The notes under the pieces are model-generated. The model had not been told where the DNA came from and searched no databases. It was given only the letters and a program-made list of their open reading frames with translations. This document shows, in pieces, positions 1 to 64,000 of a stretch of DNA of 64,000 nt. The DNA comes from Phorcus lineatus (Eukaryota > Mollusca > Gastropoda > Trochida > Trochidae): positions 33,712,839 through 33,776,838 of the forward strand of contig OV121091.1 of NCBI GenBank assembly GCA_921293015.1, read 5' to 3'. Numbering within the stretch: the first letter of the stretch is position 1; the number at the start of each line of letters is the position of its first letter. The position numbers and the translations under genes are program-made.

Positions 1-3000
1 ATGCTTGAGTTCTTAAAGCTGGCCACAAAACAAAGAGGTGATACCATAATCAACATCATATTTGGATGTTTTAGTTTAATCATTTTAATCCAAGGTGTCA
101 GGGTCTGTCAGGATTAACTTAACAATGGCCAATAACTAACATCGTGAGTTACCTTCAGTCAGGCCAGGCTAAATATTTTTAAACAGTTTATGCAATGAAA
201 TATTGGAATGTGCAATATTGATGATACTTAAACATGACAAGTAATACAAACAATCAGCAGTGGATTTGTACAATCCAAACAAAACAGCAAACAAGAGCAC
301 CGCACCATGAAGCTTAACCAGAAAACCTCCCTGAAACCTCCACAAACAAGACCTCACCACAAATAGTACCCTAAACAACAGCCATAGAAAAATAGTCCCG
401 TGTACAGCAATATCTATTTGGAATGTTTTCAAAAGCTTACCTACTGGATTAATTAGAGTCATCTACAGAGTTGCATGGTCAACGTTTATCGCCCATTACC
501 ACATTTTATAAGAGGCACCCAGTCCTGATTTTTTCACTATTTACATTATTTTTATATTCTTATTCATAATTATTCATTCAGGTATCCTTAATCTTCTTCA
601 CAAATAAAAGGGCTATGAATCAACAGAACATGTCATTAAATAAACACACCAAAATTTTTGGATAAAAGTTACAAAACATTTCAGACATTTTTTTCCTTTA
701 AATAAAAAAAAATAAATAACTTTATAACTTTTACAGAAAATAAGCAATTATATTGTTATTTAAATATATAATTTTTAGGGTTTTACCACACCTAAATGTT
801 TTTATTAGATGCTATTAAATTCATCGTGGTATATATAACAGAGGTATTATAACTGTAATACATTCACATTAATTTTGTGATAATGGATGCTGTATGAAAT
901 GCAATGATAACCTAATCTGTCATGAACTGGCTCCTTGACGACTAGAAAAGACAAGTTATACTTGACAGAAATACAGAGGTAAACAAGTTGTTCTGTCAAT
1001 GAAAAAACTGCTTCAGATCTCTGGCTAAATGACTTCAACCACCAAGCAAAAAGAAAGTAATGCTATTAGATTTGAATTATTTTTCCCAAAACCGTTCTTG
1101 ATTTGACAAATTCTATAAGAGAAAATGCTGATTAACAAGAGATATGAATGGAATTCTTAGCAGATTTTATGACATTTGTTGTCTAAGATTAACAATACAA
1201 ATGGCAAAAGTTTTTATGATCGATCACAATACTCCCTCTTAAAATTTGAAAGGAAAATATTAGTGCTGTTCAACTACACTGCAGCCCAGTTTTAGAATGA
1301 GCTCTCTTTGCGCTAAGACAGTTGAGAAACAACTTCATATACAAGACTATAACTAACAACTATCTAAGTATGAAGATAGGTATTGTCTGGCACCTCATCA
1401 GCTCTTGATAGAGACTTTAAACTCAACCTAGAACCATCACATAAGAAAGATACACTATACAGCAATAAACTACTATCACCATACACAGCCATGAAGCAGG
1501 AGAATTAGCACACATGACAGTTTAGAACTCAACTCTGCAGAAAACTTGGAGCTGGAAACAGCTGAGAGAAAACTGTTTCCCTGAAATAACCTCGCTTAAC
1601 CAGTAGTTTAATGATTTTAAGGTATTCATAAAGGAATGAAATACTTCAACTTTGCGTCTATTTCATATCTTCAAGAAGCAAACTATAGTTGGCACTTCGC
1701 ACTAAATTAGACATTGTTAAGGGCAGAACATAATTTACATGGTAAAATTTAAAAGTTTCAGAACCGAATTGTTTCAAACACTTATGTTTTGGCTTGTAAT
1801 TGTCAAAAGTCAAAAGCATAATCTTAATGAAGAAAAAACAACTTTCATGTCATGTCAACTGAATGTTTTGAGACAATCATGTGTAACTTAAAAACAATTT
1901 AATGCTTGGCAAACAAATAATAAACATAGATGAATATATTATGGAAGTAAGTAATACTAATGGTAAATAAGTTAAACTAAATACATCTTAATCAAAACAA
2001 AAGTGATTGTACAGTGAAATAAAAACAAGACTAGCACTAATAAGAAAAACAATACACATAAGATACACCTATTTGTGCTTTGCACATATTCCATATCTCC
2101 AATCAAACTTGATGAAGTCATAGATATAAAAATTTCTTTTTAAAGGCAAGTGATAATTTCACAAAATCCAAGCCAATACATAGGAATTAGTGGACTGAAT
2201 AGCTAGATTTATTCCTGGTTATATGGTTCAAGTCATACAGAACAAGAATCAACCATTCAACATGAAACATGAAACAGAAATATGGAGGTTTCTTTTTACT
2301 AAAATCTGCCAAATAACCTTTGTGATCCGATAAATTTTCGCATCATTCATAGAACTTATTATTCCGAATTCACATATGGATTTCATTTTAATTACTTCAG
2401 TACCATTTTGGATATGTCAAAAGCAGCGTGACAATCAAACGTATACACACTACAATCTTACAGCCATTGAGACAATTTAGACCAGCACAAAAACTAAACC
2501 ACAATGATCAAGATCTTGAACAAAAACAAATACAACAACATGTCTAACAGATGATGACAGTCAAACAATGATGTGTCCTTTGTATAATAATGAGATTAAG
2601 ATGACACTTTATACATTTAAGCTTCTGGTAACTGGAAATCAACCAACAAACATTCTCTGTTTTCACTTCAAGTTGAGGCGGAGTCTACCTAATGGCATCA
2701 TTGAGGAGGAATGGAACCAAAGCATTTAAATATTATAAACATGTAACAGTAAACTGGTTTGAAAGTGAGTCAGAGACAAAGGAATGTCACTCTGGACTAA
2801 CAGTCTTTTAACATGTCGCAGGACTCAGTCTTTTTAATAAAAACCCCAAACTAAACAAGCTTTTAAAGGGGAAGAGAAATGAGGGATAAAATCTTGGAAG
2901 TAAAATTGGTGCAATATCTTTAATTGAGATTAATTTTTCACATTGTTTTGTGTGGAGGACTGCTGATTATCTTGAGTTTCTGGACTAAAAAGTTTCAGTT

Positions 3001-3130
3001 GGTAGACTGATAGTGGATGAACTCCATGAACAGTTAAGTATAGAGAGAAGTGATGAGGCTAGTAAGAGTCTACTGTACAGTGAATAAAGGACTATGTACA
3101 CGTATACATCCTAAAGCTCTGGTACTGCTG
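1..3130 (-). other. Presumed 3' UTR or downstream flank of the tetraspanin gene
   Basis: This AT-rich stretch lies downstream of distal last exon B. No convincing coding exon is visible on either strand. A minus-strand frame at 462-169 is open for 97 codons, but I recognise nothing in it and it has no upstream splice support. The end of the transcript is not identifiable by eye. Confidence 0.4.
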
Positions 3131-3205
3131 TTAGAGGAACGCACTGGGATTTGCTCTCGGGTCCTTCTGGTTTCGGTATCTCATTGCAAGCCATACACCA
3201 ACAAT
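3131..3205 (-). CDS. Tspan13/31: Tetraspanin alternative last exon B (distal; residues 205-228 and stop)
   Basis: After a pyrimidine-rich acceptor (gtgactttgtttcag) the exon reads IVGVWLAM, then [16 protein letters not shown] and TAA. It replaces exon A in frame. Only the TM4 end differs (IVGVWLAM against ILGVWITV). The 3' UTR should run into 1-3130; one AATAAA-type signal is at 2213-2208, but I cannot say which signal is used. Confidence 0.9.
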
Positions 3206-6200
3206 CTGAAACAAAGTCACCTTTGTAAGTCTCAATACACCACTGGCAACTACAATTTTAGAGCAACCGTAACAAAATATAGACTTTAAACTAGCATAAA
3301 TGCACAAGAGGTATCTCTCAAAAAAATACATTCTTTATAACTGACAAATTGAATCATTACAACTAAAAATGCTTTCCAAGAGCAGTGATAAATTTACACA
3401 ATTCCAATGTTTTAAATAAAGTAAAATATTAGAATGTGTTACTCTAGTTAGGAAATCTGAATATCATGAATGTGAAGTGTGACTTTCCATAAATCTAAAC
3501 AATATTACATAAAAATTTCCATTCACTGTATTTTAAAAAAAACCCCTGACCCCTTGTTTCACAGAATTTGCATTTAAATCATTTCTTTACCTTGGAACAA
3601 ATCCATAATATCAAATGAGATCAATAGCAACACAAACTTAAAAAACTAATCAAATGTAAATGAATAAAAATATCTTACAAACAGTAAGCTAAGCAAGAGC
3701 AAAACTAAATAATCACAGTAGATTTCACCGACATCTTGATAAGAGAACATCTCTAAACCTGTCAGAATGAATTATTTGTTTCAGAAGGATGTGTGAAAGT
3801 GGAATGAAAGGTACAGATCCATTCTGCAAGCTGAAAGTTGCATGTAAGATGGATAGGTTAGCAAAGTTTGATAAATACTATAGTCTGACAGCTTCCTTCC
3901 TGAATTGGAATCGGTCAAACTCAACTTATTACCACCAGCTGATAGATGCATGCAAGACAGAAAGCTTAAGATTTTTTAGCAATGCTAGAAGATATCATAG
4001 CTCTTAACTTTGGTTCCTGAAGATAAGGCATTGTCATAATTGATTGAACTGATAATTTGAATAGACTAAAGGGATCACATGACTCCTTCAATATTGTGTT
4101 GATGTGTCAAGGGTGCTAATAAAATAAATTGAAAACTCTGCTAGTTTGAAGGAACAGCTAAAACCAAAAGGTTTTTCATTGTATAGAGTACTGTATATTT
4201 CATGAGCTGGGTGATTTGATTTTGGGTTTAACGCCTCTCTCAGGGTATTTCACTTATATCATGGCTGCTACTATTAATACAGAGAGAAAACCTGCAACAC
4301 GTCGCTATGTATTATAGTGAAACCTGCAATTATTTGATGACTAGGTGGAATGGAATGTCACAGAATTGATATTTGAAAATACAGATTTATGCCCCTGTTA
4401 TGTAAATTAATGAATGCAGTAAAACATTTGTCTTGTGAGTGAGGAAGAAATTAAAAACAAATCCTGTTTTTCCTTGATATGTGTCTCTGTAAAGACACTA
4501 CATGAATAACAATTTCTAAGAAGAAATCTTGATGAGATGAGTTCAGTATATCCTGACAACTAAAACTGTGTACAGATCATTTGATCATTTTGATATGGCA
4601 ATTTTTCAGGGGACTGTCATATTCGTTGTGAATCAAATGAGATGAAATTTATCACTTAAACCTTTACAATGACAGGCAATGAAAATAGTTGCTACAAGTG
4701 AGAAAAAAAAAAAAATTCTTCGTTGGTTTGAAGTTGTTATGAATAAATTGTAACAACTTAATGTTTCTGCTACAGTAAGTTTTGATGGATGCAACATATG
4801 TCAGACAAATAATGATGAAATGTACATGCAACAGCTGATGAGATTTACAAGAGCAACAGTATCTAGGCATTGTGAGCCATTCAGAGATTATGAACGAGTT
4901 CTCACATTATGGTGGACAAATAAGAGCGAACAAAGCTATTTGCTGAATTCAACTGTACAACCATACAAGAGTCACCAGCCAGCTCATAATTGAGCCTCAT
5001 AGACTCATGGAGCATACCGGTACTTGTTTGTATGATAACCATGTTTCATGGAAAAAAGACATTGGCTCTGCAGCTCATCAGGATATTAATCAGCTGAGGA
5101 ATCTGTACACATAATTTGAGCTTTCTAGGCCTTTAGTTTTTGGAAAATGAGACAAAAAATGTTCAGTCACTTTCCACTGACTTTAACAATCATGTAATGT
5201 TTAAAAGTGTCAATAGTTGAAATAAAGCATTTTCACAAAACAATGTGCAAGTTGTGACCTCGCCTTGACCATTGACCAACTGTAGTGAAAAACCTAATTA
5301 AATTTTGGTATTTCTCCATAGTTACTTTATAAAAAATAAGAGCCTCATAGCACCAAAAATTTTCCCTTGTTTATAAGTATTTTTTTTCAAAGAAATTTAA
5401 TAACTGACGACCTTAACCCTTGACCTTGAATAGGAACTTATCAAAAGAATTTCCAGGGTGTATAATCTAAAAATGGTTAATACAAATTCTCTATAACTAT
5501 TTCTCGTTTAAAAATTTGATTAAATGCTGAACATGGCTCGAAGGCCAAGTTTAACATTGCACCGCTGATATAATATATCCATTTTTTCCTATAAGCAAAC
5601 AAAGTAAGCAAAGCTAGAAATGACCTTCTCTTGACTCGATATATTATTTGTATGTCCAAATTCATTGTTCCAAAATTCAAACAAAACAATTACTACCACA
5701 AATGGTTGTGATCTAGCCTCAAACACTTCAATGTACTCACCTACAACATAGTTTATCCGACATTTTAAGCGCTCAACACTGGCGCTCAAACCGTTCTTCA
5801 TGTCCATTACCCTAACAAGTTTCTAGTACGAGTTAATGAAGAATAGGGGAGGTAACTCTAAATACTTTTAAGATCACATGATTGTTTCATATCAACAGCT
5901 TTCAGGTAGTTTAAAACCTTATATCAAAAATCAATCAACACAACAACCCATAACATGAATATAAACAAAAATGGTAATGGCCAAAGGAAGCCTAATTGAT
6001 AATTCTTATAATCATAACCTTAACTTTCTTTATTCAGTTGGGGGCAGGATAGCACAGTACCACCCATGGTTCGCTAGTTCCAGCCGACGCTCACAGGTTT
6101 CAGCGCAATGCATGGGCACAATGGTGTTGCGGGCTTTTTCCCTGCAATAATACTAGCGGTCCCGATATAACTCTTGAAAGCGGCTTTTAACCCCACCTTA

Positions 6201-9200
6201 CCTCACCTTTATTCAGTCACTAAATGTATAAACAGTTATTCATTCACTCAATATACAGGAAGCTGGTGGAGGTAATGAACTTGAATAAATGTTTGAGCAG
6301 CAGTGTTGAGCGCTTAAGTAAACTATTTATAGGTGAGCAATTGAAACATAAGAAGCTGGAATTAGGAGATTACAACCCTATGTAAGCAAGATTATTTGGT
6401 AGTTGATCATTCTTGTAATCCAGAATATATGTTTCGTTAATTTACACTATTAACTCTGGACCCATCCTAGATTTAAACTGATAATTTTTTTACCTCCTTT
6501 GCAGGGCTTTAATCCAATCAGCTGTCTCTGCTGCCATGTCCAGCAGACCAATCAACTGACTTCAATCATGAAACCTCCGCTTCCTAGTTACACAGTACAG
6601 CAGGGACAATCTAATTAACTGTATTTTCCATGAGTACAGGCATTGGTAGAATTAAGTTTTGTATGTCATCCATTTAGACAGAAACACTATAACCATGTAA
6701 TTTCATTATCCCTTGTCTTAGAATAGATAATCTGCCTCCTGTGCAGAGAATAAATTGAAAGAAACTTACTTATTATCTTAATTGCCAGGGCAATAGAAAA
6801 CACTCAACACTTAAAACAAGATGCCTGTCGGAAACAATATGAAATGCAAGTAAGCACTTGTACTAAGTGCAAGGTAGATCATAATGTAGAATTTGAACTA
6901 ATTATTAACTTAAGGAGAATTCGATTGGTAATGGAAGATGGCTGGACTAGCAAAGGGAGGTAATAAAATTATCGAGTCAAGCCTATGATGGGTCCACAAC
7001 ATATACTGTAGAATTATTATATGGAACATATACTCTTGATTATTTAGGATGGTAGTTGATTCGCTATTTAGAAAAGAGAAATCATCAAGGGTTAGTAACA
7101 ATTCAAAAGAGTTAGATTGTGTTGCTACAGATTTGTGTACAGAATTAAAGAACAGTTAATACATACAGTAACTTTAAAACAATTCAGTGTATGTATTGAA
7201 CAGACATTAAAGATAAAAATGTTCATCCATATTCATATTTACAGTTAATTACAAGGAAAGTAGTTATGAATTGGCGAGGTTAGGTGTTGTAAAGGAACAA
7301 ATCACTTATATCAATACAGTCTGATATTAGAGTAATCCTAAATGGGTCATGGTTTGTTTTAACAATAAAAAACCCATCAATATTCTTTATTCAATGCCCA
7401 GGTTTAGTCAAAGCCTTTGTTTTATTCAGGAAAAAATTGTTATAATAAGCTAGGTGGCCACTGGCTATATGGTGAATTTTGGCACTTCATATAGATGTTA
7501 ACTCATTGCATATGTAGTTAATAAGTTGTTCATACACAGAACTAACTCTTTTAAATCAAGCGTCACCAAGAATGATTATACCAAGTCAGTAGCAACACAA
7601 TAAAAGCAAACCGTAACCTCAAGCAGCATGCAGTTCACCAATGCCACCATATTAAAACCTTTACCATTCTCATTAGTTTATTCACTACAGGTACTACGGT
7701 TACAGAAAGGCGCTAGGGTTAGCTCGTGGATCTTTCTGATTGCGATATCGCACGGTTATCCAAACTCCAAGAATCTGTAAATGATGCAAAGCAGACTAGA
7801 TTGTTAGGGCCATGAAAGAAATTCTGATGGAATAATTACGTCAAGTGGTTAGTGTATGGTAATGGTGTTAGATGAGGATACCCGAAGCATGGATTTCTTA
7901 GTAGTTTCTCATGCTTCATGCTTTTCCCCCATCAATTAATTCCAAAATTAGATATTATTAACAACAACTGAGGATGTAAATATTCCAAAGACACAAAATT
8001 TTGAAAAGATTTCAAATTATATAATATATTGGTTACTTACTACAAACTAACATAAAAAGGTTTCCACAAAATCCCATGTCATATATAATCCATCCAGATA
8101 TTCTCATTTAACCTACATGAATAATAAATTTCTGTAACACCACATCTTAACAAGAATAATTAAAGCATATTGGACCAAACGATATAAAATATTTTAGAAA
8201 TCCTGTACTACTCACCTCTGTGAAACTAAAGAAGAGTCCAAATCCCCCAGTAAGCGTGAAAGCAGAGTATATTTTATCCTGGAGTTTTTCAAAGCAAGCT
8301 GTGCAGGGACATTTTGAAGTTCCATTCCCGCCACTACAACAGAATGCATCAGGGGCATCTGCACAGCAGGTAGCTGCCTGAAATACAGAGATAATCCAAA
8401 AGGTTACAACATTTCTAAGTCTGAGATCCCTTACTAACAAAATTTTATCTTCGACTTGCCAACAAAAAGAAAAAATGAAATCAATACCTCGCTTCATTTT
8501 CAGTACATTTAATATATCACATTGTCTTAACCTCCAGAAAAAGTAACTACAATAATTTCTCTATTTATTGGACGCTCAATTTTTCAAAGATTTACAGAAA
8601 ATGCCCATGGTCGAACTATTATTCACTTTCATAGGCTTGTACGACACTCTAGCCAAACTACTAAAAAACAAAGAGCCGTGTAATTTTACTGCATAGATAA
8701 TAAACTGTAATAAATAGCAATAAATATTGTCAATATTGATTTTACAAAAATTATGATTATTTTGATGTTGTTAATTTTGTCAGAGACAAAAAAAACAACC
8801 AGCGTTTGTCACTCCTTAATACTAGTTATTCATTGTTGTAAAATCTTACAAATCAAAAGATCATAAGATTTTACCAATAATTTGTTAGGAAAGTACAGTT
8901 GATAGACCAATTATGGACGAAAGTGACCACAAAAAACTTTTGATATCAAATAACATTGTGGGATGGCGATTTCAAGTGAATGAGTAAAGTTTTAGCTGAC
9001 ATCTTATTAACTGAAAATTTGATAAAATTTCTATCAATCAGTACCGGGTACTTCAATGGAAACCTGATCCAGATCAAGTTTAAATTTAAACACTAACAAT
9101 CCCCAAGTCTTTTGCCTTATTTGAAATGAGAATGGAGGTTTACTGGAGATCTGATAGTAAAGACAAGCCTGATATTACACCTTTTGACAAACTTGCCCTA

Positions 9201-12131
9201 CATACATTATTACATATAACATAATAATACATATATAACTGTACATATAACATAACATATACTTATATAACTGTACCATTATACCGCAGAATTTCAAAAC
9301 TTATCTCTTATTCATTAGACTGTCAAAATGATATGTAGCGATCAAACAGGTGGTTAACATATTTTCATTACGACATATTTCGTATATAGGTTGCATAATT
9401 TCTTTTTAAGAATTTTGATTGGCGAAAAATAAATCATTGCTACATACGCCGAACTTACATAATTGGTATTGAAATGTCGCAAGCACACTGCAAGTGAAAT
9501 CAGACTGCCAAATGTTGTCACAACAATCAGACTGGTTTAACTAGTCTTATTTTTTATGACAAAGAGGTGACCATTATGTAAACCCATCGCATTCAATTCT
9601 TTATTCAATGGTCCCTAATTTTACCTATTGGACCCGCCAAGCGGAATATATGTCGGATGTCCTGTCACAATGGCGTAACTCTTGGCATTCAACTGCTATT
9701 TAGTTTATTGTCATGACGTTCAATCATTATGAACCAATGAACTTGTAGATTATATATTCAACCAATAACTTAAGAGAAGGAGATTTGGCTCATGGACCTC
9801 TACCGACGACAACACTCATTTGAAAAAGTAGATCGTGAGTAACGGGTACCCAAATTCTTTAGGATTATATAGGATTTTTCTAACGTGTGCGCCAGGTACG
9901 TTATCATATCACTAATTGTAAAATTCAAAGACAGAGACATTGCCACACGGTATGAGCTGTTATATCAGATAAAAATATATGTTAGTTAACTACAATCAAA
10001 TCATCCACTTAATAACTAAGTTGTCATGAAAATGAAGTGAAAGAAAAGAATTTTTCCTACGAAATATGATACAAATGCCACTACAGTAAACATCAGATAA
10101 TATATTACATTGTCTCCCATTCATTAAAAAACTTTCATTTTTTGGAGACAATTTAAAACTTCATATCGATAAATACATGATAAAACAATACGTGTTATTC
10201 CATTGTCAGACGTCATGAATCTCTCACTGCCCCAGTTCTAAACTTTTTTATATAAACCCACCCGAGAAAACTGCATTCAGGGATTGTCACAGTCCAATTA
10301 AAGTGGATTTGACGACTGAGAAGGAAAGTTGATATCATAAAGCAGTAATATATATTATTTAGAAATTCTTTCAGTCATGCTATTGTCTCTATTTGGCTGC
10401 TGAATTAGCTTTAAAAAACTCAGCTTACCTCTAACACGTCACACACTGGGCGTGGCTTCGAGGATTACTACGATGATTTGTCAAAGTGTTCGCCAGTCTC
10501 ATTAGGCGGTTATCAAAACAGGGGTATAAAAGATGTTCTATTGGTCGAATTAAAGCGTATAGTTTCACATTTTTTGGCTCTATTGATTCTTATAAATTTT
10601 ACAAATACAGATAATATTTTGAAATAACAAAAATTATGCGTCACGTCTCCTCTTTAAGGTACACCAAGCCAAAAAGTTTGCATCTTTCCCAAGGACAGTC
10701 TCTACAAACCAAACTGAATTACATAATGAATTTTTCCAGATTTAAGATTTGTAAACATCAGTTTGAGTCCAATTGAGATAATCATAAGTAAATTCATTAA
10801 TCAATTAAGTTTATGGGAAAGTACCTACCCCGTAGCATGGCGGATGACCCATAGGTTCAGTGGCATTCAGTGACTGGTCTTTATATCCACAACAGTTGAA
10901 GTTTGTCTGCACATCATTCTTGGTCTCAGGACTTGCAAGCTGCCAACCCTGCTGAGCAATTTTTTGTTTCTGCTGTGTGTTGACGGCCAGACAAGCACAT
11001 GCAAGTGCAAACTGGATGAGGAACAAAATAAACAGGATGATCATGTACTGCAACTGTCAAGGATTAAACCATATGATGGACAATAACAGGCTCAGAGAGC
11101 TAATGTGTAGCTAGTTTTAGAACTAAATTAACTCATAATCTTCAATTGGTGTCACTAGAAAGGGTTTTGACTTTGTTGAGAGTAGATGCATGCATTTCTT
11201 GCCTAAACATTTTGCAGATCTTGAGAGGAAAAACTTTATCATTCATTTATAATTGTGAAAACACTTTTATAGCAAACTGCCCTGGTTTTGCGAAACTTGA
11301 AAAGAAAAGTACAATAAATGATATAAATGACACTGATCTGTAAAATATAGTGATTAAAACAAAGGATACAAAGAAGAGAAGGACTTGATGATGCTTGATT
11401 GCTCCAATAAGGCCAGTTAGTGAGATGAAGAGAAGAAACACTCCACAGGAAATCAAACTTCCAACCAATGTTAGGCTGGTCACAACTGCTGCTACACGTC
11501 CATAGGCAGCAATTCCAATCAAAAAGAAAGATATGAGCTGGAAAATACAAGACAACATGACAAAGTTAGAGGTTTTTAAAACATGCACAATAGTTCACTT
11601 TGAAAACTTATATGAAAATACCATTAATTTTTTAGGATTTGTTAAAAAAGAAACATTCCTATTATCTATAAGAGAAATATTTTCACAAAATACCCAAAAT
11701 TGAATAATGATAGAATTAGATGTAATAATTCGTCTTCATGATTTCACTGCAATAAATACTAAACTCATTTTTGATTGTTTGGATTTATTATAACAATCTT
11801 TAAGACAATTTGTAAAATATTTGATGAATTAAAGGTTTTCCAATTTAATCTGAAAGACCTTTGACAGTGTATTTCTAAACATTAACAAAATTACACGTGT
11901 TTTCGAAGACACGTCACATCTTTGGTATTTATAATCAAATTATTCACCGGCAGTCGCCCTGATCACATGTCGGTCATTTGTGAAACAGATAAGACGACCT
12001 ATCACACGACGCAGCATTGACGGTGGCCTTTAAATGGATTCCTTTCATAAATAACAACGAATACTTACCACATACAGCACATTTAAAGCCGCAAGGGCAT
12101 TTTTGGAACACGTAAACCCTCCACACACCAT
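3131..12131 (-). CDS. Tspan13/31: Tetraspanin gene (TSPAN13/31 type), whole coding span with two alternative ends
   Basis: Coding exons on the minus strand are 12131-12069, 11537-11370, 11047-10829 and 8377-8216, followed by either 7774-7700 or 3205-3131. Every intron is phase 0 with GT-AG ends, and either form gives 228 residues. The protein is a four-pass membrane organiser: TM1 about residues 12-34, TM2 39-66, TM3 72-99, a large extracellular loop 100-185 and TM4 190-212. The loop has the tetraspanin CCG motif (129-131), further cysteine pairs for disulfides, and N-glycosylation sequons NAT (138-140) and NGT (168-170). The start MVCGGF, the stretch [15 protein letters not shown] and the tail [16 protein letters not shown] are hallmarks of the TSPAN13/TSPAN31 branch. 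Tetraspanins of this kind recruit partner proteins into membrane microdomains; the partners here cannot be read from sequence. The loop appears somewhat longer than I remember for the vertebrate relatives. Family assignment is very secure; which of the two vertebrate paralogues is closer is not decided. Confidence 0.95.
4221..4331 (-). mobile_element. 5'-truncated SINE tail
   Basis: Read on the minus strand, this 111-bp piece matches the 3' half of the SINE at 17091-17384 (CAGGTTTCACT, then GTGTTGCAGG, then a run ending GCGTTAAACCCAAAA). It is flanked by the 7-bp direct repeat ATTTGAT (4214-4220 and 4332-4338), as expected for a truncated retroposed copy. Confidence 0.7.
5741..5807 (-). CDS. 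Candidate short first exon, inverted sister of 6275-6385 (unknown)
   Basis: An ATG at 5807 opens 22 codons ([20 protein letters not shown], then VV) that end at a strong donor-like TAG|gtgagt. It lies on the same strand as the tetraspanin, inside the intron between its alternative last exons. The same start, the SVERL core and the GGTGAG donor-like end recur in inverted orientation at 6275 onward with an in-frame 6-nt difference. I do not recognise the peptide. It may be a small nested gene or a relic of an old inverted duplication. Confidence 0.25.
6039..6206 (+). mobile_element. Internally deleted tRNA-derived SINE with perfect target duplication
   Basis: The element starts GGGGGCAGGATAGCACAG, like a tRNA-type head, and passes straight into the 3' body (TACCACCCATGGTT...CCCTGCAATAATACTAG). 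In the full-length copy at 17091-17384 these two parts are separated by the rest of the head and a middle segment. The join falls at a shared AGCRCAGTA, so it is a microhomology deletion derivative. It is flanked by the 11-bp direct repeat CTTTATTCAGT at 6028-6038 and 6207-6217. Confidence 0.85.
6275..6385 (+). CDS. Candidate small reading frame, inverted sister of 5741-5807 (unknown)
   Basis: The + strand reads 36 codons beginning [20 protein letters not shown] and ending GDYNPM before TAA. It is homologous at the nucleotide level to the minus-strand sequence at 5807-5735, including the block AGTGTTGAGCGCTTAA and a downstream GGTGAG. The two frames point away from each other, and a SINE was inserted in the spacer. 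Conservation of frame across the pair is suggestive, but the frames are too short to prove coding. Confidence 0.2.
   Translation: MNLNKCLSSSVERLSKLFIGEQLKHKKLELGDYNPM
7700..7774 (-). CDS. Tspan13/31: Tetraspanin alternative last exon A (proximal; residues 205-228 and stop)
   Basis: After the acceptor acag, 24 codons read ILGVWITV followed by [16 protein letters not shown] and TAA. This completes the inner end of TM4 and the cytoplasmic tail. It has the same length, phase and stop position as the distal version at 3131-3205. Possible AATAAA signals lie downstream at 7426-7421 and 7391-7386 (reverse complement). The exon has no codon-level damage: all differences from its sister within the tail are synonymous. 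It was too short to stand out as an open reading frame. Confidence 0.88.
8216..8377 (-). CDS. Tspan13/31: Tetraspanin exon 4 (second half of large loop and most of TM4; residues 151-204)
   Basis: The exon is 162 nt, acceptor ctctgtatttcag|GCAGCT and donor ACAGAG|gtgagt, both phase 0. It encodes the cysteine-rich distal loop ([14 protein letters not shown], then CPCTAC), the NGT sequon and TM4 up to GLFFSFTE. It is the last exon common to both transcript forms: the donor can splice to the acceptor at 7775 (441-bp intron) or to the one at 3206 (5010-bp intron). Confidence 0.94.
8378..10828. other. Tetraspanin intron 3, with promoter-like block at 10429-10560
   Basis: No coding exon is recognised in this 2451-bp intron. 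Around 10429-10560 are a minus-strand donor-like TTAGAG|gtaagc (exon end at 10429), a GGGCGTGG box, a TGACGTG half-site and a + strand TATAAAAG at 10525-10532. The rest is AT-rich with no repeat that I could pair. Confidence 0.4.
10829..11047 (-). CDS. Tspan13/31: Tetraspanin exon 3 (TM3 and first half of large loop; residues 78-150)
   Basis: The exon is 219 nt, starts [13 protein letters not shown] and ends PPCYG|gtaggt in phase 0. It holds TM3, the CACL cysteines at its outer end, the CCG motif and the NAT sequon. I placed the acceptor at the second of two AGs 6 nt apart (gacag-TTGCAG|TAC), because this gives [13 protein letters not shown], the spacing I expect for the family. Using the first AG would insert Leu-Gln. 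Confidence 0.92.
11370..11537 (-). CDS. Tspan13/31: Tetraspanin exon 2 (TM1 end, small loop, TM2, start of TM3; residues 22-77)
   Basis: The exon is 168 nt, entered after a pyrimidine-rich acceptor (tgtattttccag) and left at TTCTTT|gtatcc, both phase 0. It encodes the second half of TM1, a short extracellular loop with only a few polar residues, the whole of TM2 and the conserved intracellular stretch [15 protein letters not shown] that leads into TM3. That stretch is one of the best family signatures in the window. The following intron is only 322 bp. Confidence 0.94.
12069..12131 (-). CDS. Tspan13/31: Tetraspanin exon 1 (start codon, residues 1-21)
   Basis: The exon encodes [20 protein letters not shown] plus a final V and ends at a strong donor (GTG|gtaagtat). 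The start codon has A at -3 and G at +4, a good initiation context, and the N-terminus matches the family start. Cys3 and Cys8 lie next to TM1 and are likely palmitoylation sites, as is usual in tetraspanins. The following intron is 531 bp. The transcription start is not defined but should lie within about 12140-12290. Confidence 0.93.
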
Positions 12132-12294
12132 ATTTGCGGTCGTTCACTGAAATTTATGCACGCGTACACTCGATTGATCGAAAACCTTGCTCACAACATT
12201 AACGACAGCAGCTGAGTCGGTTCTCATTTATCGTTTCGTATTTTCAACAAGAAATGTATTTAGCTACACAAACTTGACATTCAATTCTAAATTT
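12132..12294 (-). promoter_or_regulatory. Tetraspanin 5' UTR and core promoter region (inferred)
   Basis: This stretch lies immediately upstream of the tetraspanin start codon. It is richer in CpG than its surroundings (CGATCAATCGAG, ACGCGTGC) and shows no TATA box at a standard distance. It is placed by position only. Confidence 0.4.
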
Positions 12295-12456
12295 GATAAA
12301 TAGAGAATCTCACCCAAGTGTCTTCTGATATCAAATATATCAACACAAGTTGATAAAAGTCACAAATATCCGAGGCTTGCCGAGGATATTTAACTTTTAT
12401 CAACGAGTGTTGATATATTTGATATCAGAAGACATGAGGGTGAGATTCTATTTATC
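12295..12456. repeat. Foldback palindrome (MITE-like) just upstream of the tetraspanin gene
   Basis: Two arms of about 75 bp pair almost end to end: GATAAATAGAGAATCTCACC at 12295 is mirrored by GGTGAGATTCTATTTATC ending at 12456, and CTTCTGATATCAAATATATC is mirrored by GATATATTTGATATCAGAAG. The apex is AAATATCC-GAGGCTTGCCGA-GGATATTT. It starts only about 165 bp upstream of the tetraspanin ATG. Confidence 0.85.
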
Positions 12457-12540
12457 ATCCAAAATCATTTTTCATTACATTTGATTGACAAATGAACATT
12501 GCTAAACACCCTGCTGCCCTAAGACTCCAAGTGCGGCGAT

Positions 12541-12640
12541 GTCATAGCATTGTGACGTCGTAGTGTTTATGACGTCATAGCATTGTGATGTCATTACTTG
12601 ATGATGTTAGACAACTGTGATGTCATATACTTGACGTCAG
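12541..12640. promoter_or_regulatory. Cluster of CRE-like TGACGTCA motifs in a 33-bp tandem repeat
   Basis: Perfect TGACGTCA palindromes lie at 12570-12577 and 12632-12639. Variants TGACGTCG (near 12552) and TGATGTCA (near 12588 and 12619) lie between. GTCATAGCATTGTGAYGTC is repeated with a 33-bp period. TGACGTCA is the known CREB/ATF site; binding here, 400-510 bp upstream of the tetraspanin ATG, is inferred. The motifs could also be part of a transposon joined to the foldback. Confidence 0.4.
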
Positions 12641-12672
12641 AGGGGCATTGTTCAAAATCTACTGCCAAAAAG

Positions 12673-12723
12673 ATATCTCCTAGGAGATATCGCTTGATCT
12701 TCCACAAGCGATATCTCCTGTGG
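12673..12723. repeat. Nested hairpin GATATCTCCTAGGAGATATC
   Basis: The self-complementary GATATCTCCTAGGAGATATC is followed by CGCTTGATC...AAGCGATATCTCC, so two alternative hairpins share one arm. This resembles the end of a foldback element. Confidence 0.5.
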
Positions 12724-15000
12724 AACAGAGTTTTGGATGATAAACTATATTATAAACTTACCGTGGTAAGCACAAATAAGAAAATCTTCGAGTATGCAAA
12801 GGAACAAATGAATAAAACTGTTTAGTTGCGTATTATTAAAATACGGAAAAAAACGTTTTGTTGAAACAAAACGAATTTTTTAGCGAGAGATTAATTCCTT
12901 TTCCTTTTCAAAGGTAGGCACTTCAACAAAAAAATAATAAAATGGTACCCTTGACATCATGTATGATATCCCAGTGTTTTCCCCAGCAATTTCAAATGTG
13001 TTGTGTTTTAGCCTCTTCCGGTTATATGTAACCGGATTACTTTTAGTCCTCACTTCTGCCCGGAAGTTTTCATTCTGATTTGGCGGTCTATATGAAAAAC
13101 GTTGAAGTAAGTAAACAATGTCAATCTGCTCATTGGGAACCCGTTAACAGATAAACATTCAAAGGAATGATGAAACTTTTTATTGTTCGCTCTACTAAGC
13201 ATTTGATGACCTTCTGTCTTAGCTTATGTTCATTTAAAATTAAATATCATTACCATACACTGTCACACAAGGTCTTTGGACATTGATTATGGGTCTTGGC
13301 TTTTCAAGAAGGCATATCATGTTCTGATAAATATAATGTTATAAACATACTGTTAAAGTGACATTGGTAAGTATCACTCTTAAGATAGTCATTAAAGACC
13401 AACCAACCATTTAACACCGGAGTTATGTCTATGTCACCTAAATTAGAACTATGTTATTTCAATTAGTGATAGGCGAATTTTAAAGTGTCATTGCAATAGG
13501 GATGTGCTGAGATTTAAGTCAACAGAATGGAACCTCCAAGTGCAGATAATCTAACCCGAGGTTACGAGTCCGAAGCCTATTTTATCTGTAGCAGCTTCCC
13601 GACGAAGGGATTTGCCTTCTATGTCAATAAAAACAAAACATCTGACTTCAATCGACACATGGATGGAAAGATAAACCCTTTGCCTAATATATCCAACCAG
13701 TATTTCATCTTAGAAAATTTTCGTTTTTATATAGTGGCAACGTATGCATTGCTACCCCTAGACCGAAATTTCTGTCGCTAAAAGTAATATTAATGTCAAA
13801 TCATTGATCTAATTGTTACAAGATTCCATATTTTAATAACGGGTCACTATAGCCTCGAATTGTCATTAATCTTGTCCGGCTTAAAGAGCAACTCCATGAT
13901 TTTCATAACATATTATTTACCTTTGATACGAACCAAAATAACATATATATGCGATGATATAAAATCATAACATCTTAACTTTTCATGTCCAAAAGACATA
14001 TATATATGACAAATACTGGTTTTCCATGAAAATCTAAAAACAGCCTTATAAATGCACAAAGGTGTAGATATCACGTCAAATATACATGGGTACTAGTTAC
14101 ATAACCTAACAAACGCTATCAACTCCTAACTGCCCTCCTGGCTGTTTTAGATAAATCTCCAAAATTACGTTTGTTTATTTGACGCGCGCCACTATCCGGT
14201 TTTGGATCATGATTGCAACGTTCTACCTTCATATTGTTACTGTAAAAAACCAATAAGCTTTAAAATGTGTCTTTTTGGTAACAGTCGATACTTCGCGATC
14301 AAATGACACCATTGATTAAGTTTGGCATATATGACTCCAACAACTTACTGGGTGGCTCTTTAAAAGTCAACTTAATGATTTTGTTTTTGATTTTCGTTCT
14401 TTAGGTAAACCTTAACAATTGGGTCAAAAGCAATAATCATATCCAATATTGTGAGTTTATATCTCAATTACTTGATATTTGAATGAATTATGCTTCATCT
14501 TTTGTTGATAAATAAAAAAAAAGCCAGAGTAAGTAGTATTGAGAGTCCCTGTACGGACTGATTAAAATCGACATGTTCCGAGACAATTTCAAAATAAATA
14601 CTTAGATACTTGTAGAATACAATGAAACGAATAAAACAATATAATATAACTCAAATAACTTTTGACACGTTCATATGATTGAATTCAAGAGTTTTTCCTC
14701 AAGAGTAAGAATTTTTTTATCGGCATAAACGAGTGCAAATACTGAAGTCGCGATTTCTTTATGTCAAAAGAAATAACATATATTGGATGCTTAGGTGACT
14801 GGTAGTTTCCTAGGACACGAAAAAACCCTCAAATGTAACTAATATTTGACATCTATTATCCTTTTCAACATTTTGATTTCAAAGAATTAACAATTCAAAA
14901 TGTACAATCCGGCGAGTTGGTCGGTGTCTAGTCTTTGGACGTCAACACGCCAGGTCACTATGAATAAATTAGCGTCATACTGTATCTATTTTTGGATCAT
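12724..15000. other. Gene-free stretch
   Basis: A 20-bp hairpin TCCGGTTATATGTAACCGGA lies at 13017-13036. CAGTGTTTTCCCCAGC at 12972 resembles a hAT-type end, but no partner end was found. An 84-codon + frame at 13527-13781 has no splice support and no recognised homology. Otherwise I see only AT-rich sequence. Confidence 0.45.
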
Positions 15001-15376
15001 TTGCCGTGATCTGATTGGTCGATGCATTCACCCGCTATTTACAAGATGACGGCGTTTGTTGATGTTTCAGTTGGCTGGACGCTTGAAGATTTCGCGGCCG
15101 TTTAAAGCTAAAGTGCAAGTGATTTCGACATCGATGGTAGTTAAAAATAATTCTTGCAAGGGATTCCAATTGATTTAGCATATCAAGAAAAAGTTTACGG
15201 TGTGGGAAATGACCGCAACATAGCAAAAACAGCGCATACATTACTGTACACGCTCGCCCACCCTGATTTAACCATAGCCGGTCTCAACCTGCTATCCAAT
15301 GGGGTTGCAGGTAGAGCCTCTCGACCTATGCTACCCCCTACCCAAGATGGCGTCTGTCAATGTTGTCAAACACTAG
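15001..15376 (+). promoter_or_regulatory. CpG-richer block with inverted CCAAT box; possible promoter or first exon
   Basis: CTGATTGGTCG at 15011-15021 contains an inverted CCAAT box. It is followed by AAGATGACGGCG, TTTCGCGGCCG and, near 15346, CAAGATGGCG (a YY1/start-like motif). A CAG|gtagag donor-like site lies near 15310. The block is less AT-rich than its surroundings. It may be the start of a + strand transcript, but no protein is recognised and a hAT-like element interrupts it at 15377. Confidence 0.25.
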
Positions 15377-16126
15377 TAGAGCTGCAACAATACATTCGTA
15401 TATTCGGTGAATCGAACCGGGGCAGGATGTGAATCGTATTCATTATTCATTTCAATGAAAACCAAATATTTTCGTTTTAAAATTTTATTTTTACTATTGA
15501 CTTTAACATAAATTATGTACACGAAATTTTTATCTAATCTAAATAAAAATACTTTGTTATTTATGTTCACAAAGTATATTATGTGTTATATTTCACATCG
15601 TCTCAACCTGTCAATAGGAAGTAATGTGAAATCTATTTTCCATCACGTTGTGATAAAAATTGATATTGCTGGTCAAAGTTAACATCACGAGAGTCAAAAA
15701 AAACCAGAACGTTATTCAATATGGCAACACACAAGTGATATGTTTATTTTATCTGTTGATTAATGTTGTAAATTCTCTCTCAACATAAATTTGTACAGTC
15801 AGAGGTTAAAAAAAGCTTCACTCCCAGAACAAGCATAAATAAATATCAACTCCATATTTGGATGTACCCATGATGGCTAAGCCAATTGCTGTAGTGTCAT
15901 CTGCTGAACCTATGTGCCAAATTCTCATGTTCCGAGTTCATTGTTTATTTTACATTGTTATTTTGAAAGTCCCGAATGGATAAAAATTAACCCAGCCTAT
16001 CTGATTTTTGTCGTTTTCAATTTTTTTTATTTTTGCATTCCTATTCGTGAATGATTAATGGTATTTGCTACCCGATATTCGTGATACGTATCGTATTAGC
16101 CTGGTAGTGTATTCGTTGCAGCTCTA
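15377..16126. mobile_element. Non-autonomous hAT-like element, 750 bp, with perfect 8-bp target duplication
   Basis: Terminal inverted repeats are TAGAGCTGCAAC (15377) and GTTGCAGCTCTA (ending 16126), with weaker similarity extending inward (AATAC, ATTCG). The flanks are the 8-bp direct repeat AACACTAG at 15369-15376 and 16127-16134. An 8-bp duplication is the hAT hallmark. There is no transposase frame inside. The 92-codon frame at 15154-15432 crosses the left junction, so it is chimeric. Confidence 0.9.
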
Positions 16127-16262
16127 AACACTAGGGGGTAGCAGTGAATTCAGTGTTGCTGTATAAAAAAGAAATTTTTCTAAGATGTGACAGCAGTTGG
16201 ATTTGAAAGTCAAAGGGTTGATCTTTCCACCCGTGTGTCGATTGAAATTAGATGCCTCATAT

Positions 16263-16856
16263 CAGTGTTTCCGTTGTCCGGTAAATACCGGTCATAGTCC
16301 GATAAAAAATATGATTGTCCGGTATTTAAAAAACCTGTCGGACATGATGTCCGATTAAATATCAAGCTGTCGAACTCATTTCATAAACCTTTATTTGAAA
16401 AAAACACTTGTAACATCTAGTGATGCGATACCCCGATCGTATTTGTCTAGAAATCCCACTCGCTTCTGTAGCTTGAAATAGAACGCAACGAAGTGCGCAT
16501 GACATAATCATTCGAATAACTGCAGCTGAATTTATTGACCTCAATTTCAATGTATGCGTGAAATGTATACGGAAATTATCGACTTATACCGATCATTTAC
16601 GAATGCAAACACGTTTTTTCAACAATGAAAAAGCAGACGAATCTTTCTTTCTACTTTGGTGGCAAAAACAGTCAATTAAACGAATGAAAGAGAATATCAG
16701 AAGATGACGCAGGTATTGTTATTACTAGCAAAAAAATCGGCAAATGAAACATTTATTAGCTACATTTATCTGACCGGTAAAAAATGTAAATGTCCGGTAT
16801 TTTTCAAAGCCGTCGGACATGATGACCGGCTGTCAAAAATGCCAGCGGAAACACTG
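16263..16856. mobile_element. hAT-like element, 594 bp, with possible transposase start relic
   Basis: Ends are CAGTGTTTCCG (16263) and CGGAAACACTG (ending 16856), a typical CAGTG hAT terminus. The flanks share TCATAT directly outside both ends (16257-16262 and 16857-16862). Blocks of about 38 bp (GTCCGGTATTT...GTCGGACATGATG) near 16315 and 16791 are subterminal repeats. At 16625-16687 a short + frame reads MKKQTNLSFYFGGKNSQLNE then stops; it resembles the basic, SFF-like N-termini of some hAT-family transposases, but this is inference. Confidence 0.8.
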
Positions 16857-17090
16857 TCATATTTGTTGACTTAGCATTCAAAATCCTTCCAGATGAAATT
16901 TGTTGGGAAGCTGCTACAGATAAAAAAGGCTTTGGATCCTAGAAGTCGATGTAGGAAGACATCTAGCAAGCTGGACTAGGGACCTCCTTTCTCATTTGCT
17001 CTTTTCCAAAACACAACTTTGACACAAGTTAGAAAGTGTTTTGAAAAAAGGGCCAATGAGACATATACAACACGAATTAGTTCATATTAG

Positions 17091-17384
17091 GTCGTCGCTT
17101 TCAACAATATTTCACATATATCGTGACTGTTAGTATTATTGCATGGAGAAAGCCTGCAACACAACTTTGACTATGCATTGCAGTGAAACCTGCCAGCATT
17201 GGCTTGAACTAGTCAACCATGGGTGGTACTGCGCTGTAATTTAGTGTAGCATTGCACCCAAACCTTACTGCGTGTAGAACAGTTCTCTACTGCAGACAAA
17301 GTTGCAGAGCCCCTGGCGCGATTCAAAACCACGGACCTCTTGATCTGAAGCCAAACACGCTAACTACTGCGCTATTCCACCCCC
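17091..17384 (-). mobile_element. Full-length tRNA-derived SINE with perfect 12-bp target duplication
   Basis: On the minus strand the 294-bp element begins GGGGGTGGAATAGCGCAG. An A box-like TAGCGCAGTAGTTAGCGTG and a B box-like GGTCCGTGGTTTTGAATC follow, the internal pol III promoter of a tRNA head. A middle segment and a 3' body (TACCACCCATGGTT, GTGTTGCAGG, GCAATAATACTA) complete it. AGTTCATATTAG is duplicated at 17079-17090 and 17385-17396. Related pieces lie at 4221-4331 and 6039-6206. Confidence 0.92.
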
Positions 17385-18458
17385 AGTTCATATTAGTCCA
17401 ACATGCTAAACATCTTTTTAGTAACTAAAACGAAACATGTAACTTGAATCAACAAAAAAGGGTAGAGAGATAACCTGCTGGTTACTAGTATATGAGAATG
17501 CTATCTGTTTAGAAACATGACGTAATGACAATATTTTCCAGTGGTAGGCAGAAATAATGCAGACAGTAACTACTAATTAGAACTACTAATTGTTGAAATT
17601 CCATCAATATACCAAGTCGAGTCAAAATTTAAAATTCACAAGCCAAGTCGTTGCTTGGGAACCAGTATTTTGCCCAATCTGTACAATTTACCTTCTAAAT
17701 GGATTGACAATCCTTCATTTCCTGAAAATTGACAATTTTTTTTTAGTTTATTCCAAAGAAGGGTTAATATCTAAGGATAGTCAATTAGTTCTAAGTCGGA
17801 TATTATCTTGTGAATTGCCATACTATGTATAATGTCACACATTAAGTCATATAAAATGTCACATTCACTCATATCTTCACAAGTCATGTGAAAAAGCAGT
17901 GAAACCTGCCAGCATTGGCTTGAACTAGTCAACCATGGGTGGTACTGCGCTGTAATTTAGTGTAGCATTGCACCCAAACCTTACTGCGTGTAGAACAGTT
18001 CTCTACTGCAGACAAAGTTGCAGAGCCCCTGGCGCGATTCAAAACCACGGACCTCTTGATCTGAAGCCAAACACGCTAACTACTGCGCTATTCCACCCCC
18101 AGTTCATATTAGTCCAACATGCTAAACATCTTTTTAGTAACTAAAACGAAACATGTAACTTGAATCAACAAAAAAGGGTAGAGAGATAACCTGCTGGTTA
18201 CTAATATATGAGAATGCTATCTGTTTAGAAACGTGACGTAATGACAATATTTTCCAGTGGTAGGCAGAAATAATCCTTCATTTCCTGAAAATTGACAATT
18301 TTTTTTTAGTTTATTCCAAAGAAGGGTTAATATCTAAGGATAGTCAATTAGTTCTAAGTCGGATATTATCTTGTGAATTGCCATACTATGTATAATGTCA
18401 CACATTAAGTCATATAAAATGTCACATTCACTCATATCTTCAAAAGTAATGAATTGCA
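17180..18458 (+). repeat. Tandem segmental duplication, 716-bp unit; second copy has a 153-bp deletion
   Basis: Copy 1 (17180-17895) and copy 2 (17896 to about 18458) are nearly identical. Unit 1 begins inside the SINE (GCAGTGAAACCTGCC), so copy 2 carries the SINE head and middle but not its tail. Copy 2 lacks the bases equivalent to 17559-17711; the junction lies at AAT|CCTTCATTT (18274/18275), with AAT at both deletion borders in copy 1. Few point differences are visible, so the event is recent. Confidence 0.92.
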
Positions 18459-21351
18459 CGTTCATTAATTCTATTCAACTGTATTCTTTGTTAAGATAAG
18501 ATCTACCTATGTTGGTATTACAATTTCATCCACAAGTTCATTTTGATCAAGATTTCTCAAAACCATCATGTTAAATAGCTACTGCAATAGATCATGAAAT
18601 GCTGTTGCCCTCTTGAATGAGAAGAAATAGATACAGGGAGTACTTTTAGCAGGAAAACTAGTTGACAAAGAATTTGGAGAGAAATTAAATCTCTTTTCAA
18701 TGCTAACTTAACAAAAGCAATGAATTTTTTTTTCTATTACTAATGATTTTTTGCTTACGGTATCATTAGAAAAGAGAACCAAACATAAAAGTGATTATTA
18801 AGTAGGCAATGTTTCATTGAATTGTGAAAATAGTTGGATTCCAACATTTGTGATGTTAAATTTTCTATATACTTTCTTTCCTATTTTTGCTTTTTCAAAA
18901 TTGGGCTAGTCTGACAGTTACAGTCAACATCCATCTCTTCACAGAAAACAGTGTTGTAAAAATAAAATATTTTGAATATCAGATTTGACTGTGTTAAAAT
19001 AGCTACCCTGATAGCTGATTCTTTATTGATAAACTTGGTAATTAACTATTTTCCAGTTTCGCGAAGCGAGTCGGTTTTTAGTGACGTCCCTTTGAAAAAT
19101 CACGTGACCGCGGGCAAGCTATCAAAGCTTACGTTAAGGTGACCGTTAATTTGGTCTACTTTTCACACTCGCCTGGACCTTGTCTTTATTACCTCGATCT
19201 ATTGATGTCACAAATGAGTTAAAATCATATAAACTAAAATGAACAAATCAGTAAAGGCGAATATGTTCAAATACATATTATATGATTAACTGTTAATTAC
19301 TGACAAACGTAGAATCATACATAATAAGTCACATGTTGAAAAAAACTACGGGTGAAACAAATGAAATCTCAATTTTTGAGAAGACGTGATATTGCATTGG
19401 GTAAAACTTTCAATAATCAGACCATTATTGACACGTATATGAGGATAAAATTAATGATCCGACCAGTATGAGAAGTCATCTCTTCAAAATTTTTTAACTC
19501 ATATATTGAACTCTGCAATTTGTACACTCAACTACACATCTGATCTAGAAGAAAGCTTCTGTATTGGGGAAAAATCAAGAGCAGAACTTTACAACTTGTA
19601 AATTTTAAGTGCATGTTTATGCCTCCTTTCAAAGCGGCAACCATATTTCCTTACGTTACAGATTTCATTTGCCAGCTATGATTTACAGTGGAATCTGTCT
19701 ATTTTTTTCAAATTATTAAAACGTTTTGATGAGCTGAAGAACTTTACAAACACGTTTGATCTGGATGAAAGAGATTAACGTATTCGACGTATCAAGCGCT
19801 GTGAGCGCTTAGAAAATAGAAAAGATTGGGGCTCTTTATAACAATCGCTTACAATTCAAAGCTTTGAGAAAATAAATTCTGGATTTTTATAAAAACAGAT
19901 TCTGCAATCTTAGATATTCAAAACGTTTGTAGATTTTGCTTGCATGATAATGAATAACATGCAGCTGGGCATATTCACACAAGCAGTAATGTACCCCCCC
20001 ATGACGAACTTGAAAGAGGTTAAAAGTAAGACTCATAGGCCTGAATTGATGAAAGAGGTTTAACATAGTCAAGGTTTAATAGTTGTCTTCATTTCAATAT
20101 CATATTCTGCATCGGACTAACCGAAAACAAACTGCATTCTACTTAATGAGGACATCGGTTGACGCAGTTGAGATTAAAATTGGCAATAAAAACTTTCATG
20201 ATTTATTTAGAAACGCTTTACATCAATGGTAACCTACCCCCTTGCATGTTTACATTTTTGTGGTTTAATGCAGAGTTTGGACCTGTTTCAGTGTCAGTTC
20301 TGTTTCTTTGATAGCGAACTGGCTTTAATTGGCACATTTTCCTTTAAATGCCGAATGTTACTGAGTGGTGACGATGAACCTGTCACAGTTTAAACTTGCT
20401 TAGAAATGTGAAAAATGTGGGCTTTATAAAAAATTGCTTCAATAATAGAGAATGGATGTATGATTTAGATCTGTTTTAAGCATAAATGTGGTCTAAACGC
20501 CTTAATTAATTAGGGCCTATAATATCTTTCAGTAAACCGCCTTGGTTTGTCACGAAAGGTAAAGTGAGGGAATAAAAAGCGTGTGCTTATAGGCGTTTTT
20601 TTGCGTCAAACATGGTATAACATGTTGATGCTATGTGACAAATTAAGACGTACACATAAAACGTAAATTTTTTTTTTGCTACAGTAACAAAGATATGTGA
20701 CTGCATCTGTGAGGTGTGACATTTGTAAATTCAAGAAAGCAAGAAATTGCTCTCCTTTCATGTACGTGTACAAATGTAAAAGTATGCAAGTGTGCATTTT
20801 ATGATATGTGATGGTGAATCACATAAGCTTGTATTATTATTATATATTATCATTATACTGGAATAAACTATCAGATTGTACCAACAAAATACGTTTTTTT
20901 CTTTGATTCAGATAACTGAACCATTTTCACCTGGAACCTGATCGTCCAGATAAACAAGGTTTCGACTGTATTGTTGAATACCCTGTTTATCTCATCTAAT
21001 GAAGTAGAAATTATTATCTACACTTGTAGTTGCTCCATTTCTACTTCACTTGTTAAGTAATACATGGTATTCGATGAGAAATGCTAATATCCTCCGTGTT
21101 TTATAGATTTGGTGAATGTTATTCAGTTATCATTGATTTGAATAAAGACATTCATTGATTAACAGGTGTTTTAAATACTTTTTATAGCTGTTTGGTTTAA
21201 AGTCTGGCATCCAAACCTCCAAAAGACCCATGGGTTCCTTATCTTTGTCATCTTTGCTGTAATTGGTTGATTCCATAAACAGAAGATATTTTCAGTGTTT
21301 GTGTGACAGGGAGAATAAAAATTTTTTTTGGTGTCTGGGAGAGCTCAGTAC
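18459..21351. other. Gene-free stretch with a GC-richer block and a foldback
   Basis: Around 19055-19170 is a CpG-richer patch with a perfect E-box palindrome TCACGTGA at 19100-19107 and a TGACGTCC site. An imperfect foldback with GAAGTAGAAAT/ATTTCTACTTC and GAATACC/GGTATTC arms lies at 20975-21072. No coding exon is recognised. Confidence 0.45.
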
Positions 21352-21526
21352 CAGGGATTGGGAAAGGCAGGGGCCATGGGACATTTTGCACATTGGATGA
21401 AAATATGGCCCATTAGAATTATAGATTTTACTATTGCTACAAAGGGGAATGGCCCATTCAAAATTTCTGAAAAAGACTGAAGGCCTCAAAATGGCCAACT
21501 GTCAAAGGTGTCTTTCCCAATCCCTG
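21352..21526 (+). mobile_element. MITE copy 1, 175 bp, ends CAGGGATTGGGAAAG / CTTTCCCAATCCCTG
   Basis: Perfect 15-bp terminal inverted repeats flank an interior with TTTTGCACATTGGATGAAA and ATGGCCCATT, which are also present in the copy at 61179-61382. Flanking AGTAC occurs on both sides but one base out of register, so the target duplication is uncertain. The small open frames across it are element sequence, not genes. Confidence 0.8.
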
Positions 21527-24500
21527 AAGTACACAAAACTTTACTACAACTCGTAGTAGTCTGTTCAGTTTCAGTGCATAATCATTAGGAAGAAACTCAT
21601 TAGTTATGAAACATGAAGTTTGATTTGTGTAATAAGCCAACATTAATATCAGGAGATCAAGTCTTATATATTTGAGATAAACAACATTAAATGAGATTAA
21701 CCCTAACATGGTACTGTATTTGTTAACATTTTGTGAAAAAAGTTCTAAACAAACATAAACTCTTAAGAACTTTTGGATATATTTGAAATGAATATTTTAC
21801 TATTTTTGATGGAAGTTATACAAAATTTTCTACATCCATAACTGTTTTACCTGTATATTCTTTTTTGCCAAATAGTCTCTATGGCGCTTCCCTAGTCCTG
21901 CTTCATACTGTGTATTAAATAGAAGCCTTTAATACATTCTAGGTCCTTATTTAGCAAATCTAGATTTGACTGCATGCACAAAGAGAAAAATGAAATGGAT
22001 GAAGGTACGGTAAATTATTAAAATATTTCATAGACTAAATGCTTGTTTAGCGTATCCCCACAAGCATAGCTAATTATTTGGGGCACATATTGGATGGGGG
22101 AGGTGTTGATTTCACAGCCAGGCTGGGAAGGCACTGAAATTTGACTCTGGATCTTTTCCTCCACTAGCAGACTTGTTTGGTATGGTAATGATAAGAATCT
22201 AGTCATGTGACATTTATAGAGTAAATCCAAATTTGGGAAACAATAATGAAGTAAAAGCAGTCAAAGTAGTGTTTTAGTTATTTGGTTTGATTCCAACTTT
22301 TTTATAGGAATTCGCCTCCACATAATATATGATAATTTTCCGATATGGGAGATTTTGAATTATTCCACTCTGAACATAAGTACCCTAATTTTTTCCCTTT
22401 AAAGTGTAGTTTTTTTCAGGTCAACTTGGCAACACAAATTCTATGTATAGTGGGGAAGCCAGCCTTTAAGTTTGCTTATGATTTTACAAGCATATAAATT
22501 CCTTTTTTTAATTGATTCTTGATATCTGGCCTTGAGAAATATGCAATGAACAACTCTGCAGGTGAAGGGTTAATTAGATCCCAAACTACTCCTTTTACCA
22601 TAGTGAGATGAGGACACAAGTTGTGAGTGTGTGACAGCGTTCCTCACTGCTCCAGCTGTTACCATATCAATATGACATCAAGTACAAGTAATCTGATGAC
22701 ATTACCGTAGAGATTATTCTATACCTCATTGTCAGTAATCTGTCTCCTACATGCAGGGTCAAATCATAACTTGGAAATGATTAAGAAATTAACAGAATTC
22801 AGATGGTAAAGTCAATATTGGATGAAGTGCGTGATGAGTCTTTGACTTGCATTGCATGATTTTTCATTGACTTTATTTCAAAACTTCTGTAAAATCAGTC
22901 CTCAGAGGGGTCTAATGTAATGTAATGAATTACCTCCCTTTACTTGTTTAGGATTGGAACACTAACCATAAGAATGTGGTGATATTCTAAAATTAATTTT
23001 AGAAAACATGGGAGAAGAAAAACATTATTCTTTATCCATGATATTGCAATGGGATAGCTTGCAAAAAATGAATTTTGAAAGGTTTGTACATTTCAATAAG
23101 AATTCTTTTTACCAAGGCAGTATTTTAAAATTGGATTTCTAGAAATTTGTTTTGGGGATCCCTCATTCAGTATATTTGAAGTTGATTTGTAATATGTAAG
23201 ATAAAAGAATAAATGTTTCTTGGCACATTTTTAAGCAAAGGCTGTAGGGCTGTAGGACTTTGCTATCTTGGCACAACATAGATTTGTTTTATGTTAAAAG
23301 CCTATTGTTATTTTTAGCCATTTCAATGGAAACACACCTTGAAAATTTGCTCAAGGGCCAGAACTCATAAATAAAAAGGCTTAGCTCACAACGACTTAGT
23401 ATGTTGAAAAATAATCTTATATGTATAGATTTTGTGGGTTTTCAAATTCTGAGTTTTATTGTGACTCTTCCATAGAAATAACAAAAAACAATGAGGCCAA
23501 TCTCATTGAAACTTGATACAATACATATGGAACAATCATCATGTGTAATTGACTACTTTTTGTTCCTTTTCAGTCACCATTTTTTTTTTTAAGGTTTTAA
23601 TGGAAATCCATCTGAGAATTTCATTTTGTACCAAATCTCAAACCTGGTAAGGCCCTAGCCTAAATTAAACTTAGTAATTTATTGATGGATTAGTCATCAT
23701 GTCCGTGCTTTTTGTGTTTTTTAATTTCTGACTTTATTTTCGGGCCTATTGAATGAATTGAATAAGAATGTTATTAAACCATAACCACAGCGGATCTAAA
23801 CACCTGTGCAACTTAACTCAATGAAACTTTATGTATATGAAAAAATCATAATGTTAAAATGTGCCTTTCGTGGCTCTCAAATTCTTTGTACTTTATTTTT
23901 TCAATTTCCTTGTAAACAAAATTTATGATTCTGTTCCCAGCATAGAAGTTGAAAATCATAATGCTTAGCACAATAAAACTAAGATTTGAAACATTCATCT
24001 TGTGTAGAAATAATTTGGGTAGCTTATCATAAGCTACCTTATCATTGTTCGACATATTTCACATTATTCTGACTTTGTCGGATATAAAATCGACCCGGTT
24101 TTTACTTTTTTTATTGGAAAAGCGAGAGGAACACATTTTTGCATCAGAATTGAGAGAAATATTGTCTGGAATTGCTGCCATCATGTTATAGATGATCATG
24201 ACTGTTTCTTTTATCAAATTATTGTGTAAAAAGAAAGTGATTCTTATAGCCACAAATCTTTAATTTCAGATAGATACAATGATAGCGGGTAAGTATCTGA
24301 TTGATGTGAGATTAACATTTAGAAGTGATTTTTGTCCTTTTAATCCAGGTCAAGGGATCAAACAACCCATAAGTGAACGTTTATCATCAAAGTTGTCAAA
24401 CAGAAAAATAAATGTTGCAAACTTTTCAAAAAAAAGATAACGTCATGGAACCAAAAGGGTCAATGGGAGAGATTTTGGTACTCATTGGGATATTGAGTGG

Positions 24501-25139
24501 TAAAAAAAAACATATTCTAGATATTGGATATTGCACTATTGGTTTGTGAAGAGATATTATGACAGATTTGAACACTTTCATGTTTACTTAAACTCATAAA
24601 GTATATATTGATGATAAATGATAAATGTCATATGTAAATGTAGATGTATTCATTATTTTGATCATTTCAATTAAAAACCAATAAAAGATTTGGGCTATGA
24701 AAAATATTTAGATCAATAAAATCTCAATCTCAAATATTAATGAATTATTTTTTATGAATGGTATTGTAGAAGTACCATACAATCATTTGTAGATTATGGA
24801 ATATTAGTAAAATGTTTTCCAATGTTAATGCTGACAATACACAATAGGTGTTGTTCAACTGAAGTTCATCGTGACCAACAATAAGGCTCCAAGCATGCAG
24901 GTATCAGCCAAACAAAATATTTCACCTTGAATAATTGAATGGGAAGATCAGCATACCTGTCCCCAAAATACCTAATACCAATTTACCGGTGCCACACTAG
25001 GGCGAATATTTCCCCATGTTTGTTTGTGCTTAGACAAGGAGCACTGCTCCCACCATGTTTGTTTTTTTCCTGACAATTTGTTTATTGTGTTTTGCATGCT
25101 GTGAACAATGGATGAATCTTGTGATGTGTACCTTTACAG
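21527..25139. other. Gene-free stretch
   Basis: A perfect small hairpin GGTAGCTTATCATAAGCTACC lies at 24018-24038. A 19-nt segment at 24270-24288 sits between a strong acceptor (tttaatttcag) and a strong donor (gtaagtatc). Otherwise the stretch is AT-rich with no exon recognised. Confidence 0.4.
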
Positions 25140-25240
25140 GTGTATCTCCAGGTGACCTGCTGTTGTACCTGGCCGTTTGATCTTGTCTCCAAATACTCGT
25201 CAACTCCACTGCACTCCAACATGGCTCTCTGTCACAACAG
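25140..25240 (+). CDS. Candidate exon with strong splice sites (unknown)
   Basis: A 101-nt segment lies between acceptor gtacctttacag and donor AACAG|gtaagttct. Only one frame is open throughout (VYLQVTCCCTWPFDLVSKYS and onward, ending MALCHN), leaving two bases of a codon. It also contains an ATG at 25221 in the context CAACATGGCT, so it could be a 5' UTR exon carrying a start codon. Its GC content is higher than the flanks. I recognise no homology, and no neighbouring exon can be tied to it with confidence. Confidence 0.3.
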
Positions 25241-26764
25241 GTAAGTTCTCTAGTTTTGAATTCAATCATTTTTATTAAAAATTAAGATATGCAAAATTCC
25301 TCTCAGTAAGCTTCCTTCATGAAATATGATATTTGGTATTCCTTATGTTCTGTTTCAAGTCTAAATTGCTATAAACATTAACAATAGAAATTTATGTCTT
25401 TCATAATTGATTAACACTTTCAATGTTCTTATTCATGATTCAAAATAAAGGCTCAATCAAGGTTTGTTATTTCTCACAAGTAAATTACTATTCCACCAAA
25501 ACCAAGTTGGTTGTGAACTTGCATCTTTCACTTTGTGTTACAGTCTGAGACTGAATTATATTTTTTCACCTTTTTAGCAAAGGAAAATTAAAGAAATTGC
25601 TAAATGTTTTTAACTTGATATTTGGATTCTTACAGATGTAAATGTTAGTGGACAATATAGAAACTATGTTTTGTTGTATTTCATTTATACACAGTGTTGT
25701 ATGAGGAATGACAAAAGAGTTAAACATTGGTTTGAAAATATGTTTTGAAAGTGGAAAATAGTAAACAAGTGTTGTAATCTATCAACAAAATTTGTCCCTG
25801 AAATAAAAAGCGTAATGATTTTAGTTTGTCTATTCAATTAAAGCTTTTGTCAGTTGTTACAATGTTAGTAATTGTTAGTAACTTTGACATTTTACAATAG
25901 AACTAACTTATATACTGTATAGCCAAAAAGACAAAACCCAGCTTGGTAGTTAATGTTTTTGAGATATAGGTGTTACAAATCTATCTTTGCCAGATGGCTT
26001 GCACAAATGGCTTTAACACTGTTACTTTCTTGTGAAACCATATGCTTAATCCATAAATTTTATCATTTTTATATTGATTTCAGCCAAAAAGCTGTATTCA
26101 ATATTTTCATTGGCTCATATATGTAAATCAAAAGAGTTTTAAAAACTCAACCAATCTCCATGGTTAATTGACAGTATTTTCTGACCCTCCATCCTCTCTT
26201 GCTCAAATGAGCTGCTAGTAATGTCACAAGGAAATCAATTTGCGTGTTATGTGGTTTGTGCCACATGTATACGTAAGCTTTGTGAATAATCCAGGAAGTC
26301 AATGCATAAACTGAACTGAGTTGTTTATATCCCTTCTCTGTGATAGGTTAAACAGGTAGATTCTCCATTTTCTTTATTTCTTTGATTTCCCTTTTTTTTT
26401 AAAAATTATTAAAAGCCTTTAGATATTTCAGTCTCCAAGTTTTAGGTTATGCTTAGAGCTTACCTTTCTATCTATTTGTATTTAACTGCATATTAAAACC
26501 TTTATGTTTAATTAAGTTACATCTCCTTTGCTATTTTTATTTGGACCAAATATTCCCTCAGTGGAGTCTACCATCACTCTGACAGTGTTTCATAAGAGAA
26601 GTGTAGACCAGACAAATTACCTACCCTTGCTAGTTCTCTCTGCTAGTCCCTTGCTGTATGTTGTATGGTTATGGTAGACTAAGATTCAGTTTTCATATTG
26701 TCCAACTTTGTCTTATGCTTTAAAAACTGGATATTTAGTTACAACATGTACAGTAAATTTGGAA
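25241..26764. other. Gene-free stretch
   Basis: AT-rich sequence with no exon, repeat pair or hairpin that I can support. Confidence 0.5.
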
Positions 26765-27501
26765 TACTGTAAAATCATAATATTTCGCGGGGGTTTAATT
26801 TTCGCGCTTTTCGCGCAAAGCAATAATGCGCGAATAATAAAACATCGCGAAATATTATGGTTATGAACGTGAAGAAAACCAATAACAGACAAATAATTTG
26901 GTCGACACATTTTATTACTCACAGTTTTGTTTGGTTCATTCATTAATGACGAGTCACTAATTAGGGATCTCACAAGTGTGTACGCCGATATGCACGTTGT
27001 TTGTTGTGCAAACACAGTCATCACAATAATCCGGCCTGGCGGAATCCACTCTTGATAACCAATATGCGTGTCCTGATGTTTTCATTGCGGTACGCTTGAG
27101 CTTCGATTCGGTGTGTATTGCGGTACAGCACCCTCGAGTCGGTATATTTTTGGTTCGGTATTAAATTTCTTAGAACGAGATCTCGAGAAGTCACATCATT
27201 CGAACATTATTGTTTGTAGTTAAAGATCAAACTAAACCGTTCCAAATGTTTACTTCCGGGAAAACTTGGCGACAGGTAGCCTATCGTTACCACTTCAAAA
27301 CTTGAATACGTTTAATGACAATAAATTTTTGATCATTGACTTTTTGAATAAATATTATTGTTTTTATAAGTGCATGTAGATTTGCTCGTTAAATTTTTGC
27401 TACTGCTAAGTCGATGTGCGCGAAAATTAAACCCCACGAATCAGTCATTTTTAATGTTTGCGCGAAAATAACACCCCTCGAAAATAAATGATTTTACAGT
27501 A
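26765..27501. mobile_element. Non-autonomous DNA transposon, 737 bp, with nested end hairpin
   Basis: The outer ends are TACTGTAAAATCAT and ATGATTTTACAGTA. The similarity of the two ends continues inward for about 40 bp (TTTCG, GGGG, TTAATTTTCGCG). TA at both borders would fit a TA target site, as in Tc1/mariner-type elements, although the palindromic ends make this ambiguous. Within the left part, CATAATATTTCGCG (26776-26789) is mirrored by CGCGAAATATTATG (26846-26859). No transposase frame is present. Confidence 0.8.
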
Positions 27502-27960
27502 CCTTACATTTACAAGAAATGGACTTGGACACAATATTGAAAAAGAGCAGCTTCTCTCCTTTGACTGAACACTGATAATATGGCACCAATTAGATTGGGT
27601 CTGAAAGGTGAATCTTATCCTAATTGGTGAGCAGCATGCCTACAGCTTGTACATATGTAGACTGACCGGGAGCCGACACACTGTCCAGAACAATCAGCAC
27701 TGCTGTATGTAGAACTAGCACTGACCAGATACCATAAGACTTTATTTCCCTCACCTCACATCTTACAATATTGGTTATATTCAGAATTTAATAAAAAAAA
27801 AAAACAACCAAACAATCTTTGAATGTTACGCCAAGTGCATATACCTAGATTTTTTCGGTCATGGTTAAGCTTTCTGTTCATAACAAAAAAATCGATATTT
27901 TTGTTAATTCAAAGCAAAAAGTTAAGTCTTTTCCAATGCTGCAGCAAGATGTAGACTAGA

Positions 27961-28613
27961 GTGTACCAAACCAAATCAATTGATCTTATTTGAAAGTCAA
28001 TGCCTAACGTAGCAATAATTTTATGGCATTGATCCTTCCGTGTCCGCATTTAGTCAAAGGCAATGGAAACTTTGGCCAAGTTTGTTTCATTTTATCTTAA
28101 TGAATATTCATATTCCATGTTAGGAATTCTCTCTGAATGTCAAGATAAAATTATTTCGTTACTCAATCATTTAAACTCAATTTAATAAATGCTGTAAGCA
28201 AAAGCTATTGTGTACCAAACCAAATCAATTAATCTAATTTGTGAGTCAATGCCTAATGTTGCAGTAATTTTATGGCATTCAAACCATCTGTATCCACATT
28301 TATTCAAAGGCAGTTTTCAAAATAATTTTCATTCCTTTCTGGCAAACAGGGCTTGTGGTTTGCAAAATCAACCAGCCCTCCTTTATATCACACAAGCCAG
28401 ACAGGCTTACTGCCCTGTTCAGAAATTAACCAGCAATTGGCTGGCGGGCAGGCAACTATTTGAAACACTGTTCAAAGGCAATGGAAACTTTGGCCAAATT
28501 TGTTTCATTTTATCTTAATGAATATTCATATTCAATCCAAAGATAAAATTATTGCATTACTCTATGATTTAAACTCAATTAAACACAAGCTGCGATCACA
28601 ATGAAGAGTTATT
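27961..28613 (+). repeat. Direct duplication of a 249-bp unit, second copy interrupted by a MITE
   Basis: Both copies start GTGTACCAAACCAAATCAAT (27961 and 28210) and share GTCAATGCCTAA, TTTTATGGCATT, AAAGGCAATGGAAACTTTGG and TTATCTTAATGAATATTCAT in order. Divergence is moderate. Copy 2 is split by the 160-bp element at 28311-28470. Confidence 0.88.
28311..28470. mobile_element. hAT-like MITE, 160 bp, with perfect 8-bp target duplication
   Basis: The uninterrupted sister repeat at 27961-28209 defines the insertion exactly. Ends are CAGTTTTCAAA and TTTGAAACACTG (CAG-type hAT termini), and TTCAAAGG is duplicated at 28303-28310 and 28471-28478. The 102-codon frame over this region is element sequence. 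Confidence 0.9.
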
Positions 28614-30179
28614 GCTTAATTTGTTAAAGACCTAGACATCAGTTACAACCAAGAGTTGAGATTGAAAAATCTATATTTGTTCTGAAGGGTTTTATTGAAT
28701 TTATGAAAGACTTAAGAGCTGGTTGCCCTTTTCATAAGAAGAAAATCTATAAGTGCTAACTTCAGACAAATATTACTTTGGTCATATTGGGATTTCTTCT
28801 AACAGAGATTCTTTGATGATTTTCTCCTGATATAATTTGGTCCTGTTTGTTTTCTGTTGGAAATTTTCAATCAAGGTTGATCAATATGTAGTGTTCTCTG
28901 GATAAGGATATTTGTTCTGAATTGTCATTTCATATATTAATATTTTCAAAACAGAACATTAGGTAAAATAAAAACAAAGCTCAATTTCCTCCTGTAAGTA
29001 TCCCAGCTGCATGACATGATATTCTTTGTTGCGATGACACATCCCAAATTATTTCATCAGGTGAAACTAAACTATATGCGACATTATGAGCAGACTATTC
29101 TTAAAGGGGATCTTAACCCCAAATAGCCCTACTTTAAGTATGAGCAGCTACATCAGCCCAAATAGTTAGCTTATATTGACCACACCAGCATGGAAGGTTG
29201 GGCTTTTTGTGCACAAAGTGGTAATCAATAGTAGTGTTGGAGTTATGAGCGAATATGTGATAAACAGTTAATGTGGATGTGTGTACCAGTATGAATTCAG
29301 TACAACCAAACGCAAATCTCAAGACTTGAAGTTGGATTTCTCTTGGATTTATCTTGTACAAGTAGGTCATAGTTCTCAATGCTGATTGGTCTTCATGATT
29401 ATGTTCTTCTTTGAAATATTGAAATCAGCAGGTGAATTATAGATGTTTTTCAACAACTACAACAATTTGTGTTAAGTATCATAATTCAATAGATAGGTAG
29501 AAATTTAAAGCTTAATTGAGTTTCTTCTTTTTTCTAGTTAGTTTACTTTCCGATTTCTTTTTCTTTTGAACTATGTCTTCAGAAAGCTTGACTCAATATT
29601 CTAAGAATTTATGGCTGCATACTCCTCCAGTATATATTTCAACTCTTGCCTACCAATGCAAAATATTGTAGCACTACAGTTGATTAGAACCAATGTAATA
29701 AAATGTACATCATGATTCTATGACTGCTTATGGGCCAAGGTGGGCCTATCCAGCAGCTACCAAAACCTGCATTATTCCTGTGTTAGCTCTAATTCCTGCT
29801 CCACAGGGATGGTTGTGCACAAATTAATCATCTGTTTATACACATGCAGTCATGGTGTACACTAGATTGTGAAGACAATTAGTGTGTGATCCACCATTCA
29901 GCCTAATGCAAGGTCAGCACAACCATCTATCGCCTTTTTGTGTGTTTGTCTAAACCCTTGAAAAAAGAATCATGGTGGCATTCCTTAATAGAAAACTTCA
30001 GAGAGTCAGATGAGCATCAGGTCAAAGTTTTACACTTTTAGATTCACCAGTAATTGGCCTATCAGTTTCTATAAAACCAGAGCCATTGGTCACACTATTT
30101 CACAGGGAGACATTTGCAAATAATATGACATTGCTTTAAGCGCCCATAATGCTTTTATCATTGGACACCTTTGGCTTAA
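28614..30179. other. Gene-free stretch
   Basis: No supported exon or repeat. CCT|gtaagtatcc near 28998 looks like a donor, but I found no matching exon. Confidence 0.45.
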
Positions 30180-30611
30180 GGAGATGTCTGGAAGTGAACT
30201 CAGAGCATCCATTTACAAAGCAATGAGGCAAGTATAAGTCATTCAGGGTCACTAAGGTTAACTCATAAAGCTGACTGGAAGTTGACCTAGAACCTCCTTT
30301 CACAAAACACACATGTTTCTAAGGCACCCAGGCTATCTGAGTGTCAGTTAAAAAAATGGTAGTTAAGGTTGGCCTTAGCAAAGTACATTTATGAGAAGAA
30401 CCCAAACACCTTAGGGTTTGTTTAAGTAGGATAGCGAAGATTAACCTTTGTAAAGGTAGCTTTGTAAAGGTAGCCAAAATTGAGTGTGAAAGTAAGATGG
30501 CTAAGGTTAAATGTACTAGAGGTCAGCTTTGTGAAAGGAACCCAACCAAAGTGTTTGTTGATGAAAGGAGTTAAGGTTAACCTTAATAAAGGTAGCGTTA
30601 TGAAAGGAGGT
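30180..30611. repeat. Degenerate tandem array built on AAGGTTAACCTT and TTTGTGAAAGGA
   Basis: Variants of CTAAGGTTAACCTTAGTAAAGGTAGC, AACCTTTGTAAAGGTAGC and the reverse form CCTCCTTTCACAAA recur several times. The core AAGGTTAACCTT is self-complementary. The array is too diverged to give one period by eye. Confidence 0.6.
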
Positions 30612-32907
30612 CCCTGTAGGAAACGACTTGTGTAGGCAGTGTAGGAATGTTGTGAGCACCTGTGCATGCTGATTCATACCTCGAAGTGAATGCTGCTGTA
30701 AACAATTTGCCAGACCAACTATATCATATTTTGAGATGAGATGTTTTTTGTCATTGGCCATGTTTTGAAATTTGTTGTGGGTGAGAATCCCAGTGATTTG
30801 AATCCCAGTTGTGGGCTCCCTGATAATGGTAAAATGGATCACTATGAAATTGAACTGAATCTGGAAAATGCGCCTGTTTTGAAATACAGATTAAGATGAT
30901 GAGGAAATCTTTATAATGAAACTAGAAGTCAAAATCACTGCTACTGTTGATGAAATTAAATTGTATAATTACTATTTCATGAAAGAAAGCTGCCAAAGAA
31001 GACACTGCAAAGCATCGGTTGTGTTGATTTAGGTTGTAAAATACATCAAAAGGTAGTTTATTTGATGTAAGATATTGTTTAAATGATCTAAGTTAACTGT
31101 AACTAATGTTAAGGACACACTGCATGCCCAGATGATTATACAGACAGCACATGTGGGAAGGATTTGCTTTCTCAGTATTTAACCGTTTGCACATCCACAG
31201 GTATTTCAGGCTTTTTGACTTTTTATATCATCATGATCAAACCCTGGCGATGTGTCTGCCTGAACTGTTATTGTTTACTAGTGAAGCACATGGGAGATTA
31301 TTTGCAGTTCTCTGATGCTCTGATGACTATGTCCAAAACCTTCAGATGTTCTCACCAATGGTTTGGTGCTATGGAGTATGTTCTTGTGTTTCCAGTACCA
31401 TGTTGCTCTGAATCATGAAGTTGTACTCTCAGAACGAGTATTTTCAGGGAGACATTTATTAATTTTCTTTACTTTAAAGTTCAATAAAAAGAATTGTTCT
31501 TTGTCCATGTAGCATATCAAAAGAGGAGCACATCTTTAAGGCAGAAAGTTTTTGTAAAAATAAATGTTCTGATTTTTGTCACAAATAATCTTTGATATTG
31601 TACCAAAAAGGTTGTGTTTTAATTAATTACATATCGGATGACTTGCGGTTATACAGCCAAATTGAATTAGACAGTGCAAGAAAGTTTTATGACAGACCAT
31701 TTACCAATACGTGAATATATGCCAGAAATTAATTTGTAATACCGAAAACTTCAACTTTTCAGTGTTCAGAGATAAGCAAGTCAAAACACATATATTTGAA
31801 ATACTGATTCAAATATCCCTCTCACACCTGATTCCACAGCAGTTTAGTTTACAAAGAAAATCTTGTCCTAATGAACTCATGGAATGTCAGACATTCTCAG
31901 TTTTTAACTGCTGCACATCTGTTTGATTTAATTGCTTGCCTCATTATCAGATAAGCTCACATAGAGCAGGCCTCCTGTTCAGGTGACTCTGGTTTTGGTT
32001 TGGTTTTAAGAAATATGTGAGGAAAAATCTTAAATGTTAAGCATTAATGTATTTTAATCTTGCAAGGATGATGGAACAGAAGTAAGAATTGTGTTCAGCT
32101 TCAGATCAACAGGTTCAAATTTAAACTTGAAATCACCACAACAGAGGTAGGCTTACCTTAATATGCAAAATGGACAGGTGAGATTTAACTTCTTCTAGAA
32201 ATAGTCCAGGTTACAAAACTTGCTCAAATCCCCAACAGGATACAGATAAGAGCACCAAGGAGTCTTTGTTAAAGTTATAAAAATTTTTTTGATCTCTCAT
32301 TGTCTGTAATAGTAATAAAAAAAGGTTCATTGACAACAGTCTTCCTATTAAAAAGCAAAAGAGCAAAAATAACTTTTAAAAAAGTGAAATAAATTATGTT
32401 TAATGTTCTATAACAATAAGTATTATAAGTTTATCAAAATAATTCTTGGTATGAACGTCATCCCAAATAAAGTACATAATGTACATAATTAACTCCAAGG
32501 TCAATCTCATTACGGGAACAAATAGCATCAGAGTGTGATTTAAGTGTCTACATTGGCCTGAGTGTAGTAACAAGGGTCTTGCAAATGTGATTTCTCGTGT
32601 TAAGGTTTGGCTGGTTACGGTAGTAAAGCCAGTAAATGTGATTAGTCGTATGAGATGTGATCTTGATGAGCAGGGTGAGATAATGGAAGGCTGCTGGTCC
32701 ATGGTTATAGCCTTGTCTGAATATTACATGTGTGTACTGAACATGACAGCTCACAATATCACCAGATGACCCATCTAAGTAGCTGAAAATTACTGTGAAA
32801 ATAATTGTTATAGCTGATTGATATTGTCATTTTTCAATTAGGTTCTAACTAACATTGATTGTAAAGTTGAGAGAATTGTTTCAGTGGCATTCTAGAAGTT
32901 GGTAGTA
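30612..32907. other. Gene-free stretch
   Basis: A diverged pair of short similar segments (TTTCTCAGTATTTAACCGTTTGC near 31168 and ATTCTCAGTTTTTAACTGCTGC near 31892, quoted in part) may be remnants of one repeat. No exon is supported. Confidence 0.4.
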
Positions 32908-33063
32908 TAAGGACGACAATGATATATAGATATACAACTTCTTTATTACACAGTGGCGACATTTCGGTATAGATCCTTATAACGTTGTCAAGCAGGATCT
33001 ATACCGAAACGTCGCCACTGTGTGATAAAGAAGTTGTATATCCATATATCATTGTCGTCCTTA
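32908..33063. mobile_element. Near-perfect foldback (MITE-like), 156 bp
   Basis: Arms of about 70 bp start TAAGGACGACAATGATATAT and end ATATATCATTGTCGTCCTTA, pairing almost base for base round the short loop TATAACGTTGTCAAGC near 32978. The arms differ at only a few positions, so the element is young or maintained. Confidence 0.9.
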
Positions 33064-35560
33064 AGTTGAGAGAAGTCACACTGACAGTGATAATACCTTA
33101 GAAAATCATTCATAATCTGCAGAAGACTAAAAGAAACAGGCATGACTGCAGTGAAAATATTGAGATAGCTCATTGAATACATAATATTGTTTTTTAATGA
33201 TCAGTATTTTTTTCAGACTTGGAACCATATTGGACTAGTTTGGTTATATATATGTATAGTATGTAAATACCTATCAGTGAATCAACAATCTATGCAATTG
33301 ATGAACTTCAGTCAAAGTTCATTGATTGAAACAAATTCTAATAAAGTTTATCCTAGTTGATTAAAAATACCCACCTCCATTATACCAAAAATCAAGTAAC
33401 CAAGCATATAAAATGGCGCTTCTTTCATCAAATGTGGAGATTATAGTATGTCCTCAGCCATGTACAGTAAAGTGATGGCTGTCCCTTGACCCAAAGGTGG
33501 ATGATTTTAAAAAGGAATTCTTAACATTGAAGCTAACATTTTAAAATAATCACTGCCTCCTTTGATAGTAAAATATTTTTATGATGACTTGGGTATATAT
33601 TTTAAAGCTCTTTAGCACTAAATTAGTTAAAATATGAAACCTAGTACATACAAATATCTAAGCAGTAAGACAACTTTAGCGCTTAATAGGTTGATTACTG
33701 TAGTATGATGTTTTTTAAGGAGAAAATCCTTTATTAAACTAGTGATGAATGGATCACGTCCCGTCTGTGTGTGTACTTCTCACTTCAAAGTCTGATATGT
33801 TCATAGCAACTTCCTGTATCCAGCGGATCACTGAGTTGACAGAACACGTTATTTTCATAGCCTAGAGTAGTTTTACGGTACATAGGTATGTGTACTGAGC
33901 ATTGGTGATCAATATCGTGATTCATCTCATCATCCACATTCATGCTCAGTGTCGACACGTTTTAATAGACTTTATGACACTCAGTGTTGACTATTTCTGA
34001 TTTTGCTAACAAATACAGCATTTTGAGGTAGGTGAAAACTATTCAAAATATTCTCCTAATGATTTCAGGATTGGATGTTCTCAATATAGATTCATCCCAT
34101 GAGTAAGTATTCACTATTCACAGATTTGTGCAACAACGGAAACAGTTAGATGAATATCATCATTTAAAAAAGAATGTTTGGTTCAATGTTTAGAGTTGCC
34201 ATAACTTTCTATGTTAAGAACATTTTGTAGTTTAAAGGTACATTGTAATGTGTACCAAGTATTGGTGATCAATATCGTCTCCACATCAACATACGTCAAC
34301 TTAGTTGAGAAATTGTTGACTTTGTGTTACATAACACATGAGCAAATTTGCCTGACATCATTGGTCTTCAGTTGGATGAGGTGTGTTTTTTCATGTTTAA
34401 AAAATAAAATTGACATCCTATCACAAAAGGGTATTTGTGCAAAGTGTGAATGTTGAACAATATCGTCCAAGCTTCCAATTATGTTAATGATTTTGAGGAA
34501 TTATTTGAAAACATTTCAAAAGCCTTATATAATATATATAACATATAAATAATTTCAGGAATAATGATGATAGATTGCATACTGTCAGGGTTTGTTACTA
34601 ACTAAAGGTAATTTGTCTTTGAAAAATAGCATTTTGGGTAATGAGTGGGTGATCTTGTCCCTTTTTATGCTAAGATTATGTAAGATTTCAGTTAGTGAGT
34701 TATTGTGTAGCGGTGTTTTCACAATATTTCAGCCATTAGCAGTGTGATAAGATTGAAGAAAATGGTTTGTAATTTGTCATATTCAGTGTTAAAGAAAGTG
34801 ATGCCTAAAGAAAAACTGCATTGCTTAATGTGATTTGAGTATTTGTCAACTTTTATTATTTGATTGAATATGTGTTTTGCTCAGTCCTTCAGGTTAGGAA
34901 TAATAGGTCATTAATTTTATTACTTGATGAGCAAATTTTGATGTTCAGTTGTTTGCTGATTCACATTTTCATTTATTGAAGAAATATTTTATGTGTTATT
35001 TTCTTTTCCCAAAGTTGATTTGAATGAAAGTTCATAGTGTAATATGATAATCTTGGCTATTTTGTTGTTGGCACTTAAGAGGACAACTCCCTAATTTACA
35101 AAATTGACATTACCCATAAAATTTTCTTGAATTCATCAATGCCATGCCATTATTCAGGGACTGATCTTTGGTGGTCATAACTCATCAACAGAGTTGTTTT
35201 TTCAGATGATAATGGCTTACAAAGTGGAGCAAATGGATTTTTCTTAAAAAAGAAACAATAATTATGATAAAGGAATGGGATAAATATTTTGATAATGATA
35301 ATTATTTATTGTCTGCCCTTATAGATGATTTAAACTTTCATGTATTCATTACGTTTACCCAGCTGCCCCAATCCCTTCATTTTGCCTTTTTACGCAGAGC
35401 ATTAACAGAAATACCAACAACTATCTTGTCATGTCCTTGGTGTGTTAGTGCCTGGAATTAAATTGGGACCTTCTGGATGATTAGCAGACTCTCTACCAAC
35501 TTGGCTACATCTTGGGCTGTAACCTATTGAAGTCATGATAACCAGCAATGTACAATGCAG
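33064..35560. other. Gene-free stretch with several small exon-like segments
   Basis: A diverged direct repeat has GGTACAT...ATGTGTAC and ATTGGTGATCAATATCGT at about 33877 and 34237. Small segments between AG and GT sites at 34069-34102, 34559-34589 and 35398-35439 are open and phase-compatible in order, but each is only 31-42 nt and could be chance. Confidence 0.3.
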
Positions 35561-35704
35561 TCAACAGATGGTGTTGTGCATCTATATGCATTAAGTGCAC
35601 GTTTGACGCAGTTATTCACGCTAAGCTATCAATTCCTCATTATAAAGCTTCTGCAGAAGGTCAAACTGTCAGTCTGGCTTCTCTGAGAGCACAGGCTTCT
35701 AAAG
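35561..35704 (+). CDS. Candidate exon (unknown)
   Basis: A 144-nt segment lies between acceptor aatgtacaatgcag and donor TCTAAAG|gtaatg. It is open for 47 codons in the frame NRWCCASICIKCTFDAVIHA...SLASLRAQASK, with two bases before and one base (G) after. GC is near 45 percent, well above the flanks. The trailing G would join in frame to the candidate exon at 40505 (GAT, Asp). No homology is recognised. An acceptor at ...gcattaag, one-quarter of the way in, is an alternative. Confidence 0.3.
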
Positions 35705-36625
35705 GTAATGATGCTTTGATTATACCTTCAATCAGCATTATCCTTCATAATGTGAAGCACAGGGTGGTAAATCTGTTTTTGTTTGGTCTTGTGTCCATGC
35801 TACATCTGTCATTGCTTTTCCTTACGATCTTTTGTAATCTTTGACAATGAGTTATGACTATTATGGTCCCTTTTCTCGTTTAGGCATTCTATCAATTGGT
35901 TAATATGTTATTGCATGTCATTATAATAAGTTACCATAATCTTTAACTGTCGGTTACTGGTACTGACATGCTGCTTAGTCTTTTCCAAATTCTTAAGATT
36001 ATTGGCTCAGCTCTTTAAGCTTGAGTACACATCAACCAATGAAAACTGGACTTTTGACTTAACTGCAAAGTAAGACTCAAGATTTAGTTGAAAAGGTCTT
36101 GATCATTTAAAAATCAATGGATAGAATCAGAATATCATGCTCAGGCTCTTATTTCTTCTTGATTCTCTGTTGTCTTTACTGGATCTCTTTGACGCTCTGT
36201 TTAAAGTTTTGGATCTAGCAAGCATATGATGATATTCTCTTATATTATCCAAACATTTCTGTATGAGTAGATAATAAAACAACTTTTCCCCCTTTTTAGA
36301 CATTCTTCCAAAGATAGAAATCAAATGTTTCCTTTACCATACTGTTAAGTGTTGCTTCAGTTTATCATATTTGGAGCTCAACAATTTACAGCATCTTTTC
36401 TATATAGTCTATCTTTAACCAGTGACATAAATCATGCATGATTCTCTGTGCTGATGAGTTATGATTCCTGTAAACTGGTTACTAAGAATGGCTTTGTACT
36501 GATTAAATCAGCTGACAAAGGGTAACACCTGGCTGTACCCCTGTTGGTTTGATGTACACTGTTCCTCCATGTCACATTGATTCATCAGTATTCCTGCTCA
36601 CTCCATCATGAAGCCACTTGTACAA

Positions 36626-36930
36626 GGGTATGGGGATTACCTAAATAATGTATAGGGATTGCTTTTTAATGCTAAAATGATTTATGGGTATTGCTTCTTT
36701 ATGTAATAATGATTTGTATCATTGTATGGGATTACTTTTTGATGCAACATAATTTATAGGTCTTGCTTCCTGATTCCAAATGAATGCATGGCCATTGCTT
36801 ATTAATGCTAAAAGGATCAATTGATGCCAAAACTATGTATTTGTATTGCCTCTTGAATCCAAATATATGGGTTATGCTTCTTGATACCAAAACAGTTTAT
36901 GGGGATTGCTTCTTGATGCCAAATTTTATT
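36626..36930 (+). repeat. Degenerate tandem array, unit about 33 bp
   Basis: Variants of ATTTATGGGTATTGCTTC plus TTGATGCCAAAA recur about nine times with small indels. The copies at the 3' end (36870-36930) are the best conserved. Confidence 0.75.
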
Positions 36931-39290
36931 TTGTTTAAATTATCCCCTAAATAATAGTTTATGCATAGTTTATGCCACATAAATTACTTTCAAATGGTCA
37001 AACACCTCATTGCTCGAGTTGATCATCTGTAGTTGGAGAGGAAAATATTAGGTTTCAAGTAAAAACTAATAGTGGCAAACACCTTTTAATCGTTTGAGGT
37101 AGGGAAATAAATTTGCATGGTTTGGTTTAGAACAATTCTTTTGCTTAAAATTTTTTGTCTTGTTTTTGGAAACATTTATTTTTGTTTTCGTGAGATCACT
37201 TTATTATCTATAGAGTGTGCTACTGTCCTTTTTGCAGTGTTATTATATTCAACCCATAAACATTATGTTTTTCATTAGAGTATCTAGCTTTCAGTATTAA
37301 TGCCACTGATCCATTGTTTGTTTCTTCTTGTCTCAGATTAATATTATACAATGTATTTACAAACAGTTTCTCAACAGAGCTGGAGTTGATTCAAATGTAC
37401 AGATTTCCCTTCAAAGTGATGCATCCTGAACCATTCAATTAGGCAAATCTCTGAAAAAAGATCATCACCATGTTATATATCTTTATATCACTGAATTTGC
37501 ATATTATTATATTATATTATATTTGAAAGAAGCCACAGTAAATACTCATCAACAAAAATAAGCACAACCCCGATATTCAGTATCTTAGCATAATTATAAA
37601 AACTTTCCATTTACCATGATATAAACTTATCTCCAAACTGAAAATCGATAACTTTTTTTAAATAAGTATGTAGTTGACCTGGAGGGGATCACAATAAAGA
37701 TAATAAATATCACGGCAGTTTTAAGAGGACTATTATATATTTCAATTTTATCTAATTTATGTAAGAAACATTTTGTTGTTTGAGTGGTTGGTGCTATAGA
37801 GTTGGTTGGCAAAGTCTGAGGTTCAACTACACCTTGGTGCCTACAACTTAAACTTGGTTTGATGTTCATCTTTATCATAACGATAATATCCATGGTAGGT
37901 TTTCTGCAGTGTATTTCCACAATAATTTTCAGGTTTTCTAGCAATAACCTAGAGCTAACATAACTAGCACAGGTGGTTCAGTGGGTTTTACATACATCTT
38001 CTTGGTTGCACATTGTACAGTTTATACAATTCTCATAAATCAATGATTTTGGTAACAATGAAATATGTAGTAATGTGATTCATGTCTTTTGTACATGACA
38101 CAGCTGTTGTCAAGGCAATAAAGAACATAAATTTTTCAAAAACTTTATTGATTAGAAAATGCTAATGTTATATGGACACCATTTGCTCATGTTACATTAG
38201 GTAAATGTTCTTGTCTAGACATTTGATATTCAATGATCAGTTTTATATCAGTGTGGGCTTTTGTTCAATATTTGACTATATATGACTAAGTTGATATTTT
38301 CATAAAGACTTTAGTTTCAATATGTAAAGTTAAGATAATGGGATAATGGTGATGCATTGCTAACTGGAATAGAATTGGGCTAGTTCCCTCTGAAATTCCC
38401 TTGTCTGAAATGCTAGTTCTGTGAGAAGATTAATATCAAAGCCAGACATTTACTGGTTGGAAGGAGATACAAGACCAAAGAACGGACATTCTATCACTTC
38501 GGTAGGAACACAGGAATCTTTGGAATCAAAAGCTTTGTCTCATGAATGGTTAAGTTTATGGTCTGATTGCGGGTCTTGGACAAACTTGCGTGCTCGACTT
38601 AACTTTGGAGTTCGGACAACCCAAATGAAGAATGAACCTCACTAGAAATATCCTTCATTTGCAAAGAAATCTTTACTTCTTTAGAAAGTGGCTCAATATT
38701 TGTTCATCCAATTATATCAAAATGTGAATGTAATAAGCGATCAATGCAACATTTTATTTATAACTAAGTAAATTAATGTGTTTAGGGAAGGGGTACAAGT
38801 AAATGTCTTCTAAGTTTTATAATCTATATTTTCTTTCATTATCTGTACTAGCATTGCATTGTCAGTTGTTAACCTTAATTATCCTGCTTTCCCCAGCATA
38901 TTCATGTTGTAGATATAACTCTGTGGATTTAAGAAACAAGGAGTACATTATAATGGTAATGAACATGCAAGATTGGTCTCTCATTGCTGCATAAAACAAT
39001 GAGATAGTAAAACAGAGTCATGTTATGTGTCCATGTAAACTAAGCTAAACTAAACACTATTGCTGGTAGTTTGTTCCCAGACAAGTGTGTTGCACTGCTT
39101 GAGAGATAGTTAATACATTGGCACTGACCAGTTGTTACTTTTTTAAGCCTGTGTTGGTCATTATCTTTCTCATTAAGAGTGGACATAGTGGCTCCCCACT
39201 AATGCTTTTGAGATTGGAATGGACATATCAGTGGACCCTGTCCAACAAGCAGTATGCTTTTCTGGATTCCTGTATCAGTGACATCCTTGT
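36931..39290. other. Gene-free stretch
   Basis: A short ATATT repeat lies at 37501-37524. Open frames of 60-105 codons occur (for example 37944-37627 minus and 38421-38645 plus) without splice support or recognised homology. Confidence 0.45.
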
Positions 39291-39315
39291 CCCCCCCCCC
39301 CCCCCCCCCCCCCCC
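39291..39315 (+). repeat. Homopolymer, 25 C
   Basis: An uninterrupted run of 25 C residues, followed by TCATC. The length is probably uncertain in the assembly, and such a run can form quadruplex structure on the G strand. Confidence 0.97.
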
Positions 39316-40504
39316 TCATCTTTAAAATCTTAAAGATAATACTAATATTTCAAAGATAATTGGTTGTAAAAAATGTTTACTTTATTCCTATGAAAATCAT
39401 CTTGAGGGCTAATTTTCTTTATTAACATGCTCTACTGACTCATTATCTGGATTATACAATTTCTCTGCTTAGGAGCTTTCAGGTTAGCTAATTGACATAT
39501 CCTTTGAATTATTCAGTTCCCTTATTGATGGACATTTAGATATTTAGAGGATTCAACATTATCAATATCATATTATTCTTGAGCATTTGAATATTCATCA
39601 ACACTTGAGAAACCAAACAGTACAGAAATGCAATGAGTCTCCAATGTAGCTTAAACCTGGGTACCATGATTACGTTTAAAAATATTGAAATTGAAATACT
39701 TTTCCCCCAGATAGATTGAAAGAGGTATCGATATCCTCCAAACCTGTGACCAAAAGAAGTGTTATGTAACAAAAAATGTCTTACAACCCCCACTTCCCAA
39801 CTTTCTCGTACTTATGATACATACCTGAAGACACAAATGGGTTTTGGAGTGGACATTAAGCTAATGGTCCTTATCCAGTATGGGGTTATTGTTTGAGGTG
39901 GATGATGGCCGTCGCCGGCTATTGTTTACTAATGTTTGTCAAAGTGTTTACCTACAATGGGATATACCAACAAGGGGCGGGCTTCTCAGGGGAATGTGTT
40001 GGACTTAACTTCCCACAGGTTGATAGATCTGGAAACGTCAAGAAACACTTAAATCTAGAAAATATCTTGTGATACGTCTACTGATGAAACTGTCAGGTTT
40101 CATGCATTATCAAAGAAGACAGGATAAAGACACTTAAAGATAAGTGAACTTCTTAAGACAACAGATCTTGAAAATAGATCTTGATACGGATGGGTACATG
40201 GAAAGTTATACCAGACAGGCTACTAATCTTTTGAGAATGCCATATGCTTCAATGCAGAGCCATACCCTATGTCTTAGAGACACATCTTGGGATGTATAGG
40301 TATTGAACAGAGTGTTGCTTATCTTACAGGTAAATCTTTCTTTTTATTTGATATACCTGCTTGCGGAATATTTCGTGCTGAACTAGTGAAAGGAACATTT
40401 TTCACACCCTTGTTTTATATTGTCAGCAGTTTAACTTAAGTTTTATTTTTTAAAGTTCATTATCATAATTAAAATATTACTAATAATTTGTGGCTCAAAT
40501 GCAG

Positions 40505-40575
40505 ATCAATGGGATTTGATTGAAGGTTTTTCTCACAATGTGATAGCTGCATCATTACAAATCATGGATTTGCTG
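40505..40575 (+). CDS. Candidate exon (unknown)
   Basis: A 71-nt segment lies between acceptor ctcaaatgcag and a strong donor TTGCTG|gtaagtta. Only one frame is open: two bases (AT), then QWDLIEGFSHNVIAASLQIM plus DLL, ending in phase 0. The other two frames stop within six codons. It accepts the phase-1 end of 35561-35704 and feeds the phase-0 frame of 46577-46641. No homology is recognised. Confidence 0.3.
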
Positions 40576-40754
40576 GTAAGTTACGTTTTACTTTAAAGCA
40601 CAATATGGGATTTGAGTAATTGTTTACACATACCACATACAATTACAATTTATACTTTGGAAATAAGAAAAATACCTTACTTCTTGATTTCACACAGCAT
40701 TATATATTTAGTAAAGGAATATTCCATGTCAAAATTTTTTTCCCAATACTTGAG

Positions 40755-40813
40755 CGCCGCTAATGGTTGAAATATTGCCAAAGTGGCGTCAAACAATAAC
40801 TCACTCACTCCTG
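40755..40813 (+). mobile_element. Severely 5'-truncated SINE tail with 8-bp target duplication
   Basis: A 59-bp tail (CGCCGCTAATGGTTGAAATA, then TTGCCAAAGTGGCGTC, then AACTCACTCACTC) is flanked by TACTTGAG at 40747-40754 and 40814-40821. Tails of this form are characteristic of SINEs widespread in molluscs, which is the main taxonomic hint in the window. Confidence 0.8.
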
Positions 40814-40821
40814 TACTTGAG

Positions 40822-43800
40822 GTAGGAGAAATTAACTTTTCAAACTAAAAGGCTAAAGTAGCTAATGATAATTCTTATCTCTTGTTTGTATTTTACTCAT
40901 AAAAATAACAATATTTTCAATATCTCTACACCTAATCCAAATGAAGGTACGCAGTTGTGATTGCCTGCTGCAAGTAAAGGGTTAATGTTGTGCCTGGTAA
41001 TGCAATAGGTTTTTATGTGTGTGTTGATATGACCAAGACCCCCATCTTCTACAGATGAATACTGCAATAACAATTCAATGATTGATGTTTTACTGTCCCC
41101 CCATGTGGGGCAAGGTGTTAAAAATTACTCAGACTGAGATAACTTTCTCATGTGCAAGTAAAAAGTCTGCAGGCATCTTGTTAAGGTGTCCACAAGTTGA
41201 TTTGTGCCTCAATCCATCAAACCATTTTTCTCAACAGAAAACCTCAATAAATTTGTTTTTATCTTGGCTCCAACTCCGATTTGATAACCTGTTCACCAAG
41301 TGTTGTTTTCTCAATGATCCTATCATTCCAAAAATGAACTTCACCCAAAAATAAAATTTTCACATTTCCATTCTCATGGTCATAGTTTTCTAATATCATA
41401 CAAGAATGGAGATTATAAGAATTTTATATTAATTTCATTTTTGAAAAAGTGAGTATTGTATGATAACATATATATATTTATATATGCCAAGTGAATGTAT
41501 ATTTTCTGTTGATCCGAGTGGGCATCATATATATTTTTGGGAAAATGACTTTAATCTCTTTAAACAGAAGGTTGGTTATTGTGGAATATTACCATCACAC
41601 TTTCTGTTTTGTTTTGGATTTTCTCAATTCTGTTGAAGTCATTTATTGTTATTGCGGGTAACAGTCAATACAAATCTCCACAAAGATGCCAATGTTATGA
41701 TTCTGTTTCATTTGCACTCCCAAGTACATTCCTGTTGATACTAATTGCTTTATTGCATGTCTAGTCATCATTTCTCTGACATTGTGCGATGTCAACTGAT
41801 ATGTTGATCTTGGAAAGCATGTTCTGGTATCGTTATTGGGTCATCTCTTATATAAATCTGATAATATCAAGTTTCAATATTAAGCCTTGACACCAACAGC
41901 TACCAAGCAAATGTACATATATATAATTGCAATATGGTTTCTAAAGGCATGGAAACTAATGAAGCTTAACATCAGTGGAATATTCAGAAATTAACAAACC
42001 CAATTAATTTAATGATGTTTGTCATTTAGCTTCATGTAAGTTTTGAAAAAGACAGAATTTTCTCTAACATATATTCTAAGTAGTTATGATTTCAATGAAA
42101 GAGTCATTTTCAGAAAAGTATTTTAGAATGACAGTGTCCAAAAAATCATTGAACAAATTGTGTTTCTTCAATCCATTCTTCATACATTATGAGTAACAAA
42201 CAGGTTTCCATAGACCTTGTAAATCAGAACATCAAGTGAGAAACAGTATTTTTCCAACTCTTGGAGGAACTGTACAAACATGACATCTTGCTAACAGCCA
42301 GAGTCTCCTGTGTGGGATCTCAGTCCAGAATAAACAGCTCACTGGTCTGGGGTATGTAGACCAGCAAGCATCCTGGCCCAGGCGCTTCCTTCCTTCCTCT
42401 CTCCCTCCCTCCACAGGTGATCACTGAAATAGAATTAAAGTTTACCTGCAGTGACTGAGGCAGAATGGAATGTTACTCGCTTATTTTGGGATGCTTGTAT
42501 ACTTGTAAACAACTGTAAAAAATGTTAAAGATCAGAAATGAACTTTTAGGATGATAAAAAGCGTAAAGTGTCTGTTAACAAATGAAATGAAAGTTGTTCA
42601 TATATATATAGTTGTTCATGTATCAATATTTTTTAATTGGAATGAAAAAATATGTTGAGTTTAAAATTTGACATAACATTTTTTTTTCAAGAGAGAGAGT
42701 GAATACCTACACCCACATGTAGCATTACACAAAACTCATTTCTCAAATATTGGAAAATCAAATAGGAACAGATAACACATTTTATAGGGGCAGTAGACAA
42801 ACTTTTGTTTTAGATAAATCACAAAAACAGAATTAAATAATACCAATGGCAGGACATTGTTTTGTAAATAAAACATGTTCTATGATTAACCTCTTTGGGA
42901 CGACTAGCTTTTCTAGCCAATAATAATGCTTTATACAAACAGTGTCCTTTCTTTTCGTGTTTTGATTTGAGCTTTCAAAATTTAGTTCTTGATAAATGAA
43001 AGCTAAATTTTATTTGACAATATGTAATGATCCATGAGTATCTAAGAACTGTGGTCATCTATATTGATATCAATATTATCTTCAGTGATATTTTGTTTTG
43101 GTTCCATATATGTCTTGCATATTGTTGGGAACTAATAAAAATATTGAATTATTCATTTCAAATTAGTTTGTTTTAAAAAGAATAGTCACTATGCCTTCCA
43201 ATAGATGTGCCTATGCAGATGCTGTTTTATAATTCTCCACTTTAAAACAAGTGATAATTTATAGTATAGTTTAATCGTTAAGCGTGTACGATTTGCATGT
43301 TTCTGTTCACTTTGATAATTACTCATCACACAACAATCTCTTTTAAAACACTTATTTACATCAAATTTAATGAGGTTACAGTCAAGATATTGAATGTATA
43401 TAGTTTTCAAAATTGATCAATAGATACATTCCCCCATTTTAATGAAAATGAAAGGTGCTCACACTTAAATGTAGTTTTTTATTCATTTCATGACCGGGGT
43501 GGGTAATCATATGCTTGACCCTCCAAAGATAATACATTTGGCATAAATTAATGTTTATTGGGGAAAGGTTTTGGAAATAAAACTTTCTTAAAAGTGTGTG
43601 GCTGCCCCTTTGAATTCGATCTTTATGTTTAAGTTTAAAGGACTTTGACTCACTGTGTTAGTTTTGAATGTCATTTTGAAATGATAATTAGGTATGTCTG
43701 TTCAAGTTGTAACACGTTATAATCCAAAGATCTTGTTTTTTTCACTAGTTAATAGTATTGTGGTGATTTGGCATTGAGCTTGTACACAAGTGCACAGAAA

Positions 43801-44986
43801 ATTTTTCATCTTTGTCACAGACTTTTGCAAATGTGAATAATCCATCATGGTAAACAAAAGAAAAGTTTATTTGATTACCTTTGTCTTCATTTATGGACAA
43901 GTCAAGTTGACATGCTCAGTGCATGTCAAGAGCTCTTCTGTTTTCAAGTTAAATTTCTTCAGAAAATGACTTCTAATGTTTTGTATTAGTTCTAGCATGT
44001 CTAAATACATTATACATGGCACTTGCTTACATTAACATATTTCCTCCTCACTCTTCAAGCTTTGACATTTCAGAAACATAATGTTTTCTTGAATGAAGTT
44101 TTACTACTTAAGAATTAGTTTTATTTATTCTATTCAACTAATTTTTTGGTAACTCATGCTTACCCTACATAGCATGATGTGAAATCCACAGCCTGTTTGA
44201 CTTTTTACGTAAAAGATGTTAATTTGATTTTATCATTTACCTCATGCTCAAAACCTAATTGATTCAGTATTTTTACCATGCAATGATCAAAATCTTAACC
44301 TTTCTGACAGTTGAACATTTGATGTTTGACATTGGCGCTCATTCAGGAATCTCTGCTAGGTTTCTTATATAAACACAAATTACTACATGTTTCTTCAATT
44401 AAGTGTTGGCAAAGACTTCACTAAAAGTAGAAAACTCCTGATTAAAAATCAGTTTTAAAATTGAATGAGAATATGGGTTGTGGCATGAGTTTATCCTACA
44501 TAATAAATGGCATCTTAGGTTAAGAAGATTGTCTTTATTTTCTAAAGCAATTATGTGTGCTGTAGATTTCGTTTTTGAGAATCTATAATTTATTGAAACA
44601 ATGTATGAGGACAATAGCTTATTGTGAAATATGTTTTTTATATTGGTACCCACTGTCTATCACCTTAATTTGTAATTTTCCTTTAAATTCCTTATTTTGT
44701 TAAATTAATGTTTTAGCCAAGGTCAAAGTCTTACAGTTAGTTGTTGTTGTCATGTTTCATATTTGTTGCCAAGGTTACATATTATTTTGAAGTTGTTTCA
44801 AACATTCGCAATTATTGGATGAGTAATGGTGACAGGTTCTATCATACTCATGGTGTATTTGTAAGCGGAACTTCCAAGGTCTTCCTGTAAGTGTTGAGAT
44901 GATATTCCAAGAACACTTGACATATAAGTGCTAGGCATGCTGAAATTGAAGCTAATAGTCTGTGGCAGTTTCCTTGTTTTCCTCAC
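40822..44986. other. Gene-free stretch
   Basis: A CT-rich tract (CTTCCTTCCTTCCTCTCTCCCT and onward, quoted in part) ending in CCACAG lies near 42385-42417; it looks like a polypyrimidine tract and acceptor, but the sequence after it is open only briefly. Short AT repeats lie near 41470 and 42600. No exon is supported. Confidence 0.4.
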
Positions 44987-45104
44987 CTTATTATGGAACA
45001 GTAATCTCTCCTCCTTTAATTGATTGACTGTTGTTCTGCCAAATCTTCTTTGAACAAATGATCTCGTCATGAGAGATAACTGGTACAAGTGTCTTATATT
45101 CTTT
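44987..45104 (-). CDS. Candidate exon, minus strand (unknown)
   Basis: A 118-nt segment lies between acceptor caactttcttag and donor CATAATAAG|gtgagg. The frame with one base, then 39 codons (starting KNIRHLYQLSLMTRSFVQRR and ending LLFHNK) is open and belongs to a 108-codon frame that runs through the site. A second frame is open until a stop just before the donor. I do not recognise either product. Confidence 0.22.
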
Positions 45105-45477
45105 CTAAGAAAGTTGTAAATCAATAGAACTCTTCCTCACTCATCTTAACAACCTCTAAATGCCTCATATCTAAATGCTTCTAAATTCCTTTCAAAGAAG
45201 TCAATTATGCTTAATTAGGTAAAACAGAAAGTTTTGGAAAACACTTGACCTTAAAATCATGAATTCAATTATGTACTGACCATATAGTAAGGGACATATG
45301 TTTTGATATAATAACTAGTGATATATCTATTCATTGTTATCCTCAGAAAATGTCATTGTCATACTCAGAAAATATCAATCTGTTTCATGTCATTTCAAGC
45401 AGTCATGGACTTCTTTTACATCTTGTCTTATAACCTTTGGGTGCAATGTAAATAAAAACATGTATTCTTTGAAGACT

Positions 45478-45711
45478 GCACTTACTTACTTACTCATTTA
45501 CTTACTTACAGTCTTACTCACTCACTTACTTACTTACTTTATTACTTACTTACAATCTCACTCACTTTATTACTTACCCATTTACTTACTTACAATCTTA
45601 CTCCCTTACTTACTTTTACTTACTTATACTCATTTACTTTCTTACTCACTCACTTACTTCTTTACTTACTTATTTATTTACTAACCTACTTACCTACCTA
45701 GCTTGATATTA
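45478..45711 (+). repeat. Microsatellite (CTTA)n, imperfect
   Basis: Some 230 bp of CTTACTTA with interruptions (ACTCATTT, ACAGTCTTACTCACTC). It gives a leucine/threonine-rich pseudo-frame on the + strand that is not a protein. Confidence 0.95.
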
Positions 45712-45890
45712 TTTGCAAGTTTATCCAAGTAAAGGCAGAAAGACAATATCATCATGACTGTGTTCTCCTATGCATTACAAAGAACGTAAGTATGATGTTT
45801 TGGTTTTCGACGCATGATTCCATAACTCAAAATTTACAGTGACAATCTTCATGAAAGTCAAGTTGTGTTTTTTTTACTTAATTATATGAC

Positions 45891-46002
45891 TTATTCGGTC
45901 GGCTCCCACCTCTTCCTGTTTATAAAGAGACGCCCCTTTGGCTTCATGCCAAACTCATCTATTGTGTATTTTCCAAAGTGACTCAGCAAGTCTGTATGGA
46001 AC
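45891..46002 (-). CDS. Candidate terminal exon, minus strand (unknown)
   Basis: After the acceptor ccatagtatttcag, one base and then 36 codons read FHTDLLSHFGKYTIDEFGMK...RLFINRKRWEPTE to TAA. The composition is protein-like, with a charged, basic C-terminus and no simple sequence, and GC is above the flanks. No partner exon upstream (higher coordinates) was identified and I do not recognise the sequence. It could be the 3' end of a gene on the minus strand between 46 and 59 kb. Confidence 0.33.
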
Positions 46003-46576
46003 CTGAAATACTATGGAAACATCATGAGTGCCAGGGAAATCCATAGTGTTAATTGATTGTTCAATACCCAAAGAATTGAGATTGAAAGTTTTCTAACACA
46101 AAGTAATTTTTCAGAAAAGAAAGTTCATATGTATATATTTAAAGTATCAGTATTTTGAAGATTTTTGCATTTTATCAACAAGATTTTTCTTTTTTGTAAA
46201 TATTTTGAATTGGCCATATGCATTGGTTTTTAATGAAAGAATATCATCTCATAATTTCAGCAATGTATCTGTTTTTGCTTTATCATATTGTAAATGGTTT
46301 AATGAGTCTTGTGTCTCATGTTTTAAAAAAAATTAATTTTGTAAATTTTTTATGTGTTTAACTGTCTATATTTAGCTAGAGTTTTTAACATTAAATTTTT
46401 TTTTACTATCGATAAACTGCTATTGTTAAACCCCTACTTCTTCTTCTATCCCCTAATTATTCCAAGCTCAAAGTGATCCCTGGTTCAAAGCTGTTCATGA
46501 GTAGTATACATATTTGGACTGTGATCCTCACTGAGCTGACAGCATGCATGTTTTGCGATACCAGTAGGTTTTACAG

Positions 46577-46641
46577 CTTTACCCCTACAAAGATGTTGCT
46601 GCCTTCCTCCAGCTACAGGCAGTCATGAATTTCCGTTTCAG
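46577..46641 (+). CDS. Candidate exon (unknown)
   Basis: A 65-nt segment lies between acceptor ccagtaggttttacag and donor TTTCAG|gtattt. The phase-0 frame reads LYPYKDVAAFLQLQAVMNFR plus F and leaves two bases. A second frame is also open. It is GC-richer than the flanks. With 40505-40575 it would give ...QIMDLL-LYPYKDVAAF..., consistent with a helical repeat protein, but no family is recognised. Confidence 0.28.
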
Positions 46642-49600
46642 GTATTTGATCAATTAAATTTACGGCTTTTCAATCAATATGAAAATAAACTTTTTAAGTT
46701 GTCTGTTATAAGTTATGGTACATTTAGCAATCGTGACTTTTGAATTATCTGCTGGATTAGCTTGGTTTAAATTGTCGCAGTAATTGAAAATCTGTTTTGA
46801 TGAACATATATCTTTCTAAATGGACAGTCAGGCAACATTTTCAGCACAACAGTACACCTGGGTAGACTGTTGAGGATGCGCTTTATTCTTGAGGATGCGC
46901 TTTATTCTATTTCTATTTCATTTTTTAAAGTTTATTGTCCAAGAATCTACACACATTTAAAAAAAATGCATTATGATTTTGCAAGTCCAGTTCAAATGCA
47001 ACAATATTAAGATGATGTATTGATTTTCAGTTGAGTACATGTAAGATGTGAGGTTTCTCAAGTTAGTTTGAAGGACCTCAGCATTTCAATCTCACTTTGC
47101 TATTCAGTAAAAATATAGTTGGGGATATGTGTGAATTTAATCATTATTGATATTCTTATTCACTGACATACTGATAGAATAAAAATTCAATCTTGATGGT
47201 TTTACATCTTTATTTAGCAAGCCTGTAAGCAAGTCTGTGTTAAAATGAAGACTCCTAAATTGTGAAGTAGGCAGGCCAAGCACCTGGTGTACACAGGCAA
47301 CAGTCTCATTTGTAACTTCATCTCGCCCTTATCTTCGGAAATGTTTTCTTGATTGTGTAACACAGTGATTCTTTTATTTAGAGCAACCCCATGCATTTTA
47401 AGAATGCATCAGTTCGTTTGAAAATGAGAGTTATGAACTGAGCTTGACAGACACCTTGGATCAATTTAATTAGATCTAGTTTTTGAGTCTTATAAATGAC
47501 TTTCTTGAATTTTGAATGTGATTTGAATAATACCTTTAGAAGTAAAATGTGTTTGGACACTAACTAATGGAGAATTGATTGTTTCTTATTCTTTAATAGT
47601 GTATTAGAAGCACTATTTGTGTCACAAAGGAAATAAATAACCTGTTTCACTGCTCCTTTTATCTGTCAGATATATGCATAGGAGGAATTGCTATAAGAAT
47701 AATCTTTTTCTATTTGAATATTTCATTTGAAGTTAAAGGTTTGTTTTATATCATTTTGTGAAACACTGACATTAACTCAATCAGTCTTCAAATATTTGAA
47801 AATAATAATTTCTGACATAACCTCTTTGTACTGAACAGGTGCGAAACTGCAAAAAATACAAGATAAAATGAATTAATGATGGTAACATGAGGATCAACTA
47901 GATGTTATCGCTCCTGATATTGTGAACATTCTCTGAATTTATTATATGTGAACTGATAACTTCACATCTCTTCAACACCTTGCAAGCTGTTAACTGATAT
48001 AGTGAACAAAGTGTTATCCAAACTAGTTGTAAGAAAGTAGTAACTTAACACGCCATAATTCCATATTTGATATAAAAATCTCTTTGCAACAAGAGGGTTT
48101 ATATTGTAACCCTTTACTTACTAACTTACATTACTCTTGCTGTTTGGCGATCAATATCATATCTTGAGCAAGGGGATAAGTCTTAATCTGCTGTGATTAA
48201 ATATTTGATTTTATTAGCAGATATTGCAATATCTTTGCACATGAGGGTTTAGAGATGGAGACCTGTATTTTTTAAGCTATCTTAGTGCTAAGATAGTCAT
48301 AAGAACCAAACATAGGGTTATGACTATCTTAGCAGTGAGAGAGCTTTTGAAAATGTCGGCCCCATATCCTATTTATATATATTTTATATTGTAAAAGCTT
48401 TTAAAATGTTGAATTGCGTTAAACTCCTTATTTGATTCTAACAATATCTTTTTAAATAGATAAGTAGTTTATCACAGAGAAACCCTCTTTGATAGGCGAT
48501 CAGTATCTTCACCTATGGGTTGGAAAACGATAATTGATAATGAAATTGTTTCTACAACAAGGGGTATGTTGGATAAATACTGGTAAGGGATGTTATCGGA
48601 ATCTTTGGAAGGTGTAACCTAGGTGTTGCATATCTTATCACAGAATAACACATTGTGGTGAAACAGCTGCCACATTACTGACTCAATAGATGAATCAACA
48701 ACAATGAGAGGGTCACGTAACCTAACTTCTTTACCTAGCACCTAGTGGGCACCTAGCTTGACAATCTAATGCACACTGCTTCATTTTCTTACCTTTTCTT
48801 TCTGCATCATGTTCTATATTGTCAAATCACACTAAATGTGAAAGAAGAAAAATATGTGTAAATTTGTATCACAAATAGAAACCCTTCTTACCATGTCATG
48901 ATATAGAACCTATGCACTTTTCTAGAATTTCTTTCATAAAATTCTAATCATATATTTTGTGCAAACATCTGCTTTTGATAATAATATCTAAATATCCAAG
49001 GTATGTATACTCAACATATTAAGTTAGGTACCCTGATTTTCAATGTTAAGATATCCTATACTTCATAATTATTATGAGGATCCATATGACCTGAAATATT
49101 GATTAATGAGGTCGTTCTTAACTTTTTATTGTTGATTGTATATAGACTTACTTCTAGTATGTTTGTGAATTTCAAAGTATTCTTGTCTCAGTGAAAATGA
49201 CTTGAGATTTAAGATTGCATGGTAGATAATAGATTTGAATGAAATTTTGGAGTGGATTGCATGGATACCTGGATAGCCTTCATTTATCTCCTAGAAAGTT
49301 GCATCAAGAACAATACAAAACGCAATACCCTAATTTCCCTCACTTCACAATCTTTAAAAAGTGTTTAAAAATGCACAAGTTTGTCATTATCAAAGAAGTG
49401 CTTTCAGATGTACGTAAATACAATGTAGAATACCTGTGGAGAAGACACGCCCCCTAGTGGAGGTTTTGTTCATTTCAAGGACTACAAATACGTTTAAACA
49501 AATACAAAATCTGCTTGTTTGGTTTGAAGAACTCTGACAGCAGCTGATTTCAATCTTGAGCTTTTGCCAAATTGTCTTCGAGATATGTTTTTGGATTGAT

Positions 49601-51659
49601 GTTTATACTTTGGTTTCATCTGAATTAACGTTAGATTGAAAAAAGCTGTTTAAGAATTCCTTTGTTTGCCCATCACTTTAATCTTTGTTTAAGTTTGAAA
49701 CATCGAAATAGTTATCTGCATGATGTCGCTCTTCTTGTTATTTTGTGGACAAAAATATTTGGAAATTGCCATTTAAGTTGTCAGTATTTGAAGATACATG
49801 TATTGAGTTGGTTTAAATTGATCTTGCACATCACTCTATAGTTGGATTTAAATGGAATGTTTACTATCAAGTTTGTATCAATCTTTGCATTTCACTGAAA
49901 ACAATGTGATTTGAATCAGGGTTTTACATAGTCAATGAAAACTGAGAGTCCTGGCGACTATTTCAGGAGTCCTTAAAAAATTAAAGAAATTTCATACTTG
50001 ATAAAAAGGTTGATAAAGAATTGCCTATAATGGGATTGTTATTGGGTGATGTTTTTATACTATGTTGACATGAAAGTCATACTGAAATGGGTTTTCATTG
50101 AAAGATTAGATATTTGTATCAGATTAATACTGAGTCACAGAGGACCCACATTATCATTTTTTGGGGGTCCTCCTGACATTTTCTGCGTCAAATACTCAGG
50201 AAAGTTGCAGTCCCGTAAAACCCTGTTTGAATTGTTTAGATATCAAAGTCTGATATTAATGAATTTCTTTAGCTTACATATATATGTTTTATCTTTTTTT
50301 CACTTTGAAGTTTTATAACTATTTCAAGTTTTCTTTTTGAGGTAAAATGATGAATGAAAATCCAGATATTTTTGAAAGGATGTTTACTATTCAGCATGTT
50401 TTCACAATGAGGACCATAATCTTTTGATTTAGAGACCCTGTGCATCCTTGTGAGGGCCAGATTGGCTGCGCTGTATACACCTATATCATCTTCTAAGAAG
50501 CTAAAGGCTTAGAAAGCTGAAATATTCTGCATAGACTCTTCGTCAAAACAGTTTCTCTCTCTACCATTTGTTTATGAGGATCAGTCTCAAAGTAAACCTT
50601 TAATGTTCTTGAAGTAATCGGACAAAAAATGCTTTTCCTCACAATTTCTTTAATGACATGAAACTTTTACTTTGAAACTAACGTTGAGACATTAATTATA
50701 CATTCTCATTTACTTATTGTATGTATTTTTAATGATACGACTAGTAAAAAAATCTGAATAGTTCAAGGTCACATTGAGTAGTTAAAGTAACATCTGCATC
50801 CAAATCAAAGCAACCGTTTTGATGCATGTAAACAATTCATTTGGCTTACATCCAGTTGTCTACTGAAGTGGCTAACATAATTATTTCTTGATAAGAATTT
50901 TTTCATTAATTACAGACTTAATGTTAAAAACAAATAAGTGGGTAAGATAAATGGGTAATTTCAAAGAAAAACTTGGAAAACAAATTTGTTTAAGTATTTA
51001 GAAAATTGTGCTAATTATGTTACCTTATTTGTTTAATGTACTTTTGTTCTCTTTTGTTTATTGTAAAGTCTTTTTATATAACGACCTTGAACAGCTATGA
51101 ATAATTTATAGGTACAGCTTTCTCTAAATGCTGAATTTGTAAATGATTTATGATCGAGGTAAATATTAGCAGACAAAAAGACAAAGAGATAAGTAGATAT
51201 ATAAAAGTTACTTATTTGAAAAGAAAAGAAAAAAACAGAGTCATATGATATATATATATATATATATGATTTTTGTCAGAGTACAAGAGATATATGATAT
51301 AGAATACAACATTTTAATTATGTTTAATCATTTTTTTATTTCCTTACATGTTTTCTTCAACATCTTATATTACAGGTATGGTTGAATGAGTTAGGTTAGG
51401 TTATCAGTTGTGGATGCACACACATTGTTAAAATGTTATAAAAAGATAGTGTACTGTAACCATATCTCCATACGGCCTCCTAGTTGAGAATGATTTATAC
51501 AAGTATAGGATGTCATGTCCACAGTATAGTGTGAATGAGTCATCTACACGTAAATGAACATGTGCACATTGTACACAAACAAACATTGATTTCGTCTTTG
51601 TCACGTGGCTCCATTTCTCCAAATTGCTGGTATTTAGCAAGGTAGGACAATAGAGTCTT
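46642..51659. other. Gene-free stretch with a 19-bp tandem duplication and a hairpin
   Basis: TTGAGGATGCGCTTTATTC is perfectly duplicated in tandem at 46870-46888 and 46889-46907. An imperfect inverted repeat around CTATCTTAG and GTCATAA occupies about 48275-48345. A TA-dinucleotide run lies near 51247-51267. No exon is supported. Confidence 0.45.
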
Positions 51660-51679
51660 TATCGGTATTCTTATTTCAA

Positions 51680-52303
51680 AGAATTATATATATTTTCAAA
51701 ATTAAGGGAAATTTGGTATAAATATCTCATGTAAAAGCATGTACTTTCCTGTTTGCTTGCAGGATATTTAAGAAACATTCCCTGTGTATATTTGATATCA
51801 TACAGACACACAAATATCATACGAATACAAGTTGTCATGCTGAAGAAAGGTATATACTTATTTTGATGAATTGTACATATATTTTCAAAATTAAGGGATA
51901 TTTGGTAGAAATATCTCAAGTAAAAACATGTACCGGTACTTTCCTTTTTTGCTTGCAGAATATTTAAGAAAGCCAATCTCTAACTAGTTGTAAATCAGGA
52001 AACATTCCCTGTGTATATTTGATATCATACAGACACACAAATATCATACGAATACAAGTTGTCATGCTGAAGAAAGGTATATACTTATTTTGATGAATTG
52101 TACATATATTTTCAAAATTAAGGGATATTTGGTAGAAATATCTCAAGTAAAAACATGTACCGGTACTTTCCTTTTTTGCTTGCAGAATATTTAAGAAAAG
52201 CCAATCTCTAACTAGTTGTAAATCAGGAAACATTCCCTGTGTATATTTGATATCATACAGACATACAAATATCATACGAATACAAGTTGTCATGCTGAAG
52301 AAA
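51680..52303 (+). repeat. Tandem array, 227-bp unit, about 2.7 copies
   Basis: TATTTTCAAAATTAAGGG recurs at 51691, 51880 and 52107. The last two units are 227 bp apart and almost identical. The first unit is 189 bp and lacks the segment containing CTCTAACTAGTTGTAAATCA. The repeated minus-strand frames (TTCIRMIFVCLYDIKYTQGM) are shadows of the array. Confidence 0.92.
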
Positions 52304-54752
52304 GCGAGCGAGGATAGTGAACTACCTGTGTGACTGATTGACTGTTTTATGGGATAAATAAGTCACTCATTTACAGGTAATTCATCATCCATACTTCTTC
52401 ACATCAGTAATACAACTAAGATTCAGGGAACAATAGAAAGGTTGGTGCAGAGGTGTTCTCCCTGTCAAAGAACTCAAGTCAAACATGTTTTTTCATTGTT
52501 TTTTTATTCTTTAAGTATTTTGACACTTTGTATGGTTTTTTGTGTAGTAAAATTATATTGTTCAGTCTAAATCCCACCCTCATCTGCTTTATTGCATGGA
52601 TAAGATATACACTCATGTTATAGTGGATAATTTACCTGCCTCCCTGTGAGAGGTTGCTCGTGAGTGCATGTGCAATGGCCTCCAGCCTGCTAACCCAGAT
52701 ACCAGCCCCATCATCTCAGTGACGAGAGACCCACAGCTCTTTACTTACAGATCTATCTTGTCTGTCATCTAGACTTACCAAAGGCTTCTTCTCAGATCTA
52801 CAGCAGCTTTGATTTTCCTGCAACTCAAAAGTCAGATCTTTTTATTTGACATGCTGGGCTACTACTTTTCCTGTTTTTCTTGTTAGATTTGCTATGGGTC
52901 TGTAACATTTTAATAGGTTTCTTGCAACTCAGATCTAGACTTACTTATCTTCTCCCTGTAATTTGATATTAGCCCTTTTCACTTAAGGATTAAAGCCATT
53001 CATTTTTTAGGTTTCCTTGTAGAAACTCTGTTGGTGTTGTGCATCTCAAAGAAAGATCTTTACATCATGGAATTAACTTTCTTCAATTTGAAATTACCAA
53101 TGAAAACCTGGTTTTCCCATTTGACCTTCTATGGACCTCTTGTTACTCAAATCATATACTTTATCTTGATATTCTACAATTCTATGTTTTGAAGTCTCTG
53201 GTATTTTCCGGCTACAATACCTCTTGCTCCTATTACACCTTGTGGACAATTGTTGATGAATGATGTGTTTGATTTCTGATAAAATGCCTAAACCTTAGGT
53301 CCATCTTTGGATATTTTATCATGGTAAGAAACCATAGATCAGCTTTGGGTTAAGAACATGTATGTCCTAAGACTACTAACTGATCCGAACCCTGAGATCA
53401 ATAATAATTATACATATGTTTCAACACCAGCTAAGATTAGGGGCTAGGATCATTCACTGGAGTGACATCTTCATAATAATATGTCATGTTAATGAAAATA
53501 ATTATCATAAAAATTGTAATACTGTGTCAATTCTGTGAAGAATTATATGATTAGGGATTGTAATTCTATGTCAGGTGAATGTTAATGATTATCTTGAGAA
53601 ATTTTCACAAGAATTCCTGTTCCTGATCTTGATTGGTTCCTGATTAGCTTGTGGAGTGAGGCATGTCCCTCCTATCAGGCTTACAAGTATCTCCCACTGG
53701 GTCCATTAGTCTTCAGCATGTACTGATAGTAGAAGCTATGTAATGTACCATTGCTGCCAGCACTTTTGCAAGTGAAACTCACTGACATAGACTTATCCCT
53801 CAGCATTCCTGATAAAGCAACTAGCCACATCAGTCTACGACCTCTGATTTATAGTAGACGCTGCATAATGTACCATAAGCTCCAGTCCTAGGTGAAAGTT
53901 ACCATGATAATGGAGATGATGAAAATAATGATTATAAGTACCTTTAGCACCTCTGCTAATTACCATAATAATGATGTTCAGTGGCTTGATGAGGAATTTG
54001 TGTATAGCACCTAACTGCTCCTGACAATTGTTTAAATGAGCGTATATGTAATGAAGGGTGTCCTCCTACCCTAGATGGTATTGTTAACCACCTCAGATCT
54101 CAGATCCATTGTTGTTTTTATTAAGAATGCTACATGTTGCAGTGCCACCACTCACTGCTAGGATGATTTACTATACTGTATTAAGGAACTGACCATACAC
54201 TTTGCCATGTCTCTCAGACTTAGATTGTAAAGATAAGGACACCATGTCTGTATTGAACTATCAACATGACATCCCTTTGAAAACTTTATTCGCATAAGAT
54301 AATCAAGATAATCACATTGACCACCTTCAAGCTCAAACCCTACACTGTTTCGATTGATGTTACATACATCTCTTTGCCATATCTCTCTGCAAGCACGATC
54401 AGCTGGTCCTCATAAGAGCATTGACAACCTTCCATCTCAGTCACTGTACTTCACCTCTAGTAAAATTAAGATATTTAATGTTTTTTTGCAATGTTCACTT
54501 ATTCCTCATGATTCAATAAATATCCTTAAGTAATTTTTTTAGATATCCAGTTTGATATTCATAGGACCTGCAACCTCTATAACAGGCTTTTGGTCCCTGT
54601 ACAGTTTCAGGTCGTAGAGCTTTTCTACCATCACTGCATTCATCCCATGTGCACCATTGGCCCCTGCAGAATCTTATTGCTGTAACATGGCTTCATATAC
54701 ATGTTGACTATCAAAGGGAATTAAACTGATCACATATGGACTTTCAATGCCT
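52304..54752. other. Gene-free stretch, TAAT-rich in part
   Basis: Between about 53400 and 54000 there are many TAAT/ATTA cores (homeodomain-like) and a diverged internal repeat (AGTAGAAGCTATGTAATGTACCAT near 53735 and AGTAGACGCTGCATAATGTACCAT near 53847, partly quoted). No exon is supported. It could be a regulatory block. Confidence 0.35.
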
Positions 54753-55196
54753 CACATGGACTATACATATGAAGTGATCTCTCCATGAACTTCCTTCATG
54801 CTTACCATACCACATCTGACTTCCCCTATACCATCTTTACATGGACTATGATTGAAGAGATCTCTCTATGAACTTCTTTCATGCTTACCGTACCCCATCT
54901 GAATTGCCCTATACCATCCTTTCATGGACTATGATTGAAGAGATCTCTCTATGAACTTCTTTCATGCTTACCGTACCCCATCTGACTTCCCCTATACCAT
55001 CTTTACATGGACTATGATTGAAGAGATCTCTCTATGAACTTCTTTCATGCTTACCGTACCCCATCTGAATTGCCCTATACCATCCTTACATGGACTATGA
55101 TTGAAGAGATCTCTCTATGAACTTCTTTCATGCTTACCATACTTCATCTGAATTGCCCTATACTGTGCTTGGTATGTCCTTACATGGACTACACAT
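54753..55196 (+). repeat. Tandem array, 83-bp unit, about five copies
   Basis: ATGGACTATGATTGAAGAGA starts units at 54841, 54924, 55007 and 55090, each exactly 83 bp apart. A diverged first unit starts at 54756 and a partial unit follows 55180. Units alternate between CTGACTTCCCC and CTGAATTGCCC, suggesting higher-order duplication of unit pairs. Confidence 0.93.
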
Positions 55197-55974
55197 GTGA
55201 TTTTGACTTGATCAAGGGTCAAGATGTGAGTGCTGATCATACCATACTTATCACTGTAATCCATCAGACCAAGTTTGAAAACATTTCAATGAAAAAGTCT
55301 TATGAAGAGCTTTAACAACAAAATATATCAAAGCATTGACATAAAATTTTTGATGTTGTAGAGGTGTGGGTTAACATTTGTCAAGTGACTTTTGGTACAT
55401 ATACTTACACCACTTTTAAGCAAGTATATACACCAACACAATACGCCACAGTGAATGCAATGTAGAGTTAACTTTCCAAGTAACTTGGTTTTCTTACTTG
55501 AATTATGCCCATCTTGCATTCATCTCATATCTCATTTTTGAGATAATTATTTCATCATCATGTCTGAAGATTCTATCTAAGGGAGAGTGAAGCATGGCCC
55601 GAATGAGAGTAGCTGATGATACTGAATGTATTTCCTAGTGCTGCTGTATCTGTGTGCTATCACTACTGTGCCTACTGGAGGAGGGAGGAGGTTCTACACA
55701 AACACTTGAATGTTCGAAACAACAGCCACAGTAGCAGACTGCGATAACCCACAATCATTGACGGGCAGTTTTTGGGCTGAAAGTCTACTCTTTATATAAA
55801 TGCATTCACTATCAGCTAATTTTTAATTGTCTAAAATGGATTTTTTGATATAAGAAATGCAACTTCTGAACTTTATAATCGATAGTATGGATGTCTTTAC
55901 ATTAACCCTTTTTTATTCAACTGATGCTTTTGAATTAAGAAATGCATTATCAAGATATTTTTAAACAGTACACA
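55197..55974. other. Gene-free stretch
   Basis: A less AT-rich patch at 55580-55780 contains ATGGCCCGAATGAGAGTAGC in a short open frame of 14 codons, with no clear donor. Nothing else is supported. Confidence 0.35.
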
Positions 55975-56042
55975 AATGTATGTATGTATGTATGTATGTA
56001 TGTATGTATGTATGTATGTATGTATGTATGTATGAATGTATG
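55975..56042 (+). repeat. Microsatellite (TATG)n
   Basis: About 16 units of GTAT with one GAAT interruption near the 3' end. Confidence 0.97.
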
Positions 56043-57361
56043 ATCTAAGACAACCGTACCTTGTCAACTGATAAGCTACAATGATGTTACTATATAGGCA
56101 GATAGCCTACTCACTGGCTCCACAATCAGCTGATTTCAATAAAAATCTAGATATCTTTGATGAATAGGGTTTGATCAGAGATATGCATTCCCATGTTTTT
56201 GATGTAGAGTCAACAGATTATTTGTAAATGACAAGTTTGCTAAAAATCCCTAAGAAGAGGTAAGACTTTCTTTCATTTGCCAACCTAATGGGTGGTCTCT
56301 TTGATATTGCTCATTGCCCTTGTGATCAATATTTTCACATCAATTATTCATGGTTTTTTGATATTACAGAATTTCAATTTGTCTCAAAGTCACCAACATC
56401 AGAAGCAAATGTCATTTATTTCAGGTTTTAAATGTGATCAGTTTTCTTCACAGGGAAAATATGGAACAGTTGATTGAAGTGGAAGTGTACCATATCTATA
56501 CTTTGAGCCCTAAAAGTGTTCTTTGATTTCATATTGTTGATAACAAATAGTATTTCATACACAAGATCTGACTCGGAAACTCAACCAAAAACAATGTGTC
56601 CTCCTGATATGTCGATTTTGGTTGAATTTACATCGGCAACAGCATTCCCAAATTGTTTCTAGGGCATAACTCTAAAACTTTTCACCCAATCATCACCAAA
56701 ATTGGTATAGCCTCTCCATATCATGTAGGTGTGCATTTTGGGGGTTGACCTTTCTTCAGTTTTTGTTGTTGTGTGCATAGCAACAACTTGGACTTTGTCT
56801 TTTTGATAGAGGATTTGTTTTGGGAGCATCTTGACTTTAAGAATCGTGGTCTGGAAGGATAAAAACATTCGCTAGTTTCATTTTTAAGTAAGTTACTTGT
56901 ATCTTGTAAAATACTTTTAATTGACAACATATGCTGATCCTGGATTTTTGACATATATTTTATGCATTTTTTAAACAGAAATACTTGTTCTGTTCTCATT
57001 CTGTATAGAGAATTTCTTTTCATGCTTTTTCACTAAATAGTTTTAAAATTTCGTAATATAGGGTTTAAAAGTCTATGATGCTACGTACTGGCTTGGAAAA
57101 TGTTTCTGGTCTAGTCACCAAGAGGATGATGTTTTCAATACAATACAATATAATATAAACTTGAAAAGCTTTGTAAATAAGTTCAAAAACTGATCTTAGT
57201 CCATGACTTAGCACAAGATTTTTCAACCCAAGGTAATTTTCCCAGATGACACTTTGCACACTGGGCTCATCAGTATAAAATTGTAATTATTGTTCTTGTC
57301 CTGACATGTCTCTAAGATTCCATGTGACCTTTGAAGGATAATTATTTATTTAAGACTTCAG

Positions 57362-57459
57362 TAGAGAAACAATATCTGCATGCTCAATCTTACACAAGGA
57401 AGGAGACTTTAAGTCTAGAATATGTCAAGAATTGTAAACAAAATGGCAGATACCAAGAG
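57362..57459 (+). CDS. Candidate exon (unknown)
   Basis: A 98-nt segment lies between acceptor ttatttaagacttcag and donor CAAGAG|gtatgt. Only one frame is open across it: two bases (TA), then EKQYLHAQSYTRKETLSLEY and VKNCKQNGRYQE, phase 0 at the end. The charged composition is protein-like. The nearest candidate downstream exon in phase is 59645-59695. No family is recognised. Confidence 0.35.
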
Positions 57460-59199
57460 GTATGTATACTCTATGATAATAGACAGATTTATGATATGGA
57501 ACTGTCTGCTTGAATTCTGCAAATAATGGCCATGTTTGATAGTAAATAATAAGGCAAGTTGATGCACCCTTGTTTGTGATTTCCTTCTAGCAATTTAGAT
57601 TTGTAAAATTAGATTAACAGTTTTCAAAATGTTTATTTCAAACTATTGATTTTCTTCATTCTTTTTACAAAATGGACACTACTTTTTCTTCCGATACTAT
57701 GAATTAGTAGCTATTTTGAAACATGGGATTGGAAAAGAGAATGTCAATGTACTTGATCAGTGCTTATTTATCTTGACCATTGAAATGTTGTTCCGTTAGC
57801 ATGATTATTTTTTTTTTGTGATAAAGCAGACTATGACATCATTTGTTTTAATGATAAATTTAGATAAATATAATGATTTTTCATTTGGATAAAATTATCT
57901 TTTGGTTGTAGCAGGATGAAATAGATGTATTGATATATCATATAAAGCATAGTTCAAATTTCATAATCTTAAAATTATAACATACATACCCAAACCAGAG
58001 AAATTCTGATTTTGATGAAAGACATTTTCAATCCAACCCAATAAAGAGAGTTAAATTCCTAAAAATATTTTATTACATATTCAAGTCAGAAAAATGATTC
58101 CATAAATCCTGTTAAAGAAAAAGCAATCAAAAGGCCAATGAATCCTAATCAATTCATGACCAGGGCTGATCCGGGATCTGTATCCCTTGTGTTCAGAGCG
58201 TGAGAATATGTGCTGTGTGCCTGTGTGTTCTGAGCTCCAACATTTTACCTGCGTTACCACCTGTCCTCTTCAAATTAAGTACCTGTCCTGCCAGGTATGA
58301 GATTGTCATCTCACACTTGCATGAGACAGCTGTCCTCACTCCCCCTGCCCTAGTAATGACAGGGCAGGGACGGTGATCGGTTAGCTGCCAGTGTGTCCAC
58401 TTTCCTCCCCTCTACCCCCCATAATTTTTAAGCTTTGTTAAGTAATAATAGCTTGCAACAATGTTATATCATGATATTCCTTTTCTATTGATTTTGCTGT
58501 TTCAAGTATCCTAGCATCAATAATAGTTTCATCATTACTGCTGCTTTTATAACAAATGTGTCTCGGAGCAAAATTGGTAATGACACCATTTCTTTACATA
58601 AATCCTGAAATTCAAACGAGATCAGTCTATCTGAAGTTAAAGAAAATTACAGAAAAAGTATGTTCTTTCTAAAAGACAATTTTCATGATGAAAAACTCTT
58701 ATCATCCCTTCTCCAGAATTATTCATTAATTCTAGTCAAATTTGCTGCTATCTCTGGCATCCCTAGTTATTTCAAATGATCAACTCTTTCGTCTAACCGT
58801 CCCTCAATCTCCTTCCCCAAGTGTCCAGACTGTTTGGAGATTTATAGGTACAGATCACTGAGTCAATGAAGCGTGCATTTTGCCACCAGCCTGTGATCAG
58901 AAATAACTCATTTCCATTTCAACGGGCTGTTTTGCTAATGATTTCACACACTTGACAAGCCCGGAGCTGGTTTCCTTTTTATTCTAATGTTTGTATGCTT
59001 GTCGACTTTCTGTTCACTGGAGCCTTTGTTGAGCCTGTGTGAGGAAAAAAGAAAGTTTTTCTGATGTGAATAATTGATGTGACCACACCTGTAATGCAGG
59101 ACTACCTGTGTGCCCTCGCCAAACATACTGTGTGTTTTATTGGGAATAATTCCTGAGTAGAAACAAAAGCCTGGACTTAGTGTATCGAACACTGTGTTT
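57460..59199. other. Gene-free stretch with a GC-rich patch at 58150-58430
   Basis: The patch holds several CACCTG/TACCTG/CCAGGTA E-box-like sites near 58250-58300 and a 9-bp-arm hairpin CCCTGCCCT...AGGGCAGGG at 58343-58369. No open frame across it is convincing, so a regulatory role is more likely than coding. Confidence 0.35.
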
Positions 59200-59644
59200 A
59201 CTGGGACAGTGGGAGGATGTGCTGTTTGCCAATAATTGGTTTAGGAAACAGACTATAGTTCCTCTGGCGTGCTTCCACAGAGATGTGAATTATTCCTGAG
59301 GTATGCACTGACTGGAGTGACACAGGAACACAGGAACCGATCTCTGCCTCTGTGGCAAGCAAGCTAGCGGAAACAGAGAGGTAGACACAGTCGGTGAGAA
59401 GCAACGTGGATCTTCTTCTCTCCCTCGCTCCCTCCCTCATCAAGCGCTCTGGATAAGCACTGCCTCAGAAGTGAATCTACTACAGCGACTCACTGACTCA
59501 GTGACTGCGGCCGGACTACCATTCATGAAGCAGCAAGCCCGCTAATTCTAGCATCAGTGCTTCACTGTCCTTCTTCGGCAACATCCTTCATGTGATCTGT
59601 TCTCAGTGATTTCTCCTCCCTTTGTGTATTTTGATGGACATTAG
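59200..59644 (+). promoter_or_regulatory. Promoter and 5' leader candidate
   Basis: This block is visibly richer in G+C than the window average, with a CTCCCTCGCTCCCTCCCTCA pyrimidine tract at about 59419-59439 and GACTGCGGCCGGAC near 59505. Three short upstream frames precede the possible main ATG at 59660: ATGAAGCAGCAAGCCCGCTAA (59525-59545), ATGTGA (59590-59595) and ATGGACATTAGTTAG (59634-59648). It resembles the 5' end of a gene that continues to the right of the window. Confidence 0.35.
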
Positions 59645-59695
59645 TTAGGGTCAGCCCTAATGGATTACCGGTCCGCTTGTGGAGTCTTCTGTCAA
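59645..59695 (+). CDS. Candidate first or internal exon ending at a strong donor (unknown)
   Basis: An ATG at 59660 opens MDYRSACGVFCQ, which ends at CAA|gtgagt in phase 0. An in-frame TAG upstream (59646-59648) supports initiation here if the leader is exonic. Alternatively, an acceptor gatggacattag makes 59645-59695 an internal exon (LGSALMDYRSACGVFCQ), in phase with 57362-57459. No further exon is identifiable before 64000, so the product is unknown. Confidence 0.35.
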
Positions 59696-61178
59696 GTGAG
59701 TAGTCAAATAATCTATCTGTGTTCTGTGTAACCTGATGTGTTTACATCTTGAATGACTTCCCTCTCTGCTACTAGTGAACTGCAGTGCTTATAGTATTTT
59801 AAATGTTTACTATTTGAGAACAAGTCTCTGTGACTGTTTACTGTTTTTTGAGTCTGTATGAGTGTGTTTATTGTATCTGTGTCATGGATTCTGTCTGCTA
59901 AAGCGGCAGACCTGTTGGCGGGATTTGTCTTTTGAATCCTGGCTTGGAGGGAGATCAAGAGATAAGCCTTAATGTTTCACCTTTGACCTTCTCCTGTCTG
60001 GAATGTCTAGGTCAGTTAGGTTTAAATTTGTAAACAGATGTCCCTGTCTTATTTGGAGTTGTGGTCCACAAATTCAGCAAATTTTTCCAGAGTTGACAGA
60101 GTGCACTTCAGTAAAGTGTTTGTTGCAAAAAAGGATCAACGACAGGTTTATTTTTTATTTCCATCAAAATCCAATATAAATTTTTTATTTAAAACTAAAA
60201 GAGAAGATGATCATTCTGATAAGCATACACTTACAAATAATTTATGTCAATTCTAATCGTGCTTATATCAATGAATGAAATTTCACAAGCTAACTTATAA
60301 TTTTTTGGCCACATTTCATAAGATTTTGAATCAGATCTATGCATAGATTACTCGATAGATGTTGAGATGGGCAAAAGATCTTAACTTCTTACCTTTTTGG
60401 TGTTAAGTTTTAACAGAGTTCTCCGCATGTGATGAACATCCTTGTAATGATAAGCATAAGAAGCTTATACCTAAGGAACGTGCCATAGGCCACAGGATCA
60501 GCTGCAGAATAGCTTTATTCTTATGATGCTTGGTATGTGGATTCAGTAAATAGCGACATAGATTCTCCTGAATGTATTTCAGAACATGTCTCAGTTAGAT
60601 TCTTGACATGTGATGAACATTCATGCACTGTAAAGAAGCACAAGAATTAAGCTTTTGCTTGTTGTATATGCTATTAGCAACAGGGTCAATTGAAGAATAC
60701 CTTATTTCTCCATGCATGATTTGTTCAGCCATATACTGTTAGTGTCAAACAGATATTGTTCATCATTTAAAAACAATTACTTGAATTTTACATTCTTTAT
60801 ATATATTCTTTTGGAGCAAAGTTAATTGACGGTACATGTATGTATATTACCCCTTCTTCTTAAATTTAAATATTTGAATTATGAATAATTTTGAATTCAT
60901 TTGTGTATTTGTAACAATGAAATATCCAATGTTTTTAGATATTCCTTTGATGTTTCACTAAGATAATCCTTTAACTTTGAAAGTGTGGTTATATGATGAA
61001 TTCACATTGAATTTCATTCCTAGTTGTCTCAAGTTCTCCTAATCAAATGATGGTTGATATGAGGTTGGAGGTAGACGTAAATGGTGGATGTAAGTGACAA
61101 AGTAAACAAACTTCTTTGATGTCTTTGAAAATGCCTCTTCTTTTTGTCCAATGGAAGAAACAGGAGCATCACTGACAC
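59696..61178. other. Gene-free stretch, probably intron of the candidate gene starting at 59.6 kb
   Basis: Two diverged segments with CATGTGATGAACAT(C/T)C, near 60426 and 60608, look like an old duplication. No exon is supported. Confidence 0.4.
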
Positions 61179-61382
61179 TAGGGGATGTGGAAAGTAAGCC
61201 CCTCTCATGAATTGGAAAACACAGCTATGAGTAATGGGCCATATTCTTTGGATGTTAGTCATTTTCGTAATTTGGAATGGGCCATTCGTTTTTGTAGCAA
61301 TTGTAGAATTTCTTATTCTAATGGGTCCTTTTTTCATCCAATGTGCAAAATGGCCAGTGGCCTCTACCTTTCCCAATCCCTG
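61179..61382 (-). mobile_element. MITE copy 2, related to 21352-21526, opposite orientation
   Basis: Read on the minus strand it begins CAGGGATTGGGAAAGGTAGA and shares TTTTGCACATTGGATGAAA and ATGGCCCATT with copy 1. The other end (TAGGGGATGTGGAAAG on the + strand) is degraded. It carries about 30 bp more than copy 1. The overlapping frames of 63-115 codons are element sequence. Confidence 0.8.
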
Positions 61383-62636
61383 CCCTCTTGTGGGACAATT
61401 AATTAGCTTTATGAGAAATGTTTAAAGCTGATGTTGATAGAAGATATGAATATTATAAAAGAAGTAAAGAATGGCTTCTCAAGAAGCTAAATAATCATGA
61501 ATGTTAAATATTCTAGTTCAAATTCTGAAAAGGTAATGGCAATCTTCAGTAAAACTATACTTTTATGAACTATTTTATGACAAGAGTAACCTCAGTAATC
61601 ATGGTTACAAAAAGATTTTTACTGACATCACGTGTTATTTGACTTTTATGGAACAGGTGTGGATGTTTTGTATTTCCTGAGCAAGAGTTAGGGTAATACC
61701 CTTCAGTGTCAAAATAACTTTATTACCAATTGTTTTTTTTATTAAAATCACTGCTAAATATATTGTAAAAAATCCTTATTGATGGCCACTACAGTTATGG
61801 CACAAACAAGTTTTCATTTCACAGATGAAAAACATGGGAACATGGGCTACAGAAATGTTCCAGGGAAAAGTGTAATGTGCACATGTGCACATTTTAAAAA
61901 TGTCACTACTTACATTTCACTCTATGAGTAATAGAAAGAAATGTGAAATAGGGGATTCATAACCCACCTAATTCTTAGTTGAATGAAGAAAGAAACCATT
62001 CATTCTCAAGCAAGTTTAAGATTGTCTATGTAGATTTTTATTATAAAGAAATGGATTAGAAAAATAGCTCAAAGAAATTGAAACCAGCTGATTCTTATGC
62101 AAACAATGAGAAAGTAATCATAAGCTTCTTGGCAGTACTGGATCATCTAAACAGACTTGCAGAAAAACTTTCATAATTATATGATTTAAAAAATCAAACA
62201 TGATACACAATACTCATTTTATGTCCTTAATTTGTTTACATAAAACTACAAGTAATACATAAAAATGCAGTTTGTTATTAAATTTATAGGTCAATAGGAC
62301 TTAAAGTTTCTTTTAGGAATATTTGTTTCAAATATGCCAGAATGTCCATGTAGTTTAGTGGAAAAGCATGTATCAAAAGGAAAAAGGGACTATGTACTTT
62401 ATCCTGATTTATTTCTGTCTTTACAAAAATAAGATAGTGCTTTATTATCTGATTGGGTCCTCAGTACACGCTGATTAAGTTATATGTTTTGAAAATATAT
62501 CTATCATAGATTCAAGCTTGGAATGAATAATATAGTATTTAAAGTTCTCACTAAAGATTACCAAGATGTATCATAAATTTGTTTTGTGAGCAGGTGACAT
62601 CTAGAGTTTAATGTCAGGTAAATCAGTGATTGTATA

Positions 62637-62812
62637 TACATGTCACAAGAGACTTTGTGAGAGTCTAGATTTACATATATATGTATACATATATGTATAA
62701 AAAGTAAATCTGTTTGAGTTTATATACATGATCATGTAACATGTCACAAGAGACTTTGAGGGAGTCTAGATTGACATGTACATATGAAATAAATCTGTGA
62801 GATGGGCAGGTC
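62637..62812 (+). repeat. Direct duplication of a block of about 100 bp
   Basis: ACATGTCACAAGAGACTTTG and GAGTCTAGATT occur twice, each time followed by TACATAT and AAATCTGT. The first copy also contains the palindrome TACATATATGTATA. Copies differ by small indels. Confidence 0.8.
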
Positions 62813-63278
62813 TGATCTAGTGTTCTACAGCATGTGTTAGCTGTTACAGGATACAGTGGAATGATTCAACTATGGCTTCAAAACATAGGAAGTATATGGT
62901 GTCATGGATCTACAGGACTTGAAATACACAAGACATGTGATGGCTTTATGACAGGCGTGTGCATATTCAAGTTTAATAAACTGGTTTATGAGAGGGCACT
63001 TCTTCATGAGAATTTATTAAAGGTTTGGATGTGGATGCATACATTTGGTTGAAAAAAATTGTAAATAAGGTCTTGTCAGTTCATTCATTCTTTACTAATT
63101 GATTTGCTGGATGCTTTCATAAAAACATAGGTCAGAGGCTTTTTGAATATTTAAAGTTTGTGTACTATTACAACAAATACAATTAATTTACTTTACACAA
63201 CATAAAAAATGATGAAAAAGCATCTTAAGCATGTCTGATCAACTAAAGATAAAAGTTTTTCATTCCCTCGTTATTGCA

Positions 63279-63310
63279 TTTATTCATTCATTCATTTATT
63301 CATTTATTCC
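63279..63310 (+). repeat. Microsatellite (ATTC/ATTT)n
   Basis: About eight units of TTATTCATTCATTCATTTAT-type sequence. Confidence 0.9.
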
Positions 63311-64000
63311 ATAAACTTTTATAATTTCTTTTCTGTTTAGATTTTGTATGACTCAGTCTAGAACTTGATGAATGTATAGAGTTATGAAAATTGTGTATGA
63401 TTTCATCATATCTGTTAACAAAAACCATAAGCTACATTTTGTTCATTGTGTTTGTTTCCATTTGCTTCAGGGTCAGGATACAATTGATTGTCTTTATTAC
63501 ATTACCATTAAATGTAGCTAGTAAAAAATATGTGAAGTTAGATTAATATACTATTGTCCAAAGGACTTGTTACAGTATCAAGCTAATGTCAATGTGTATC
63601 AATCAATAATTTCATACAAGAATCAAGAGGAGTCAAAAAAGAGTGTTGACTTTTATTTTATTTGACCTAGCATTTCAGAATCCAAAGATAACAACATCAA
63701 CAAGTCCACAATACATAATATGATTCATTCTGGCAGTTATAAACAATATATTACATATAATTCTAGCATTGTTTCAGCAAAGATCAAAGACACCGCCCAT
63801 CCTTTATTTGGCAGTATAGTATAGTTATGGCCACAAAACAATTTCCCATATTCATCAACAATAGCATTATGACATCATAAGCTATTGCCCTAATCTAGCA
63901 ATTCAATTTCATTTATGTTTATTTAGACTGGAATATAATTTATCTCATAATAAAGGTTTTAGATAATATGGTCATTCAGATGCATTTGGCAAGTTGATGT

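What the first reader, a model, noticed from the sequence alone, without database searches (positions are those of the whole stretch)
3131..7774. Two alternative last exons of a tetraspanin, both under strong coding constraint
Exons 7774-7700 and 3205-3131 have the same length, phase and stop, and follow the same donor at 8216. They encode the identical 16-residue tail [16 protein letters not shown], yet 15 of those 16 codons differ synonymously. Saturated silent change with zero replacement means both copies have been kept by selection for a long time. Only the inner end of TM4 differs (ILGVWITV against IVGVWLAM). Since the tail is the same, the choice may serve to switch the 3' UTR and its regulation, or to tune TM4. 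I am not aware of a description of this arrangement for TSPAN13/31.
Basis: partly seen in the sequence, partly recalled or inferred. Interest (0 to 1): 0.78.

Follow-up and report, generated by a model that had tools for sequence, protein, structure and literature searches.

The report
Twin ending exons in TSPAN13-type gene
An animal membrane-protein gene carries two old copies of its final exon, both still protein-like, so it can probably end its messenger RNA in two ways while keeping the same protein tail; this is a known kind of gene layout, in a gene where I found no earlier report of it.

Summary
A five-exon tetraspanin gene lies on the minus strand (12131-3131). Exons 1-4 occur once in the window, the last exon twice: 5A (7774-7700) and 5B (3205-3131). 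Both are 75 nt, phase 0, preceded by AG, ending in TAA; each gives 228 residues. The 16-residue tail is identical while 15 of 16 codons differ silently. A codon model strongly prefers constraint on both copies over one copy neutral since duplication (lnL -86.0 v -104.9). Silent divergence is at or beyond saturation. A U12-type intron 2, as published for fly Tsp97E and human TSPAN13, and the tail mark it as the TSPAN13/31 orthologue. Best reading: an ancient tandem duplication of the last exon, kept as alternative last exons that swap the 3' UTR and slightly alter inner TM4. Duplicated terminal exons are known (oyster AOX exon 10, KRAS 4A/4B, 77 of 236 human events). No transcripts or relatives could be examined, so use of both junctions, host and age are unproven. 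New member of a known kind.

The parts
12069..12131 (-). coding exon 1 ([21 protein letters not shown]), donor GTAAGT
   Evidence: tblastn with recalled human TSPAN13/31 as bait; exact limits
11370..11537 (-). coding exon 2 (TM1-TM2 region); followed by a U12-type donor GTATCCTTT
11048..11369 (-). intron 2, U12-type by its donor GTATCCTTT (11369-11361) and branch-like TCCTTGAC (11063-11056) close before the AG
   Evidence: U12 consensus recalled; fly Tsp97E and human TSPAN13 have a U12 intron 2 in PMC2831892 Table 2 (passage)
10829..11047 (-). coding exon 3 (TM3 and first part of the large loop with CCG)
   Evidence: also found by the PF00335 genome search at G000:C17:33723691-33723885, E 5e-4
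8216..8377 (-). coding exon 4 (second part of the large loop, start of TM4, ...FSFTE), single donor GTGAGT for both last exons
7700..7774 (-). alternative last exon 5[28 protein letters not shown]
7386..7699 (-). candidate 3' UTR of 5A: AATAAA starting at 7682 (18 nt past the stop), 7426 and 7391
   Evidence: motif positions; not tested by 3'-end data
5765..6317 (.). repeat-derived stretch between the two last exons (64-nt inverted arms 5765-5828 / 6254-6317, 78% complementary; 6051-6169 has an 82% copy at 17117-17235)
3131..3205 (-). alternative last exon 5[28 protein letters not shown]
2833..3130 (-). candidate 3' UTR of 5B: ATTAAA starting at 2924 and 2838; nearest AATAAA only at 2213
   Evidence: motif positions; not tested by 3'-end data

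Best explanation
The last exon of the TSPAN13/31 orthologue was duplicated in tandem long ago, and both copies are kept as alternative last exons. SHOWN from sequence: one donor (8216) upstream of two homologous phase-0 terminal exons with intact acceptors, reading frames and stops; identical tails with saturated silent change; downstream sequences that are little alike. INFERRED: splicing from exon 4 to 5A with a proximal poly(A) site gives isoform A; skipping 5A and splicing to 5B, 4.5 kb further on, gives isoform B. The two proteins differ only in four conservative hydrophobic residues at the cytoplasmic end of TM4, so the main effect of the choice is probably to give the mRNA a different 3' UTR and to put it under different splicing and poly(A) control by tissue or stage, with fine tuning of TM4 second. 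I put about 0.85 on both exons being used coding exons, 0.7 on either-or use, and 0.6 on the regulatory effect being the larger one.
For: Coordinates, splice dinucleotides, phase and stops. One copy of exons 1-4 in the window, two of exon 5, so 5B is not the end of a second complete gene here; no further copy of any exon in the next 10 kb downstream. Codon model on the tail: both constrained lnL -86.0, one copy neutral since duplication -104.9, both neutral -111.7; on all 24 codons -144.9, -160.6, -168.5. A copy neutral for 0.10 substitutions per site would keep all 16 residues and the stop with probability about 0.02, for 0.20 about 0.0006. Both spliced proteins match Pfam PF00335 (81.3 bits with 5A, 84.0 with 5B, cut-off 32.1). 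Orthology: four introns and a U12-type intron 2, as in fly and human. Each last exon is followed by its own poly(A)-like motifs, and the 60 nt after the two stops agree at 23 of 60 positions (background 0.28 per site, P 0.05). The window lies inside a 49.4-Mb contig. Precedents: oyster AOX exon 10, human C-terminal events, KRAS 4A/4B.
Against: No transcript evidence for either junction. No orthologue was found in the collections available (neither is meant to hold animals), and a search of the own genome for other copies of the spliced protein or of the tail did not complete. The 5B acceptor has the poorer pyrimidine tract (0.50 of 16 positions against 0.75 for 5A and 0.625-0.75 for exons 2-4), and 5B has no AATAAA nearer than 918 nt. 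A crude RNA-pairing scan did not support competing intron structures (20, 7 and 5 of 60 shuffles reached the observed energies). The first 15 nt after the two stops agree at 9 of 15 (P 0.01), so a shared 3' UTR element or residual homology is possible and the UTRs may be less independent than I assume.
Confidence: 0.7

Rival explanations
1. Not either-or: as reported for the oyster AOX, one mRNA class carries both copies, 5A as coding end and 5B as untranslated sequence behind it, and the other carries 5B alone.
For: PMC5589949 reports that CvAOXB incorporates both duplicated exons while CvAOXA has only the second (passage). Here the 400 nt after 5A have one donor-like site, GGTAAAG at 7665, about 35 nt after the stop.
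Against: 5A has its own AATAAA 18 nt after the stop and two more within 310 nt; 5B is kept as a coding frame, though in this model it would also be coding in the second mRNA class.
Confidence: 0.12
2. The duplication serves the protein: 5A and 5B encode TM4 inner ends that suit different membrane partners, and the UTR difference is incidental.
For: All 4 replacements of 24 residues fall in the first 8 positions. Recalled human TSPAN13 (ILGVWLTY) and TSPAN31 (ILGVWLAM) differ from each other at positions 7 and 8 there, as 5A and 5B do; over the 8 positions 5A matches TSPAN13 at 6 and TSPAN31 at 5, and 5B matches them at 5 and 7. [quoted passage not shown]
Against: All four changes are conservative and hydrophobic. 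The mapped TSPAN13 interaction with CaV2.2 persists without TM3, TM4, the large loop and the C-terminus and is lost on mutating TM2 (PMC7567506 passages).
Confidence: 0.3
3. 5B (or 5A) is a relic: the last exon of a lost tandem gene copy, or a copy that has recently fallen out of use.
For: 4.5 kb with a repeat-derived stretch separates the two; the 5B acceptor has the weaker pyrimidine tract.
Against: No second copy of exons 1-4 in the window or the next 10 kb; a copy neutral since duplication is disfavoured by about 19 lnL units on the tail; 0.10 neutral substitutions per site would leave the tail and stop intact with a probability of only about 0.02. Very recent loss of use cannot be excluded.
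Confidence: 0.06
4. Assembly artefact or sequence mixture (two haplotypes or two loci joined).
For: None direct; no raw reads could be examined.
Against: The copies are 69% identical in DNA (52 of 75) with flanks that are little alike, far beyond allelic difference; the window lies well inside a 49.4-Mb contig of a 958-Mb assembly in 74 contigs.
Confidence: 0.02

Closest known systems
Duplicated terminal exon 10 of alternative oxidase (AOX), Crassostrea virginica and C. gigas (PMC5589949; abstract and passages seen)
   Same: Tandem duplication of the last coding exon, each copy with its own stop, same protein length; 63.5-65.9% DNA similarity between copies there, 69% (52/75) here.
   Different: There the 41-aa peptides differ at 14-15 positions, one mRNA holds both copies, and expression was shown to shift with air exposure; here 4 of 24 residues differ, the tail is identical and no expression is known.
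[quoted passage not shown] start of the abstract and passages seen)
   Same: Homologous exons spliced alternatively; 77 of 236 human events swap C-terminal regions; described as mostly ancient.
   Different: No TSPAN gene is named in the main text ('TSPAN' 0 occurrences; supplements not seen). An identical tail at saturated silent sites was not described in the passages seen.
KRAS exons 4A/4B (PMC9882654, preprint; passages seen)
   Same: Alternative use of two last exons that alter the C-terminus of a membrane-bound protein.
   Different: The KRAS tails differ strongly (recalled); here the cytoplasmic tail is the invariant part.
Drosophila PGRP-LC, CG42235 and pip 3' variable regions (as described in PMC9013439; passages seen)
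   Same: Alternative 3' terminal regions chosen mutually exclusively.
   Different: There competing RNA pairings are reported to control the choice; my crude pairing scan here gave no support.

Membership tests
Tetraspanin (PF00335) | match above Pfam gathering score | tested here: met
   81.3 and 84.0 bits against a cut-off of 32.1
Tetraspanin (PF00335) | CCG motif in the large extracellular loop | tested here: met
   NFNCCGYK in exon 3
TSPAN13-like group (PMC2650405) | introns 1, 2, 4a and 6 | tested here: inconclusive
   four coding introns, all phase 0; the number fits, but the published positions (Figure S3) are not held, so site by site agreement was not checked
TSPAN13-like group (PMC2650405) | six loop cysteines in the order CC-C-C-CxxC | tested here: inconclusive
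   CC, single C and a closing CxxC (CTAC) are present, but the loop stretch NFNCCG...CTAC holds 10 cysteines, four more than six
TSPAN13/Tsp97E orthologue | U12-type intron 2 of 4 | tested here: met
   GTATCCTTT donor and TCCTTGAC branch-like site in intron 2 of 4 (consensus recalled); U12 in fly and human per PMC2831892 Table 2
TSPAN13/Tsp97E orthologue | tree or reciprocal best match among tetraspanins | not tested
   no animal proteomes held; only recalled human TSPAN13/31 were used as bait; the own-genome protein search was unanswered
Tandem duplicated alternative last exon | adjacent homologous terminal exons of equal phase, each with acceptor and stop, one shared donor | tested here: met
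Tandem duplicated alternative last exon | both copies under coding constraint | tested here: met
   lnL -86.0 against -104.9
Tandem duplicated alternative last exon | either-or inclusion in mature transcripts | not testable with these tools
   no RNA reads

The most novel reading that the evidence does not exclude
The two last exons are an ancient bilaterian pair, a 'TSPAN13-type' (ITV, with Thr-7 as in recalled human LTY) and a 'TSPAN31-type' (LAM, as in recalled human LAM). This lineage still makes both from one gene by splicing, while vertebrates split them between the two genes TSPAN13 and TSPAN31 after genome duplication. The excess of silent differences over random expectation would then mark selection to keep the two exon sequences apart. 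The evidence rests on two or three residues and recalled human sequences; a shared ancestral LAM, or convergence, explains it as well.
Probability: 0.07. Interest if true: 0.7.

Novelty: new member of a known kind. Interest (0 to 1): 0.42.

Why it matters
If both junctions are used, this is a natural experiment in which an invariant cytoplasmic tail was duplicated and kept letter for letter while its codons changed almost completely, so exon choice can be read largely as a switch of 3' UTR and processing. It would also give a way to ask whether vertebrate TSPAN13 and TSPAN31 divided up an older splicing choice.

Tried and rejected
A second complete gene copy: peptides of exons 1-4 found one convincing copy of each in the window and none in the 10 kb downstream (L009). 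A third last exon: none in the window (next best match E 0.32) or in L009 (best E 0.13), that is 13.1 kb past 5B; further away is untested. The PF00335 search of the own genome gave 28 matches exon by exon, of which only exon 3 of this gene lies in the window; it cannot tell whether another TSPAN13-type gene exists. Its loci L001-L008 were not examined. Recent duplication: disfavoured by saturated silent sites. Competing RNA pairing: three region pairs, energies reached by 20, 7 and 5 of 60 shuffles; this used full-length duplexes and is insensitive to short helices. Conserved flanks: first 15 nt after the stop 9 of 15 alike (P 0.01), intron side 8 of 15 (P 0.03, includes the AG), weaker with length. 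Relatives: genome contigs 32 pattern matches, none confirmed; viral contigs 5, none confirmed. PDB: two weak tetraspanin matches, UPK1B E 0.0098 and CD81 E 0.23. Ten of the 25 long ORFs listed were scanned and had no Pfam match at E 0.1. Rfam and tRNA scans: nothing; the bacterial promoter scan has no bearing. Tail peptide in papers: 0 hits. The codon model assumes equal branch times, kappa 2 and GC 0.40, on a coarse grid; the best omega for the tail was the smallest allowed (0.001).
Full report
WHAT IS THERE. The gene runs on the minus strand. Coding exons are 12131-12069, 11537-11370, 11047-10829, 8377-8216, then either 7774-7700 (5A) or 3205-3131 (5B). Exons 1-4 are followed by GT, exons 2-5 preceded by AG, the junctions are all phase 0, and either ending gives 228 residues. 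Pfam calls both products tetraspanin. Exons 1-4 occur once in the 64-kb window and the last exon twice; the next 10 kb downstream hold no further copy. The window lies in a 49.4-Mb contig of an unnamed 958-Mb assembly.

THE TWO LAST EXONS. They share 52 of 75 bases. The 16-residue tail is identical although 15 of its 16 codons differ; 4 of the 8 preceding residues differ. Independent random choice among synonyms would leave 5.3-5.9 of 16 codons identical; at most one has probability 0.005-0.010. I noticed this after seeing the data, so it is at most a hint of selection for difference. In a pairwise codon model the tail gives lnL -86.0 if both copies are constrained, -104.9 if one has been neutral since duplication and -111.7 if both are neutral. 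If one copy had been neutral only lately, 0.10 substitutions per site would leave tail and stop intact with probability about 0.02. So both were coding for most of their separate history.

WHICH GENE. PMC2650405 defines TSPAN13-like tetraspanins by introns 1, 2, 4a and 6 (passages); this gene has four, whose exact sites I could not compare. Intron 2 begins GTATCCTTT and has TCCTTGAC just before its AG, the marks of a U12-type intron (consensus recalled). PMC2831892 lists intron 2 of 4 of fly Tsp97E and its human counterpart TSPAN13 as U12-type in both (passage). PMC2965184 counts TSPAN13 among three tetraspanin lineages with reliable protostome orthologues, and among those that kept two or more ohnologues after the vertebrate genome duplications (passages); that TSPAN31 is the other one is my own knowledge, as the text does not name it. 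The tail matches human TSPAN13 at 16 of 16 and TSPAN31 at 15 of 16 positions as I recall those proteins. Against a plain fit, the large loop has 10 cysteines, four more than the published six-cysteine pattern.

HOW IT PROBABLY WORKS. One donor faces two acceptors, each followed by a stop and its own poly(A)-like motifs: AATAAA at 7682, 7426 and 7391 after 5A; ATTAAA at 2924 and 2838 and AATAAA at 2213 after 5B. Choosing 5A or 5B should therefore change most of the 3' UTR (23 of the first 60 positions alike, 9 of the first 15) and the protein very little. The intervening 4.5 kb holds a repeat-derived stretch with inverted arms and a copy near 17.1 kb. The 5B acceptor has the poorer pyrimidine tract, so 5B may need help to be used; that is inference. 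A published interaction of TSPAN13 with CaV2.2 depends on TM2 and not on TM4 or the tail (PMC7567506, passages), so it gives no reason to expect a strong effect of the TM4 change.

AGAINST AND UNKNOWN. There is no RNA evidence. No related locus was found in genome contigs or viral contigs, which are collections of bacteria, archaea and viruses. The own-genome Pfam search answered on its tenth try (unanswered; answered), but works exon by exon and said nothing about further last exons; the protein searches that could were unanswered. RNA pairing between introns was not clearly stronger than in shuffles.

KNOWN OR NEW. The layout is known: duplicated terminal exon 10 of oyster AOX (PMC5589949), 77 C-terminal swaps among 236 human tandem-exon events (PMC9741552), KRAS 4A/4B (PMC9882654). 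For TSPAN13/31, the splicing survey PMC6773723 lists one Tspan13 and three Tspan31 mRNAs, with no alternative last exon in the rows seen. I saw no report of such a pair among the listed results of searches. Searches listed only 20 of 58, 20 of 615, 25 of 426 and 10 of 420 hits, and the library covers only openly licensed papers. I rate it a new member of a known kind, distinguished by an unchanged tail at saturated silent divergence.

Noticed in passing
window 11369-11048 (minus strand): Intron 2 of the tetraspanin gene looks U12-type (GTATCCTTT donor, TCCTTGAC branch-like site), matching the U12 intron 2 published for fly Tsp97E and human TSPAN13.
   Followed up: yes
window 10829-11047 and 8216-8377 (minus strand): The large loop has 10 cysteines, four more than the six of the published TSPAN13-like pattern.
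   Followed up: no
window 5765-6317: Repeat-derived stretch between the last exons with 64-nt inverted arms (78% complementary); 6051-6169 is 82% like 17117-17235.
   Followed up: partly
window 12304-12449: Inverted repeat, 64-nt arms 88% complementary with an 18-nt spacer, about 170 nt upstream of the start codon in exon 1.
   Followed up: no
window 51772-52304 and 54750-55163: Tandem arrays with 227-bp (99% match) and 83-bp (92% match) units.
   Followed up: no
window 3130-3116 and 7699-7685: The first 15 nt after the two stops agree at 9 of 15 positions (AGTACC core, P 0.01), a possible shared element.
   Followed up: partly
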